A DNA stretch of 42,299 nt from positions 1-42,299 of the IMG/VR virus record IMGVR_UViG_3300031578_000125; one strand, given 5' to 3'. Below, piece by piece: positions 1 to 42,299 of this stretch (the stretch's first letter is position 1; every line of letters starts with the position of its first letter). The translations under genes and the position numbers were made by a program. The notes below the pieces were generated by a model. That model had not been told where the DNA came from, did not search any database, and was given only the letters and a program-made list of their open reading frames with translations. Source of the stretch: a virus.

Positions 1-141
1 ATTCAGATCTGAAAGAGCTCTTGCTATTGCGTTTTGCGGATCTGAATCTAAAAGTTTTGCTGCAATAGAATCATTGAATTTATTTTGCGCTTTCTGAGCG
101 TTGAACATTGAGCTGTGCGCTGACTCTACAGAATCAAAATA
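1..141. repeat. Left copy of terminal redundancy
   Basis: Bases 16-141 are identical to 42174-42299 (126 nt). Bases 1-15 do not match the sequence preceding the right copy, apart from a six-base run at 9-14. The repeat lies inside one continuous reading frame, which points to a circular assembly overlap and not a real terminal repeat. Bases 1-9 are the reverse complement of 39-47, so the extreme left end may be an assembly or chimera artefact. Confidence 0.85.
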
Positions 142-2214
142 GTTTTTAATCCCGTAACGTTCAAGAACTCGTTTGTTTTTATTTACCCAATTAGTCAATG
201 ATCTTGCTTGTAATTGCCCGGCTTCGTCGTAAGTTACTTTTGACATCATATCATCTGCGTAATGCCTTAACATGATATCACCTGCCTTTTCTTTTCCTAC
301 TGCTTTTATAAACTGGTCGGCACTGTCAACGCTCATTAATTTTTTCGGCCTTGCCTCTGCTGGTATCTTCATTCCGTCTGCGTATTTACCGGATTGCCTA
401 AGCTCTGCAACAACACCTTTCCCGAATCTTCCAAAGTTCTGACTTTCTGAGAATGCTTTTGCGTTTGCATATGCTATAGCGGCGTTTTTTGCTTCTTCTG
501 CCCCGCCCAATATTTCCTCAATCTCTGCCTTTCTTGCTTTATTGTGAGCAACTATAGCCCTCTCTTTTCCTGGAATAATTGGGGCGTCTTTCCCAAACTT
601 ACCGCGATAAGTTTTTGCTAATCTTTTAGCATATGAATCTGAACCCTCTTGTATTTGTTTCATTATTCCGATTGCATTTGCATTCTCAAGTTCTGAATAT
701 GTTTTTTTAACATCTATTGTGTCAGGGTTTAAATCATCGCCACTTTTAAGTTTTACATTTAACTCATCAAGCTCTTTCACCAACTGTTTAGGGTGAACAA
801 CATCGCCTTTATACGTTGCAAAATCTCCCTGTTCTGCTGCTTCCCCTAAAACTTTGAAGTCTTCCGCAAGGGCTGATTTAACTTTACCCGCCGCCATTTT
901 TTCTGTTGGTGTCGCTGTTTGCGAGTAAATAACGTCATTAAGCTCTCTATCTGTAACCTGCATCCCTTTGATTGTTTTAGGTCTTTGACTATGTTTAGCA
1001 TAATATTTTCCCATTAAATCTTGTGCCATTGATGGCTCGTCAACTACCTCTTTGAAAACTTTGTCAGTGTTCGGTGTTGTCATTTTATAGTTAGGTACTT
1101 TGTCCCAATATTCTTTTTCAATTTTAGAAACAGGCTCTTTTGCTGCTTTTATTTCTTCCATGACCTTTTTGCCTGTTGTTTGTGGGTCTTGTGGTGTGAC
1201 TTTACCTCTTGCGGTCATTGCGGTTTGTTCTGCTGTTTTTGTTCCTTGAGCTAACGCCGCTTTTTGTTTTGTTAATTCCTCTAAGACATCGTCAATGCCT
1301 TCTTTACCTGGAAAGTTTTGCTTTAAATAATTTTGTACCGCTTCGATATTTTCAGCACGTTTAAATAGCTCATTTTCTGAAGCTATGCCGGATTGTGTTT
1401 CTAATCCTCTCTGAAGTTTTATAAGGCCAGGGTCATTTGCTAAGTCTCCCATTGTCGCTTTTAGATTTGGGATCTCTTCAACTACTTGCTGTGATGCCTC
1501 TATATTTTTTAAATACTGTGGATTACTTCCCGTATTGGCTTCTATTATTGCCGCTGCTCTTTTTTCTATTTCCTTTTCTCCCATTGCGGGGAATCTTGAA
1601 GCTATTTGATTTTTAACAAAGCCAGGTGTTTTTAAAAGTGTTCCTAATATTGGTGCAAGTGCTGCGCCACCAAACTCAAAAGTTAATCCTCTTATTAGGT
1701 CGTCACCCAAATAACCAAGTTCTTCAATAACAGGCGTTTTCTTTTGAACGTCTCCCTCTTTGGTATTAGCCCATTTTTCTATTGCATCGGCTGTTTTCTT
1801 TCCTGCTGTATATCCTAAAGCACCACCTGCCGCTTGACCCAATGGGCCACCAGGGGTTCCCGCTATCCCCATTGCTACCGCTGGCGCTGTTTCAAGTGCT
1901 GGTCTTAATAGTGGCATTGCTTCACGTGTCAAACCTTTTGCGCCTTGACTTTCACCGATTGCCTGACTTCCAGGAATACCCATTGTTGACTGTGGTAATA
2001 TATTTCTTTTTTGTAACTCTGCAATAGCTTCTTGCTGTGTTGGTGCTAAAACCTCACCGGAAGATATCTTTTGCATAAGCATATCTATTTTACTTGGTGG
2101 TTGTTGTGTGGGTGTAATGCTACCCGCTACAGGTTCAACAATTTCTTCATCGCCAAAAGGATTAATATTTTCTACAGGTTCAACAATTTCTTCATCACCG
2201 AATATATTAGGCAT
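1..2214 (-). CDS. Ejection (DNA injection) protein, gp16-like, N-terminal 738 codons; continues at 42299-41547
   Basis: This large virion protein is probably ejected with the DNA to form the trans-envelope conduit, the role of P22 gp16. That role is inferred from position after two other ejection-type genes and before the tailspike, and from composition, not from a diagnostic motif. The start at 2214 overlaps the upstream stop (TAATG). The frame stays open to base 1, where it meets the circular junction, and base 108 here corresponds to base 42266 in the same frame, giving about 941 residues in total. Near the N-terminus the acidic segment FGDEEIVEPV occurs twice. Residues about 80-120 are Gly/Ala-rich and may be membrane-interacting (APAVAMGIAGTPGGPLGQAA). 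The rest is Lys/Glu/Ala-rich and helical. P22 gp16 is about 609 residues, so this one is long. Confidence 0.75.
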   Translation of the reverse strand, partial: MPNIFGDEEIVEPVENINPFGDEEIVEPVAGSITPTQQPPSKIDMLMQKISSGEVLAPTQQEAIAELQKRNILPQSTMGIPGSQAIGESQGAKGLTREAMPLLRPALETAPAVAMGIAGTPGGPLGQAAGGALGYTAGKKTADAIEKWANTKEGDVQKKTPVIEELGYLGDDLIRGLTFEFGGAALAPILGTLLKTPGFVKNQIASRFPAMGEKEIEKRAAAIIEANTGSNPQYLKNIEASQQVVEEIPNLKATMGDLANDPGLIKLQRGLETQSGIASENELFKRAENIEAVQNYLKQNFPGKEGIDDVLEELTKQKAALAQGTKTAEQTAMTARGKVTPQDPQTTGKKVMEEIKAAKEPVSKIEKEYWDKVPNYKMTTPNTDKVFKEVVDEPSMAQDLMGKYYAKHSQRPKTIKGMQVTDRELNDVIYSQTATPTEKMAAGKVKSALAEDFKVLGEAAEQGDFATYKGDVVHPKQLVKELDELNVKLKSGDDLNPDTIDVKKTYSELENANAIGIMKQIQEGSDSYAKRLAKTYRGKFGKDAPIIPGKERAIVAHNKARKAEIEEILGGAEEAKNAAIAYANAKAFSESQNFGRFGKGVVAELRQSGKYADGMKIPAEARPKKLMSVDSADQFIKAVGKEKAGDIMLRHYADDMMSKVTYDEAGQLQARSLTNWVNKNKRVLERYGIKNYFDSVESAHSSMFNAQKAQNKFNDSIAAKLLDSDPQNAIARALSDLN
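2127..2196 (-). repeat. Direct repeat, 25 nt x 2, inside the ejection gene
   Basis: The 25-nt sequence at 2127-2151 recurs at 2172-2196, a period of 45 nt (15 codons). It encodes the duplicated acidic segment FGDEEIVEPV near the N-terminus of the gp16-like protein. The period is a multiple of three, so the frame is kept. Confidence 0.8.
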
Positions 2215-3434
2215 TATTTTTTCCTGTATGTTTTACCACCTAATGTATAGGTAGCCCCTGAAGGAAGTTTGTTGTATTCTTCTTTTGTCATTTCTCCATC
2301 TGGTGTAGGCTTCCCTTTGCCTGTTATAATCTTTCTAATTAGTGCTAACCGTGGCTTGAGGGCTGTTGTCTGTGCTTTTATCCATGCGTCCAATGCTCTT
2401 GGTGACATTCTCGGGTCCATTGCTTCAACCTCTGCTTCGTGTGCCTTGTCGCTCATTCCGGCCCCTCGCATTACAGACGCAATTTCCATTAATGCGTCAT
2501 TTCTTAGTGCAAGGTATTCAACAAGATCAGGGTCATTCATGTTTTCCTTATAAAACCTTTGCAAAGTACCAAACTTTCTAACATTACTAAAATTTACCTT
2601 TTTACCAGCATCAACAACATGCTTCATAATATCCGGTAGAACTTCCGCTGTCATTGCCTTCTGTCGAAAGGTAGGGTTTTTTGACAACGCATAGTCTGCG
2701 GTGGCTGTTCTAATGTCAAGCTCAGGATTTAACTCTTTGGCTCCTGCAACTATCTTATTATATGTATTACCTCTTTTTGGCAACTGTGACGCATCTATCT
2801 CGCCATTAGCCAACATTGTTGCAAGTCTTAATTCGTGTGTTGTGAGTTTATTTTGATCTGCTTTAATTTTGAGAGCTGCGAATTTTGGGTTTTCGAGTCC
2901 GTATTCATAGTTTTTAATTTCTGCCGTTCTTGTATCTTTTGTGTCTGTGGTAGCACCACCCTGAGACTTTTTATAATTCTCATACGCTTTCTGGTCAAAC
3001 ATAGCCAAAACGGCCTCGTGTTGTTTCGTTGCTTCGACTCTTGTTTTGTCACTAAGCATAGCCCGAGCCATTTCAATATTTCCTGACGGGTCGCGACCTT
3101 CAAGAATATCCTTTTCCGCTTCTGCTGCGTGTAGCTCGAACGGGTCTTGCTGATTAATTAGATACTGCTTTGACATATTAACCATTGCGTCTGACTCTGC
3201 GCCCATAGCTTGCTGCAACAATGGCCTCAACTCAGGATTTGCAGCAACTTCTTTGGCTATGACATCAGGGTCTTGACCGAGCAACATAGATGCTTTTTGC
3301 TTAAGCTTCTCTATTTTTGCATTTTCCGTTTTTTCACGCTGAAACTTTCCGTAACTTTCCACTGCTCCGGTAAAAGCCTGTAACCCCGGCATTATATTTG
3401 CTGGCTGTGTTGAAAAATTCGTTACTCTTGCCAC
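2214..3434 (-). CDS. Ejection protein, gp20-like (putative internal virion protein)
   Basis: A 406-residue protein, Lys/Glu/Ala-rich and mostly helical, with no signal peptide or membrane segment. It lies between a gp7-like and a gp16-like gene, matching the gp7-gp20-gp16 order of ejection proteins in P22, and P22 gp20 is of similar size (about 470 residues). The function is therefore assigned from gene order and composition. The first codon is GTG at 3434, supported by an AGGGGG ribosome binding site seven bases upstream. The stop overlaps the next start as TAATG, so the two ejection genes are probably translationally coupled. An internal scaffold-like or minor tail role cannot be excluded. 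Confidence 0.6.
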   Translation of the reverse strand: MARVTNFSTQPANIMPGLQAFTGAVESYGKFQREKTENAKIEKLKQKASMLLGQDPDVIAKEVAANPELRPLLQQAMGAESDAMVNMSKQYLINQQDPFELHAAEAEKDILEGRDPSGNIEMARAMLSDKTRVEATKQHEAVLAMFDQKAYENYKKSQGGATTDTKDTRTAEIKNYEYGLENPKFAALKIKADQNKLTTHELRLATMLANGEIDASQLPKRGNTYNKIVAGAKELNPELDIRTATADYALSKNPTFRQKAMTAEVLPDIMKHVVDAGKKVNFSNVRKFGTLQRFYKENMNDPDLVEYLALRNDALMEIASVMRGAGMSDKAHEAEVEAMDPRMSPRALDAWIKAQTTALKPRLALIRKIITGKGKPTPDGEMTKEEYNKLPSGATYTLGGKTYRKK

Positions 3435-3444
3435 TTAACACCCC

Positions 3445-4128
3445 CTATAATTTAGCGAATCCAAGACCAAGGCTACCAAGTCCTAAACCTAAGTTCATCA
3501 TGTTTGCTGTTCCGGCCTGCCTTGATTGCGCTGCTCCAAGTATTCCGGCTGCATTTGTTGCCCCAATATCGCCCATAGTTTGCCCGATTTGCTGTTCGTT
3601 TGTTCCGAGTCCTGCCAATCCTTGCAAACCTTGTAACTGTTGACCATATGCACCTGAAAGAGCTTGGTTTTGCAATTGCGTATTGTAGTCATATAAAGCG
3701 CTTTGCACATTTCCAGACCTTAACCCGCCTGTTTGCGCTGCGTTTCTCATTACGCCCTCCTCACCCGCTTGCTGGCCGCCCATCATAGCTTGATAATACG
3801 GCGATGCTTTCGCCTGATCTATCATTTGCTGCTGTGCTTCTTGCGCTCCGGGGCCACCACTGAAAATATCGTTAAGCCGTGTTAGTGCTTGCTCTTTGTA
3901 TTCCTGTGGCAACCTGTTTATTTCTTTTAGATAATCAAGTTGTTGTGTCATGGCTTCGGCTTGCGTGCTTGCTGCTTTCTTTGCTGCTTCTTCGCCCGTT
4001 TTGCCTGTTATGTCGTCTTTGGCATCCATAAGCATATCTGTTCCACTTTTGCCACCTATACTTATACCACCGTGATCAATAAATCTTTCAGACTCTTTTT
4101 TTATTTTATCAAAAACGCCCCAACTCAT
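3445..4128 (-). CDS. Ejection protein, gp7-like
   Basis: This 227-residue protein is close in length to P22 gp7 (about 229). The central part has the pattern common in podovirus internal virion/DNA transfer proteins: ASPYYQAMMGGQQAGEE, then RNAAQTGGLRSGNVQSAL, then a Gln/Gly/Leu-rich stretch. The last 25 residues are Gly/Leu-rich (LGLGLGSLGLGFAKL) and could insert in a membrane. The N-terminus is charged (DKIKKESERFIDHGG). The start at 4128 has AAAAGGAG upstream. It is first of three ejection-type genes in a row. The family pattern comes from recall, so a profile search would be decisive. Confidence 0.65.
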   Translation of the reverse strand: MSWGVFDKIKKESERFIDHGGISIGGKSGTDMLMDAKDDITGKTGEEAAKKAASTQAEAMTQQLDYLKEINRLPQEYKEQALTRLNDIFSGGPGAQEAQQQMIDQAKASPYYQAMMGGQQAGEEGVMRNAAQTGGLRSGNVQSALYDYNTQLQNQALSGAYGQQLQGLQGLAGLGTNEQQIGQTMGDIGATNAAGILGAAQSRQAGTANMMNLGLGLGSLGLGFAKL

Positions 4129-4166
4129 AATTTACTCCTTTTAGCTATTAAAGTGACCTTCGGCCA

Positions 4167-5729
4167 TTATAAATCTGTATGCTCGTACCAATCAAACAAC
4201 CAATTCATCCAATTTGATAATGCTGTATCGTTTGTTATTCTAACTAGATATTTTGCATTTGGTGCTAAAACAACCTCGTTGCTTGCTCTAACCTCGCCGC
4301 CTACCTTATTACCTGAGCCTAATTTATAACGGGGGCCAATTGTTCCGACTGTCGTTATAGTCGGAGTGTGGTACATCAATATTCCATTCGCTGTAACAGA
4401 ATTAAGGTTCCTATTAAAAACCGTCATGGGTGTTCCGTCGCTTGATGTTGTAGTGCCCAGGTATAAGATTATATTCGCTTCTGCTTCTGAGTCAGCTTCG
4501 AATAAAAAATGCCCCCACTTCCCAGTGATAGGCGTAACAAATAAAATATCATAAACCTGCCCGTTTGAAAGGTCTATCCAATCTTTGTTAAAGAAATGAC
4601 TTCCTTTATGTATTTCATGGTGAGCATGGTCTATTGTTGAGAAAGATCCAGTTGTAGCATCTTGTAAATATTCTGTACCAGAAGCAGCGTATGGGGTAAT
4701 CTTTAGCTGACTATTTGCATTCACTGAAATTCCGCTTTCTAACTCTTCAAGGGATATTTTTAAATTCCCTCCATTGGTGGCGTTTATATCTGTTACTGTA
4801 TTATCAGGCCTTGTAGCTTGAAGTCTTGCCACTACAGACCGAGTTTTTAATATTACGGCATTAGAAAGCGTAACAGCATCAGCGGTATGAAATAAAAGCT
4901 TAACAGCATTATATCCAGCTGTTATAGGTAGTTGGAATGTTCTTGACGTATATTTTGTTGCGCTTGCGCTTTCATCGATTACTGTTGTAAAAATACCCCC
5001 ACTATTACCTATTTGTATTTCTGTGTTTGAGAAATCACCAGAAAATGAACCAAGACCTATAACATTACCGATTATTGTTCTATTAAAGTGGATCAATATT
5101 TCCTTCGGGTTTGTTGCTGTTATATTTGTTATTATAGAATGTAAGTTGTCGAATAGATCGGTTACACTGCCACTAAAATCTCCTATATCTGATTGATCAT
5201 TCCATACGTCTTTAGAATAAACTGAGTCACCATCGACAGGGAAAGGGTTTTGAATGCCAACGTTGTTATATTCTTTGTCGTTCTCGTCTCTGTATGAAAT
5301 TACAGCTTTTACGAGTTCTGTATCGTCTTCGTCTGTTACTTTATCGCCTAATCTATGACTTGTTGGTTTTGCATAAACAGAACTATAAATAGTTTGTATT
5401 CCGAATTGCATAGTCGGTGTTATTCCGTTTGTGTACACAACTCTAAAGTATCTTGCAACCGGGTTAGGCTCCCAGAATTTGCGGCCACCAGCACTTATGC
5501 TGTATGGTTCATCAAAAATTATTACTTGGTCTGGACTCTGTTGAAAGCATACACCCTCACTTGCTGAGGCTTGGTCAGACCACACCCCGATTTTAATACT
5601 TGCATAATCTTTGATCTCTTCCCAACCACCAGTAAAAACTCCACCGTTTCCAAGATTTGCAACGGTGCTATTTACTATTGATAAAGTCCCTGTTATTTCC
5701 TGAACTACCATATTTCTAAGCTTGGTCAT
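4167..5729 (-). CDS. Putative tail/adhesin protein with beta-rich domains
   Basis: About 520 residues, beta-rich, with many Thr/Ser/Gly/Asn and no signal peptide. Residues about 40-110 read like a beta-sandwich (IGVWSDQASASEGVCFQQS, later RYFRVVYTNG), a pattern seen in carbohydrate-binding modules and virion adhesins. The C-terminal part again looks like a beta-sandwich (KWGHFLFEADSEAEANIILY). Its position after the gp10-like gene and a 197-residue protein, and before the ejection genes, suggests a tail or tail-needle component. I chose the start at 5729 because it overlaps the upstream stop (TAATG) with GGTGGG before it; a longer start at 5741 has no adequate site. The precise function is not recognised. 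Confidence 0.6.
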   Translation of the reverse strand: MTKLRNMVVQEITGTLSIVNSTVANLGNGGVFTGGWEEIKDYASIKIGVWSDQASASEGVCFQQSPDQVIIFDEPYSISAGGRKFWEPNPVARYFRVVYTNGITPTMQFGIQTIYSSVYAKPTSHRLGDKVTDEDDTELVKAVISYRDENDKEYNNVGIQNPFPVDGDSVYSKDVWNDQSDIGDFSGSVTDLFDNLHSIITNITATNPKEILIHFNRTIIGNVIGLGSFSGDFSNTEIQIGNSGGIFTTVIDESASATKYTSRTFQLPITAGYNAVKLLFHTADAVTLSNAVILKTRSVVARLQATRPDNTVTDINATNGGNLKISLEELESGISVNANSQLKITPYAASGTEYLQDATTGSFSTIDHAHHEIHKGSHFFNKDWIDLSNGQVYDILFVTPITGKWGHFLFEADSEAEANIILYLGTTTSSDGTPMTVFNRNLNSVTANGILMYHTPTITTVGTIGPRYKLGSGNKVGGEVRASNEVVLAPNAKYLVRITNDTALSNWMNWLFDWYEHTDL

Positions 5730-6322
5730 TAAGCCCACCATCCTGTATTTTCATTGTAAGATATATCAAGTGTCTCTGTATCGTATATTATAAGCGTTGC
5801 GTTATCACCTTCTAACTCTTCAAGCCCGAATGGTGTTAAGTTGGCAACGTTATTTGTTGAGCCAACGTTTGTTATTTTATGTGGTTCTCCGTCTGTGCCT
5901 TCCGGTAAAAGCAAAGTTATATCGGCTATGTCTGTGTCAGCATAGATTATCTCGTCTTCAAACTGTATCGAGTAGGGAGACATTGCGGGGGTAACATAAA
6001 CCGTTTCTTTTATTCTTCCTGCGCTCTGAATTATTCCTGTGACTTTCAAAAGACTTGACGCCGTGTCCCAAAATAATTTGGAAGCATCGGAGGTTAGTTT
6101 CCCGCCTTCTGCATATGGTATCGAACCATCTAAAAAATCTGTGGGTATATCTTCAATTTTTTGATCAATTTCTACGTCGATAACTTCAGATAAAGTTACA
6201 AGGTTGTCAGTAAAGTTAAGCCACTCTTCAATAATAGGAGACGCCCAATCAGTCAACTCATTAAGCTCAGTTGCACTTAGAACCATACGTCTCAATCTGT
6301 CTATTGTGGCAGGATCAGCCAT
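5729..6322 (-). CDS. Structural protein between gp10-like and tail genes (possible needle-like or fibre-base protein)
   Basis: This 197-residue protein has a helical N-terminal third (TIDRLRRMVLSATELNELTD) followed by a beta-rich C-terminal part (DADITLL-type strands, GEPHKITNVGS, NATLIIYDTETLD). It follows the gp10-like gene, where P22 encodes its tail needle gp26, but it lacks the long coiled coil that would identify a needle, so that role is only suggested by position. The ribosome binding site AGGGG precedes the ATG at 6322. The stop overlaps the next gene's start. Confidence 0.55.
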   Translation of the reverse strand: MADPATIDRLRRMVLSATELNELTDWASPIIEEWLNFTDNLVTLSEVIDVEIDQKIEDIPTDFLDGSIPYAEGGKLTSDASKLFWDTASSLLKVTGIIQSAGRIKETVYVTPAMSPYSIQFEDEIIYADTDIADITLLLPEGTDGEPHKITNVGSTNNVANLTPFGLEELEGDNATLIIYDTETLDISYNENTGWWA

Positions 6323-6329
6323 AAAACCC

Positions 6330-7754
6330 CTAACTATATGTCAATTTTAAGTTACAAAAATTCATTCTCGACTTAGAAGCACCACGAAATTTAAGAGATG
6401 CCCAATTAGGGACATAACCCAAAGCTCTTGCGTAAAACCTTTTATTGTATTCATTCGGGCCACCGTAATCTAACCAATATTCACCACTATGGGTTAACCC
6501 GTCGTATGATACAGAAAAAGCAACGGTTGCGCCATCTGTTGCCGTGTGGCCCGGTATCGTTTCTATTTCTATCTGATCCATCGACATAGTTTCAAGCTTC
6601 ATCATCGGTGTATAGATAATCCATTCCGAAATATTCCCGTAATGTGTAGCTGAATCGTTATCTAAATAGCCTATTGTGCTGTCTTGCTTGTCGCCATATA
6701 CCCATTTAGCTGAACGAGCGTCATTCACTCCGTTTATCGCTCTGTATTGAGTGTTGCCCTGAACATCTGACTTTAATATTGTCCATGCTGAGTCTAACCC
6801 GAATTTATTTGCAATACTTTCATTAAAACAAAGTGTTTCGTTTGGTAGATGAACCAATACAAAAATAACATTATCCTCTGTACGTCCTTCCATCCTCATA
6901 TCTGAAAGCTCTGGCTCTGTGTATTCTTTTAATATCTTGTCAACTTCACGGCTTGATATCTTTTGAGCGCTTCCGGTTCCGATAATATGAACGCCCACAG
7001 CGTCGTCTTTACGCCCACCAGTAATATAAAACTTGTTCCCTACCTCAACCTTTGCATGTGTGGCAACTATCCCTATTTTCTGCGCTCTTGTTTCTAATCG
7101 AGTGAAAGCAAATCCAGAAGATTGAGCATTATACACAAAGTATTCAAGCGAATCACGCCCCCATACCATTATTTTGTTTTCTGAATTTTGGCTTAAACCT
7201 AAAGATTTGTCTGGCATAAACTCAGCTGTTGCAAAACTTAAAGGATTTATTGAACTTTCACTTGATAAATCTGTGTGATAGAGATATTCTCCGTCAGTAA
7301 AAAAATAAAACCCTGGCGAAGTCCAAACCACATCTATTGGAACTCCTATATCAGAATCTGTTATCTGTGAGAAACCACCAGTAGGGCTGTATAAATAAGC
7401 CTCACCGCCTGCTACTATACATTGAGTATTAAAGCTATAAGCTTTCATTGTGGCTTGTTCTGTGCCTGATATTGTGCCTAACGTTGTAGTATTGCCACTT
7501 GCATCAACGCTTATAAGACTTGTCCCTGATAGCCTATATTGCGCACTGAAACGCTCGTTATAAATTGCGCCCCTGTCCTTGCCTTGACCCGTACCTAATT
7601 GCGTTAAGCCAGGATATTGAATCATGTAACCCTCAGCACCTAAAATCTGCTTCTCAACAGCGTACATATTGACCGCTAAAGAATCTCTATAGTCTGTCTC
7701 AAGGCTATTGGCTATATTATCGCCTTTAATGATAGGTATTTGAGTTTCAGGCAA
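6330..7754 (-). CDS. Packaged-DNA stabilization (head-tail plug) protein, P22 gp10-like
   Basis: This matches P22 gp10, a hub of the tail machine that closes the portal after packaging. The N-terminus has the family layout: a short PETQIPIIKG segment, then LAVNMYAV, a YPGLTQLG motif and repeated beta-propeller-like strands. P22 gp10 is about 472 residues and this one is about 474. No ATG is available near the N-terminus. The TTG at 7754 is preceded by GGAG about ten bases upstream and makes the protein start where P22 gp10 starts; a further-upstream TTG at 7775 lacks a site. It overlaps the gp4-like gene by eight bases, consistent with coupling. Confidence 0.85.
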   Translation of the reverse strand: MPETQIPIIKGDNIANSLETDYRDSLAVNMYAVEKQILGAEGYMIQYPGLTQLGTGQGKDRGAIYNERFSAQYRLSGTSLISVDASGNTTTLGTISGTEQATMKAYSFNTQCIVAGGEAYLYSPTGGFSQITDSDIGVPIDVVWTSPGFYFFTDGEYLYHTDLSSESSINPLSFATAEFMPDKSLGLSQNSENKIMVWGRDSLEYFVYNAQSSGFAFTRLETRAQKIGIVATHAKVEVGNKFYITGGRKDDAVGVHIIGTGSAQKISSREVDKILKEYTEPELSDMRMEGRTEDNVIFVLVHLPNETLCFNESIANKFGLDSAWTILKSDVQGNTQYRAINGVNDARSAKWVYGDKQDSTIGYLDNDSATHYGNISEWIIYTPMMKLETMSMDQIEIETIPGHTATDGATVAFSVSYDGLTHSGEYWLDYGGPNEYNKRFYARALGYVPNWASLKFRGASKSRMNFCNLKLTYS

Positions 7755-8481
7755 TGTCGATAATCTCCAAGTCAAAGTTTATTAATCTTGTTTCAACTCT
7801 TCCGGTGCTTGTTGTTGCAACGATCTTAACTTGCTCAAGTCCTTCCGTTGTTCCTGTTGCACTGATCTGATAAGAAACGTCTGGAGTCGTGAGAGAGTCA
7901 GACACTATAGTTAATCCTGTTGTTGCTTCGATTGTGTAGGATGCTATCGTTTCAAGGTCGATTACAAAGTCGTCAAAATGCTCAATAAAGTTATTAATCT
8001 CACCTGATACCATTCTATTTGTTGCACATGTTGGTGGTGCTTGTGCTGCAGGGTGAAAGAATTTATTGCTATAATATCTTCTATGACCTGAACCTTTCGG
8101 CATACGGCTTGGCGCTTGTAATTTTGTGATAATAGCAGTGCCGCCACTTAAAAAAGTATATGCCCCCGATTGTCGTCTAAATAATGTCGGGTCTATTTTA
8201 TCAGCCATACCCTTACCAAAATAAATAGTCAGGCGTACTGCAAGGCATAAAGCAAAAGGAATCCTATATTCCCAAGGTATATTGGAGGATGAATTAACAT
8301 CGGGCGTGTCTTCGAAATTATACCCAACACAAATACCGCTTTTAAAATATTCGTGTGCCATTCCTTCGAGTTCTTCAAGTGCTGTTACAATTTCGCTTGC
8401 AGTCGGTACACTTGTCAACCCCGATATTCTAAGCTGCTCGTAAGCCTTGTTTATACAATCACCCTTCAAATGCTGTGCCAT
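7747..8481 (-). CDS. Head-completion (portal adaptor) protein, P22 gp4-like, with extra C-terminal domain
   Basis: The first 150 residues match P22 gp4, which binds beneath the portal ring: an N-terminal KGDCINKAYEQLRISG helix, LEELEGMAHEYFKSGICVGY, and a conserved SRMPKGSG motif near residue 125 (SRMPTGSG in P22, from memory). P22 gp4 has 166 residues and this protein has 244. The additional ~70 residues at the C-terminus are beta-rich, with an Ig-like pattern (TTPDVSYQISATGTTEG). P22 gp4 has also been reported to have peptidoglycan-hydrolysing activity; no catalytic motif for that is obvious here. It lies in the expected place before the gp10-like gene. Confidence 0.85.
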   Translation of the reverse strand: MAQHLKGDCINKAYEQLRISGLTSVPTASEIVTALEELEGMAHEYFKSGICVGYNFEDTPDVNSSSNIPWEYRIPFALCLAVRLTIYFGKGMADKIDPTLFRRQSGAYTFLSGGTAIITKLQAPSRMPKGSGHRRYYSNKFFHPAAQAPPTCATNRMVSGEINNFIEHFDDFVIDLETIASYTIEATTGLTIVSDSLTTPDVSYQISATGTTEGLEQVKIVATTSTGRVETRLINFDLEIIDIA

Positions 8482-8483
8482 CT

Positions 8484-8816
8484 TTAAGCCTTTAACTTTT
8501 CTCTAAGGGTTGATATTCTTGCCTTTTCCCAATTTTTAATCCCGGCTTGTCTTGCATCGTCTCTTATTTTTGCATTACCTTTTAGTACTTTTGTTTCTTG
8601 GGCTTTGACTTCGGTTTTTGTTTCTTCTTTGGCTTCTTCATGTTCGACAATTTCCTTTTCTTGCTTTGGTTCTAACTCTCTGTAGGCATCCTCTGGACTA
8701 AAAAACCAACCCGGCGTTAAATTACCGTCGAACGCTGCAGAGTTAATCCTTAAAGTATTACACCTTAACCCGTTTATTTCTTGCTGTGTTCCTATTTGAT
8801 AAAGTATAACAGCCAT
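8484..8816 (-). CDS. Small head-associated protein of unknown function
   Basis: About 110 residues. The first 55 are beta-rich, with an FDGNLTPGWFFSPEDAY motif. The middle is an acidic/basic charged helix (KQEKEIVEHEEAKEETKTE). The end, RQAGIKNWEKARISTLREKL, looks like a small SAP/HeH-type helix-extended-loop-helix. Such proteins are common between coat and head-completion genes of podoviruses. I placed the start at 8816 because GGAGTAGCA precedes that ATG, while the longer reading from 8834 lies over a hairpin. It is followed by the gp4-like gene after two bases. The function is not recognised. Confidence 0.7.
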   Translation of the reverse strand: MAVILYQIGTQQEINGLRCNTLRINSAAFDGNLTPGWFFSPEDAYRELEPKQEKEIVEHEEAKEETKTEVKAQETKVLKGNAKIRDDARQAGIKNWEKARISTLREKLKA

Positions 8817-8831
8817 TGCTACTCCAAAACT

Positions 8832-8853
8832 CACGGACTGTTTAAAGTCCGTG
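8832..8853 (-). terminator. Hairpin after capsid genes (possible weak terminator)
   Basis: A perfect 8-bp inverted repeat (CACGGACT / AGTCCGTG, loop of six) lies just after the stop of the beta-helix gene and before the next gene. On the minus strand it is followed by AGTTTTGG, a poor U-tract, so partial termination or mRNA protection is more likely than a full stop. Confidence 0.5.
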
Positions 8854-8868
8854 GGTTAATTAATTAAT

Positions 8869-9801
8869 CTAATCGTCTGCTGAAGCAGTACCAATAATAC
8901 CACCTGTGCCAGCGCTTGAAACGTCTTCGTTGTAGTAATTTTCAAACAACATGCAAGTATCAGCGACAATAGATGCTGCTTTTGTCGCTAAATTACATAC
9001 AACATTGTTGTTCTGAATAACACCCGTTGATCCTGTCAAGAGTTCAATAACTGGCTCCGTACCAAGAGCACCAGTCCCACCGTTAATAAGCAGGTTGTTG
9101 GCTATAACCAACTTAGTCGATAGAGTTGTGATACCTCCGATGTTAGCCGTTGAATAATCGCCCTGAATCGTGTTACCAATTACTTTAGTTCCGTCTGTGT
9201 CTGCTGTGAATTTAATAGCGTGAACAGAACCGCCAAGGCCGTTATCAATGTCGCAATTCTCAACCGTTGCAAAATTTGAATCGTCATTAGTTTGAATAGT
9301 AATAAGAAACTCATCCGTTGCAGTTGTCTCGACATCAAACCTACAACCTCGAATAGTTGCAAAGTCAACGCCTGCATCAATATCAACACCGACAACAACA
9401 CTTGTAACGTTAGCGTGAAAATTAATATTCTCAACTGTTACGTTGTTTGCACCGATTACAAAAGAGCCTGCTGCGGCTGTATAGTCAACCCTTGGCATGT
9501 TATCGCCAGAACCAAGGCCAATAATAGAAATCCCTGCAACATCTGCATCAATTGCGCCCGCTGTTATTATCGCTTCTGTATGATTGGGCATAACATAAAT
9601 AATATCACCTTTGTTTGCTGTGCAAAGGTTTATTGCTGCGTCTATTGTTATAACTGCCGTTGCTTTTGTTTTGCCTGAGTTATTTATTGCTCCATTTACT
9701 GAATCAACATAATATACATCCCCAGGTGCCTTTGCACTAAGTAAGCTTGCTATGTCGCTTCTGCCAACCTGTAAACCTGTGTGGTAAAAATCTTTAGCCA
9801 T
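8869..9801 (-). CDS. Capsid-adjacent right-handed beta-helix protein
   Basis: About 310 residues. It starts MAKDFYHTGLQVGRSD, with AAAGGAG before the ATG at 9801; the 16 extra codons of the longer frame start with TTG and span a hairpin. After DVYYVDSVNG and an ITIDAAINLCTANKGD segment come repeated beta-helix turns (VTVENINF, ATIRGCRF, ATVENCDID, TKVIGNTI, LVIANNLL, GVIQNNNV). Proteins with this opening are common beside coat genes in environmental podoviruses. A head decoration or head-fibre role is inferred from position. It has no signal peptide, unlike the beta-helix proteins at 17714 and 39172. Confidence 0.75.
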   Translation of the reverse strand: MAKDFYHTGLQVGRSDIASLLSAKAPGDVYYVDSVNGAINNSGKTKATAVITIDAAINLCTANKGDIIYVMPNHTEAIITAGAIDADVAGISIIGLGSGDNMPRVDYTAAAGSFVIGANNVTVENINFHANVTSVVVGVDIDAGVDFATIRGCRFDVETTATDEFLITIQTNDDSNFATVENCDIDNGLGGSVHAIKFTADTDGTKVIGNTIQGDYSTANIGGITTLSTKLVIANNLLINGGTGALGTEPVIELLTGSTGVIQNNNVVCNLATKAASIVADTCMLFENYYNEDVSSAGTGGIIGTASADD

Positions 9802-9823
9802 TGTTTGTACTCCTTTGTTCTGA

Positions 9824-9847
9824 GGACGCGTCACAATTGACGCGCCC
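9824..9847 (-). promoter_or_regulatory. Strong hairpin upstream of beta-helix gene
   Basis: A 10-bp stem (GGGCGCGTCA with TGACGCGTCC, one G-U pair, loop of four) occupies the gap between the 9862-10239 gene and the start at 9801. No U-tract follows, so an mRNA processing or stability element is likelier than a terminator. Confidence 0.5.
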
Positions 9848-9861
9848 AAAGGATTTAATTA

Positions 9862-10239
9862 TTATTCAAATGTGTATGCTGGGCTTGAATCAACTGCAAC
9901 ACTCATTAGGCTTAGTATAACCCACCCGATCGTGTCATTCGCCCAAAGCAATACCGCTGTATCTCCGATAGCGTCAAGAGCTATTACAGTCCAACCATAT
10001 GAGGTTGTCGGTGTTACGTCGATATCATTACCGTTAATTGACTGTAGAACTAAGACTTGGCCAGGCTCACCGTCAGGCAGAGTTAATGTTGTTACTGCGC
10101 CCGCTGAAGAATCAAGCTTTACAAACGGATGAGTTACAACGCATGTATCTGTCGTAGCAGCAAGAACCTGTGTAATCTGGTCTGTTGAATAAGGCTCCTT
10201 TGATCTCTGTCGCCATTCAATATTTCTTGTGAATCCCAT
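9862..10239 (-). CDS. Small beta-rich capsid-associated protein (putative decoration protein)
   Basis: About 125 residues, directly after the coat gene. The sequence is a series of beta-strands (DTCVVTHPFVKLDSS, VTTLTLPDGEPGQVLVLQS, DIDVTPTTSYGW, DTAVLLWANDTIGWVILS), resembling head-decoration or stabilising proteins found next to phage coat genes. The start at 10239 has AAGGAG nine bases upstream; the longer frame from 10272 lies over the intergenic region. Function is by position and fold impression only. Confidence 0.65.
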   Translation of the reverse strand: MGFTRNIEWRQRSKEPYSTDQITQVLAATTDTCVVTHPFVKLDSSAGAVTTLTLPDGEPGQVLVLQSINGNDIDVTPTTSYGWTVIALDAIGDTAVLLWANDTIGWVILSLMSVAVDSSPAYTFE

Positions 10240-10288
10240 TATATTTCTCCTTAGTAAATATGAGGGCTGCAAGCAACCCCCTTAATTA

Positions 10289-11566
10289 TTATGTGTAAGT
10301 TACTGCAACACCAACTTGGTCAGGCTTTGCAACCGTCAAACCGTACCATGTGAACAATCTAAACTTAAAAGTTAGAGAGTCCATATCACCACCGTAAAGG
10401 AAATACATAGTCAAGCCGTTTTTCATTTTCTCTTGACGTACTTTCATACCTTCGAACTGAGAAAAGAACTGTGCAGGAATGTTGCCCCGGATAACCTCAA
10501 CGGCTGATTTGTCCCAAAATAGATTAGTCTTTTGGGTTGCATCAACGTTAATACGGTTAATGGTTGCAGCGTTTAAAGCTGTTGTGTCAACGTTTGCATA
10601 TGCTTTTTCAAGCACTGTCAATGCTGCGTCGTCTGCTGCAATCGGCCGAGGCCATAGGGTAATGCTTGTACCTGCAGGCTTTGCAACAACTGTAAACTGC
10701 ATATCTTCGCCACTGTTAGTTTTATCCATCTTACCAAGGGCTTTGATAGTCACACCAGTGTTAGCAATAGTAACCTTGTCACCGATTGTATAACCGCTTG
10801 AATCGGCTACAGTAAAAGTAGCTTCACGGTAATCATAGTTAGTAACGATGTTGTTAGTTACAACCGTTCCGGCTCGTGGTGCAAAAGAGTGATTGCCTGT
10901 TACTGTTGTTGGTGCATCTGCTGCGCCTGTAAGGTTTGGAAGAAACGAACCTTCATAGAGCTTAAATCCTGCAACAGACCCTTCGCCAATACGCCCTTTT
11001 TCCCATGCACTTTCCGCTCTGCCTGTTACATTCTGACGTGCTGCCAAGTCTGAGCCAAAAAACATGCTATCTCGAGTATTAAAGAGAAAACATTTTTCGG
11101 TTTCAACGTTCTGCCTTTCACGAAGCATGGCACCCGCCGGAGAGATAAAATCATACCCGCTTGTGTCGTTTGATCTGTAGTATAATGCTGCCTTTGCTAC
11201 CATTTCGTTTGCAATTGCAACGTTAACCGCCGAAGATTGTTTTCTGCCTGATTCCATTGCAGCGTCTACCCAGTATTGTGTGTCTCTGAGTTGATCGGCT
11301 CTCTGGTCAATTCTATCATTTACAGGCGTTCCGAGTGATGCAAGATAAGCCTCAGAAATAATATCAGTAGCCTGTCCGCTTGTGTCCCAACCTGTGATTA
11401 ATGGTCGGTGTTGCGGTACTGGTCTGATAATTACATTACCGGAATTTTGCATAGCTGCACCGTCTGGTTCAACAGAGGTTACCATCGGAAGAAGAATATC
11501 CTCTTGCTCATGCGTTTCAATTGCCTTTTCCATCATTAACTCTATGGTTTTAGCTGTATTAGCCAT
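10289..11566 (-). CDS. Major capsid protein, P22 coat (gp5)-like
   Basis: This 425-residue protein is almost the length of P22 gp5 (430) and shares its features: an N-terminal helix, IIRPVPQHRP followed by GWDTSGQATD, an RADQLRD motif (RADDLRD in P22), a VAGFKLY segment, and the insertion (I) domain-like region followed by WPRPIAADDAALT and KAYANVDTT. The C-terminal FTWYGLTVAKPDQVGV also matches the P22 coat ending (LWYGVNATRPEAIGVG). It adopts the HK97 fold with an inserted beta-barrel domain and assembles on the scaffold encoded next to it. Start ATG at 11566 with TAGGAG upstream. Confidence 0.92.
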   Translation of the reverse strand: MANTAKTIELMMEKAIETHEQEDILLPMVTSVEPDGAAMQNSGNVIIRPVPQHRPLITGWDTSGQATDIISEAYLASLGTPVNDRIDQRADQLRDTQYWVDAAMESGRKQSSAVNVAIANEMVAKAALYYRSNDTSGYDFISPAGAMLRERQNVETEKCFLFNTRDSMFFGSDLAARQNVTGRAESAWEKGRIGEGSVAGFKLYEGSFLPNLTGAADAPTTVTGNHSFAPRAGTVVTNNIVTNYDYREATFTVADSSGYTIGDKVTIANTGVTIKALGKMDKTNSGEDMQFTVVAKPAGTSITLWPRPIAADDAALTVLEKAYANVDTTALNAATINRINVDATQKTNLFWDKSAVEVIRGNIPAQFFSQFEGMKVRQEKMKNGLTMYFLYGGDMDSLTFKFRLFTWYGLTVAKPDQVGVAVTYT

Positions 11567-11584
11567 TTTATTTACTCCTATTTA

Positions 11585-12568
11585 TTACCAGCTTGTAACA
11601 TCTACCCCGGAAGCCTTGGCTTTCTTCCTAATTTCCCACGCTGCATCATCATCGTTTTTCTTGTGCGCTGCATCGTATTGTTTTTTAAGTCGAGAGTCCT
11701 TTACTGTTCCCGGTGCTGTAGATATATCTCCGTTAGCCGTTGCCGCCGGTGCTGGTGCTTTTGTTTTTGGTTTCCCCGAAGTTACACCTCGGAGCCTTGC
11801 TTTTTGTTCACCTAAGAAGATACCCGCCGCAATTCCTGTTGTGTCTTCTCTTAGCAATGCCTGAAACTCTGCAAGCTTTGCTTTGTTTCTACCAAGAAAG
11901 TATGGTATTTTTTCTGAACCTTCGCCCAATTTAGATAGATAGAACTCTGTGTTCTGTTCTCCTTGCCCTGGGAATATTGATTCAATAGCGTTAATGACTG
12001 TTTGTTCTGCTGACTTATACACATCACGATTGATCTTTTTCTCTGTGACAAACTGCTCAACTCTTTCGTAATGCACTTCAACGCCTTTTTCTATTGATTC
12101 TTGAAACTTCTTTCTTTGGGCTTCTATCTCTTTTTGTTTGTCTTCGAGTCTGATTCTCTGTATAAGGTATTGATCTTTTGCTTCCTCATACTCGTTATCG
12201 TCGTCAAAGTCTAAAGGGTCAGGCCGTTTAAGCTCTATTGGTGCTGTGTTGGTCTTAGCAGCTTTGGTGGCTTCAAGTTCAGCTTTTAAGGCTTCGTTCT
12301 CGCTTTGCAACGTAGATTTCTGCCTCTTCCATTTGTCCTTGGCTCTGATGTGAGTTGCTACAGGGACATCCGGTAGCGTTTCCGCTTCTTCTTCTCCGGT
12401 TTCTTCCCAAGGCTCAAGCTCTCTTGGTTCGACCTCTTCTGTTTCTTCCTCACCGCTTATTTCATCGGTTTCAGTTTCTTCAGTTTCGGTTTCTTCAAGT
12501 TCTTCTTCAACCTCAACTACATCGTTTTCAATTTCTTCTGTTACTTCTGATTTCTCAGGTGTTGCCAT
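11585..12568 (-). CDS. Scaffolding protein, gp8-like
   Basis: A 327-residue, highly charged protein immediately upstream of the coat gene in transcription, where P22 encodes its scaffold (303 residues). Residues 1-75 are extremely Glu/Thr-rich. Residues 80-180 look like coiled coil (KWKRQKSTLQSENEALKAEL). The C-terminus has a basic helical segment (VKDSRLKKQYDAAHKKNDDD, ending KKAKASGVDVTSW), resembling the basic coat-binding end of P22 scaffold. It directs procapsid assembly and leaves through portal-side or lattice openings (family knowledge). The stop is 18 bases before the coat start. Confidence 0.82.
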   Translation of the reverse strand: MATPEKSEVTEEIENDVVEVEEELEETETEETETDEISGEEETEEVEPRELEPWEETGEEEAETLPDVPVATHIRAKDKWKRQKSTLQSENEALKAELEATKAAKTNTAPIELKRPDPLDFDDDNEYEEAKDQYLIQRIRLEDKQKEIEAQRKKFQESIEKGVEVHYERVEQFVTEKKINRDVYKSAEQTVINAIESIFPGQGEQNTEFYLSKLGEGSEKIPYFLGRNKAKLAEFQALLREDTTGIAAGIFLGEQKARLRGVTSGKPKTKAPAPAATANGDISTAPGTVKDSRLKKQYDAAHKKNDDDAAWEIRKKAKASGVDVTSW

Positions 12569-12642
12569 GTTTTGACCTCATGTAAGGTTGTGCCTTGTGT
12601 TAACTCACAAGTAAGTTTGCTTTATCCGGTGAGCTCCGTATG

Positions 12643-13005
12643 TTATTCACCCTCTTTTAAAATATCGCACGAGGGTGTTTCTTCAAATCTTACAAATTTA
12701 ATAGTCTCTTTCCCTTCGAGCAATGCCTTTGCAATCCTATGTCTACCATCCATGCAATACCCTTCTTCATCTAAGATAATAGGATACGACAAATCAGCAT
12801 CTAATACTTTCTTTATGTGGTTAACAAATTGTTTCATGCTGTTACACATAGGGCATAAACTATAAATATTTAAAGCAGACATAGGCATTTCTTGCACGGG
12901 GAGGTCTTTTGATTTATCAATAAGCCTACTAACAAACCATTCTTTTTTACCGTCTACAAAAGTTTGGTTCTTTATTCCGTGCGTATCTATGATGTTTACT
13001 TTCAT
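12643..13005 (-). CDS. ParB-like (sulfiredoxin-fold) domain protein inserted between portal and scaffold
   Basis: 120 residues. The C-terminal half shows the ParB/Srx-type motif: YPIILDEEGYCMDGRHRIAK, with the DGRHR signature, then a beta-strand KFVRFEET. The N-terminal half holds CPMCNSM, a possible metal site, and a helical MKQFVNHIKKVLDADL segment. ParB-fold phage proteins can act as nucleases, CTP-binding clamps or modification-related enzymes; which applies here is unknown. It interrupts the usual portal-scaffold-coat order, which suggests a moron acquired together with the upstream structured segment. GGGAGATAT precedes the ATG. There is a 74-bp gap to the scaffold start with a small hairpin (CTTGTG / CACAAG). 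Confidence 0.7.
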   Translation of the reverse strand: MKVNIIDTHGIKNQTFVDGKKEWFVSRLIDKSKDLPVQEMPMSALNIYSLCPMCNSMKQFVNHIKKVLDADLSYPIILDEEGYCMDGRHRIAKALLEGKETIKFVRFEETPSCDILKEGE

Positions 13006-13015
13006 ATATCTCCCA

Positions 13016-13082
13016 TAAAAAAAGGCTTTAGATTATAGCCCGATACGCAAAACGTTGCGTCGCTTCTATTACCTAAAGCCTT
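13016..13082 (-). terminator. Long-stem terminator with T-tract
   Basis: On the minus strand a perfect 10-bp stem (AAGGCTTTAG / CTAAAGCCTT; bases 13073-13082 and 13022-13031) encloses a second hairpin (ACGCAA / TTGCGT, loop CGTT) and is followed by a run of seven or more T. This fits an intrinsic terminator or attenuator after portal and the mini-gene, upstream of the ParB-like gene. Confidence 0.6.
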
Positions 13083-13204
13083 GGTTGTTCCAATAGCTTC
13101 TAACTTAAAATGTTTTGGCGGCGCCCTATGTCTCATAGAGCTTTAACACCGAACCCCTACGGGACCACCACTTTTAGTTTTACTTTATGTTTATATATCC
13201 ACCA
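13016..13204 (-). ncRNA. Putative structured RNA between DUF2292-like gene and ParB-like gene
   Basis: About 190 nt with several nested stems and a conserved look. GGTGGT (13169-13164) pairs with GCCGCC (13122-13117) and encloses a CCC-GTAG-GGG mini-hairpin and an 8-bp hairpin GCTCTATG / CATAGGGC with a 3-nt loop (13141-13123). A linker then leads to the terminal T-tracted stem. It matches no riboswitch or ribozyme core I recognise. A 44-codon ORF (13002-13136) competes as an explanation. Confidence 0.35.
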
Positions 13205-13336
13205 CTAAAGTTCTCTGATACTTTCTTCTTTCTTAATCAGTGTTATCTTACCACTCTCAATACTTATTGTCAATTTACCATACCACTTTCGGGCGGTTAA
13301 GTCTGTAATAAATTTGATTAGAGATGTTAGCTTCAT
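13205..13336 (-). CDS. DUF2292-like mini-protein
   Basis: A 43-residue protein found by hand translation. The pattern KWYGKLTISIESGKITLIKK followed by an acidic-basic tail (EESIREL) matches the DUF2292 small-protein pattern (a Gly-containing beta-hairpin, then K-x-E-x-I-R), as I remember it. Its ATG overlaps the portal stop (TAATG), so it is translationally coupled to portal. DUF2292 proteins have no known function. It directly precedes the structured segment. Confidence 0.6.
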   Translation of the reverse strand: MKLTSLIKFITDLTARKWYGKLTISIESGKITLIKKEESIREL

Positions 13337-15486
13337 TAAGCCCCCATAGCAATTTGTATTAACTCATCGTCTTCCATATCTTCAAGCGCTCTATCAACTT
13401 GCTTGCTCATTTGCTCAGACCTCTTATAGTCAATCTCAGCCCCTACCTTTTGAGCGTCTATCTGTATGCTGAATCTATCGGTCATTGCTTCGAATTTTTC
13501 AATCATTCGCTTAACGTCTTCATTCTGCGAGTTAGCGTTGATCTTCATTACTTCAATCTGATTCTTTTCGTGTCCGACCTTGGCCTTTTCTAACTCCGCT
13601 AAAGCTAATTGCATAGCTGCATCCGGTTGCTCAGGCTGATTTTTAATCTCTTCCATCATTTGTTTTTCTTCGTCTGTCTCTGGCTTCTTCACGCCCATTC
13701 TGATCAACTCATTTCTAAAGTATTCTCTCATGTCGCCAAGCTCAACACCATCCATCATGGAAAGGACTTCAAGTTCTATTACTGTTCGCTTAGGATCGCC
13801 AGGGGCCATGCCTTGCATTAATACCATGAGTTTTTCTATTGTCTGCTCTTTTTGGCTTCTATATGCTGGGCCTATATTTGCTGTGACTTCAAACTCTGCA
13901 TTGTTAATGTTGTTTAGAGTTACTGTTTCGCCTGTTTCTTCATCGACTATGAACTGCATAATCTCTGTTGTTTCTCTCGAACCATCGTTCTTAGTCAATA
14001 CAACCTTTCGCGGTGTGTCGTATATCTGTGCCGCCATACTTGCATATACTTCGCCATCTCTGCGCTTTGCCGTTGCGAAATTAATCTGATAAATTGTGCT
14101 TTGCTCAGAGATGCTTGACTGCATCATGGAAACGGTTTTGCTTGCTATTTGAACCGAGGGGTCACTGATCTCTTTCGGTAGCATTGACGGTGCAACGTCT
14201 TCAACTGATTCTCTTGTTAACGGTAGCAACATGGCCATTGCTTGCGGTATTTCTTGGTTCGGTGTAACACCTATGGGGCCGAGGGGTAATGGTTGACCTG
14301 TTGTGGTATTGATGCTGTTCATCATGCAATATGGGTAATCATCGTCAGGCCCGGATTGCTCGTACATGTGTTCGAACCCTGCTATCTGCTCCTTAGTATA
14401 AATCGGCTTTGATCTTGGAGACAACAACAACGAAGCAAGATAATTATACACAAAGTTTCTTAATCTTTGTGGGTCTTTTGCAAGCCTAACGAATCCTTCG
14501 TAAAATTCAGCACCCTCTACAAAAGTATGCTCCCCGTAAACAGGTATAATAGGAATATGAATTCCGGCTATAACTTCACCCTCGCGTTCTTCTGTTTCTT
14601 TGTTCATTTCTCCGTTGAGTATCTCACGACCATCAACTATATATTTTCTTACTTCCCATGTTGTTATTTTCTTTTCGCCTGTGACTTCCCAACCTTCTGA
14701 TTCAAGCTCATCTTTTACTTTTTCGACTTGGTTTTCTAAAAACTTGACCTCTTCTCCGAGTGGGTCAGTGTATGTCAAGAGTTTTGTTTGTATCTTCTTT
14801 CTGTGATAAAAGTTGCCAATATAATAAACTTCATCTGTCCCGGTAATGTGCCACTGAAAATCTTCTGACCTTGCCGGATCTTTAAAACTTGTGATACCTA
14901 CATCATCAGGGTCAACACCTGTTAGCCCTGCAACTTCGTCTCTGTATCCGTCCTCTGAATATGCTGCAATCTTTGTTACTCTGGTTGCGTCTGATTTGTC
15001 TTTATACTTTGCGTTAGAATCCCAAAATACAGTATTAACAGCCTCAAATATAGGTCTGCGCTTAACGACCTGCTTCTCTTCGTAGTTCATCTTGGAATTG
15101 TAATCTGTGTATAATTCCCATGCACCGACACCGCAAACTATTTGGTCTGTTCTTGCGTTTGAATATGCTTCTATGGATTGGTTGTTGTTGTCGTCTGTTC
15201 TGTATAGTCCATCTAATAAATCGGCTCCGTCTTCTCTTTCTTCATCAACAGGAATAAAATCTAACTGAACCGGGTTCTCTTCACCGTCTGATTGTATTTG
15301 TCTACCTGCTTTATGCAATAAGTCAAACTGCCCGAGGTAACCAAGTTGTGTATTTTCTGTGATCCATTCGTCATTTTGTGTTAAGAAATAGAAAACACGG
15401 TCGTTGCTTGCTTTCTCTCGCATTTCATAGCCGGATTCATAATCCTTATCAACCATCTTTGCTATCTGTTCGTGTGTTAGTGGCAT
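13336..15486 (-). CDS. Portal protein, P22 gp1-like
   Basis: 716 residues, against about 725 in P22 gp1, lying between large terminase and scaffold as in P22. It forms the dodecameric ring through which DNA is packaged and ejected. Visible features are an N-terminal wing/stem region (MREKASNDRVFYFLTQNDEW), a DPQRLRNFVYNYLASLL motif, the middle stem ASLLLSPRSKPIYTKEQIAG, and a long C-terminal charged helix (ALAELEKAKVGHEKNQIEVM) corresponding to the barrel region. The start ATG overlaps the terminase stop (TAATG) and its stop overlaps the DUF2292-like start, so the three genes are coupled. Confidence 0.88.
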   Translation of the reverse strand: MPLTHEQIAKMVDKDYESGYEMREKASNDRVFYFLTQNDEWITENTQLGYLGQFDLLHKAGRQIQSDGEENPVQLDFIPVDEEREDGADLLDGLYRTDDNNNQSIEAYSNARTDQIVCGVGAWELYTDYNSKMNYEEKQVVKRRPIFEAVNTVFWDSNAKYKDKSDATRVTKIAAYSEDGYRDEVAGLTGVDPDDVGITSFKDPARSEDFQWHITGTDEVYYIGNFYHRKKIQTKLLTYTDPLGEEVKFLENQVEKVKDELESEGWEVTGEKKITTWEVRKYIVDGREILNGEMNKETEEREGEVIAGIHIPIIPVYGEHTFVEGAEFYEGFVRLAKDPQRLRNFVYNYLASLLLSPRSKPIYTKEQIAGFEHMYEQSGPDDDYPYCMMNSINTTTGQPLPLGPIGVTPNQEIPQAMAMLLPLTRESVEDVAPSMLPKEISDPSVQIASKTVSMMQSSISEQSTIYQINFATAKRRDGEVYASMAAQIYDTPRKVVLTKNDGSRETTEIMQFIVDEETGETVTLNNINNAEFEVTANIGPAYRSQKEQTIEKLMVLMQGMAPGDPKRTVIELEVLSMMDGVELGDMREYFRNELIRMGVKKPETDEEKQMMEEIKNQPEQPDAAMQLALAELEKAKVGHEKNQIEVMKINANSQNEDVKRMIEKFEAMTDRFSIQIDAQKVGAEIDYKRSEQMSKQVDRALEDMEDDELIQIAMGA

Positions 15487-16955
15487 TACCTGCCCCCCAT
15501 TCTTTTTCTTGGTGTTGGCATTACAAAAGGCATAACAGGCATGTTTATTTCGCCTTGCTTTTTAGCATATCTACGCATCATGTAAGCATATCGAGCCGCG
15601 TCAAGTATGTCATCCATAACCTTAACAATCTGGCCTTTCTCATTTCTGTGGTATTGTCTGTGTTCTGCCATAAGGTCTGGTTGACCTTTGAAGATTTTAT
15701 ATGTTCCTTTGCGCTGACGGTCCCCGATCTCATAAAGGCCACTCTCGACAGAAACGCCTCCTTGTTGCCAAGTCGCATGTTCGTGAACGAGTGAAAAACC
15801 TGCTTTGCTCCAGTTCTCTTTCTGTTGCATTGCTACGTCCTTTCCTTTTTCGTGCATTAAACCATCTGGAGGCCATGCTACCGGGACACCTCGTGTCCAT
15901 GAGTTAGTAGCCCCCCAAGCGTCGTTAGCACTAACTTTTGAAGCTTTCCAACTATTTGTTATATATACTATATCGTTGTCCGGGTCAATTGCTAATTTTG
16001 CGAAGGCTTGCGGATGATCCCAACCAAAGTCCATTCCGCATATTACATTCCAGAAATCAGGTATTTCGAAGGGTTCGCACAATATGTATTCATCTGCTAT
16101 ATCGTAAATTCTGCCATGCCCCAACATCGGCTCACCTTCTGAACGCATCTTTCTTTGATATGCAGGATATTGGGCAAGGAGTCTTTCTTTTTTCTCTTCT
16201 GTCATGTGGGGGGCATCATTCCATCCGATCTGCATGTATGATTGTGTCTTAGATGGTGTGTCGCTGAATTGCATGACAAGTTCTGTTCTTCCGTTTTCAG
16301 GCGTGAATGTATATATAATTCGTCCACCCTTACCACGATCACCATTAATGGTTCTGGTTAAAAGTTGAGGTCTTATTGTCTGATCTCTTGGCTCTTCGTC
16401 TACATGAACCCAATCAACAACATCACCCATAATAGCGTGCTGACCCTGAGTATATGACCAGAATTGAATTACAGATACTCCGAGCTTATGCTTAACACGA
16501 ACCGTCCTCATCGCGTTAACTGTCCCTTGCGCTGATTCTTGGCTGTGTATTTTATCTTTAGGTATTAACCCACCAGCAAAACCAATGCCGGGAGTATAAA
16601 CACCGAACAATTCATTTTGCAGTAAGTCTCTTGTCTTCTCCATTGAATATCCCAAGCACCAGCACATTGGAGGGAAATCAAATTGGTGGCCTGGATAGTT
16701 CTCAGGGTATTCTCCGGTTAAATGGTAAGAGTCAATTGTTGTACCTACTCTTGTTTTCCCGATCTGATTTGCAGCGCATAAGCACGACTCAAAATATTCT
16801 TTAGTTCTTGCACAGAATTTCATCTGCCACTCATAGAAGGAGAGAAACTGGCGCTTTAACCTGTTAGCGTCAAATCTGTTCTTCTTCTCTTCAAGTGCTG
16901 CGATGAGAACAAGTTTATCTTTTCGGTTCTCAGGTATATTAATCGCTGTCTGCAT
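15486..16955 (-). CDS. Terminase large subunit
   Basis: 489 residues (P22 gp2 has 499). The ATPase domain shows a variant Walker A, CAANQIGKTRVG near residue 62, and a Walker B-like VDWVHVDEEPRDQ. The coupling motif region is RIIYTFTPENG. The C-terminal RNase-H-like nuclease begins with ICGMDFGWDHPQAFAKLAID, where the first catalytic Asp sits, and ends with the ILDAARYAYMMRRY pattern. It cuts and translocates DNA into the procapsid, probably by a headful mechanism given the circular assembly. It overlaps the small-terminase gene by 17 bases and the portal gene by the TAATG junction. Confidence 0.92.
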   Translation of the reverse strand: MQTAINIPENRKDKLVLIAALEEKKNRFDANRLKRQFLSFYEWQMKFCARTKEYFESCLCAANQIGKTRVGTTIDSYHLTGEYPENYPGHQFDFPPMCWCLGYSMEKTRDLLQNELFGVYTPGIGFAGGLIPKDKIHSQESAQGTVNAMRTVRVKHKLGVSVIQFWSYTQGQHAIMGDVVDWVHVDEEPRDQTIRPQLLTRTINGDRGKGGRIIYTFTPENGRTELVMQFSDTPSKTQSYMQIGWNDAPHMTEEKKERLLAQYPAYQRKMRSEGEPMLGHGRIYDIADEYILCEPFEIPDFWNVICGMDFGWDHPQAFAKLAIDPDNDIVYITNSWKASKVSANDAWGATNSWTRGVPVAWPPDGLMHEKGKDVAMQQKENWSKAGFSLVHEHATWQQGGVSVESGLYEIGDRQRKGTYKIFKGQPDLMAEHRQYHRNEKGQIVKVMDDILDAARYAYMMRRYAKKQGEINMPVMPFVMPTPRKRMGGR

Positions 16956-17328
16956 CCAAACCGCCCATTAACGATTTAATTCTATTGTCCAGTTCTTCGT
17001 CTGTTTCTTTGTTTATACTTCCGCTGTGTTCGTGTTCTTGTCTTACACTAAACTCATCTTTCTTCTTTCTTTCAAGAAATTTAAGAGCTAAGTTACCATC
17101 ATTTTTCATGTTATCGATTACAGATTGGCGGGCTTTAAATACAGGGTCTTCCTTAAGTAGCTCTTTTCTGTCGGAAAACTCAGGGTTGTCTTTACAGTAC
17201 TTATAAAGCGTGTCAGGGTGTATATCTGCAAATAAACAAGCCTCCCTGTCCGTGCACCCAAGCAAAAAAGCAGACTCAAGTTTTCCTATTGTCTCTGTTG
17301 TCATTTTAGTAGGTCTACCCCCTGCCAT
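16939..17328 (-). CDS. Terminase small subunit
   Basis: 129 residues. It begins with the typical AGGRPTKMTTETIGKLESAF segment, followed by a helix-turn-helix-like GCTDREACLFADIHPDTLYKY and then a charged helical oligomerisation region (KNDGNLALKFLERKKKDEF). It recognises the packaging site and regulates the large subunit. The neighbour relation to terminase large (17-base overlap) is diagnostic. Ribosome binding site AAGGGG precedes the ATG at 17328. A pac site is often inside this gene in P22-type phages, but none can be identified by eye. Confidence 0.85.
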   Translation of the reverse strand: MAGGRPTKMTTETIGKLESAFLLGCTDREACLFADIHPDTLYKYCKDNPEFSDRKELLKEDPVFKARQSVIDNMKNDGNLALKFLERKKKDEFSVRQEHEHSGSINKETDEELDNRIKSLMGGLDADSD

Positions 17329-17338
17329 AAATCACCCC

Positions 17339-17515
17339 TTATCTGCTAAAAAACAAAGCAAGCGTGTTATGTTCCACTTGTTTACATAGAATATTGATAC
17401 CTGCGTTAATTTGCTTTTGTATCAAATCGTGTTTCGCCATAGCTATTTCAAACTCAAGGTTGCTTTCTTCATTCTTGCGAGCTTTTTCGTGAAATTCTTT
17501 GTAGCCATCCATCAT
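17339..17515 (-). CDS. Small helical protein upstream of terminase
   Basis: A 58-residue protein found by hand translation. It begins MMDGYKEFHEKARKNEESN and continues EFEIAMAKHDLIQKQINAG, a charged amphipathic helix, then NILCKQVEHNTLALFF. A strong GGAGGG lies four bases before the first ATG, and the stop is ten bases before the terminase small-subunit start. Context suggests a packaging-related accessory, but the function is unknown. Confidence 0.65.
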   Translation of the reverse strand: MMDGYKEFHEKARKNEESNLEFEIAMAKHDLIQKQINAGINILCKQVEHNTLALFFSR

Positions 17516-17577
17516 AAAACCCTCCTTCCGGTTTATCCGGTTTTAATTTTGTCTCCACTCCGTTAGAGATGTTGCTT

Positions 17578-17712
17578 TTAGCTTTTTAAACACTTGATTT
17601 TACAAACTTTATTAAAACAGTATTTAAAACCATAATAACACACATTCTTTACAAAATAAATAGGGAATAATGCTAACACTCTTATGATATTGCATATATC
17701 CTCTTTATTCAT
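17578..17712 (-). CDS. Possible small membrane protein
   Basis: A 44-residue ORF whose ATG lies two bases after the stop of the signal-bearing beta-helix gene. It has one hydrophobic stretch (IIRVLALFPIYFVKNVCYYG), five cysteines and a basic tail. The ribosome binding site is weak (GCGGA). It could be a real small membrane protein or a chance ORF in AT-rich spacer. The remaining gap 17516-17577 holds no gene. Confidence 0.35.
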   Translation of the reverse strand: MNKEDICNIIRVLALFPIYFVKNVCYYGFKYCFNKVCKIKCLKS

Positions 17713-17713
17713 A

Positions 17714-19300
17714 TTAATCCGCTTCTATAGTTGTCGTCCCTGTTAATGATATTCCCGTTGTTCCTGTTGCTGATATTACTGTAACATTACAAGCTGTCTC
17801 CCATCCTATCGTACCGAGATATGTATCTCTGTAAGAGCCTATCAATAACCCGTCTGAGTCGACTATGTTATCCGCTGCTACACCCGTCAAGTTATCAGAC
17901 TGATCTGAAATGATTCGGTTATATTCGTCAAGCGTCACATTGTCGTATTGTATGTGATTCCGTACAAAATCTGAATCAGATACAGACGGTGTTCCTGTAT
18001 CCAAAAGCTCATTTTGCATAATATTTGTTGTTGTTATGTGTCCCCCAACTTTATAACTATTTAAGTCTCTATTCGCTCTAAAGTGGATAGCGGCATTATA
18101 AAAAGTATTTCTGTATATGAAATTATTGTCTTGAGCTCCGGGGGTTGTTATATCTCTCGTATCTTCAAAATATAAAGCAGTCGCATGATTACTAAAAAAA
18201 TTAAAGCATATTTCAATGTCTTGCTCATCATTGTACACCCCTATTTGTTGTCCAGAAAAGCCCGTTTGTGTGTTTGAGAACTCATTGTGCCTAATTGCCA
18301 CATGGTCATTTCCAAATTTTAAAAAAAAACCCCCACCGTACTGCCCCGAAACCGAGTTGTCTTGCACTACTAAATACCTATTTGAATATGCCATTATTGC
18401 GTAACTATGCGATTCTTGAAACGCACTTAAAAAAGTATTTTTATGGACGACCATATTAAGTAGCAAGTCCCCTTCCGCACTGTTAATATGAGACTGGTTA
18501 TGCCCGTCTGCCGGAGGTGTAAGAACGGATAACATATTTGAAAAAGTACAGTTATATATAGTGCTATAATCTGAGGTTGCGTAAGTTAATGAATAAAAAT
18601 AAGTATTATTAAATGTTGTATTTTCAAAATAAGTATCGTTTTGAGTAGTATACCAACAATACCCGAAAATTCCGGCGTTATCAACTTCTGATTGACCGTT
18701 CATAGTGACAGTTTCACCTGGGTAGCCAAGGTAGGCCAAAGGGTTTGTTGAGCTTATAGGCACTCTTGCCGTATGCCTATCATTTGAACCCCCATTTTTT
18801 GGGAATAAATAAGTGCCTGTTCTAAAATACACTATTTTCCCTGTATGGTCCGATAACCAGAAATCATCCAAAATAGCAAGCGGGGATAATATTGTGCCCG
18901 TATTACCAGAATTTCCGTTTGCTATATCCACAAATAAAAATCTATCTGTACTATCAGTTACTGTGACAGTGTAACTTTCAATATCAGTGCTTGACTCTGA
19001 GTCAGTTACTTTAACAGTTACGCTATGTGGAGAGCCTGAAACTAACGGGTTGGGCCACGAAATTTCCCCTGTATCTGGATTTATTACCATGCCCGAAGGC
19101 GCCGTTGTTAACTCCCATGTAAACGGATACGTGCCACCAAATGCGGATATAACAACTTTATATTCTATCCCAGGATAAGCAAATTTAATTCTATTGTTTG
19201 CACCCACCTCGTCAACATTAATTATATCAAGAGGATAATTAGCCGCGAATGAGCTAACTGATAATAAAGAAATGACCAAAATGAATAGTATTTTTTTCAT
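17714..19300 (-). CDS. Secreted beta-helix protein with Ig-like (He_PIG-type) domain
   Basis: 528 residues. Residues 1-19 form a classical Sec signal peptide (KK charge, ILFILVISLLSV core, SSFAAN cleavage region). Residues ~25-115 look like a cadherin/He_PIG-type Ig domain: YPGIEYKVVISAFGGTYPFTW, then GMVINPDTGEISWPNP, a hallmark of bacterial surface proteins. Residues ~120-480 are a right-handed beta-helix with repeated N-x-F/I turns (YFENTTFNNTYFYS, YLVVQDNSVSG, VAIRHNEFSNT, DIEICFNFFSNH). It overlaps the preceding gene's stop at TAATG. No catalytic polysaccharide-lyase residues are evident. A tail appendage, surface-modifying protein or enzyme are all possible. A signal peptide on a protein of this kind is unexpected in a phage late operon. 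Confidence 0.75.
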   Translation of the reverse strand: MKKILFILVISLLSVSSFAANYPLDIINVDEVGANNRIKFAYPGIEYKVVISAFGGTYPFTWELTTAPSGMVINPDTGEISWPNPLVSGSPHSVTVKVTDSESSTDIESYTVTVTDSTDRFLFVDIANGNSGNTGTILSPLAILDDFWLSDHTGKIVYFRTGTYLFPKNGGSNDRHTARVPISSTNPLAYLGYPGETVTMNGQSEVDNAGIFGYCWYTTQNDTYFENTTFNNTYFYSLTYATSDYSTIYNCTFSNMLSVLTPPADGHNQSHINSAEGDLLLNMVVHKNTFLSAFQESHSYAIMAYSNRYLVVQDNSVSGQYGGGFFLKFGNDHVAIRHNEFSNTQTGFSGQQIGVYNDEQDIEICFNFFSNHATALYFEDTRDITTPGAQDNNFIYRNTFYNAAIHFRANRDLNSYKVGGHITTTNIMQNELLDTGTPSVSDSDFVRNHIQYDNVTLDEYNRIISDQSDNLTGVAADNIVDSDGLLIGSYRDTYLGTIGWETACNVTVISATGTTGISLTGTTTIEAD

Positions 19301-19986
19301 TAGTTAACCCCTATTGCTACAAGTATAGCCGCGCTTTCGTTTGTCGCCGTTATTGACTTTGTGTAATCCCCAGCGGTAACATTTTCTTGATACCATGCAC
19401 CGACACGTGATGAAGAAGGTTCTACTAATATCCCAACCGTAGGCAACATGTCTACCGGCGGAGTTATAACTGTTTCTGGATCATCTGAGCCCCAAGTAAA
19501 AACAAGCATGTCACCCTCTGATGCTGTAACAGGTCCAACGGACGGAGCGTTTGGTGGCGCAATTCCTACTGCGCTATTTCTTATAACCCATGTACCTGAT
19601 GTTTTTTTGTAGAGTGTTATAATACCAGAACATTCAACAGAGGTTCCAAAGTTATAACTTGCAGGTTCTGATGAGGCTATTCTGTAATAAGAACCTATTC
19701 GTGCGCTGGAGTACGGACTTTGCTGTATGAGTACCCAATCGGTCGTCGTAAAAGATCCGACATCGTCATTATTGAGAGAAATTAGCATTAAATCGCCATC
19801 TACAGTATTAGCCGGAACATTAATAATACAACCTGAACCTGTGTTTGTTCCTGTCTCGAAAGAGTTATACGAGATTGTTGGAGATGTCTGCGTACTCTGA
19901 TTAGCAATAACCCCCATGATTCCAGCGCCACAATACCCGTTTATAGGAATAACTATAAGCAATAAAATAAATAATATATTTCTCAT
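19300..19986 (-). CDS. Secreted beta-sandwich protein
   Basis: 228 residues with a signal peptide (RNILFILLLIVIPINGYCGA; a possible AxA-like or lipobox-like boundary around GYCGA, although the Cys context is not a good lipobox). The mature part is a jelly-roll-like beta-sandwich (DLMLISLNNDDVGSFTTTDW, SSARIGSYYRIASSEPASY, MLVFTWGSDDPETV), a pattern seen in phage tail-associated and bacterial surface carbohydrate-binding proteins. It is coupled to both neighbours by TAATG overlaps. Function unknown. Confidence 0.7.
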   Translation of the reverse strand: MRNILFILLLIVIPINGYCGAGIMGVIANQSTQTSPTISYNSFETGTNTGSGCIINVPANTVDGDLMLISLNNDDVGSFTTTDWVLIQQSPYSSARIGSYYRIASSEPASYNFGTSVECSGIITLYKKTSGTWVIRNSAVGIAPPNAPSVGPVTASEGDMLVFTWGSDDPETVITPPVDMLPTVGILVEPSSSRVGAWYQENVTAGDYTKSITATNESAAILVAIGVN

Positions 19987-21002
19987 TACGGTGTTTCCTC
20001 AACAAAATTTGTATATTTACTTTCAAACATCCAGGTTAAGGTTCCATTTATATTGGAACAAAATCCAACAATTTGTTCACCTAATGTATCAGCAGTGTTT
20101 TGAATATGCTCATCCGCTGCCATCGCTGCACCATTCAAGAAGAAGTTAGCACCAGTATCTGGTTCAATATCAACTTGAAATTCATCACCGACCATAAATA
20201 TAACGTTTCCTCCGGCGTGTGCAGCGGGTAATGTAAATACATGATCAGCGCCAGTAGCCTTATAATTTGATATTACCTTATTTGAAGTCTCTGCAACAGT
20301 TAAAACAGATGGAGTTGCAACGTCCGATAAATCTGAAACGGCTAAACTCTTAAATCTTATATCTACCCAATCAAAATCATCATTACCAGCATTATACAAT
20401 ATTGTTGACCCGTCTACTGTAGGCAAAGTGTCATAGCTTAAAACATACTGTACAGCAGTGCTATAAAACGAAAAAAGCTTGCTTGCTAAACCTGTTATTC
20501 CCGACACATATCTCCATTTTCCGTCAGCGTCAGGTAGTGTTACAGTGCTTGTGTATGTTTGAGCGCCTAACACATTCGAGCCTGTGAATGTGTTATCTCC
20601 TGCAAGTGTCGGCAATAATGTTGATGCAACCTGGCCCATTTGTCCAAATTCGTCAACGTTAATGTACGATGTTAGGCCTGCGCCTGGTGCTGCCCCTATC
20701 GGCAACCTCCACGACCTATTTGCTATAGTAGCTCCGCCCTGTAACGCTGTATAAAATGTATCTGCTGGGTTCCTTAAATAAATTATTGTCCCGCTGTTTG
20801 CCGTACCGTCAAGGCATGGCCCTTCCGTACAATCTGAAACGCCTGAGACTGAATATAACTCTGTGTTATTTTCGTTTTGCTTTGTCCATGCCTGATTTAG
20901 TGTGTCTGTCGAAACGACTGTCTGTTGTGCTGCGTACACAACAACACAGATATAAATAAACAAAGCCGGAACGCTTATTAATATTTTCTTAATTCTTTTC
21001 AT
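19986..21002 (-). CDS. Secreted tail-fibre-like protein
   Basis: About 338 residues. The start at 21002 is preferred because its ATG overlaps the upstream stop (TAATG) with GGAG upstream; a 19-codon longer frame lies over the previous gene. The N-terminus KRIKKILISVPALFIYICVV is a strong hydrophobic signal or anchor with a YAA cleavage site. It is followed by TVVSTDTLNQAWTKQN, which resembles phage tail-fibre openings. The body is Thr/Ser/Gly-rich beta structure, and the C-terminal HVFTLPAAHAGGNVIFMV segment recurs in tail-fibre and appendage tips. I infer a tail or surface protein that is exported. Confidence 0.65.
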   Translation of the reverse strand: MKRIKKILISVPALFIYICVVVYAAQQTVVSTDTLNQAWTKQNENNTELYSVSGVSDCTEGPCLDGTANSGTIIYLRNPADTFYTALQGGATIANRSWRLPIGAAPGAGLTSYINVDEFGQMGQVASTLLPTLAGDNTFTGSNVLGAQTYTSTVTLPDADGKWRYVSGITGLASKLFSFYSTAVQYVLSYDTLPTVDGSTILYNAGNDDFDWVDIRFKSLAVSDLSDVATPSVLTVAETSNKVISNYKATGADHVFTLPAAHAGGNVIFMVGDEFQVDIEPDTGANFFLNGAAMAADEHIQNTADTLGEQIVGFCSNINGTLTWMFESKYTNFVEETP

Positions 21003-21229
21003 TATGGTATCTCCGTGTCCATAGTTGTATTCCATAAATCTGTCATAGCAGTATTCCACCTATCTGTCATTGGCGTGTCCCAGTATGTCGAAGAGCTTGT
21101 ACCACCTACGCCAAACCTTGAACCTCCGAATTTATCAGCGCCAAACTCCTTAAACCCAAAATTGGCAAAAGAAAAAGTTACGGCGCTCAACATTAAAATA
21201 ATTAGTATTGCTATTTTTATTGACTGCAT
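21002..21229 (-). CDS. Small secreted protein with WNT/MTD repeats
   Basis: 75 residues, start ATG at 21229 with GGAG seven bases upstream (a GTG two codons earlier is too close to that site). The N-terminal hydrophobic stretch IKIAILIILMLSAVTFSFA is a signal peptide. The mature part is Gly/Phe-rich (FGFKEFGADKFGGSRFG), then a short repeat MTDRWNTAMTDLWNTTMD. It is coupled by TAATG to the tail-fibre-like gene and overlaps the gene upstream in transcription (21217-21639) by 13 bases. Unknown function, possibly an adaptor of the secreted block. Confidence 0.6.
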   Translation of the reverse strand: MQSIKIAILIILMLSAVTFSFANFGFKEFGADKFGGSRFGVGGTSSSTYWDTPMTDRWNTAMTDLWNTTMDTEIP

Positions 21230-21639
21230 CTCCACGCTCCTGTAATAACAACCTGATTCGCTGATCCCGTTTCTGCAAAAACCAATCTTTGATACCCTGC
21301 AAAAATACTAACGCCCGAAGCTGGGTAAGGGTATACTGTTCCGCTTGTAGCACTTGCTACAACTTGAACAGCAGGGCTCCAAGTTGAACCGTCATTTGAA
21401 ACCTGATATGATATTTTAAGTGTTCCTGTCCCTGTAAAAAGAGGCTGAATACTAAAATAACCCTCATATCCTGATTTTCTAATAATAGTTAAACCAGGTG
21501 ATTCAGTGTCTGTTGCTCCAGCAGCGATTGTTCCAACTAAACTTGTGATGTTGTCTTTACGTATCTCTGCTGGTTCTGCATAAACAAAAGAAGCCGTTAA
21601 TATCAAAGCCACGGCTACTACTAAATAAATCTTTTTCAT
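21217..21639 (-). CDS. Secreted beta-sandwich protein (tail/baseplate-like)
   Basis: 140 residues. Signal peptide KKIYLVVAVALILTASFVYA with an AxA-type VYA-E boundary. The mature part GYEGYFSIQPLFTGTGTL, then ISYQVSNDGSTWSPAVQVVA, is a pattern often found in small structural proteins of phage tails. A strong AACGGAGG lies before the ATG at 21639. It begins the run of signal-bearing genes. Role not known. Confidence 0.65.
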   Translation of the reverse strand: MKKIYLVVAVALILTASFVYAEPAEIRKDNITSLVGTIAAGATDTESPGLTIIRKSGYEGYFSIQPLFTGTGTLKISYQVSNDGSTWSPAVQVVASATSGTVYPYPASGVSIFAGYQRLVFAETGSANQVVITGAWRCSQ

Positions 21640-21649
21640 GTTACCTCCG

Positions 21650-22351
21650 TTAAATTTTTAATTTACTGCAATCTTTTAATCCCACAATAGCTCTCTTATA
21701 AAGTAATTTATTTATCTGTCTTTTCTTTCTTGGTGTTATGTGTGTTATTTTTATTTTAGCGTGTGTTTTGTTTACAAGTCTTTCTATGATTTCAACGTTT
21801 TTATTCTCTGCGTGAAACGTCTTATTTTTTACATAATACACCTTATCGTTATTTACAAGAATTGTTGTTTCATATCTTGGATCTCTCCAAAAAAGTAATA
21901 TTGCTTGTATAAGTCCTCTGAAAGAATGAACCGGAATAAATATATTGTATGTTAATGTTTTTTTAATTGGGCTTGTGCTGTCGTATGTTTCAAGATTTGA
22001 TTTGATTAAAAATATTCTTAGAATAAGGACGCTGTATATAATACTTGGTATAGACAAGAAATATATATTGTAAATTTCAAGAGGGTTTAATATTAGAATG
22101 AAAATTTGCCATGATATTAACATGAAAAGAAGTGTTTTTAGTTTTAGTCTTTCAAACGGGCAAAAATGATAACAGAATAGTAAGGCGCCTAAATATTGTA
22201 AGTCTTGCTTAATACAATATAGGTCTGTCCATGTGGTTTTAAAATCAAGGTTAAATAAAAGATCATATAAGTTTAGTATATATCCTGACAACATCAATAA
22301 AACGTATACTATTAGTTTAATATCTCTTTTTTCTTGGCTTAACTTTTCCAT
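21650..22351 (-). CDS. Multi-pass membrane protein of unknown function
   Basis: About 233 residues. Four or so hydrophobic segments are visible (LIVYVLLMLSGYILNLYDLL, LQYLGALLFCYHF, LKTLLFMLISWQIFILIL, YNIYFLSIPSIIYSVLILRI), followed by a soluble C-terminal domain with basic residues (TPRKKRQINKLLYKRAIVG). Start ATG at 22351 has GGGAG five bases upstream; GTG two codons earlier is less likely. It lies between the lysis and secreted-protein blocks, so an envelope role is plausible. I do not recognise the family. Confidence 0.6.
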   Translation of the reverse strand: MEKLSQEKRDIKLIVYVLLMLSGYILNLYDLLFNLDFKTTWTDLYCIKQDLQYLGALLFCYHFCPFERLKLKTLLFMLISWQIFILILNPLEIYNIYFLSIPSIIYSVLILRIFLIKSNLETYDSTSPIKKTLTYNIFIPVHSFRGLIQAILLFWRDPRYETTILVNNDKVYYVKNKTFHAENKNVEIIERLVNKTHAKIKITHITPRKKRQINKLLYKRAIVGLKDCSKLKI

Positions 22352-22421
22352 TGCCACTCCCGGCGTTTACCTTCTTTGGTGTTTTTTTACTTTCTTTAGA
22401 TTGTGTTTTCTTTTTCGGCAT
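22317..22421 (-). CDS. Possible 34-residue basic peptide
   Basis: Found by hand translation: PKKKTQSKESKKTPKKVNAG and a further basic tail, with about one third Lys. It overlaps the upstream TM/coiled-coil gene by 26 bases and the downstream membrane-protein gene by 35, and has AGGGTG upstream of its ATG. The composition may simply reflect AT-rich sequence. Low-moderate confidence. Confidence 0.35.
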   Translation of the reverse strand: MPKKKTQSKESKKTPKKVNAGSGNGKVKPRKKRY

Positions 22422-22698
22422 TTATTACACCCTGTATACTTTTAAATTTATCATCCCTTAAAGATTTAAACCAATCGTGCATATCGTCTACTTTTGGCTT
22501 AATGTCCCCGACTGCTTTGATAGCTTCATCGCTTTTTTTATCTGCTTTGTCTGATGTTTCTTTTATAGTATTAATCTTTTCAAGATGGAGTTCAAATTGA
22601 CCTCTGTTTTGAAAGTATTGAGCAATTGTAAAACAAGCAATAATAACAAGTGTTCCAAATTCTTTATTTTTTACGATCAATATAACCAATGCGTCCAT
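22396..22698 (-). CDS. Single-TM coiled-coil protein near spanins
   Basis: 100 residues: a hydrophobic segment (TLVIIACFTIAQYF, residues 16-29) followed by a heptad-rich helical region (LEKINTIKETSDKADKKSD, AIKAVGDIKPKVDDMHDWF). Such an architecture is seen in phage inner-membrane spanins and XhlA-like lysis accessories. It could be a holin partner or a third lysis protein. CGGAG precedes the ATG at 22698, 12 bases after the o-spanin stop. Confidence 0.55.
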   Translation of the reverse strand: MDALVILIVKNKEFGTLVIIACFTIAQYFQNRGQFELHLEKINTIKETSDKADKKSDEAIKAVGDIKPKVDDMHDWFKSLRDDKFKSIQGVINAEKENTI

Positions 22699-22710
22699 TA
22701 AATACTCCGG

Positions 22711-22938
22711 TCATTCGCAGCTATCAAGTTCATCTTGTAGGTACGAGAGCTTGTTTAACCACTCCCACACCTCTCTATCTGTTTGTGCAATATTATCAAG
22801 CTTTTCGCTTACATTTTCTGTTGGAATTGGGTAAGCAGGGCAATTACTTTTTTTTGTTGCGCATCCCATTACAAGGGCGATCAACAAAAGGCTTACTTTT
22901 AATTTCATTAGAAACCCGCTTGGATTTAATGACTTCAT
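22711..22938 (-). CDS. Outer-membrane spanin-like lipoprotein (Rz1-type)
   Basis: 75 residues (or 65 from an internal ATG at 22908). A signal of KLKVSLLLIALVMGC ends in a lipobox-like VMGC at Cys26, followed by a short Pro/Asn-containing segment and a helical tail. It overlaps the 22844-23044 gene in another frame by 95 bases (65 if the internal start is used), the classic Rz/Rz1 architecture in which the o-spanin overlaps its inner-membrane partner. The pair would fuse inner and outer membranes at lysis. AAAGGA six bases before 22938 favours that start; the 22908 start has a weaker GCGGG. Confidence 0.6.
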   Translation of the reverse strand: MKSLNPSGFLMKLKVSLLLIALVMGCATKKSNCPAYPIPTENVSEKLDNIAQTDREVWEWLNKLSYLQDELDSCE

Positions 22939-23044
22939 TTTTTTCCTTTATTGCCGTTTTTAACTTAGCTGCTGTGGCTCCCCACTTCCAAAATGCAAAC
23001 AACATAAACAAAAAAGCCCCAATCTTTAGAATTAGAGCTTTCAT
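22844..23044 (-). CDS. Inner-membrane spanin-like protein (Rz-type)
   Basis: 66 residues with one N-terminal membrane span (LILKIGAFLFMLFAFWKWG) and a charged helical tail (AAKLKTAIKEKNEVIKSKR). Topology and the frame-overlapping lipoprotein neighbour are the evidence; the sequence is shorter than typical Rz. Its ATG overlaps the holin-like stop by ATGA. The tail KPFVDRPCNG has a Cys that could form a disulfide. Confidence 0.55.
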   Translation of the reverse strand: MKALILKIGAFLFMLFAFWKWGATAAKLKTAIKEKNEVIKSKRVSNEIKSKPFVDRPCNGMRNKKK

Positions 23045-23232
23045 TTTTTCGGTGTTAATAGTCTTTTAAGTGCGCTTAGTCCTTCAACAAAATACCCAGC
23101 CCATTCATCATCTTTCTTTGTCTTTGTTAATTTTGCAACGCTGACAAACAATACTGACAATGTTGTTAATACTCCGATTATTGCTATATAATTAGATGTT
23201 AACCATGTGATAAGCTCTTTTACATTTTCCAT
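23041..23232 (-). CDS. Holin-like small membrane protein
   Basis: 63 residues with one predicted span (YIAIIGVLTTLSVLFVSVA, residues 15-33), a charged N-terminus and a basic C-terminus (KRLLTPKK). Size, basic tail and position immediately before the spanins suggest a single-span holin that would permeabilise the inner membrane for the endolysin encoded at 23805-24104. CCGGAGG lies six bases before its ATG, and a TTGACA promoter is directly upstream. It is first in the late transcript. Confidence 0.55.
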   Translation of the reverse strand: MENVKELITWLTSNYIAIIGVLTTLSVLFVSVAKLTKTKKDDEWAGYFVEGLSALKRLLTPKK

Positions 23233-23267
23233 AATACCTCCGGTTAATAAGATTAAAACGTAATATT

Positions 23268-23296
23268 AGGTTAGTATAATTATTTATATTTGTCAA
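23268..23296 (-). promoter_or_regulatory. Promoter upstream of lysis/late genes
   Basis: On the minus strand TTGACA (23296-23291), a 17-base AT-rich spacer, and TAACCT (23273-23268), about 36 bases before the holin-like start. The -35 box is consensus and the -10 box is weak, consistent with a regulated late promoter. No gene occupies 23233-23300. Confidence 0.5.
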
Positions 23297-23300
23297 GATA

Positions 23301-23615
23301 TTACATAAAGCTGTTTACCGCAGCACCCCACCATCCGAAGACTAAGTCTGAAAATTCTTCATATTTGATCGGATTCGGTATTACCTTAACTATCTTATTC
23401 TTGGTTTCTTTCAGCGGATTAAAAGGCCACATTGTTATTTTAGTAACACGTCGCCTACGCCTCCAAGTTAGCACCTGTTTTTTTGTCTGTGCCAAAATTC
23501 TAAATGGGCCTGGTGATGTGCAATATGGCAAATCAACTACTACTATGTAGCTAAAATTACCGCACACATCTTTGTATTTTTTTTCTGATAGTTGATCTAT
23601 CTCATATTCTCTCAT
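23301..23615 (-). CDS. Small basic protein of unknown function
   Basis: About 104 residues. A central VLTWRRRRRVTKITMWPFNP stretch is strongly basic and the C-terminus (FGWWGAAVNSFM) is hydrophobic. The start at 23615 is supported by GAGGTG five bases upstream; the longer frame begins with TTG. It is last in its transcript before the late promoter. Function not recognised. Confidence 0.55.
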   Translation of the reverse strand: MREYEIDQLSEKKYKDVCGNFSYIVVVDLPYCTSPGPFRILAQTKKQVLTWRRRRRVTKITMWPFNPLKETKNKIVKVIPNPIKYEEFSDLVFGWWGAAVNSFM

Positions 23616-23623
23616 GATACACC

Positions 23624-23791
23624 TCAATTTAAATATTTAACTTCATTGTTTTTACTAATAAAGTTGAGATAATATTTCTTGATAATACGGTCTTTCTCTT
23701 CGTCTGTTAGGATAAGTATAACATCCTCTACCTCTTTTGTTATATTAGCGTTTAATAGTCTTCTTCTTGGTTCGTCTCGTCTGTTTTCCAT
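23624..23791 (-). CDS. Small unknown protein
   Basis: A 55-residue protein found by hand translation: basic N-terminus (ENRRDEPRRRLLNANIT), then a helical acidic segment (KEVEDVILILTDEEKDRIIK). AGGGG lies five bases before its ATG, and the next gene's ATG follows eight bases after its stop. The genes on either side are separate, so this fills an otherwise empty gap. Confidence 0.55.
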   Translation of the reverse strand: MENRRDEPRRRLLNANITKEVEDVILILTDEEKDRIIKKYYLNFISKNNEVKYLN

Positions 23792-23804
23792 GGCTACCCC
23801 TAAG

Positions 23805-24104
23805 TTATTCTAAATAACTATAATGATTACCGTCCAGTTTACCAAAACGGCCTCCCCATGTGCCGCCGATACTTTCCCAATACTCTCCCAATGGTTTATG
23901 ATTCTTTGTCTCTGTAAGATATACACCATCTTTAAACAAATTAAAATCAACTGCAAGCCTTTTGTAATGGAAACTGTTTTCGCTGTGTCCTGTTTTAGCG
24001 AAAGTATCGTCGTATGTTAGCTCATATCCGTGGTTATAGGCATATCCAACCAATAAGTGAACCATCCATGTAAAACGCCTTTGGTGTGTGCTTAGATTTT
24101 CCAT
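23805..24104 (-). CDS. Endolysin, M15-family peptidase
   Basis: About 99 residues from ATG 24104, which has a strong GGAGGG six bases upstream; the longer frame begins with GTG and overlaps the HTH gene. Motifs match the VanY/M15 zinc peptidase fold: TGHSENSFHYKRLAVDF (first zinc His and Asp) and GNHYSYLE near the C-terminus (last ligand His). Members cleave peptide cross-links in peptidoglycan. No signal peptide is present, so export would rely on the holin. It lies upstream of the holin/spanin cluster, separated by two small genes. Confidence 0.75.
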   Translation of the reverse strand: MENLSTHQRRFTWMVHLLVGYAYNHGYELTYDDTFAKTGHSENSFHYKRLAVDFNLFKDGVYLTETKNHKPLGEYWESIGGTWGGRFGKLDGNHYSYLE

Positions 24105-24135
24105 GTAACCCTCCGGTAGTTCGAAGCCTAAAAAT

Positions 24136-24318
24136 TCAATCACAGTTTATATCCTGTAACGTCTTTGTTGTTAATTTCATTAACATTCTTGTTTGCTTGC
24201 TGATCTGGCATAATCCAACCGCAAGCCTGTAAACTTGCGGATAACTCAATCCGATTAGCTTTGCGTATTCGGCTTGGGTCATGTTTCTTTTTAGTATATC
24301 TTGCTTGATAATATTCAC
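24136..24318 (-). CDS. Small HTH (Cro/XRE-like) protein
   Basis: About 60 residues, with an XRE-like helix-turn-helix NMTQAEYAKLIGLSYPQVYR near residue 12. The start is uncertain: GTG at 24318 gives NIIKQDILKR before the HTH, while the longest frame starts with TTG in a terminator-like stem. It probably binds an operator in the control of early or lysis genes. Confidence 0.5.
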   Translation of the reverse strand: MNIIKQDILKRNMTQAEYAKLIGLSYPQVYRLAVGLCQISKQTRMLMKLTTKTLQDINCD

Positions 24319-24335
24319 TTTAAAAATTCCCAATT

Positions 24336-24355
24336 AAAGCCCATTTCTGGGCTTT
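24336..24355 (-). terminator. Hairpin terminator after 24359 gene
   Basis: An 8-bp perfect stem (AAAGCCCA / TGGGCTTT) with a GAAA tetraloop on the minus strand lies three bases past the stop at 24359. T-runs flank it on both sides, so it may be bidirectional. Confidence 0.55.
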
Positions 24356-24358
24356 TTA

Positions 24359-24586
24359 TTAAAATAACATTCCTGATTCTTCTAAATCTTTTAACCCTTT
24401 TTCTTTTCTTGCCTCTGCCCATGCAACAACTTCAGGAGAGTTTGAATTATCTGAATAAAAATGATCTTCATTAAACGCTGTTTGAGTTAAAATATAATCG
24501 TTTTCAGTTAAGAATAAAACTTTTCTTGTATTCTCTTCTTTTAATTCGGCTTTTAATTCTCTTGTTGCAAATGCTGTGTTTTCCAT
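24359..24586 (-). CDS. Small unknown protein
   Basis: About 75 residues from ATG 24586, preceded by AAGGAG. It begins with a charged helical segment ENTAFATRELKAELKEE, and the middle has FLTENDYILTQTAFNED. The longer frame from 24658 runs through the promoter and would be spurious. Own promoter immediately upstream and terminator downstream indicate a single-gene unit. Confidence 0.6.
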   Translation of the reverse strand: MENTAFATRELKAELKEENTRKVLFLTENDYILTQTAFNEDHFYSDNSNSPEVVAWAEARKEKGLKDLEESGMLF

Positions 24587-24636
24587 GTCGTTTTCTCCTT
24601 GTTGGTTGTTTGTGCTTCTATCCCTGTCTTGATTAA

Positions 24637-24665
24637 AGAATAACACAGCTACTTTCATAATGCAA
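24637..24665 (-). promoter_or_regulatory. Promoter for 24359-24586 gene
   Basis: TTGCAT (24665-24660), a 17-base spacer and TATTCT (24642-24637) on the minus strand, about 50 bases before the ATG at 24586. The placement supports the shorter start of that gene. Confidence 0.5.
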
Positions 24666-24697
24666 GCGAATAATGAAAATAAATGAAAAAAGATTGA

Positions 24698-24991
24698 TTA
24701 TTTTACAACCAACGGTTTATACCAAGCTTTCAAGCTCTCTCGCTTCTGCCTTCTTCCCTCAAAAACATCATTCGCGTCAATAGTTTCATTCTCAATAAGT
24801 ATATCAACAACCGTTAGAAGATGCCCGATTTCGTGAGCCAAAGCCTTTCTATTTACGGCTAAATTTTTCGGGTGGAAGTCGTCAAGGCCAAACCTCATGC
24901 ACTTTGACTTTATCCTGCCGATCTCGTTCGCTTCTTCTGCAAGCTGTTCGAGATTTGTTGCTGTGTTATTATATTTCTCTTGTTCCTCCAC
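24698..24991 (-). CDS. MazG-like (all-alpha NTP pyrophosphohydrolase-type) protein
   Basis: 97 residues, GTG start at 24991 with GGAG upstream. The pattern EEANEIGRIKSKCMRFGLDD then NRKALAHEIGHLLTVVDIL resembles phage MazG-like proteins, whose fold has an E-E-x-x-E motif and later E-x-x-D metal ligands. Here the second motif reads EIGH, with His replacing the usual Asp, so metal binding may be altered. HEIGH superficially matches the HExxH zinc protease motif but the context is MazG-like. In phages such proteins may affect nucleotide pools or ppGpp; activity is uncertain. Confidence 0.55.
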   Translation of the reverse strand: MEEQEKYNNTATNLEQLAEEANEIGRIKSKCMRFGLDDFHPKNLAVNRKALAHEIGHLLTVVDILIENETIDANDVFEGRRQKRESLKAWYKPLVVK

Positions 24992-24992
24992 T

Positions 24993-25181
24993 CTACTCTC
25001 CAGTAATCTCTTTAAGTTTTAGTGTTAATGCGTTGGCCTGTGCTATTTTTGACTTACAATCATAAGCATTTCTGTAAACGCATACACCAGAATGATATGT
25101 TTTAAAATATACGCAACTACCTTGCTCGCTTGAAAAGCATGCAAACTCTATAACACATTTATTTTCTTTAGGTTCGCTCAA
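24993..25181 (-). CDS. Small Cys-rich protein
   Basis: 62 residues starting with TTG at 25181, AAGGAG eight bases before it. Five cysteines (C9, C15, C23, C34, C42) suggest metal binding. Its start overlaps the preceding gene's stop (TTGA) and its stop is one base from the next start, indicating a tightly packed operon. Unknown function. Confidence 0.5.
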   Translation of the reverse strand: MSEPKENKCVIEFACFSSEQGSCVYFKTYHSGVCVYRNAYDCKSKIAQANALTLKLKEITGE

Positions 25182-25657
25182 TTCTTATTCTCCTTTAATT
25201 TAGCTTTTTTCTTTTTATTTTCACGTCTGATTCTTTTTAAGTCGAAGTAATCAATCCAACCCGAACCACTATGTTTTTTTGACTTAGACACCCATTTTAA
25301 ATCTAACTCAGGATATCTTTTTAAAAACATCTTTCTTGAGTTTATAGCCGTTGATGTTGGCATCCCTTTAACATCAACGTACTGGACATAGCCACATAGA
25401 AAAGTAACCTTAAAATCTGGTGTGTAGGTGATCGCTCCTATATTACCGAAGATATGATGCTTAAATTTATCTTGTATAATAAATCGTGGTTGCATCTCAA
25501 AGCCTTTTATTCCTTTATTTTCAAGGTCTGCTTTGAGTTTTAGATAATATTCACCCTCAGCCTTTGACGGGAATTTAAACCCGTCTATTTCGCATTTTTC
25601 AGCGTTTTGTTTGTGCGGCTTTTTCTTCTTCTTTTTAATTCCTGCATCATCTTCCAT
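25178..25657 (-). CDS. DUF1064 protein (putative nuclease-fold)
   Basis: 159 residues. After a basic N-terminus comes IDGFKFPSKAEGEYYLKLKA, then GFEMQPRFIIQDKF, YTPDFKVTFLCG, QYVDVKGMPTSTA and a KMFLKRYPE segment, in the order of the DUF1064 phage family. The D (PDF) and D-x-K (VDVKG) residues resemble a PD-(D/E)XK nuclease core, so a nuclease-like role in recombination or replication is plausible. The ribosome binding site is weak (GGGATAA) and the start lies inside an alternative-frame ORF. Confidence 0.75.
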   Translation of the reverse strand: MEDDAGIKKKKKKPHKQNAEKCEIDGFKFPSKAEGEYYLKLKADLENKGIKGFEMQPRFIIQDKFKHHIFGNIGAITYTPDFKVTFLCGYVQYVDVKGMPTSTAINSRKMFLKRYPELDLKWVSKSKKHSGSGWIDYFDLKRIRRENKKKKAKLKENKN

Positions 25658-25752
25658 GTTTTTTTATCCCATATGCTAAAATTGATAGAGTATATAAACC
25701 CAAAAACAACCTTGTCTTTTCTTAGAGTTATTCTGTATCTTCCAACTTTCAT
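25585..25752 (-). CDS. Possible small basic protein overlapping DUF1064 gene
   Basis: A 55-codon ORF with GAGG upstream of its ATG at 25752, which comes one base after the preceding stop. The protein begins KVGRYRITLRKDKVVFGFIY and ends very Arg/Lys-rich. Its last 73 bases overlap the DUF1064 start in another frame. Position supports a real gene and the length does not strongly support it. Confidence 0.4.
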   Translation of the reverse strand: MKVGRYRITLRKDKVVFGFIYSINFSIWDKKTWKMMQELKRRRKSRTNKTLKNAK

Positions 25753-25753
25753 T

Positions 25754-25942
25754 TTATTTATCCTCTATTTTATTGCTTTTCACGAATCCCTGGAAGTTTA
25801 GCTCAAGAAAAAACGGCCATGGGACTTGCTCAAAATCATCTGACAAAAAATGATGTTCCCAATGGTCGGCGGAATAACGCCTAAACTCTTCGCCATCTTT
25901 TATGATTTTAATATAGCCTGTTTCTTGTGTGGCTTTTTGCAT
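25754..25942 (-). CDS. Small unknown protein
   Basis: 62 residues: QKATQETGYIKIIKDGEEFR, then Trp/His/Phe-rich (DHWEHHFLSDDFEQVPWPFF). GAGG lies about eight bases before the ATG. It sits between SSB and DUF1064 in the early operon. No family recognised. Confidence 0.5.
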   Translation of the reverse strand: MQKATQETGYIKIIKDGEEFRRYSADHWEHHFLSDDFEQVPWPFFLELNFQGFVKSNKIEDK

Positions 25943-25957
25943 TTGCCCATCCTCTAT

Positions 25958-25981
25958 GTCCCCGAAATCAAGTTCGGGAAC
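25958..25981 (-). promoter_or_regulatory. Hairpin downstream of SSB gene
   Basis: On the minus strand GTTCCCGAA pairs with TTCGGGGAC (9 bp with one G-U, loop of six), 19 bases past the SSB stop. No T-tract follows, so it is more likely an mRNA-stability element than a full terminator. Confidence 0.45.
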
Positions 25982-25999
25982 ATGGTATAAGTTGTTGAT

Positions 26000-26488
26000 T
26001 TAATAAGGGATATCATCATCTGGTGGGCCTTGAAACCCTTGTTGATCTGTAGGTTGAAAATCATTAGGCGGTTTCTGAAAATTATTTACGGGGTTTTGGT
26101 TTTGAACGTAGCCGCCTGATTGTGTTTGATTCTGAAACCCACTGTTGTTCTGTGGTTGCTGTCCTGTGCCTTGCTGTTTCGGCTCGATAAATTCAAATGA
26201 TTCGATTATCATAACGGTCTTGCTTCTTTTAGCTCCCGTGTCTTTATCTTGCCAAGAGTCGGTTGATATCTTGCCAAAAACCATTACCCTGTGGCCTTTT
26301 TGTACCGTATTCAGCATTGTTGCCGTCTTTTTAAATGCAGTACCGTCAATATATAATTGTGTTTCCTTGTCCCCGTATTTTTCTGAACAGGCCAATCCGA
26401 CTTTACATATTTCCATTCCTTGGCCGGAAAAAGTAAGCTCGGGTTCTCTTGTTAGTCTATACATGTGCCAAAATTTAGGTAATGCCAT
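26000..26488 (-). CDS. ssb: Single-stranded DNA-binding protein (SSB)
   Basis: 162 residues with an OB fold in the first ~100 (FWHMYRLTREPELTF, TQLYIDGTAFKKTATML, KGHRVMVFGKISTDSWQDKD), a Gln/Asn/Gly-rich disordered linker and an acidic tail ending DDDIPY, a variant of the canonical DDDIPF that recruits replication and recombination partners. It coats ssDNA during replication. The ATG overlaps the upstream stop (TAATG). Confidence 0.88.
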   Translation of the reverse strand: MALPKFWHMYRLTREPELTFSGQGMEICKVGLACSEKYGDKETQLYIDGTAFKKTATMLNTVQKGHRVMVFGKISTDSWQDKDTGAKRSKTVMIIESFEFIEPKQQGTGQQPQNNSGFQNQTQSGGYVQNQNPVNNFQKPPNDFQPTDQQGFQGPPDDDIPY

Positions 26489-27006
26489 TATTCTCTATCT
26501 CCCATGTCTATTTCAAGATAATCAAGCTTTAAATTTGTAATTGTTGTTTCAACTTCGATATCCCATACCGAGCAAAAATCATTATCCCTGTAAATATGTT
26601 CCACTTCAAGAAGTCTTTTAGAATTTTTATATCTAACCTCAGAACCAACTTTCGTGTTCTCTCTTGTGCAAGTCAGCCAGTTCTTCTGTTTGTTTTTACG
26701 GAGCCACGCATCAAGATCTTTAATCTCTTGATCTTCTGGACTTCCTGCCATACAGTTTGATGATTTTAAAAGCCCAAACCTTTCTTTCTTCCGTTCATAT
26801 TCTGTCTGTATTGGTTCTTCTTCAAGGCTACTGCAAAAATATTCATATATAGCATCTTGTATAATAATCTGCGTTATACCCTTCTTTTCGTTGGAAAGGT
26901 TATTAAGGTTTATACTTCCTCCGCCTCCTTTTGATGTGAACTGAAGCCATAATGTTTTATTTCCTGATTCAACTGTTGTTTTTAGTTTAAAATTTTTATC
27001 CTTCAT
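26488..27006 (-). CDS. Early protein of unknown function, next to SSB
   Basis: 172 residues. N-terminal third TLWLQFTSKGGGGSINLNN is beta-rich; the middle is charged helix (EEEPIQTEYERKKERFGLLK); the C-terminal part EVRYKNSKRLLEVEHIYRDN is beta-rich. It overlaps the upstream Cro-like gene by four bases (ATGA) and the SSB gene by TAATG. Function not recognised. Confidence 0.55.
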   Translation of the reverse strand: MKDKNFKLKTTVESGNKTLWLQFTSKGGGGSINLNNLSNEKKGITQIIIQDAIYEYFCSSLEEEPIQTEYERKKERFGLLKSSNCMAGSPEDQEIKDLDAWLRKNKQKNWLTCTRENTKVGSEVRYKNSKRLLEVEHIYRDNDFCSVWDIEVETTITNLKLDYLEIDMGDRE

Positions 27007-27212
27007 CCCTTAACCCTCCTATTTCTAAGCATTTTCTTTTGTGCTAATTGCAATAGCTCTGTTTTGAAAGTAACCAGCATAAAAAAATAATCTGGTGGTG
27101 TTCTCTTGCCTGATTCCCATTTCCCGACGCATGACTCTGATACTCCAAAGAGCCTGGAATATTCAGATTGCGTCATTTTCCTTTCTGATCTGTCTTTTTG
27201 TATTTCGTTCAT
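27003..27212 (-). CDS. Cro/XRE-like HTH regulator
   Basis: 69 residues with a clear XRE-type helix-turn-helix: KMTQSEYSRLFGVSESCVGK followed by WESGKRTPP at residues ~13-40. It is first in its operon behind a TTGACA-containing region with a GTAC-repeat palindrome, so it probably autoregulates this SSB/DUF1064 operon. Confidence 0.7.
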   Translation of the reverse strand: MNEIQKDRSERKMTQSEYSRLFGVSESCVGKWESGKRTPPDYFFMLVTFKTELLQLAQKKMLRNRRVKG

Positions 27213-27244
27213 AATTTGCCCTTTAAGGTTAATTAATTCAATAT

Positions 27245-27277
27245 CTGTATAGTTACATAGTACTTGTACAATGTCAA
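27245..27277 (-). promoter_or_regulatory. Promoter and candidate operator upstream of Cro-like gene
   Basis: TTGACA (27277-27272, minus) is a good -35 box; TATACA-like and TAACTA sequences about 16-20 bases on are poor -10 candidates. The perfect palindrome TTGTACAA (27264-27271) and the GTAC-TT-GTAC direct repeat sit inside the region and could be the regulator's operator. No gene lies in 27213-27290. Confidence 0.45.
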
Positions 27278-27290
27278 GCTATATTTTAAA

Positions 27291-27698
27291 CTAAAACAAA
27301 TATTGTGATCCCCCACTATGCCGTTCCAAACTCTCGTGACCCTGAGCAAGCTTTTTATGCTGGTTATCGTGATAACTGCAATAAGCATGATTACCGTCTG
27401 CAATTTTTCTTTTACACCCTTCAACCCAACACTCTTTGCTTTTCGGGATATCAATTTTAGCATCTTTGGCGGCTTCTTCACGGATTCTGTATTTCAGCCC
27501 CCACAAATTTGTAACGGTTGCCGGGTCTTCTATCCCGAAAGAAATAATATCATTTCTAATTTTCAAAGCTGATTTTATTTTAAGCTCACCGATTACACAC
27601 TCTAAATAATATTTATAGCCTTTTGACTTTGCGTATTTTTTAAGAGCTGATTTGTTTTTCTTTAATCGGCTATCGAATAGTTCATATATTTCTTTCAT
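27291..27698 (-). CDS. Early protein with C-terminal zinc-binding-like motif
   Basis: 135 residues, strong GGAGAGGGAAGG site before ATG 27698. Helical N-terminus (YELFDSRLKKNKSALKKYAK), then GLKYRIREEAAKDA. The tail has a CWVEGC motif and, twelve residues later, CSYH, which could bind zinc (C-x4-C and C-x2-H). It follows the DnaB gene with 25 bases between. No family assigned. Confidence 0.5.
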   Translation of the reverse strand: MKEIYELFDSRLKKNKSALKKYAKSKGYKYYLECVIGELKIKSALKIRNDIISFGIEDPATVTNLWGLKYRIREEAAKDAKIDIPKSKECWVEGCKRKIADGNHAYCSYHDNQHKKLAQGHESLERHSGGSQYLF

Positions 27699-27723
27699 CC
27701 TTCCCTCTCCTTAATAATTTTAA

Positions 27724-29001
27724 TTATTTATCGTTGTTTGAGTACCTGAAATAATGACCTTGCCACTTTAAATCCTCAATCTTTCCGGTTCTTCCGCGTC
27801 TTGTTTTTGCAATATATAAATCAGCAAGCTCAAATCCATCACCTTCAGTCCCTTTAATGTTTTTCACAGGTACATCAGGAAATATTATGATATCTGCATC
27901 CTGTTCAATACTTCCCGCATCCCTCAAATCTGACATTTTTGGTTCACGCCCCTCCCTTTTTTCGATATTACGGTTAAGCTGAGACAAAACAATTACAACA
28001 CATTTAAGCTCTTTTGCTATCATTTTACACATTCTTGTTATCTCTGCCTTAGCCTCCTGCCCTTTAACATTCCAGCCTTTAATTAATCCTAAATGATCAA
28101 TAACAACATACTTAATATTGTGGAGCATCTTTGCTTTTTTCGCTCTACTGTAAATTTTCTCAATAGTCAGGTTTGCTGTGTCGTCAAACTGTATCGGCAT
28201 TTCTGATATTTTTGACGATATCTTTACAAGCCTATCCCAAACTTCAGTGCCTTTATCAACTTTCAACTGCCCCTGAAATAAATACTTGCCGTCAACCGAT
28301 CCAATATCACACATCATGCGTCTCATTAATTGACGTTTTGACATTTCGAGGCTGAAAATAATACCCGGCTCACACCAAAAAGCAAAGTTCCTTACCCAAT
28401 TCATAACAAGTGAAGTTTTACCAGCCCCGGGTCGCCCCGCAACAATCACAAGCTCTTCAGGAGTAAAACCGTTCAACCTATAGTCAAGCAGTCTTATCCC
28501 TGTTTGAATACCATACACTTTTCCGTTCTTGGCTTCCTCTTCAATCTCTTCCATTGTTTCACTTACAAGATCAAAAGCATTAATAGGTTCACTGATTTCA
28601 ATATCGACTATTTTAGATTTAACCTTTGTATCGATTTCCGATGGATTTAAGCCACTTTTAATCATTTCTAAGCCGTTAGTATACGCCTGATACATTTCAC
28701 GTCTTAATCGGGCACTTTCAAGCGTATTATAATGCAATTCTAAGTTTACCGCTGACACAGGTGAGTCAATTATTCTTGTAAGCTCTGCAATTTTCATTTT
28801 TCCGGTTAATTTTTCAACTAATGAAACTAAATCAGCTTCAGCCCCCGAATTTAATATTTCTTTTATTGCTTCGAAAACAAGTATTCTTTCATTTGTGAAT
28901 TGGGTTGAATTAAATTCTGTCTTGAAGAAGTCTTCATTCTCGAAAACAAAACTTGCTAATACTGTGTTTTCAATTTCTGATTTATAAAGATGCTCTAACA
29001 T
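27724..29001 (-). CDS. dnaB: Replicative DNA helicase, DnaB family
   Basis: 425 residues. N-terminal helical domain, then the RecA-like domain: Walker A GRPGAGKTSLVMNW near residue 190, FSLEMSKRQLMRRMM (conserved DnaB H1a motif), Walker B-like YVVIDHLGLI, IVLSQLNRNIEKREGREP and DLRDAGSIEQDADII. It unwinds DNA ahead of the replisome. It lies with a replisome-organizer gene three bases upstream of its start. No phage polymerase is present, so host polymerase would be used. GAGGA precedes the ATG. Confidence 0.92.
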   Translation of the reverse strand: MLEHLYKSEIENTVLASFVFENEDFFKTEFNSTQFTNERILVFEAIKEILNSGAEADLVSLVEKLTGKMKIAELTRIIDSPVSAVNLELHYNTLESARLRREMYQAYTNGLEMIKSGLNPSEIDTKVKSKIVDIEISEPINAFDLVSETMEEIEEEAKNGKVYGIQTGIRLLDYRLNGFTPEELVIVAGRPGAGKTSLVMNWVRNFAFWCEPGIIFSLEMSKRQLMRRMMCDIGSVDGKYLFQGQLKVDKGTEVWDRLVKISSKISEMPIQFDDTANLTIEKIYSRAKKAKMLHNIKYVVIDHLGLIKGWNVKGQEAKAEITRMCKMIAKELKCVVIVLSQLNRNIEKREGREPKMSDLRDAGSIEQDADIIIFPDVPVKNIKGTEGDGFELADLYIAKTRRGRTGKIEDLKWQGHYFRYSNNDK

Positions 29002-29003
29002 TT

Positions 29004-29711
29004 CTAATCCTCATAAGTTGCGTACATTTTAGGTTCTTGTTTTTTCTGGTTTTTCTTTTCCCATGTCACAATAGCAGACTTCCATTTTTTCATTTTGTTT
29101 TTCCCGATCATCCAATCTTTAGATTCGTAGTGATGAAAAAATACTTCAGGGTCAATGTTGTTTTTTCTTTCAAGGCAATAAGTTCCTATTTCTTCTATCG
29201 TTGGTTTTTTAAACCGCTTATTGTCTTTTTCTTTTTCTTCTTCTTTTTCTTTGTCTTCTTCTTTGTCTGTATCGTCACTTTCCGTCACGTCTGTTCCGTC
29301 ACCAACGGTCACGTGACCGTCACCAATTAGCAATTTCTCTCTATATTTTCTCGAACTCTCTCTTGATATTTCCTTTGCCTTCTCTATTCTTTGCAGTTCT
29401 TGGTGCTTTTCAAAATTAATTATAAATGTTTCTCCGGTTCCCCACATTTCAATCATTTTAAAACTAACAAATGTTTTTAGGCCGAGTCTAACCGTATTAA
29501 CTGGAATATCAAGCTCAACAGATAATGCTTCATCTGTGAATGGTATCCCCTCACCTATTTCCAACATTCCAGCCCTACCTGACTTCATACCTAAACATAA
29601 AAGACCTATCCATAAAATAAGAAGGCTGTCACCTTCAGGAAGTTTTCTTATCAACTTTATTTTAGTATCATTCATAATGTTTATATCGAGTTTAATAAAA
29701 GATAGGTTCAT
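29004..29711 (-). CDS. Replisome organizer / helicase loader
   Basis: About 235 residues from ATG 29711, just after the upstream stop. The N-terminal domain (ESLSVE-like layout: FTDEALSVELDIPVNTVRLG, winged-helix) resembles Phage_rep_org_N. It is followed by a very charged, Glu/Lys-rich linker and a C-terminal region (IGTYCLERKNNIDPEVFFHH then KMKKWKSAIVTWEK) like a DnaB-interacting loader or DnaD-type domain. It would bind the origin and load the helicase encoded next to it. A longer frame begins with TTG and is not preferred. Confidence 0.78.
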   Translation of the reverse strand: MNLSFIKLDINIMNDTKIKLIRKLPEGDSLLILWIGLLCLGMKSGRAGMLEIGEGIPFTDEALSVELDIPVNTVRLGLKTFVSFKMIEMWGTGETFIINFEKHQELQRIEKAKEISRESSRKYREKLLIGDGHVTVGDGTDVTESDDTDKEEDKEKEEEKEKDNKRFKKPTIEEIGTYCLERKNNIDPEVFFHHYESKDWMIGKNKMKKWKSAIVTWEKKNQKKQEPKMYATYED

Positions 29712-29712
29712 A

Positions 29713-30291
29713 TTAAAGATATCCTTTTTCTTGGGCGTCAACTATGTCAATAAAATTTTCACATTCTACATCGTGCTTATCGTAATCATAACAGACCATT
29801 ATTTCTTTTATATTATTCTTAAAAGAAAGGCTGTTTAGTGAATAACACATTTTATTTAAACATATTCCCATTGAGTTAATATTATATTGGTATACACTTA
29901 GATCTGTGATTGATTTTACAGCAAGTTCAAATAGCCCATCGTTCGATATTCCACCTCCGATTAAATACAACCCCCACTCAGAAACCTCAACGCCTGAATG
30001 CTCACAATATTCTTCCATTGCGTTTTTGTATTTAAAAATTTGAACAAGTGCGTTTTTATCTATACACCCTTTTTTTAATTCGTAAATATCTACTTGTATA
30101 AAATCTTCTGGACCGTCATTCCCGATTGTTATTATGTCTGCTACTCCAAAAGGCCCGAGGCTGAATTGTCGCAAGCACGTTTTATGATCGCTCCCAATAT
30201 CTTCGAACCCTTCGAAGGTTTGTTTGCCGGATAGATGGTTGAAAATCATAGCTTCTAACTTACGTTCACTTATTTCAAAATCGTTTTCCAT
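29713..30291 (-). CDS. PD-(D/E)XK-type nuclease-like protein
   Basis: About 192 residues from ATG 30291, with AAAGGA eight bases upstream. The core FGVADIITIGND, then VDIYELKKGCID and QIFKYKNAM, matches the D...ExK pattern of restriction-like nucleases (DUF91/NucS-like). The preceding sequence SGKQTFEGFEDIGS is beta-rich. It precedes the replisome organizer, so processing of DNA ends or host DNA is plausible. Catalytic residues D and E-x-K are present. Confidence 0.6.
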   Translation of the reverse strand: MENDFEISERKLEAMIFNHLSGKQTFEGFEDIGSDHKTCLRQFSLGPFGVADIITIGNDGPEDFIQVDIYELKKGCIDKNALVQIFKYKNAMEEYCEHSGVEVSEWGLYLIGGGISNDGLFELAVKSITDLSVYQYNINSMGICLNKMCYSLNSLSFKNNIKEIMVCYDYDKHDVECENFIDIVDAQEKGYL

Positions 30292-30374
30292 AATATATTT
30301 TCCTTTGACTTTTAAGCGGAGGTTTGATATCTTGAGGTTACTACACGACAAAATATCTTCTCTCCTCATGGTTT

Positions 30375-30398
30375 AAGCCCTTATTAACGTAAGGGCTT
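30375..30398 (+). terminator. Hairpin with plus-strand T-rich tail
   Basis: A 9-bp perfect stem (AAGCCCTTA / TAAGGGCTT, loop TTAACG). The T-rich tail is on the plus strand; on the minus strand (the direction of the surrounding genes) it is followed by AAACC and lies upstream of the gene ending at 29713. It could stop antisense transcription or be a 5' leader hairpin. Confidence 0.4.
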
Positions 30399-30728
30399 TT
30401 CTTGTATTATTTTATAACCAGCCTTACCTAATGCTTTTTCCAAGAAACACATACCCACGTTTGTTCCTAACCACTGAATTATAGTTGCGACAATAACTGC
30501 GTCTCTTTGTGTAATAACGAAAGAAAAGCCTTTTATACTCCAAGAATTGTGAACTCTTTTGTCCGATGTAATAACCATTAAATCCTGCAAAATTCCAAAC
30601 CCGTGGCTTATATATGATCGCTTTTTGTTTAAATCTTCCCAATCGTCTGCCAATGTTTTTTCAAGAATATTATGCTTTAACCTCTTTCGCTGTATGCCTT
30701 TGTGCTTTATATTTTTAATTATAAACAT
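30384..30728 (-). CDS. Early protein of unknown function
   Basis: 114 residues. Basic start (FIIKNIKHKGIQRKRLKHN), then SHGFGILQDLMVITSDKRVH and a hydrophobic-helical end (TIIQWLGTNVGMCFLEKALG). ACGGAG precedes the ATG. Codon use and packing fit the operon, but no family is recognised. Confidence 0.5.
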   Translation of the reverse strand: MFIIKNIKHKGIQRKRLKHNILEKTLADDWEDLNKKRSYISHGFGILQDLMVITSDKRVHNSWSIKGFSFVITQRDAVIVATIIQWLGTNVGMCFLEKALGKAGYKIIQEKPLR

Positions 30729-30729
30729 T

Positions 30730-30918
30730 TTATTTATTCTCCGTGAAAAACCGATACATATAGTTTTCAGTCCACGCCTTCCCTAATAATGTAAAGGTTC
30801 TTTTTTTGTTCATCCACGCTGCTATTTCTGAAAACGTGGCTCCCTGGTCGCGATACTTTTTAATTTCTTCTAAAAGGATCGGTTTCAACTGGCTTTTGAA
30901 TATTACTTTCTCACTCAT
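30730..30918 (-). CDS. Small HTH-like protein (resolvase-HTH type)
   Basis: 62 residues. FSEIAAWMNKKRTFTLLGKA followed by W resembles the helix-turn-helix of serine-recombinase C-terminal domains, where such a segment recognises a DNA half-site. The rest is charged helix. AAAAAGGAAA precedes the ATG. A DNA-binding regulator is plausible. Confidence 0.5.
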   Translation of the reverse strand: MSEKVIFKSQLKPILLEEIKKYRDQGATFSEIAAWMNKKRTFTLLGKAWTENYMYRFFTENK

Positions 30919-30959
30919 GGGTACGGGTTTCCTTTTTAATTAAACGTTAATCATATCTT

Positions 30960-30988
30960 ACTTTACGCTTACAATATAAAAATGTCAA
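30960..30988 (-). promoter_or_regulatory. Promoter upstream of replication operon
   Basis: TTGACA (30988-30983), 17-base spacer, TAAAGT (30965-30960) on the minus strand. It sits in the only gap (30919-31047) before the block of replication genes and should drive 30918 down to 23301 or part of it. Confidence 0.6.
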
Positions 30989-31047
30989 GCTGTTTTAATC
31001 AAGATTATTTATATTTCTTGAAACACTCCGCAGAACAATAACCTTTA

Positions 31048-31302
31048 TTATGGTTTGTCATGTTGTCGCATCCCATCCACGCTAATTTTAGACTTTTTAA
31101 CAGTAATTGTATATTCAAGATCACCGCTTTCAGTTCTAATTTCAACTGGCTTCCCAAACTTAACAACATGCTCAGATACAGCGACAAGAGCTTCGATAGT
31201 CATTTCTTGTTTACCATTAGCCCAAGTACCACGCTTTAATACTTTGCCACAAAAAATCAGGTTTGTCAGTGGTGATACGTGCATTTCAAGCTTTCCTTTC
31301 AT
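31048..31302 (-). CDS. Small unknown early protein
   Basis: 84 residues, GGAGG before the ATG at 31302. EMHVSPLTNLIFCGKVLKRG and EIRTESGDLEYTITVKKSKI are beta-rich. A 23-codon ORF downstream (about 31005-31076; GCDNMTNHNKGYCSAECFKK) has three cysteines and could be a tiny zinc-finger-like product, at low confidence. Overlaps the neighbouring gene by four bases. Confidence 0.55.
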   Translation of the reverse strand: MKGKLEMHVSPLTNLIFCGKVLKRGTWANGKQEMTIEALVAVSEHVVKFGKPVEIRTESGDLEYTITVKKSKISVDGMRQHDKP

Positions 31303-31499
31303 TTTAACACCTCCGATAAATCGGTTAAATATTCTATTTCTTCCATCTGGTCCATCATCTTTACTTTGTTTAATTGCGATATTGATCTTTCGATAACTTG
31401 TATTCTCACACGGTTTTCCCGAACGTGATCGGATAAAGTAACGGTTGCTATTAAATTACATAGCAGTAGAAAAAATGTTAGTATTAATAAGCCTCTCAT
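31299..31499 (-). CDS. Small single-span or secreted protein
   Basis: 66 residues. LLILTFFLLLCNLIATVTL is a hydrophobic segment (anchor or signal), followed by a helical segment (DHVRENRVRIQVIERSISQL). AGGTG before the ATG. Function unknown. Confidence 0.5.
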   Translation of the reverse strand: MRGLLILTFFLLLCNLIATVTLSDHVRENRVRIQVIERSISQLNKVKMMDQMEEIEYLTDLSEVLK

Positions 31500-31503
31500 T
31501 TTA

Positions 31504-31683
31504 TCACCTATAAATTATATTGTTTTTGTCTTCTGCCACGCTCAAAATTGCGCCATTAAATAAAACAAGAAACGCGCTCAATAAAAACCAGCCAAGAACT
31601 ATGTCTTTTTCCAAGCATTCGATTATTCCGGCTGAGAATCCTAATTCGGTTATTGCGTAGATTATTATTTTTAAGTTGTTCAT
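31504..31683 (-). CDS. Small membrane protein
   Basis: 59 residues, found by hand translation. Two hydrophobic stretches (LKIIIYAITELGFSAGII and IVLGWFLLSAFLVLFNGAIL) separated by ECLEKD. AGGGAG lies six bases before the ATG, and its stop TGA overlaps the next gene's ribosome site. Possible superinfection or host-membrane factor; unknown. Confidence 0.55.
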   Translation of the reverse strand: MNNLKIIIYAITELGFSAGIIECLEKDIVLGWFLLSAFLVLFNGAILSVAEDKNNIIYR

Positions 31684-31692
31684 TTTTTCTCC

Positions 31693-32235
31693 CTATTTAT
31701 TTTTATTTATATATAAATAAGCTGATGACGTAGTATTACAATTAGGATATCCATACTCAACCTCAGCGTTCCACCTTGCTTTTGCTGCATCAAGCTTTGT
31801 TTTATAAGTTCCAATATATATTTGCTTTAGATTAACAGTAGCGGTTACAATCCATTTACCAGTTTTAACTTTATGCAAAACACCTGTAATACCAGACTTA
31901 TTATTTTTGTTCATCTTTGAATTTCTAATATTGCATTGGTGGGTTACTTCACGAAGGTTATTAATCCAATTATGGTGAGGAACTCTGTCAATATGGTCTA
32001 TTTCGTTTTCAGGGAAATAGCCATATTCGTAAAGCCATGCAAGCCTATGTGCTAAATAAGTCTTAGGGCCTAATATTATATAAAAATAGCTGTCATTATG
32101 CAAACATCCTGCTGGACAACCAATTCTTGCATTAGGTCCACGTGTTTTTTTATTTATAAAAATACCTGTATCTTTATTATAAACCAACAACGTCTTTAAA
32201 TATTCCTGTGTCAAAATTCCGCGCACCTTCGCCAT
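31693..32235 (-). CDS. HNH homing endonuclease with AP2-type DNA-binding domain
   Basis: 180 residues. HNH core: NEIDHIDRVPHHNWINNLRE followed by NIRN (HNH_3 type), preceded by AHRLAWLYEYGYFP. The C-terminal ITGVLHKVKTGKWIVTATVN and YIGTYKTKLDAAKARW form an AP2/ERF-like three-stranded sheet plus helix. Such free-standing enzymes spread by cutting cognate sites in related phages. GGAGG precedes the ATG. It sits among small early genes and looks like an insertion. Confidence 0.85.
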   Translation of the reverse strand: MAKVRGILTQEYLKTLLVYNKDTGIFINKKTRGPNARIGCPAGCLHNDSYFYIILGPKTYLAHRLAWLYEYGYFPENEIDHIDRVPHHNWINNLREVTHQCNIRNSKMNKNNKSGITGVLHKVKTGKWIVTATVNLKQIYIGTYKTKLDAAKARWNAEVEYGYPNCNTTSSAYLYINKNK

Positions 32236-32265
32236 ATTGCCTCCATTTGTTCGGTTTTTTAAATT

Positions 32266-32277
32266 GCCAATATTGGC
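32266..32277. promoter_or_regulatory. Perfect 12-bp palindrome, possible operator
   Basis: GCCAATATTGGC lies between the HTH gene 32287-32517 and the HNH gene start. A perfect 12-base palindrome of this kind is unlikely to be chance in a small spacer and may be a repressor-binding site, perhaps for the neighbouring HTH protein. Confidence 0.45.
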
Positions 32278-32286
32278 CTAACAATT

Positions 32287-32517
32287 TTAAATCATTCCAG
32301 ATTCTTTCCAAAACGATCTCATGCTTTTTCGACTTTTTACGTTTACACTTTCTTTTTCAGCTAATCCCGGCATACATATTTTCGGGAAATAAGCCAGTGC
32401 AATATCACGAGCCGTTGACCGGGAAACTCCGAAACGTTCTCCGGCTTGTTGATAGCTTTCGCCGTTTAAAACGTAGGTGGTTAGTTTCCATTTATCTGTT
32501 GTTTGAAGGTGTGCCAT
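32287..32517 (-). CDS. Small HTH protein
   Basis: 76 residues. GESYQQAGERFGVSRSTARD is a helix-turn-helix of the type found in transposase or sigma-like regions, and the tail (VKSRKSMRSFWKESGM) is basic. Its ATG overlaps the preceding stop (TAATG). It may bind the palindrome just beyond its 3' end. Confidence 0.6.
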   Translation of the reverse strand: MAHLQTTDKWKLTTYVLNGESYQQAGERFGVSRSTARDIALAYFPKICMPGLAEKESVNVKSRKSMRSFWKESGMI

Positions 32518-32838
32518 TAATCTATATCCGTGAAAAGGTCTGCTATTGCTATTGCGTGCTCCATTTCTTGGAAGTCGTCACACCACTCTAAATAGGGGCC
32601 GGAAATTTCGCACCCGTAACCTCTGCCGATTATATTTAAAGGGCATTTTGAGTCCGGTTGACACTTAACCATTCCTTCCGCAGATTCCGTGCTATAATAA
32701 TCACATGCGAAACACTCAGTAGCCCTGTTTGTGTTTCGCTAAATAAGAGTAACTTTTTTCTACATATCCATTCTCAGCAATATCATTCCACATTTCAACA
32801 CATAAATCATGCGCTCGTTCTCTTGTTAATTTTTCCAT
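32517..32838 (-). pseudogene. Frameshifted small early gene (Cys-containing family)
   Basis: A 40-codon ORF (32838-32716) begins EKLTRERAHDLCVEMWNDIA after a strong AAGGAG and ends at TGA. In the +1 frame immediately after that point, with no good start, an ORF reads ATECFACDYYSTESAEGMVK and continues to 32517, with further CP and W motifs (KCPLN, GPYLEW). Joined, they form about 106 residues with the layout of a common small phage protein (helical MW region, then CxxC, CP and spyxxW motifs). The total of 322 bases is one base more than a multiple of three. This fits a one-base insertion or a +1 shift near 32716-32725. The second part could also start at ATG 32672. Confidence 0.5.
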
Positions 32839-32876
32839 TTTCAATCTCCTTTATTTAAGTGTTGGGGCTCGTTAAT

Positions 32877-33536
32877 TTATTTATCCAAGCTCTTTAAAGT
32901 TTTAACACCGCATCTTAAAAGGCTTCTATAAATTTCAAAATGCTCTCTTTTTATTCCAAGATTTACCGCAAAATCTATATCCATTTTTAACCATTCTTTA
33001 TTTGTTCTGTATTCACAGCCTATTTTTGTTTTTTCTGCCTGAATATATAAGGAAAACCCCATCCAGTTAACTGACAATATGCTTTTGGCTCCGAATAAAT
33101 TGGCTTCGGATAAATTGGCTTCGGATAAATTGGCTCCGAGTAAATTGGCTCTGGATAAATTGGCTCCGAATAAATTGGCTTCGGATAAATTGGCTCTGGA
33201 TAAATCGGCTCTGGATAAATTGGCTCTGGATAAATTGGCTCTGGATAAATTGGCTCTGGATAAATTGGCTTCGGATAAATTGGCTCTGGATAAATTGGCT
33301 CCGAGTAAATTGGCTCTGGATAAATTGGCTCCGAATAAATTGGCTTCGGATAAATTGGCTCTGGATAAATCGGCTCTGGATAAATTGGCTCTGGATAAAT
33401 TGGCTCTGGATAAATCGGCTCCGAGTAAATTGGCTCTGGCATTGACAGCCAATTTTAAACACGCACTGATATTTCCACATTCGCATTCGAAAATAACTAA
33501 CCCGCTAAATCTGTTTTTAATAACTTGCTTTCCCAT
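32877..33536 (-). CDS. Pentapeptide-repeat protein
   Basis: 219 residues with about 23 tandem A(N/D)LxX units (residues ~30-150), e.g. [20 protein letters not shown], then a C-terminal domain ([20 protein letters not shown]). Pentapeptide repeats form a right-handed quadrilateral helix that in MfpA/Qnr proteins mimics DNA and binds gyrase. Here the repeat is flanked by non-repeat domains and the role is unknown. GAGGAG precedes the ATG. DNA repeats of 15 bp leave several alternative frames open on both strands, but this frame has the ribosome site. Confidence 0.75.
33088..33440. repeat. 15-bp tandem repeat array in pentapeptide gene
   Basis: About 23 copies of a 15-bp unit related to GGATAAATTGGCTCT (plus-strand reading). 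A block at 33123-33250 recurs exactly at 33288-33415 (128 nt, offset 165 bp, eleven units), showing recent expansion by unequal recombination or replication slippage. Confidence 0.85.
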
Positions 33537-33589
33537 ATTCTTCTCCTCGGTTAATCGTTAAAAGAAATAAAACGTTTGTTAATGATTTG

Positions 33590-33618
33590 AGTCTAAAGGA
33601 TTGATTCTGCATTGTCAA
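33590..33618 (-). promoter_or_regulatory. Leftward promoter of the early operon
   Basis: TTGACA (33618-33613), a 17-base spacer and TAGACT (33595-33590), pointing at the pentapeptide gene. The -35 boxes of the two divergent promoters are about 47 bases apart. No ORF of note is in 33537-33724. Confidence 0.6.
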
Positions 33619-33664
33619 GGATTTAATTCAAATAAACTTTTTTTAATCTTTTTTAACTTTTTAG

Positions 33665-33693
33665 TTGACAATAAAATCAGTGTATGCAAATAT
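33665..33693 (+). promoter_or_regulatory. Rightward promoter of the recombination operon
   Basis: Consensus TTGACA at 33665-33670. A 17-base spacer leads to AAATAT (33688-33693), a weak -10, so an activator or a different -10 is possible. The first gene's AAGGAG lies 26 or more bases downstream. Confidence 0.55.
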
Positions 33694-33724
33694 GAGGTAA
33701 ATCTTAAAACAACAAGGAGAAAAT

Positions 33725-34030
33725 ATGCAAAGTCAATTAAAGCAAAAAGAGATCGCTAAATTTCTTAGCGTTTCACCAGGGAAAATCAAGGAGCTTACAA
33801 AGGATGGTATGCCACACGTTATTTTAGGGGTAACGCCTCGGTATAATCCTACAGAAGTTCTTATATGGTTAAAGGAGCTAACAAAGAATATTTACACGCA
33901 AAACTTCCACTTTGAGCTTGAAAAATTAAAGGTAGGGTCTTGCACTTGTTGCACAACAACACCAGATATAAGCTACCACGTCCCAACGTGCATGTATCGG
34001 AAAATTCAGGAATTGATTAATAAAATTTAA
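33725..34030 (+). CDS. HTH DNA-binding protein, first gene of rightward operon
   Basis: 101 residues. The N-terminal QKEIAKFLSVSPGKIKELTK is a helix-turn-helix, as in excisionase or MerR-like small regulators. The C-terminus has CTCCTTTPDISYHVPTC, possibly zinc-binding. The ATG is preceded by AAGGAG and the promoter above. Likely an early regulator. Confidence 0.65.
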   Translation: MQSQLKQKEIAKFLSVSPGKIKELTKDGMPHVILGVTPRYNPTEVLIWLKELTKNIYTQNFHFELEKLKVGSCTCCTTTPDISYHVPTCMYRKIQELINKI

Positions 34031-34055
34031 CCTCAAAAGAACAACGGAGAGAAAG

Positions 34056-34226
34056 ATGAACGTAGAATCAGAGTTTAAAATATGGTTCGACTCCACACAA
34101 TTCAAAAAGCTTAATTTGTCCAAAGCTGAAAGAGGGATGATGTTGCTTGCCTTTGAGCGAGGGGCAGACAGGCGACTTGACTATGATCGCAAGAACTATA
34201 AAATGACGTTAAAAGATGGTGAATAA
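34056..34226 (+). CDS. Small early protein
   Basis: 56 residues found by hand translation: NVESEFKIWFDSTQFKKLNL, then KAERGMMLLAFERGADRRLD, charged and helical. CGGAG precedes the ATG and its stop overlaps the next start (TAATG). Unknown. Confidence 0.6.
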   Translation: MNVESEFKIWFDSTQFKKLNLSKAERGMMLLAFERGADRRLDYDRKNYKMTLKDGE

Positions 34227-34375
34227 TGTGCTTTTCAAACTGTAGCCACGAAAGAAACGATGGAGAATGTAAACTTTCAGGGACAGATCGCCCCTGCGAA
34301 GCTTACAGCGATGTCTTTACGAAGCTAACTCAAGACGAAATAGCAGCGGATTATTATCCAGAGGAAAAAGAATAA
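34226..34375 (+). CDS. Small Cys-containing protein
   Basis: 49 residues: CFSNCSHERNDGECKLSG, then CEAYSDVFTKLTQ. Four cysteines (2, 6, 15, 24) suggest a small metal site. It overlaps both neighbours by TAATG, so all are co-translated. Found by hand translation. Function unknown. Confidence 0.6.
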   Translation: MCFSNCSHERNDGECKLSGTDRPCEAYSDVFTKLTQDEIAADYYPEEKE

Positions 34376-35241
34376 TGGAACAAAAACAACTAATGACTGA
34401 AGAGCAATATAGAAAAGAACGTGGTATAAATTATTCGGAGCTATCAAGATTTAATGAAAGCCAAGATCATGCGTTATTACCATTTAAGCACAAGTCATAT
34501 TTTGAGATAGGGAAAATGTTTGAAACTATGCTTCAGGATGCTTGTATTGGTACAGAAGATTTTGCAGATAAATATTTCCTCTGTGAAATTTCCGCAAAAA
34601 TGCCGGATGATTTAATATCGTTGATTGACTCTGGCATTAATCTTGAGGCTGAAATCAGATATAACAAGGACGGTGAAACAAGATCTGGAACACACAAAAC
34701 AAGACACGCTTTTATTGATGCTTGTTTAGAACATAAACCCGGCCTTTATCCTGTACCTGTCTTTATGAATGACATATTGCTCAAGTTGGTTGAAAATATG
34801 CTAAAAATGGAAGTTTTAGGCACTACAGTGTTTGAAATTCTTTCTAAATCACAATGGCAGGTTCCGGTATTTTGGGAGAAAGACGGTATTTATAAAAAAG
34901 CCTTATTCGATTGTGTATATCCTTTTGAAGACTCGACTTATGTTTTCGATGTTAAAACGGCTGCAAACCAAATTCAATTCAACCAAATGGCTCAGAAAAA
35001 GTATTGGGTTCAAAAATTCCATTATACTGAAGGTGCTGAAGCCGAATGGGGTAACGTTCAATGCTTTACTTTTTTAAACGCCTATAAAGAAGCACCATAT
35101 TTATGTGAGCCTGTTAATCTTGAAGGTGATATGGGTTTTGAATATGATACTTTATGCCGTGATTATGTAAATTGGTTGAAAGCCGGAAAACCTGCAAAGG
35201 GATATTTACCTGAAAGAAAAGTTTATCTTTACAAAAAATAA
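34375..35241 (+). CDS. RecE-like exonuclease (PD-(D/E)XK)
   Basis: 288 residues. The C-terminal half carries a RecE-type nuclease core: GIYKKALFDCVYP then STYVFDVKTAANQIQFNQMA and YWVQKFHYTEGA, i.e. D, then D-x-K, then Q...Y. A partner of the ERF protein directly downstream, it would resect double-stranded DNA to give 3' tails for annealing-mediated recombination and concatemer formation. Start coupled by TAATG. Confidence 0.75.
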   Translation: MEQKQLMTEEQYRKERGINYSELSRFNESQDHALLPFKHKSYFEIGKMFETMLQDACIGTEDFADKYFLCEISAKMPDDLISLIDSGINLEAEIRYNKDGETRSGTHKTRHAFIDACLEHKPGLYPVPVFMNDILLKLVENMLKMEVLGTTVFEILSKSQWQVPVFWEKDGIYKKALFDCVYPFEDSTYVFDVKTAANQIQFNQMAQKKYWVQKFHYTEGAEAEWGNVQCFTFLNAYKEAPYLCEPVNLEGDMGFEYDTLCRDYVNWLKAGKPAKGYLPERKVYLYKK

Positions 35242-35249
35242 GGAGCGAG

Positions 35250-35963
35250 ATGATGAAAAGCGAAATGACGATTATTGAAAGGCCAGTAAATGAAATTGTA
35301 TCAATAAATCCTTATGATAGAATGGTTGAGCTTGCGCTAAGTTCAGATGTTGGGATTGAGAAGCTTGAAAAACTACTTGAACTTAAAGAAAGGCACGAAG
35401 CTAATGAGGCTCGAAAGTCTTATAACGTAGCTATGTCTGAATTTAAAAAACAATCTTTGAAAATAATTAAAGATAAAAAGGGTCACAATTCTTCTTATGC
35501 TACGCTTGCAAACATTATTGATGTTGTTACGCCAGTATTGGGAGACTTTGGACTTTCTTTATCTTGGAGAACTACACAGGAAGGAACAAACACAACAGTA
35601 ACTGCTATAATTTCACACATTGATGGTTACAGTGAAAATACTTCCCTGACTCACGGACTTGAGACAAGCGGAAATAAAAGTAATATACACGGGCTTGGCT
35701 CTACGATATCCTACCTTGAAAGATACACAGCGAAAGCCATTCTTGGAATTGCTGAAAAAGATCAAGACAATGACGGTCAAGTTATACAACCAAAAGCAAA
35801 CCCGATTGTGCTTTCAAAAGAGTTTAAAGATTTGATGGAAACAAAAAGCCTCTTTCCTGATTTATACGATAAAATGATTTCTAACTATGGTGGTGAGCCA
35901 ACAACAAAGCCTGATTGTATTATTGCCAACGACTACATAAAATCAATTGTTGACGTTAAATAA
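35250..35963 (+). CDS. erf: ERF-family single-strand annealing protein
   Basis: 237 residues. The central region HNSSYATLANIIDVVTPVLG then GLSLSWRTTQEG, TVTAIISHIDGYSEN and GLGSTISYLERYTAKAILGI is the ERF core. N-terminus contains a charged helix (KLEKLLELKERHEANEARKS). It anneals complementary ssDNA produced by the neighbouring exonuclease. ATG pair at 35250/35253; AGGAG upstream fits either. Confidence 0.85.
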   Translation: MMKSEMTIIERPVNEIVSINPYDRMVELALSSDVGIEKLEKLLELKERHEANEARKSYNVAMSEFKKQSLKIIKDKKGHNSSYATLANIIDVVTPVLGDFGLSLSWRTTQEGTNTTVTAIISHIDGYSENTSLTHGLETSGNKSNIHGLGSTISYLERYTAKAILGIAEKDQDNDGQVIQPKANPIVLSKEFKDLMETKSLFPDLYDKMISNYGGEPTTKPDCIIANDYIKSIVDVK

Positions 35964-35978
35964 ACCAATGGAGGAAAT

Positions 35979-36341
35979 ATGAAAAAGCCAATACAAAAAA
36001 TATTCATAGAGTTTTTAAAGCGCGAGGGTGTTTTTGATGCTTATGTTCGTAATTGGGATAAAGATTTTAGCACAAAGCCAATAAAAAAGCCTTACAACTA
36101 TATTTTACAAGCTTTTGATTGGGCTGATACAGGTGATCTTTCAATGTGGAATACGATTGATAGTAATTGGGCGCTGTATTTGTCTAAATATAAATATAAA
36201 AAAGACCCTTGCAACTATCACACACGATGTCACGACTGCGGGCGGTTTGTTAAAAAAGAATTGTGGGTTAAGAAAGATCACCACTTTAAACATCACGCAC
36301 TTTGCTGTGAATGTCTTTCAGGATATGACGAGGTTTATTAA
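35979..36341 (+). CDS. Zinc-ribbon-containing early protein
   Basis: 120 residues. The C-terminal RCHDCGRFVKKELWVKKDHH and CCECLSG give two Cys pairs spaced as in a zinc ribbon. N-terminal half has YILQAFDWADTGDLSMW. GGAGG precedes the ATG; the stop overlaps the NinB-like start. Likely DNA or RNA binding. Not recognised. Confidence 0.55.
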   Translation: MKKPIQKIFIEFLKREGVFDAYVRNWDKDFSTKPIKKPYNYILQAFDWADTGDLSMWNTIDSNWALYLSKYKYKKDPCNYHTRCHDCGRFVKKELWVKKDHHFKHHALCCECLSGYDEVY

Positions 36342-36742
36342 TGAAAAAACCAGTACCAATTTTCAAAGGAACCCCAAAAAACGGTATAATGTCTATAAAC
36401 AATATCGGGCAATGGACAAGATATCTTCAAACGATGGAAGGGGTTGAGTGTGATATCACGGTTACTAAGTATCGAAAAAAGAGATCGCTACCGCAAAACG
36501 CATACTTCCACGGTGTCGTTTGCGTGATACTTGGTAATCATTGGGGGTATGATGTTGACGAAGCGCACAGCGCAATATGTACTGAATTTCTGACTGTATC
36601 TGAAGAGGGTAAGCCTGACTATGTTCGATCAACTACAGACCTTAATACAGAAGAATTTAATGATTTTCTTGAGCAAGTAAAGATGTGGGCCTCACAATAT
36701 TGGGGCGTGTTTATACCGGATCCTGAAAAAGTGGATTATTAA
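36341..36742 (+). CDS. NinB-like recombination protein
   Basis: 133 residues. RKKRSLPQNAYFHGVVCVIL then FLTVSEEGKPDYVRSTTDLN and EEFNDFLEQVKMWASQYWGV resemble lambda NinB (Orf), a recombination mediator that acts with single-strand annealing systems. Its place right after RecE/ERF fits that role. Coupled by TAATG. Similar-sized proteins exist under several names, so moderately sure. Confidence 0.7.
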   Translation: MKKPVPIFKGTPKNGIMSINNIGQWTRYLQTMEGVECDITVTKYRKKRSLPQNAYFHGVVCVILGNHWGYDVDEAHSAICTEFLTVSEEGKPDYVRSTTDLNTEEFNDFLEQVKMWASQYWGVFIPDPEKVDY

Positions 36743-36785
36743 TAGAAGACTAAACCCCCGCGTTTTGCGGAAAGGATTGGTGATT

Positions 36786-37058
36786 ATGAGTAACCACAAT
36801 ATAGATAAATTATCAATTATTTGGGACAAAAGACAAAAAGACTTTGTTTTTAAATATCCAAGGCGGTGTGACGGTGCGTTAATAGTTAATTATATTCTTT
36901 CCAATATTCTTGAACACGATATGAATTCTAAGAAAGAATATCCATTTAATTTTAAAACATTTTGCCTTAAAGATGAACTTGAGCTAAGAGGTTATGACTT
37001 AACAACACTAAAGTTCAGCATAGAGCTAAAAAAAGAGAACAGTATTAAAGATAAATAG
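36786..37058 (+). CDS. Small unknown early protein
   Basis: About 90 residues from ATG 36786, with AAAGGA upstream; earlier in-frame starts are TTG. IDKLSIIWDKRQKDFVFKYP and FKTFCLKDELELRGYDLTTL. It ends in the first copy of the repeated 26-nt leader. Unknown. Confidence 0.5.
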   Translation: MSNHNIDKLSIIWDKRQKDFVFKYPRRCDGALIVNYILSNILEHDMNSKKEYPFNFKTFCLKDELELRGYDLTTLKFSIELKKENSIKDK

Positions 37059-37077
37059 ATCTTACGCAACTAAGCAG
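37052..37077 (+). repeat. 26-nt repeat, copy 1 (intergenic leader)
   Basis: The sequence from TAAATAGATC to AACTAAGCAG at the end of the 36786 gene and in the following spacer is identical to 37386-37411. It includes the gene's stop codon. Confidence 0.85.
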
Positions 37078-37092
37078 TAATAGGAGGATGTT

Positions 37093-37392
37093 ATGAGTAT
37101 TTCTGACAGAGCAAAACAAATAGCCTTGATATTGTACCCTAAAGATTTTGTTGAGGTTGGTTCTATTAAGGGTTTTAGGATTGACAATAACGCAGGGAGG
37201 AGGGCTTGTGCTGAGGATGTAGCAGAACATTTCTTAAATGTTTTAAATGATGATAAAACAATTGAATATGTTATGCGTGCTTTTTACAGAAGAGAACACG
37301 GACACGAACCAGACAGCAGTGATTTTGTAAGGCTAAAGGCTATGATGGGTACGTCACTTTTAGCGTATGAACAACAACTTAAAGGTAAATAG
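37093..37392 (+). CDS. Small unknown early protein
   Basis: 99 residues: SISDRAKQIALILYPKDFVE, then RACAEDVAEHFLNVLNDDKT and VRLKAMMGTSLLAYEQQLKG. Mostly helical. Strong GGAGG before ATG. Lies between the two exact 26-nt leader copies. Unknown function. Confidence 0.55.
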   Translation: MSISDRAKQIALILYPKDFVEVGSIKGFRIDNNAGRRACAEDVAEHFLNVLNDDKTIEYVMRAFYRREHGHEPDSSDFVRLKAMMGTSLLAYEQQLKGK

Positions 37393-37411
37393 ATCTTACG
37401 CAACTAAGCAG
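37386..37411 (+). repeat. 26-nt repeat, copy 2 (intergenic leader)
   Basis: Identical to 37052-37077 and placed the same way (gene stop plus spacer). A decayed relative follows the next gene near 37666 (TAGATTTTAACTAAGCATGG) and a shorter one after the next again near 37981 (TAGATTTTAATGGAGG). Confidence 0.85.
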
Positions 37412-37422
37412 GGGAGAGAGAA

Positions 37423-37668
37423 ATGATAAAAATATCTGAACATTCAAAGCAGTTGATAAAATATCAAGAAAAATTACTTTATTACATAGACCGTGAGATT
37501 AAATTTAAAGAGATTTATGACAAAGCCAACAGGCTATTGGCCGTTATCGGCGCAGAAGGTGAGATTCACCCTCAAGTCGAAGTTGTAGAAGACCTTATGT
37601 CTGCTCTGTTTACTTTCGATGGTGGTACATGGGAAACTGAAAAGATGTTCCTTGAATATGAAGAATAG
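37423..37668 (+). CDS. Small unknown coiled-coil-like protein
   Basis: 81 residues: IKISEHSKQLIKYQEKLLYY, then YDKANRLLAVIGAEGEIHPQ. GGGGAGAGAG lies before the ATG, the same ribosome site pattern as the next gene (GGGGGAGAGAA). Unknown function. Confidence 0.5.
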   Translation: MIKISEHSKQLIKYQEKLLYYIDREIKFKEIYDKANRLLAVIGAEGEIHPQVEVVEDLMSALFTFDGGTWETEKMFLEYEE

Positions 37669-37694
37669 ATTTTAACTAAGCATGGGGGAGAGAA

Positions 37695-37976
37695 ATGGAA
37701 ACCGAAGAGATTGAACGACTATTTAGCATGGATGAGTTTGAAGAGGGTGGTATTGACCGAAGTTGGACGGGTGACAATGCCGTACAGGGTATTTTAATTA
37801 TAGCGAAGTACGTTGATTACATGAAAGAAGATATTATATGCGGTGCTTCTCATGATGAATTTTATTCTGTCGATTTAGAAACGTTGGTTAAAAATGAGAT
37901 AACCGATACAGATATCAGAGAGCTTGTGCGTTTAAATTGGACGTGTTACGAAGGATGTTTGAAGTGCTTTGTTTAA
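37695..37976 (+). CDS. Small unknown acidic protein
   Basis: 93 residues, acidic: EEIERLFSMDEFEEGGIDRS, then VDLETLVKNEITDTDIRELV, ending with CYEGCLKCFV (C-x3-C-x2-C). Leader like the preceding gene. Unknown. Confidence 0.5.
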   Translation: METEEIERLFSMDEFEEGGIDRSWTGDNAVQGILIIAKYVDYMKEDIICGASHDEFYSVDLETLVKNEITDTDIRELVRLNWTCYEGCLKCFV

Positions 37977-38001
37977 AGAATAGATTTTAATGGAGGTAAT
38001 T

Positions 38002-38319
38002 ATGATAACCCTAAACGATGAACAAATAAAACTTACTGAGAAAATACATAAGACTTTTAACCCGCAACCGAAACCCGGGAAAGATCACGTTAAATTAAAA
38101 GGCGCTCAATACGTCAAATTAGCAAATAAAGTGTTTGACCGTGATGGTTGGGAGTGTATTGAATGTGGAACGTCTCAGAACTTAACTTTAGCGCATAGAA
38201 TCCATAAAGGAATGGGCGGCTCTGCGGGGCCAGGCGACACGATGGATAATTGCCAGACTCTTTGTATGCAGTGCCATATAAATGAAGAAATGAATATTAA
38301 CGGTAAGCTAAAGAGGTGA
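38002..38319 (+). CDS. HNH endonuclease
   Basis: 105 residues from ATG 38002 (GGAGG upstream). HNH core with zinc: ECIECGTSQNLTLAHRIHKG then NCQTLCMQCH and KLKR. Two Cys pairs flank the HNH, the typical phage HNH layout. May be a homing or packaging-associated nuclease. Its C-terminus resembles the remnant at 38838-38946. Confidence 0.8.
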   Translation: MITLNDEQIKLTEKIHKTFNPQPKPGKDHVKLKGAQYVKLANKVFDRDGWECIECGTSQNLTLAHRIHKGMGGSAGPGDTMDNCQTLCMQCHINEEMNINGKLKR

Positions 38320-38321
38320 AT

Positions 38322-38852
38322 ATGTATTGTGAATGTGGCTGTGGCCAAACAACACCTATATCAAAAAGAACTCGCTCCGGTAGGGGAATAAAAAAGGGAG
38401 ATCACGTAAGATTTATAAAGAATCACCACATAAGAAAAGGTGAGGGCCACGAATGGTGGAATGGTGGTAAAGATCTATCGTCAGGGTATATAAAGATAAA
38501 GGTCGATAACCATCCCTTTTCTGATAGGCATGGATACGTTAGAGAACATAGACTAAAAGCAGAGAAAGCACTTGGCAGATATTTAAAGAAAATAGAAATA
38601 GTCCACCATGTTAATTTAATTAAAACCGATAATGAGAATAAAAACTTAGTAGTGTGCGAAAGCCAGGGATACCATAAGCTACTCCACAGAAGAAGTCAGG
38701 CATTGAAAGAATGTGGAAACGTCAATTGGTTTAAGTGTAGTTATTGCCAGGTATATGACTCACCTGAAAACTTATTTGTTTATCCAGATAATAAGTCTGG
38801 ATTCCATAGAGATTGTGCCAATAGATATAATAGAAATAAAAGGAGGTGGTAA
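38322..38852 (+). CDS. HNH endonuclease, free-standing
   Basis: About 176 residues. N-terminal YCECGCGQTTPISKRTRSGR is a zinc-like Cys pattern; the core YVREHRLKAEKALGRYLKKI, then IVHHVNLIKTDNENKNLVVC and HKLLHRR is HNH_3; the C-terminal has a CxxC...C zinc ribbon (FKCSYCQVYDS). GAGGTG precedes ATG 38322. Inserted between the upstream HNH gene and a divergent copy of that gene's 3' end. Confidence 0.75.
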   Translation: MYCECGCGQTTPISKRTRSGRGIKKGDHVRFIKNHHIRKGEGHEWWNGGKDLSSGYIKIKVDNHPFSDRHGYVREHRLKAEKALGRYLKKIEIVHHVNLIKTDNENKNLVVCESQGYHKLLHRRSQALKECGNVNWFKCSYCQVYDSPENLFVYPDNKSGFHRDCANRYNRNKRRW

Positions 38853-38946
38853 AGGCCCGGGTGATGTAGAATCAAATTGCGATTGCAAATGTATGTCTTG
38901 TCATGATAAAGAGGAGAGGCATTTAGAAGGAAAATTTAAGAGGTAG
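38838..38946 (+). pseudogene. Remnant of an HNH gene C-terminus
   Basis: A frame with no start of its own reads GGGKGPGDVESNCDCKCMSC, then HDKEERHLEGKFKR and a stop. It aligns with the last 34 residues of the 38002-38319 HNH gene (about half identical, with NC...CMxCH and GK(L/F)KR conserved). It looks like the tail of another HNH gene whose 5' part was displaced by or recombined with the 38322 gene. Confidence 0.6.
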
Positions 38947-39033
38947 CGCAAACACGTAACTTAATTAAATAGGATACGTAATTTTTAAAATTGGAAATAA
39001 AAGTTGTTTGCGCACGTAGTTTAATTTAAACAA
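38946..39033. repeat. Paired repeats in spacer
   Basis: GCGCAAAC at 38946-38953 and its inverted copy GTTTGCGC at 39006-39013 bracket a spacer. A near-direct repeat, CACGTAACTTAATTAAAT and CACGTAGTTTAATTTAAAC, follows each arm. It may be a regulatory or recombination structure between convergent operons. The 38947-39171 gap holds no gene I can support. Confidence 0.45.
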
Positions 39034-39073
39034 AGGAGACGCCATGTAAAACCATCAGCTTTAAAGGCTGGTT

Positions 39074-39156
39074 ATACCCACAAAAAAGTATTGACTAAAT
39101 CTCAAAATTTAACGATCAAAACGATCGCGTCAAAAAGAAGGCTTTTTTGTGGGTAT
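39074..39156. terminator. 15-bp perfect inverted repeat between convergent operons
   Basis: ATACCCACAAAAAAG at 39074-39088 and its exact reverse complement at 39142-39156, with a 53-base spacer. Each arm has an A/T run (CTTTTTTGTGGG), so it could terminate transcripts from both sides, though the long loop is atypical for a classic terminator. The spacer contains AACGATC-AA-AACGATC. Confidence 0.5.
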
Positions 39157-39171
39157 TGCAAGCTTTTAAAT

Positions 39172-41547
39172 TTACAAGTCAAAAGGTGCTGTAACAAATG
39201 TATAGTGGACTACAACCTTAACAACTCCCGCTGTAAAGTTTCCACCATTAGCCGTTAATATAATTGATTGATTAGCAGGGTACATCACAGGCGCAGTGAT
39301 AGTCCAATTATTATTGCTTGTTGTGCTGTTTAAAGCGATGTTACGAGCCACACCGTATCTATCTGTATCGGTTGCTATCCCTATGTCAAAATCTGTCGCG
39401 CCTGTTATGGCTGTTGTCACCCTTGTACTTACTCCAACAACCGTAGCACCTGCCGGAATTGCGTTTGTAAACGTACCAGTAGCGCCTGATAGTGTCAACG
39501 CCCCCTCTATCATCCGATCTTCAATTCTTGAATTTGCAATTAATTTGACGGATGCAGCAAGGTCGTAATCTGTGCCAGTAGTTATCGACACAAAATTATC
39601 TTTGCACCTTACGGTATCACTTGAAACCCTGATGCCGTTACCCGTAAAAGTTGCAAGCCCTTCATAGACGTTATTATTATTTACTATTGCTAACCCTGTT
39701 GAAGACGTGTTTCTTACAACAGCTATGCCCTCTAAGCCGTAATCTCTAACATAGTTACCGCTAACTTCAACGTTAAAATGCCCGTCAGCTTCGCAATAAA
39801 TCCCCCTACTTGTCGATGCGTGTTCAGCTATTATACTATTATTATTAATCCTGTAATCTGTTAATATAGGCATTTGCGTTGAGTCAGTCCAAATACCACC
39901 CGCGCAACCCTTTATTATATTTTTGGATATGCTCACATTCGATGTTGTCGTATCATCTGTTTCGGGCTGTATTAGCACCCCATATAGTAGAGGGGTAGAA
40001 CCAACACTTTTGATAATATTATTATCAATTATTGCGTCTGAGTAATCTGGGTATGTTGTACCCTCTATTGTAATATAAACATATAATGCTGCTGTTCCAT
40101 ATGTTGCATACGAATCAACCTCTATAAGATTGTTTTTAATTTCAATATCTTTAATGTAGTGATTTGCACCGTTTTCGTTTGCTGCGCTTGCTCTTGCTAC
40201 GTTGTACATAGATGAACGCCCATAACATTTATTGTTTGTTATTTTTATTGCTCTTGAGTAAGATCCGTTTGTTTGGTCTGCTGACTCATTTTCAATATCA
40301 AAGCTACCCAATGCTGTCGCAAGAGCGCCTGTTGTTGCATTATCGACTATGTTATTATCAATCGTTACGTTAAAACTATCACCTGCGGCAACGGCCCAAC
40401 GCCCCATGTCTTCGAAATAGCAGTTTTTAACTGTAAGCCCATCGACACCGAAAGCAAATATCCCATCGCCAAACTTATCAATACCCGCTTTATTTGATCC
40501 AGTTCTGTAAAATTTACAATTATCAATTAGTATATTTTTACTTCCCTTATCTTCCCCACCGTTGTCAAGTAATACGTCAGACCCGACGGTGCTTTCTCCG
40601 AAGACTATAATCCCCATATTCATACTTACATTAGCAGGAGTCGCCGATACAAGATTAGTTCTATTGCTGTCTAAGCTTAAATCTCTAACAGTAATATTAT
40701 TACACCCACCGAAGCCAAGTAATGCTCCGCGTATATAATCTGACCCTGTTGATGTTTCAAGTCTTTTTAGTGTCGTCCCGTTGCCGTAAATAACAATATC
40801 GTCAACATCGTTTATGCTCACATAGTCTGTTATATAAGTCCCACCAGATTTAAATATTACCGACTCCCCGAAGTTCAGCAACAACCTTAACTGCGTTGTG
40901 TCATCTACGGCATCGCTAAAAACACCGAATTTTTCAGCCTGGATAGGTGGATTGTAAATCCTGATAAAACGGCCTGTTGTTATTGCCGTGGGTTTTATTA
41001 TTGAAAAAGTATTATCCGATACTACATTGTCGGCATCCCAATAAAATTGGTCTCCACCTCCATCAGAAACAGAACTGTAACCCAATAGAGTATAGACATC
41101 GCCGTCAGCCGGAGCTTCTGTAACTGCTCTCATTTCTGCTAACGTATCAAAAGAGCTTAGAGCTTCAAGTTCTGCGTTTTTTGGGACATAATATTTTTGG
41201 ACTCCTGAGCTATCATCAATTCTTAAAGAGTAAGAACCGTCAACCATTATTGTGACAGGCGACCCAAGATATAATGGTATGCCTCCCGAGCTTGTCGTAA
41301 TTGGTTGTGTCACTGCAACGGTTGTTCCGTCTTCTTGTAATACGCTTATTGTTTTCTGATTTGCTGGCACTTTCGGGTCTGTGTCAACTTCACCTACGTA
41401 GATATTTGCAAGGCTTAAAGCTCTGCCTATCGACGGATTTGCGAAATACTCAACTGATAGGTTTACCCTATTTAATGCAAAAGAACTTTGAACTAAAACA
41501 AGTAATATTATTATTGAGCATAACGATTGTTTGAAAAACTTTTGCAT
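39172..41547 (-). CDS. Tailspike with P22-like head-binding domain, preceded by a signal peptide
   Basis: 791 residues. Residues 1-24: Sec signal peptide (FFKQSLCSIIILLVLVQSSF, cleavage after SSFA). Residues ~35-125: head-binding domain like P22 gp9, with IYVGEVDTDPKVPANQKTIS then VAVTQPITTSSGGIPLY (compare P22 [20 protein letters not shown], from memory). Residues ~190-690: right-handed beta-helix with many short N-x-I/F turns (NITVRDLSLDSN, VTIDNNIVDN, SISKNIIKG). Residues ~695-791: a beta-sandwich end. No Asp/Glu catalytic pair is asserted. It is last in the tail operon and coupled by TAATG to the gp16-like gene. A signal peptide on a virion tailspike is unexpected. Confidence 0.8.
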   Translation of the reverse strand: MQKFFKQSLCSIIILLVLVQSSFALNRVNLSVEYFANPSIGRALSLANIYVGEVDTDPKVPANQKTISVLQEDGTTVAVTQPITTSSGGIPLYLGSPVTIMVDGSYSLRIDDSSGVQKYYVPKNAELEALSSFDTLAEMRAVTEAPADGDVYTLLGYSSVSDGGGDQFYWDADNVVSDNTFSIIKPTAITTGRFIRIYNPPIQAEKFGVFSDAVDDTTQLRLLLNFGESVIFKSGGTYITDYVSINDVDDIVIYGNGTTLKRLETSTGSDYIRGALLGFGGCNNITVRDLSLDSNRTNLVSATPANVSMNMGIIVFGESTVGSDVLLDNGGEDKGSKNILIDNCKFYRTGSNKAGIDKFGDGIFAFGVDGLTVKNCYFEDMGRWAVAAGDSFNVTIDNNIVDNATTGALATALGSFDIENESADQTNGSYSRAIKITNNKCYGRSSMYNVARASAANENGANHYIKDIEIKNNLIEVDSYATYGTAALYVYITIEGTTYPDYSDAIIDNNIIKSVGSTPLLYGVLIQPETDDTTTSNVSISKNIIKGCAGGIWTDSTQMPILTDYRINNNSIIAEHASTSRGIYCEADGHFNVEVSGNYVRDYGLEGIAVVRNTSSTGLAIVNNNNVYEGLATFTGNGIRVSSDTVRCKDNFVSITTGTDYDLAASVKLIANSRIEDRMIEGALTLSGATGTFTNAIPAGATVVGVSTRVTTAITGATDFDIGIATDTDRYGVARNIALNSTTSNNNWTITAPVMYPANQSIILTANGGNFTAGVVKVVVHYTFVTAPFDL

Positions 41548-42299
41548 TATTTTTGCTCCTTTTTAGGTGTGGCCTGTCTTAACCCATTAATTATCATATA
41601 TTTGCTTAAATCTGAACTAACTTTTTTGGTATTCGGGTTTTTCCTTGCGGCTCTTATAATAATTTGCGCCAACTCTGGATCATGTAACATTCTTGACACC
41701 ATATCATTTGTTGCTTGAACGTTTAAATTTTTAAATGCTCCAAGTCCAAGTTTTGCAAGTTTTGCAGCATAGCTAACACCTGGGGTATGAGAAACTATTG
41801 TCCCTAAAATATTAGCAATTATATTTCCCTTTTCGGCTGTATCTGAGCCACCGCCAATAGGTGCTTTTGCAGTCCTGTTTTGCATTTCTATTGCTTTTTC
41901 CATAGTTTGCAGCGCTTTAATTTTGCCGGGTTGCCCTCGATATAAAACCGCCATAGCTGGTTTAAATCTACGCATTTGTTTAGAGAGTGTTGCATTGCTT
42001 AAAACTTTGTCGTCTTTTATAGACTTTGCAGTAGTTTCTGCTGTTTCATACATAAAATTCTTAAATGAGTTTTCAAGTGCCCGGGTTGCCTTCTTATTAC
42101 CTTTCATTCTCTTCATAAGGTTCCGCATAATTTCGCCTGTGTTTTTTGCGCTTATGCCTTCACCGCCTGAAAAAGCTCTTGCTATTGCGTTTTGCGGATC
42201 TGAATCTAAAAGTTTTGCTGCAATAGAATCATTGAATTTATTTTGCGCTTTCTGAGCGTTGAACATTGAGCTGTGCGCTGACTCTACAGAATCAAAATA
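41547..42299 (-). CDS. Ejection (gp16-like) protein, C-terminal part; continues at 141-2214
   Basis: Right-hand part of the gene running from base 2214 through the circular junction. Inside this window the frame is open to 42299. The last 239 residues, NAQKAQNKFNDSIAAKLLDS onward, include Ala/Lys-rich helices (KKATRALENSFKNFMYE), a GPI-like GGGSDTAEKG stretch and an AAKLAKLGLGAFKNLN hydrophobic helix. Its stop overlaps the tailspike start (TAATG). The internal ATG at 42266 is not a start, because the frame is open upstream. Confidence 0.75.
   Translation of the reverse strand, partial: YFDSVESAHSSMFNAQKAQNKFNDSIAAKLLDSDPQNAIARAFSGGEGISAKNTGEIMRNLMKRMKGNKKATRALENSFKNFMYETAETTAKSIKDDKVLSNATLSKQMRRFKPAMAVLYRGQPGKIKALQTMEKAIEMQNRTAKAPIGGGSDTAEKGNIIANILGTIVSHTPGVSYAAKLAKLGLGAFKNLNVQATNDMVSRMLHDPELAQIIIRAARKNPNTKKVSSDLSKYMIINGLRQATPKKEQK
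42174..42299. repeat. Right copy of terminal redundancy
   Basis: Identical to 16-141 (126 nt). It lies inside the continuous frame of the gp16-like gene and shows that the two ends of the window join. Confidence 0.9.

Follow-up and report, generated by a model that had tools for sequence, protein, structure and literature searches.

The window, i.e. the whole stretch of 42,299 nucleotides that was analysed, was found by sequence analysis to be the complete 42 kb genome of a P22-like podovirus. Its ends share a 133-nt direct repeat (Table 1) and the record is therefore a complete, circularly closing genome. Two reading frames run off the record, one on the left (1-2214) and one on the right (41547-42299), and probably encode parts of a single ejection-type protein. 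The P22-like hallmarks include a portal protein (phrog_156), terminase, gp10-like Hc3 and gp4-like Ad3 proteins and a head-binding tailspike, and the replication and recombination genes include those for a DnaB-like helicase, an Erf-like annealing protein and exonuclease VIII. The late genes are located on the minus strand, where a block of genes for leader-bearing proteins sits between the lysis genes and the terminase genes. Taken together, the endolysin, spanin and holin-like genes imply lysis of a diderm host. Elsewhere in the window, a gene of 219 aa that matches phrog_7713 (function unknown; 32877-33536) contains about 23 registers of a 15-nt repeat at 33010-33504.

Table 1. Features of the window and all-leader cassettes observed in its relatives.
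Feature	Position	Strand	Remarks
Direct end repeat	9-141 with 42167-42299	.	132 of 133 nt identical
Beta-helix-like protein	8869-9801	-	Between major capsid and gp4-like genes; no leader in the window
Terminase large subunit	15486-16955	-	No leader
Terminase small subunit	16939-17328	-	Downstream neighbour of the leader block; no leader
Leader gene 5	17714-19300	-	528 aa; leader MKKILFILVISLLSVSSFA/ANYP; He_PIG Ig-like domain and right-handed beta-helix
Leader gene 4	19300-19986	-	228 aa; leader MRNILFILLLIVIPINGYCGA; cleavage site less certain
Leader gene 3	19986-21002	-	338 aa; leader MKRIKKILISVPALFIYICVVVYA/AQQT
Leader gene 2	21002-21229	-	75 aa; leader MQSIKIAILIILMLSAVTFSFA/NFGF; Gly/Trp-rich tail
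Leader gene 1 (first of block)	21217-21639	-	140 aa; leader MKKIYLVVAVALILTASFVYA/EPAE; strong Shine-Dalgarno; beta-rich body
Lysis genes	22711-24143	-	Upstream of the leader block
Rz/Rz1-like spanin pair	22844-23044 and 22711-22938	-	Weak matches
Small membrane protein	23041-23232	-	Holin-like by position
Endolysin	23805-24143	-	Weak match
Tailspike	39172-41547	-	791 aa; leader MQKFFKQSLCSIIILLVLVQSSFA/LNRV at 41476-41547, then P22-type head-binding domain and beta-helix
All-leader cassette	Window		5 genes
All-leader cassette	G023; G025		4 genes in each, flanked by gp4-like and gp10-like genes
All-leader cassette	G030		Tailspike and 3 genes
All-leader cassette	L034/G022		4 genes after fibre genes
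All-leader cassette	L011/G003		3 genes, placed as in the window between the lysis and terminase genes

A Sec-type leader, consisting of a Lys/Arg n-region and a hydrophobic core, begins each of five consecutive reading frames between 21639 and 17714. A clear A-X-A-type cleavage site was found in four of them, unlike the 228-aa protein where the site is weak or uncertain. Leader genes make up six of the 68 genes in the window and five of these are adjacent (P = 3.5e-5, permutation); the run of leader genes described in an earlier note on this DNA is real. At any protein size, clear non-lipoprotein leaders in the window were observed only in the five block genes and the tailspike, and one 66-aa membrane protein also scores in the leader test. 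No leader is present on the capsid, portal, connector and ejection proteins, nor on the other surface-type proteins of the window (8869-9801 and possibly 4167-5729).

All five reading frames of the block exist on the minus strand, with two of their starts corrected: the preferred start is an ATG in both cases, at 21002 for the 338-aa protein and at 21229 for the 75-aa protein, instead of the listed GTG codons at 21059 and 21235. Four of the genes are indeed chained by TAATG, through three junctions (19300, 19986 and 21002), and the fifth is joined by a 13-nt overlap between the 75-aa and 140-aa genes. The argument for coordinated production that had been drawn from these junctions has no force and TAATG coupling was rejected as the mark of a special unit, because neighbours overlap by 1 nt in 11 of the 59 same-strand pairs of this genome. 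The 528-aa protein matches He_PIG (2e-10) and Beta_helix (4e-7) in Pfam, and the fold descriptions given earlier hold for this protein and for the tailspike; the 140-, 75-, 338- and 228-aa proteins gave no match in Pfam or PHROG. In addition, no INPHARED match was observed for the 140-, 228-, 338- and 528-aa proteins and nothing was found for the 528-aa protein in one PDB sequence search. The AlphaFold models of the 140-aa and 228-aa proteins (pLDDT 58 and 37) were too poor for use. Over its C-terminal 123 residues the 338-aa protein shares 76% identity with the end of a leader-less protein of the tail-fibre type from another podovirus (L034:9542-10369), the N-terminus of which resembles a virion-attachment domain.

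Signal-peptide calls were made with a heuristic written for this analysis, other than SignalP, which missed at least one real leader (a 171-aa gene in G026) and lets through some small membrane proteins. It flagged two of 1341 residue-shuffled proteins, ten of 610 proteins in prophage loci (all of at most 163 aa) and three of 633 in the TerL relatives. The TerL alignment matches comprise gammaproteobacterial prophages together with single contigs from Desulfonatronovibrio, Poribacteria and other MAGs. Leaders are essentially absent from the gammaproteobacterial prophages of the group, and essentially no large leader genes were found in the TerL-matched prophages and MAG contigs. The tailspike gave no match in 395 genomes sampled from the Desulfonatronovibrio phylum in a search run without a positive control. 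One TerL frame (L018:10001-11419) contains a single in-frame stop, which may reflect recoding or an assembly error.

The leader that had been claimed for the tailspike is present and covers 24 residues ahead of the head-binding domain (PF09008, E 5.3e-16, residues 42-123), which is followed by a right-handed beta-helix body (PF13229, E 7.5e-10). This protein is the only head-binding protein identified in the complete genome, and its gene closes the late structural operon, directly after the ejection-protein genes. Of the 80 tailspike loci found in a scan of IMG/VR, 15 carry a leader; together with the window and with near-duplicates merged, these give 13 distinct leaders. In all 13 environmental tailspikes the leader immediately precedes the head-binding domain. 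The leaders contain two to three Lys/Arg within the first ten residues, a hydrophobic core and no acidic residue, with Ala (12) or Gly (1) at position -1 and A/S/C/V at position -3. Mean identity among them is only 40% (range 19-74%) and the leader features are thus kept in all 13 while the letters drift. The sequence pattern of Sec export and signal peptidase I cleavage was therefore observed in every one of these tailspikes, and clearly in four of the five block genes.

Seven tailspikes were aligned, three with a leader and four without, and the leader-less proteins were found to begin with Met at, or a few residues from, the first residue after the predicted cleavage site. In the three tailspike genes that were read at the codon level, the codon after the leader junction is TTA, CTT or CTC and an internal start at this position is therefore ruled out; a Shine-Dalgarno-like sequence lies ahead of the leader ATG in each of them. 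On the tree of head-binding domains at least nine changes of the leader trait are needed and two are forced by well-supported branches, so gains and losses appear frequent and their number uncertain. The head-binding region is matched by 194 INPHARED records. Among the 40 matches listed, all start at query residue 25 or later, past the leader, and the sole INPHARED N-terminus that was read (MW202475) has no leader. Disulfide folding is not supported as a reason for export, as the Cys content is no higher in spikes with a leader than in those without (0.76% vs 0.99%). Two near-identical spikes (L112:9146-11326 and L113) carry a VSGC lipobox-like motif in the leader, before the PVLA/ANKI site, and could have a lipid anchor instead of a soluble form.

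The exact junction between forms with and without a leader was also observed in two further late-gene families. In a 125-aa family encoded between gp4 and gp10, the G023 protein reads ...GWSA/NTVNKTNRTIEV where the G041 protein reads M-SNTVKTTNRTIEV (59% identical), and the G041 homologues begin M-SNTV or M-ANTI at the junction. The second is a beta-helix family with an FFHTGL motif encoded between the major capsid and gp4-like genes. A leader is present at the exact N-terminus in three loci on three other contigs, and the window member (8869-9801) has none; the remaining homologues found start with Met at most 13 residues from the motif. An automatic leader call in this family (L281) was rejected as false since its 'cleavage' falls beyond the motif. 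Both forms also occur in the family of the 140-aa block protein and in a 117-aa family, with less exact junctions. Absence of leaders from homologues had been named in the earlier note as evidence against export; such homologues do occur, yet they begin with Met at the predicted mature N-terminus.

Cassettes of three to five genes in which every gene carries a leader were found to recur in relatives at several positions of the operon (Table 1). In G041, which is leader-less, the insertion between gp4 and gp10 holds homologues without leaders, and a close relative with a leader-less spike (G021) has zero leader genes. Among proteins of at least 95 aa, further leader genes account for 26 of 410 in contigs with a leader-bearing spike vs seven of 571 in the others. 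At the contig level the difference gives Mann-Whitney p = 0.0024, and Fisher p = 0.009 for contigs with two or more such genes, in a comparison that ignores relatedness and for which trees give too few supported independent pairs. Export of the whole set is not universal because three contigs (G001, G005 and G024) carry a leader on the tailspike alone. The survey of related environmental phages therefore bears out the recurrence of leaders on tailspikes and of all-leader cassettes. At the sequence level the proposal of an exported appendage system in a podovirus stands and now includes the tailspike, and the window is one case of a recurrent, apparently unnamed trait in P22-like phages.

We consider it somewhat better than an even chance that this lytic P22-like lineage makes its tailspike and fibre-like accessory proteins as Sec precursors, and that these appendages join the heads outside the cytoplasm. 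The leader would carry the tailspike and fibre-like proteins across the host inner membrane via Sec and would be cut off by signal peptidase I, where the mature tailspike N-terminus would then resemble that of an ordinary P22-type spike. The leader-less capsid, portal, connector and ejection proteins would build DNA-filled heads in the cytoplasm while the exported appendages collect in the periplasm or outside. The two would meet once holin, endolysin and spanin break the envelope, such that the exported set would correspond to the outermost, last-added appendages, attached at or after lysis. Sec export and cleavage of the leader-bearing proteins are strongly suggested by their sequences, and are the best reading because the leader is kept despite drift, in register, on the sole head-binding protein. 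A spike cleaved by signal peptidase I would lie outside the cytoplasm and would therefore meet heads at or after lysis; attachment outside the cytoplasm may follow in this way. In P22 the spikes are the last parts to be added, a step that also proceeds in vitro and in extracts, and no new assembly chemistry would thus be needed. Possible advantages include keeping a receptor-binding or depolymerising spike off the heads until release, or pre-treating the cell surface. More tentatively, and with slightly less than even confidence, we suggest that the virion is finished deliberately outside the cytoplasm and that lineages switch by gaining or losing an exact N-terminal signal peptide on appendage genes. 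Permanent display on the envelope, which had also been proposed, is not borne out, as consistent anchors or lipoboxes are lacking (no lipobox was called in the block proteins of 75-528 aa) and the tailspike retains its virion head-binding domain.

Leaders speak for export regardless of destination, and the proteins could instead be late secreted or periplasmic effectors while the virions use another receptor-binding protein. We regard this as unlikely, together with the role that such effectors might have in breaking down or masking surface polysaccharide, which would help release or prevent re-adsorption and superinfection. Bacteria do export comparable proteins. WceF of Pantoea stewartii is a tailspike-like trimeric beta-helix enzyme with an export signal, as here, and has fold similarity to tailspikes (PMC7949094), but it is bacterial, uses a Tat signal and belongs to no phage genome. 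The Bdellovibrio MAT proteins are phage-fibre-like, modular, trimeric adhesins with a signal peptide (PMC10769870); unlike the window proteins, they serve bacterial predation and are encoded outside a phage late operon. Small exported phage lipoproteins serve superinfection exclusion (PMC4936722), and the block proteins are not small lipobox-bearing proteins of this type. BNR-repeat and TIG domains in the L011 cassette would also suit an effector. However, the tailspike retains a complete P22 head-binding domain, the only one found in the complete genome, and its mature N-terminus matches those of leader-less virion spikes. Furthermore, leaders are also found on genes within the gp4-gp10 structural operon and on the capsid-adjacent family, and the C-terminal module of the 338-aa protein is common to a leader-less fibre-type protein.

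A mixed fate, where only a fraction of each protein pool leaves the cytoplasm and the rest builds the virion normally, would explain how a virion spike can have an export signal, and fast-folding beta-helices may escape Sec. We consider it distinctly unlikely, given that no internal start codon was observed at the junction in the three genes read; a cytoplasmic spike would therefore bear about 24 hydrophobic residues before its head-binding domain. It is a little less probable still that the leaders are uncleaved hydrophobic N-terminal helices, in the virion or as a membrane tether, with no soluble export. Cleavage cannot be proven from sequence alone and the site of the 228-aa protein is weak, but small residues are found at -3/-1 in all 13 tailspike leaders, acidic residues are lacking, the register with the Met of leader-less homologues is exact, and the leader sequences are diverse, whereas sequence conservation would be expected of a structural helix. 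Lastly, phages commonly encode small membrane proteins and spanins, which produce some false calls (as in the prophage loci), but meaningless chance hydrophobic N-termini or wrong starts are highly improbable in view of the clustering in the window, the rarity of calls among shuffled proteins, the exact junctions in three protein families and the recurrence in unrelated metagenome contigs.

The assembly of tailed phages is, by textbook account, cytoplasmic. Phages use the host Sec system for Rz1 and Cor-type lipoproteins and for SAR endolysins, which are small lysis or immunity proteins and not virion appendages, and the window block differs in having no lipoboxes. We know of no tailed phage in which an appendage is exported before it joins the particle. 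The open-access literature yielded nothing relevant on exported or secreted tailspikes of tailed phages, and the absence of precedent is provisional. The window shares portal, terminase, gp4-like and gp10-like genes with P22-like podoviruses, and its tailspike shares with P22 gp9 (PF09008) the head-binding domain, the beta-helix and the position after the ejection-protein genes. Whereas an ordinary spike of the P22 type is expected to have no signal peptide and to be cytoplasmic until attached, the window tailspike carries a predicted cleavable Sec-type leader before the head-binding domain. Sec signals on virion proteins are known in the filamentous phage Ff, where proteins such as pVIII are assembled on or outside the inner membrane (PMC4823517), and the window resembles Ff in this predicted respect. 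In contrast to the membrane-inserted subunits and extruded ssDNA filament of Ff, however, the appendages here would be soluble and belong to a lytic tailed dsDNA phage.

The assembly route implied would be new for tailed phages. With exported spikes, part of assembly would cross a membrane and free spikes could act ahead of, or separately from, virions. The absence of a signal peptide has been used to tell phage from bacterial fibre-like proteins (PMC6199706); if the proposed export is true, annotation pipelines may mistake the receptor-binding proteins of phages for secreted proteins of bacteria. Pairs with and without a leader are ready natural controls.

Further leader-bearing proteins were noticed among the relatives. 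A 510-aa protein of G025 (L187:10298-11827, minus strand) matches the phrog_5302 tail protein over residues 28-510 (E 3e-100). Relatives without leaders occur in crAss-like phage cr50_1, Bacteroides phage Versailles, Methanosarcina virus MetMV and Psychrobacillus phage Perkons, and those of cr50_1, Versailles and Perkons adjoin or sit near reverse transcriptases. It is possible that the G025 protein is related to DGR targets but exported; when the G025 fragment and the contigs were searched for the YxDD motif, no RT-like gene was found. In G023, a leader-bearing Lcl_C protein (PF07603, E 6e-25; L184:100-1500, minus strand) is located inside the gp4-gp10 interval, and a 47.6 kb contig contains a neighbouring pair of leader genes (464 and 169 aa; L314:6010-8026). 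Finally, a leader-bearing protein of about 115 aa is found at L004:2911-3255, where it directly follows TerL, and at L194:18109-18459 (minus strand), and its homologue in G046 begins without a leader.
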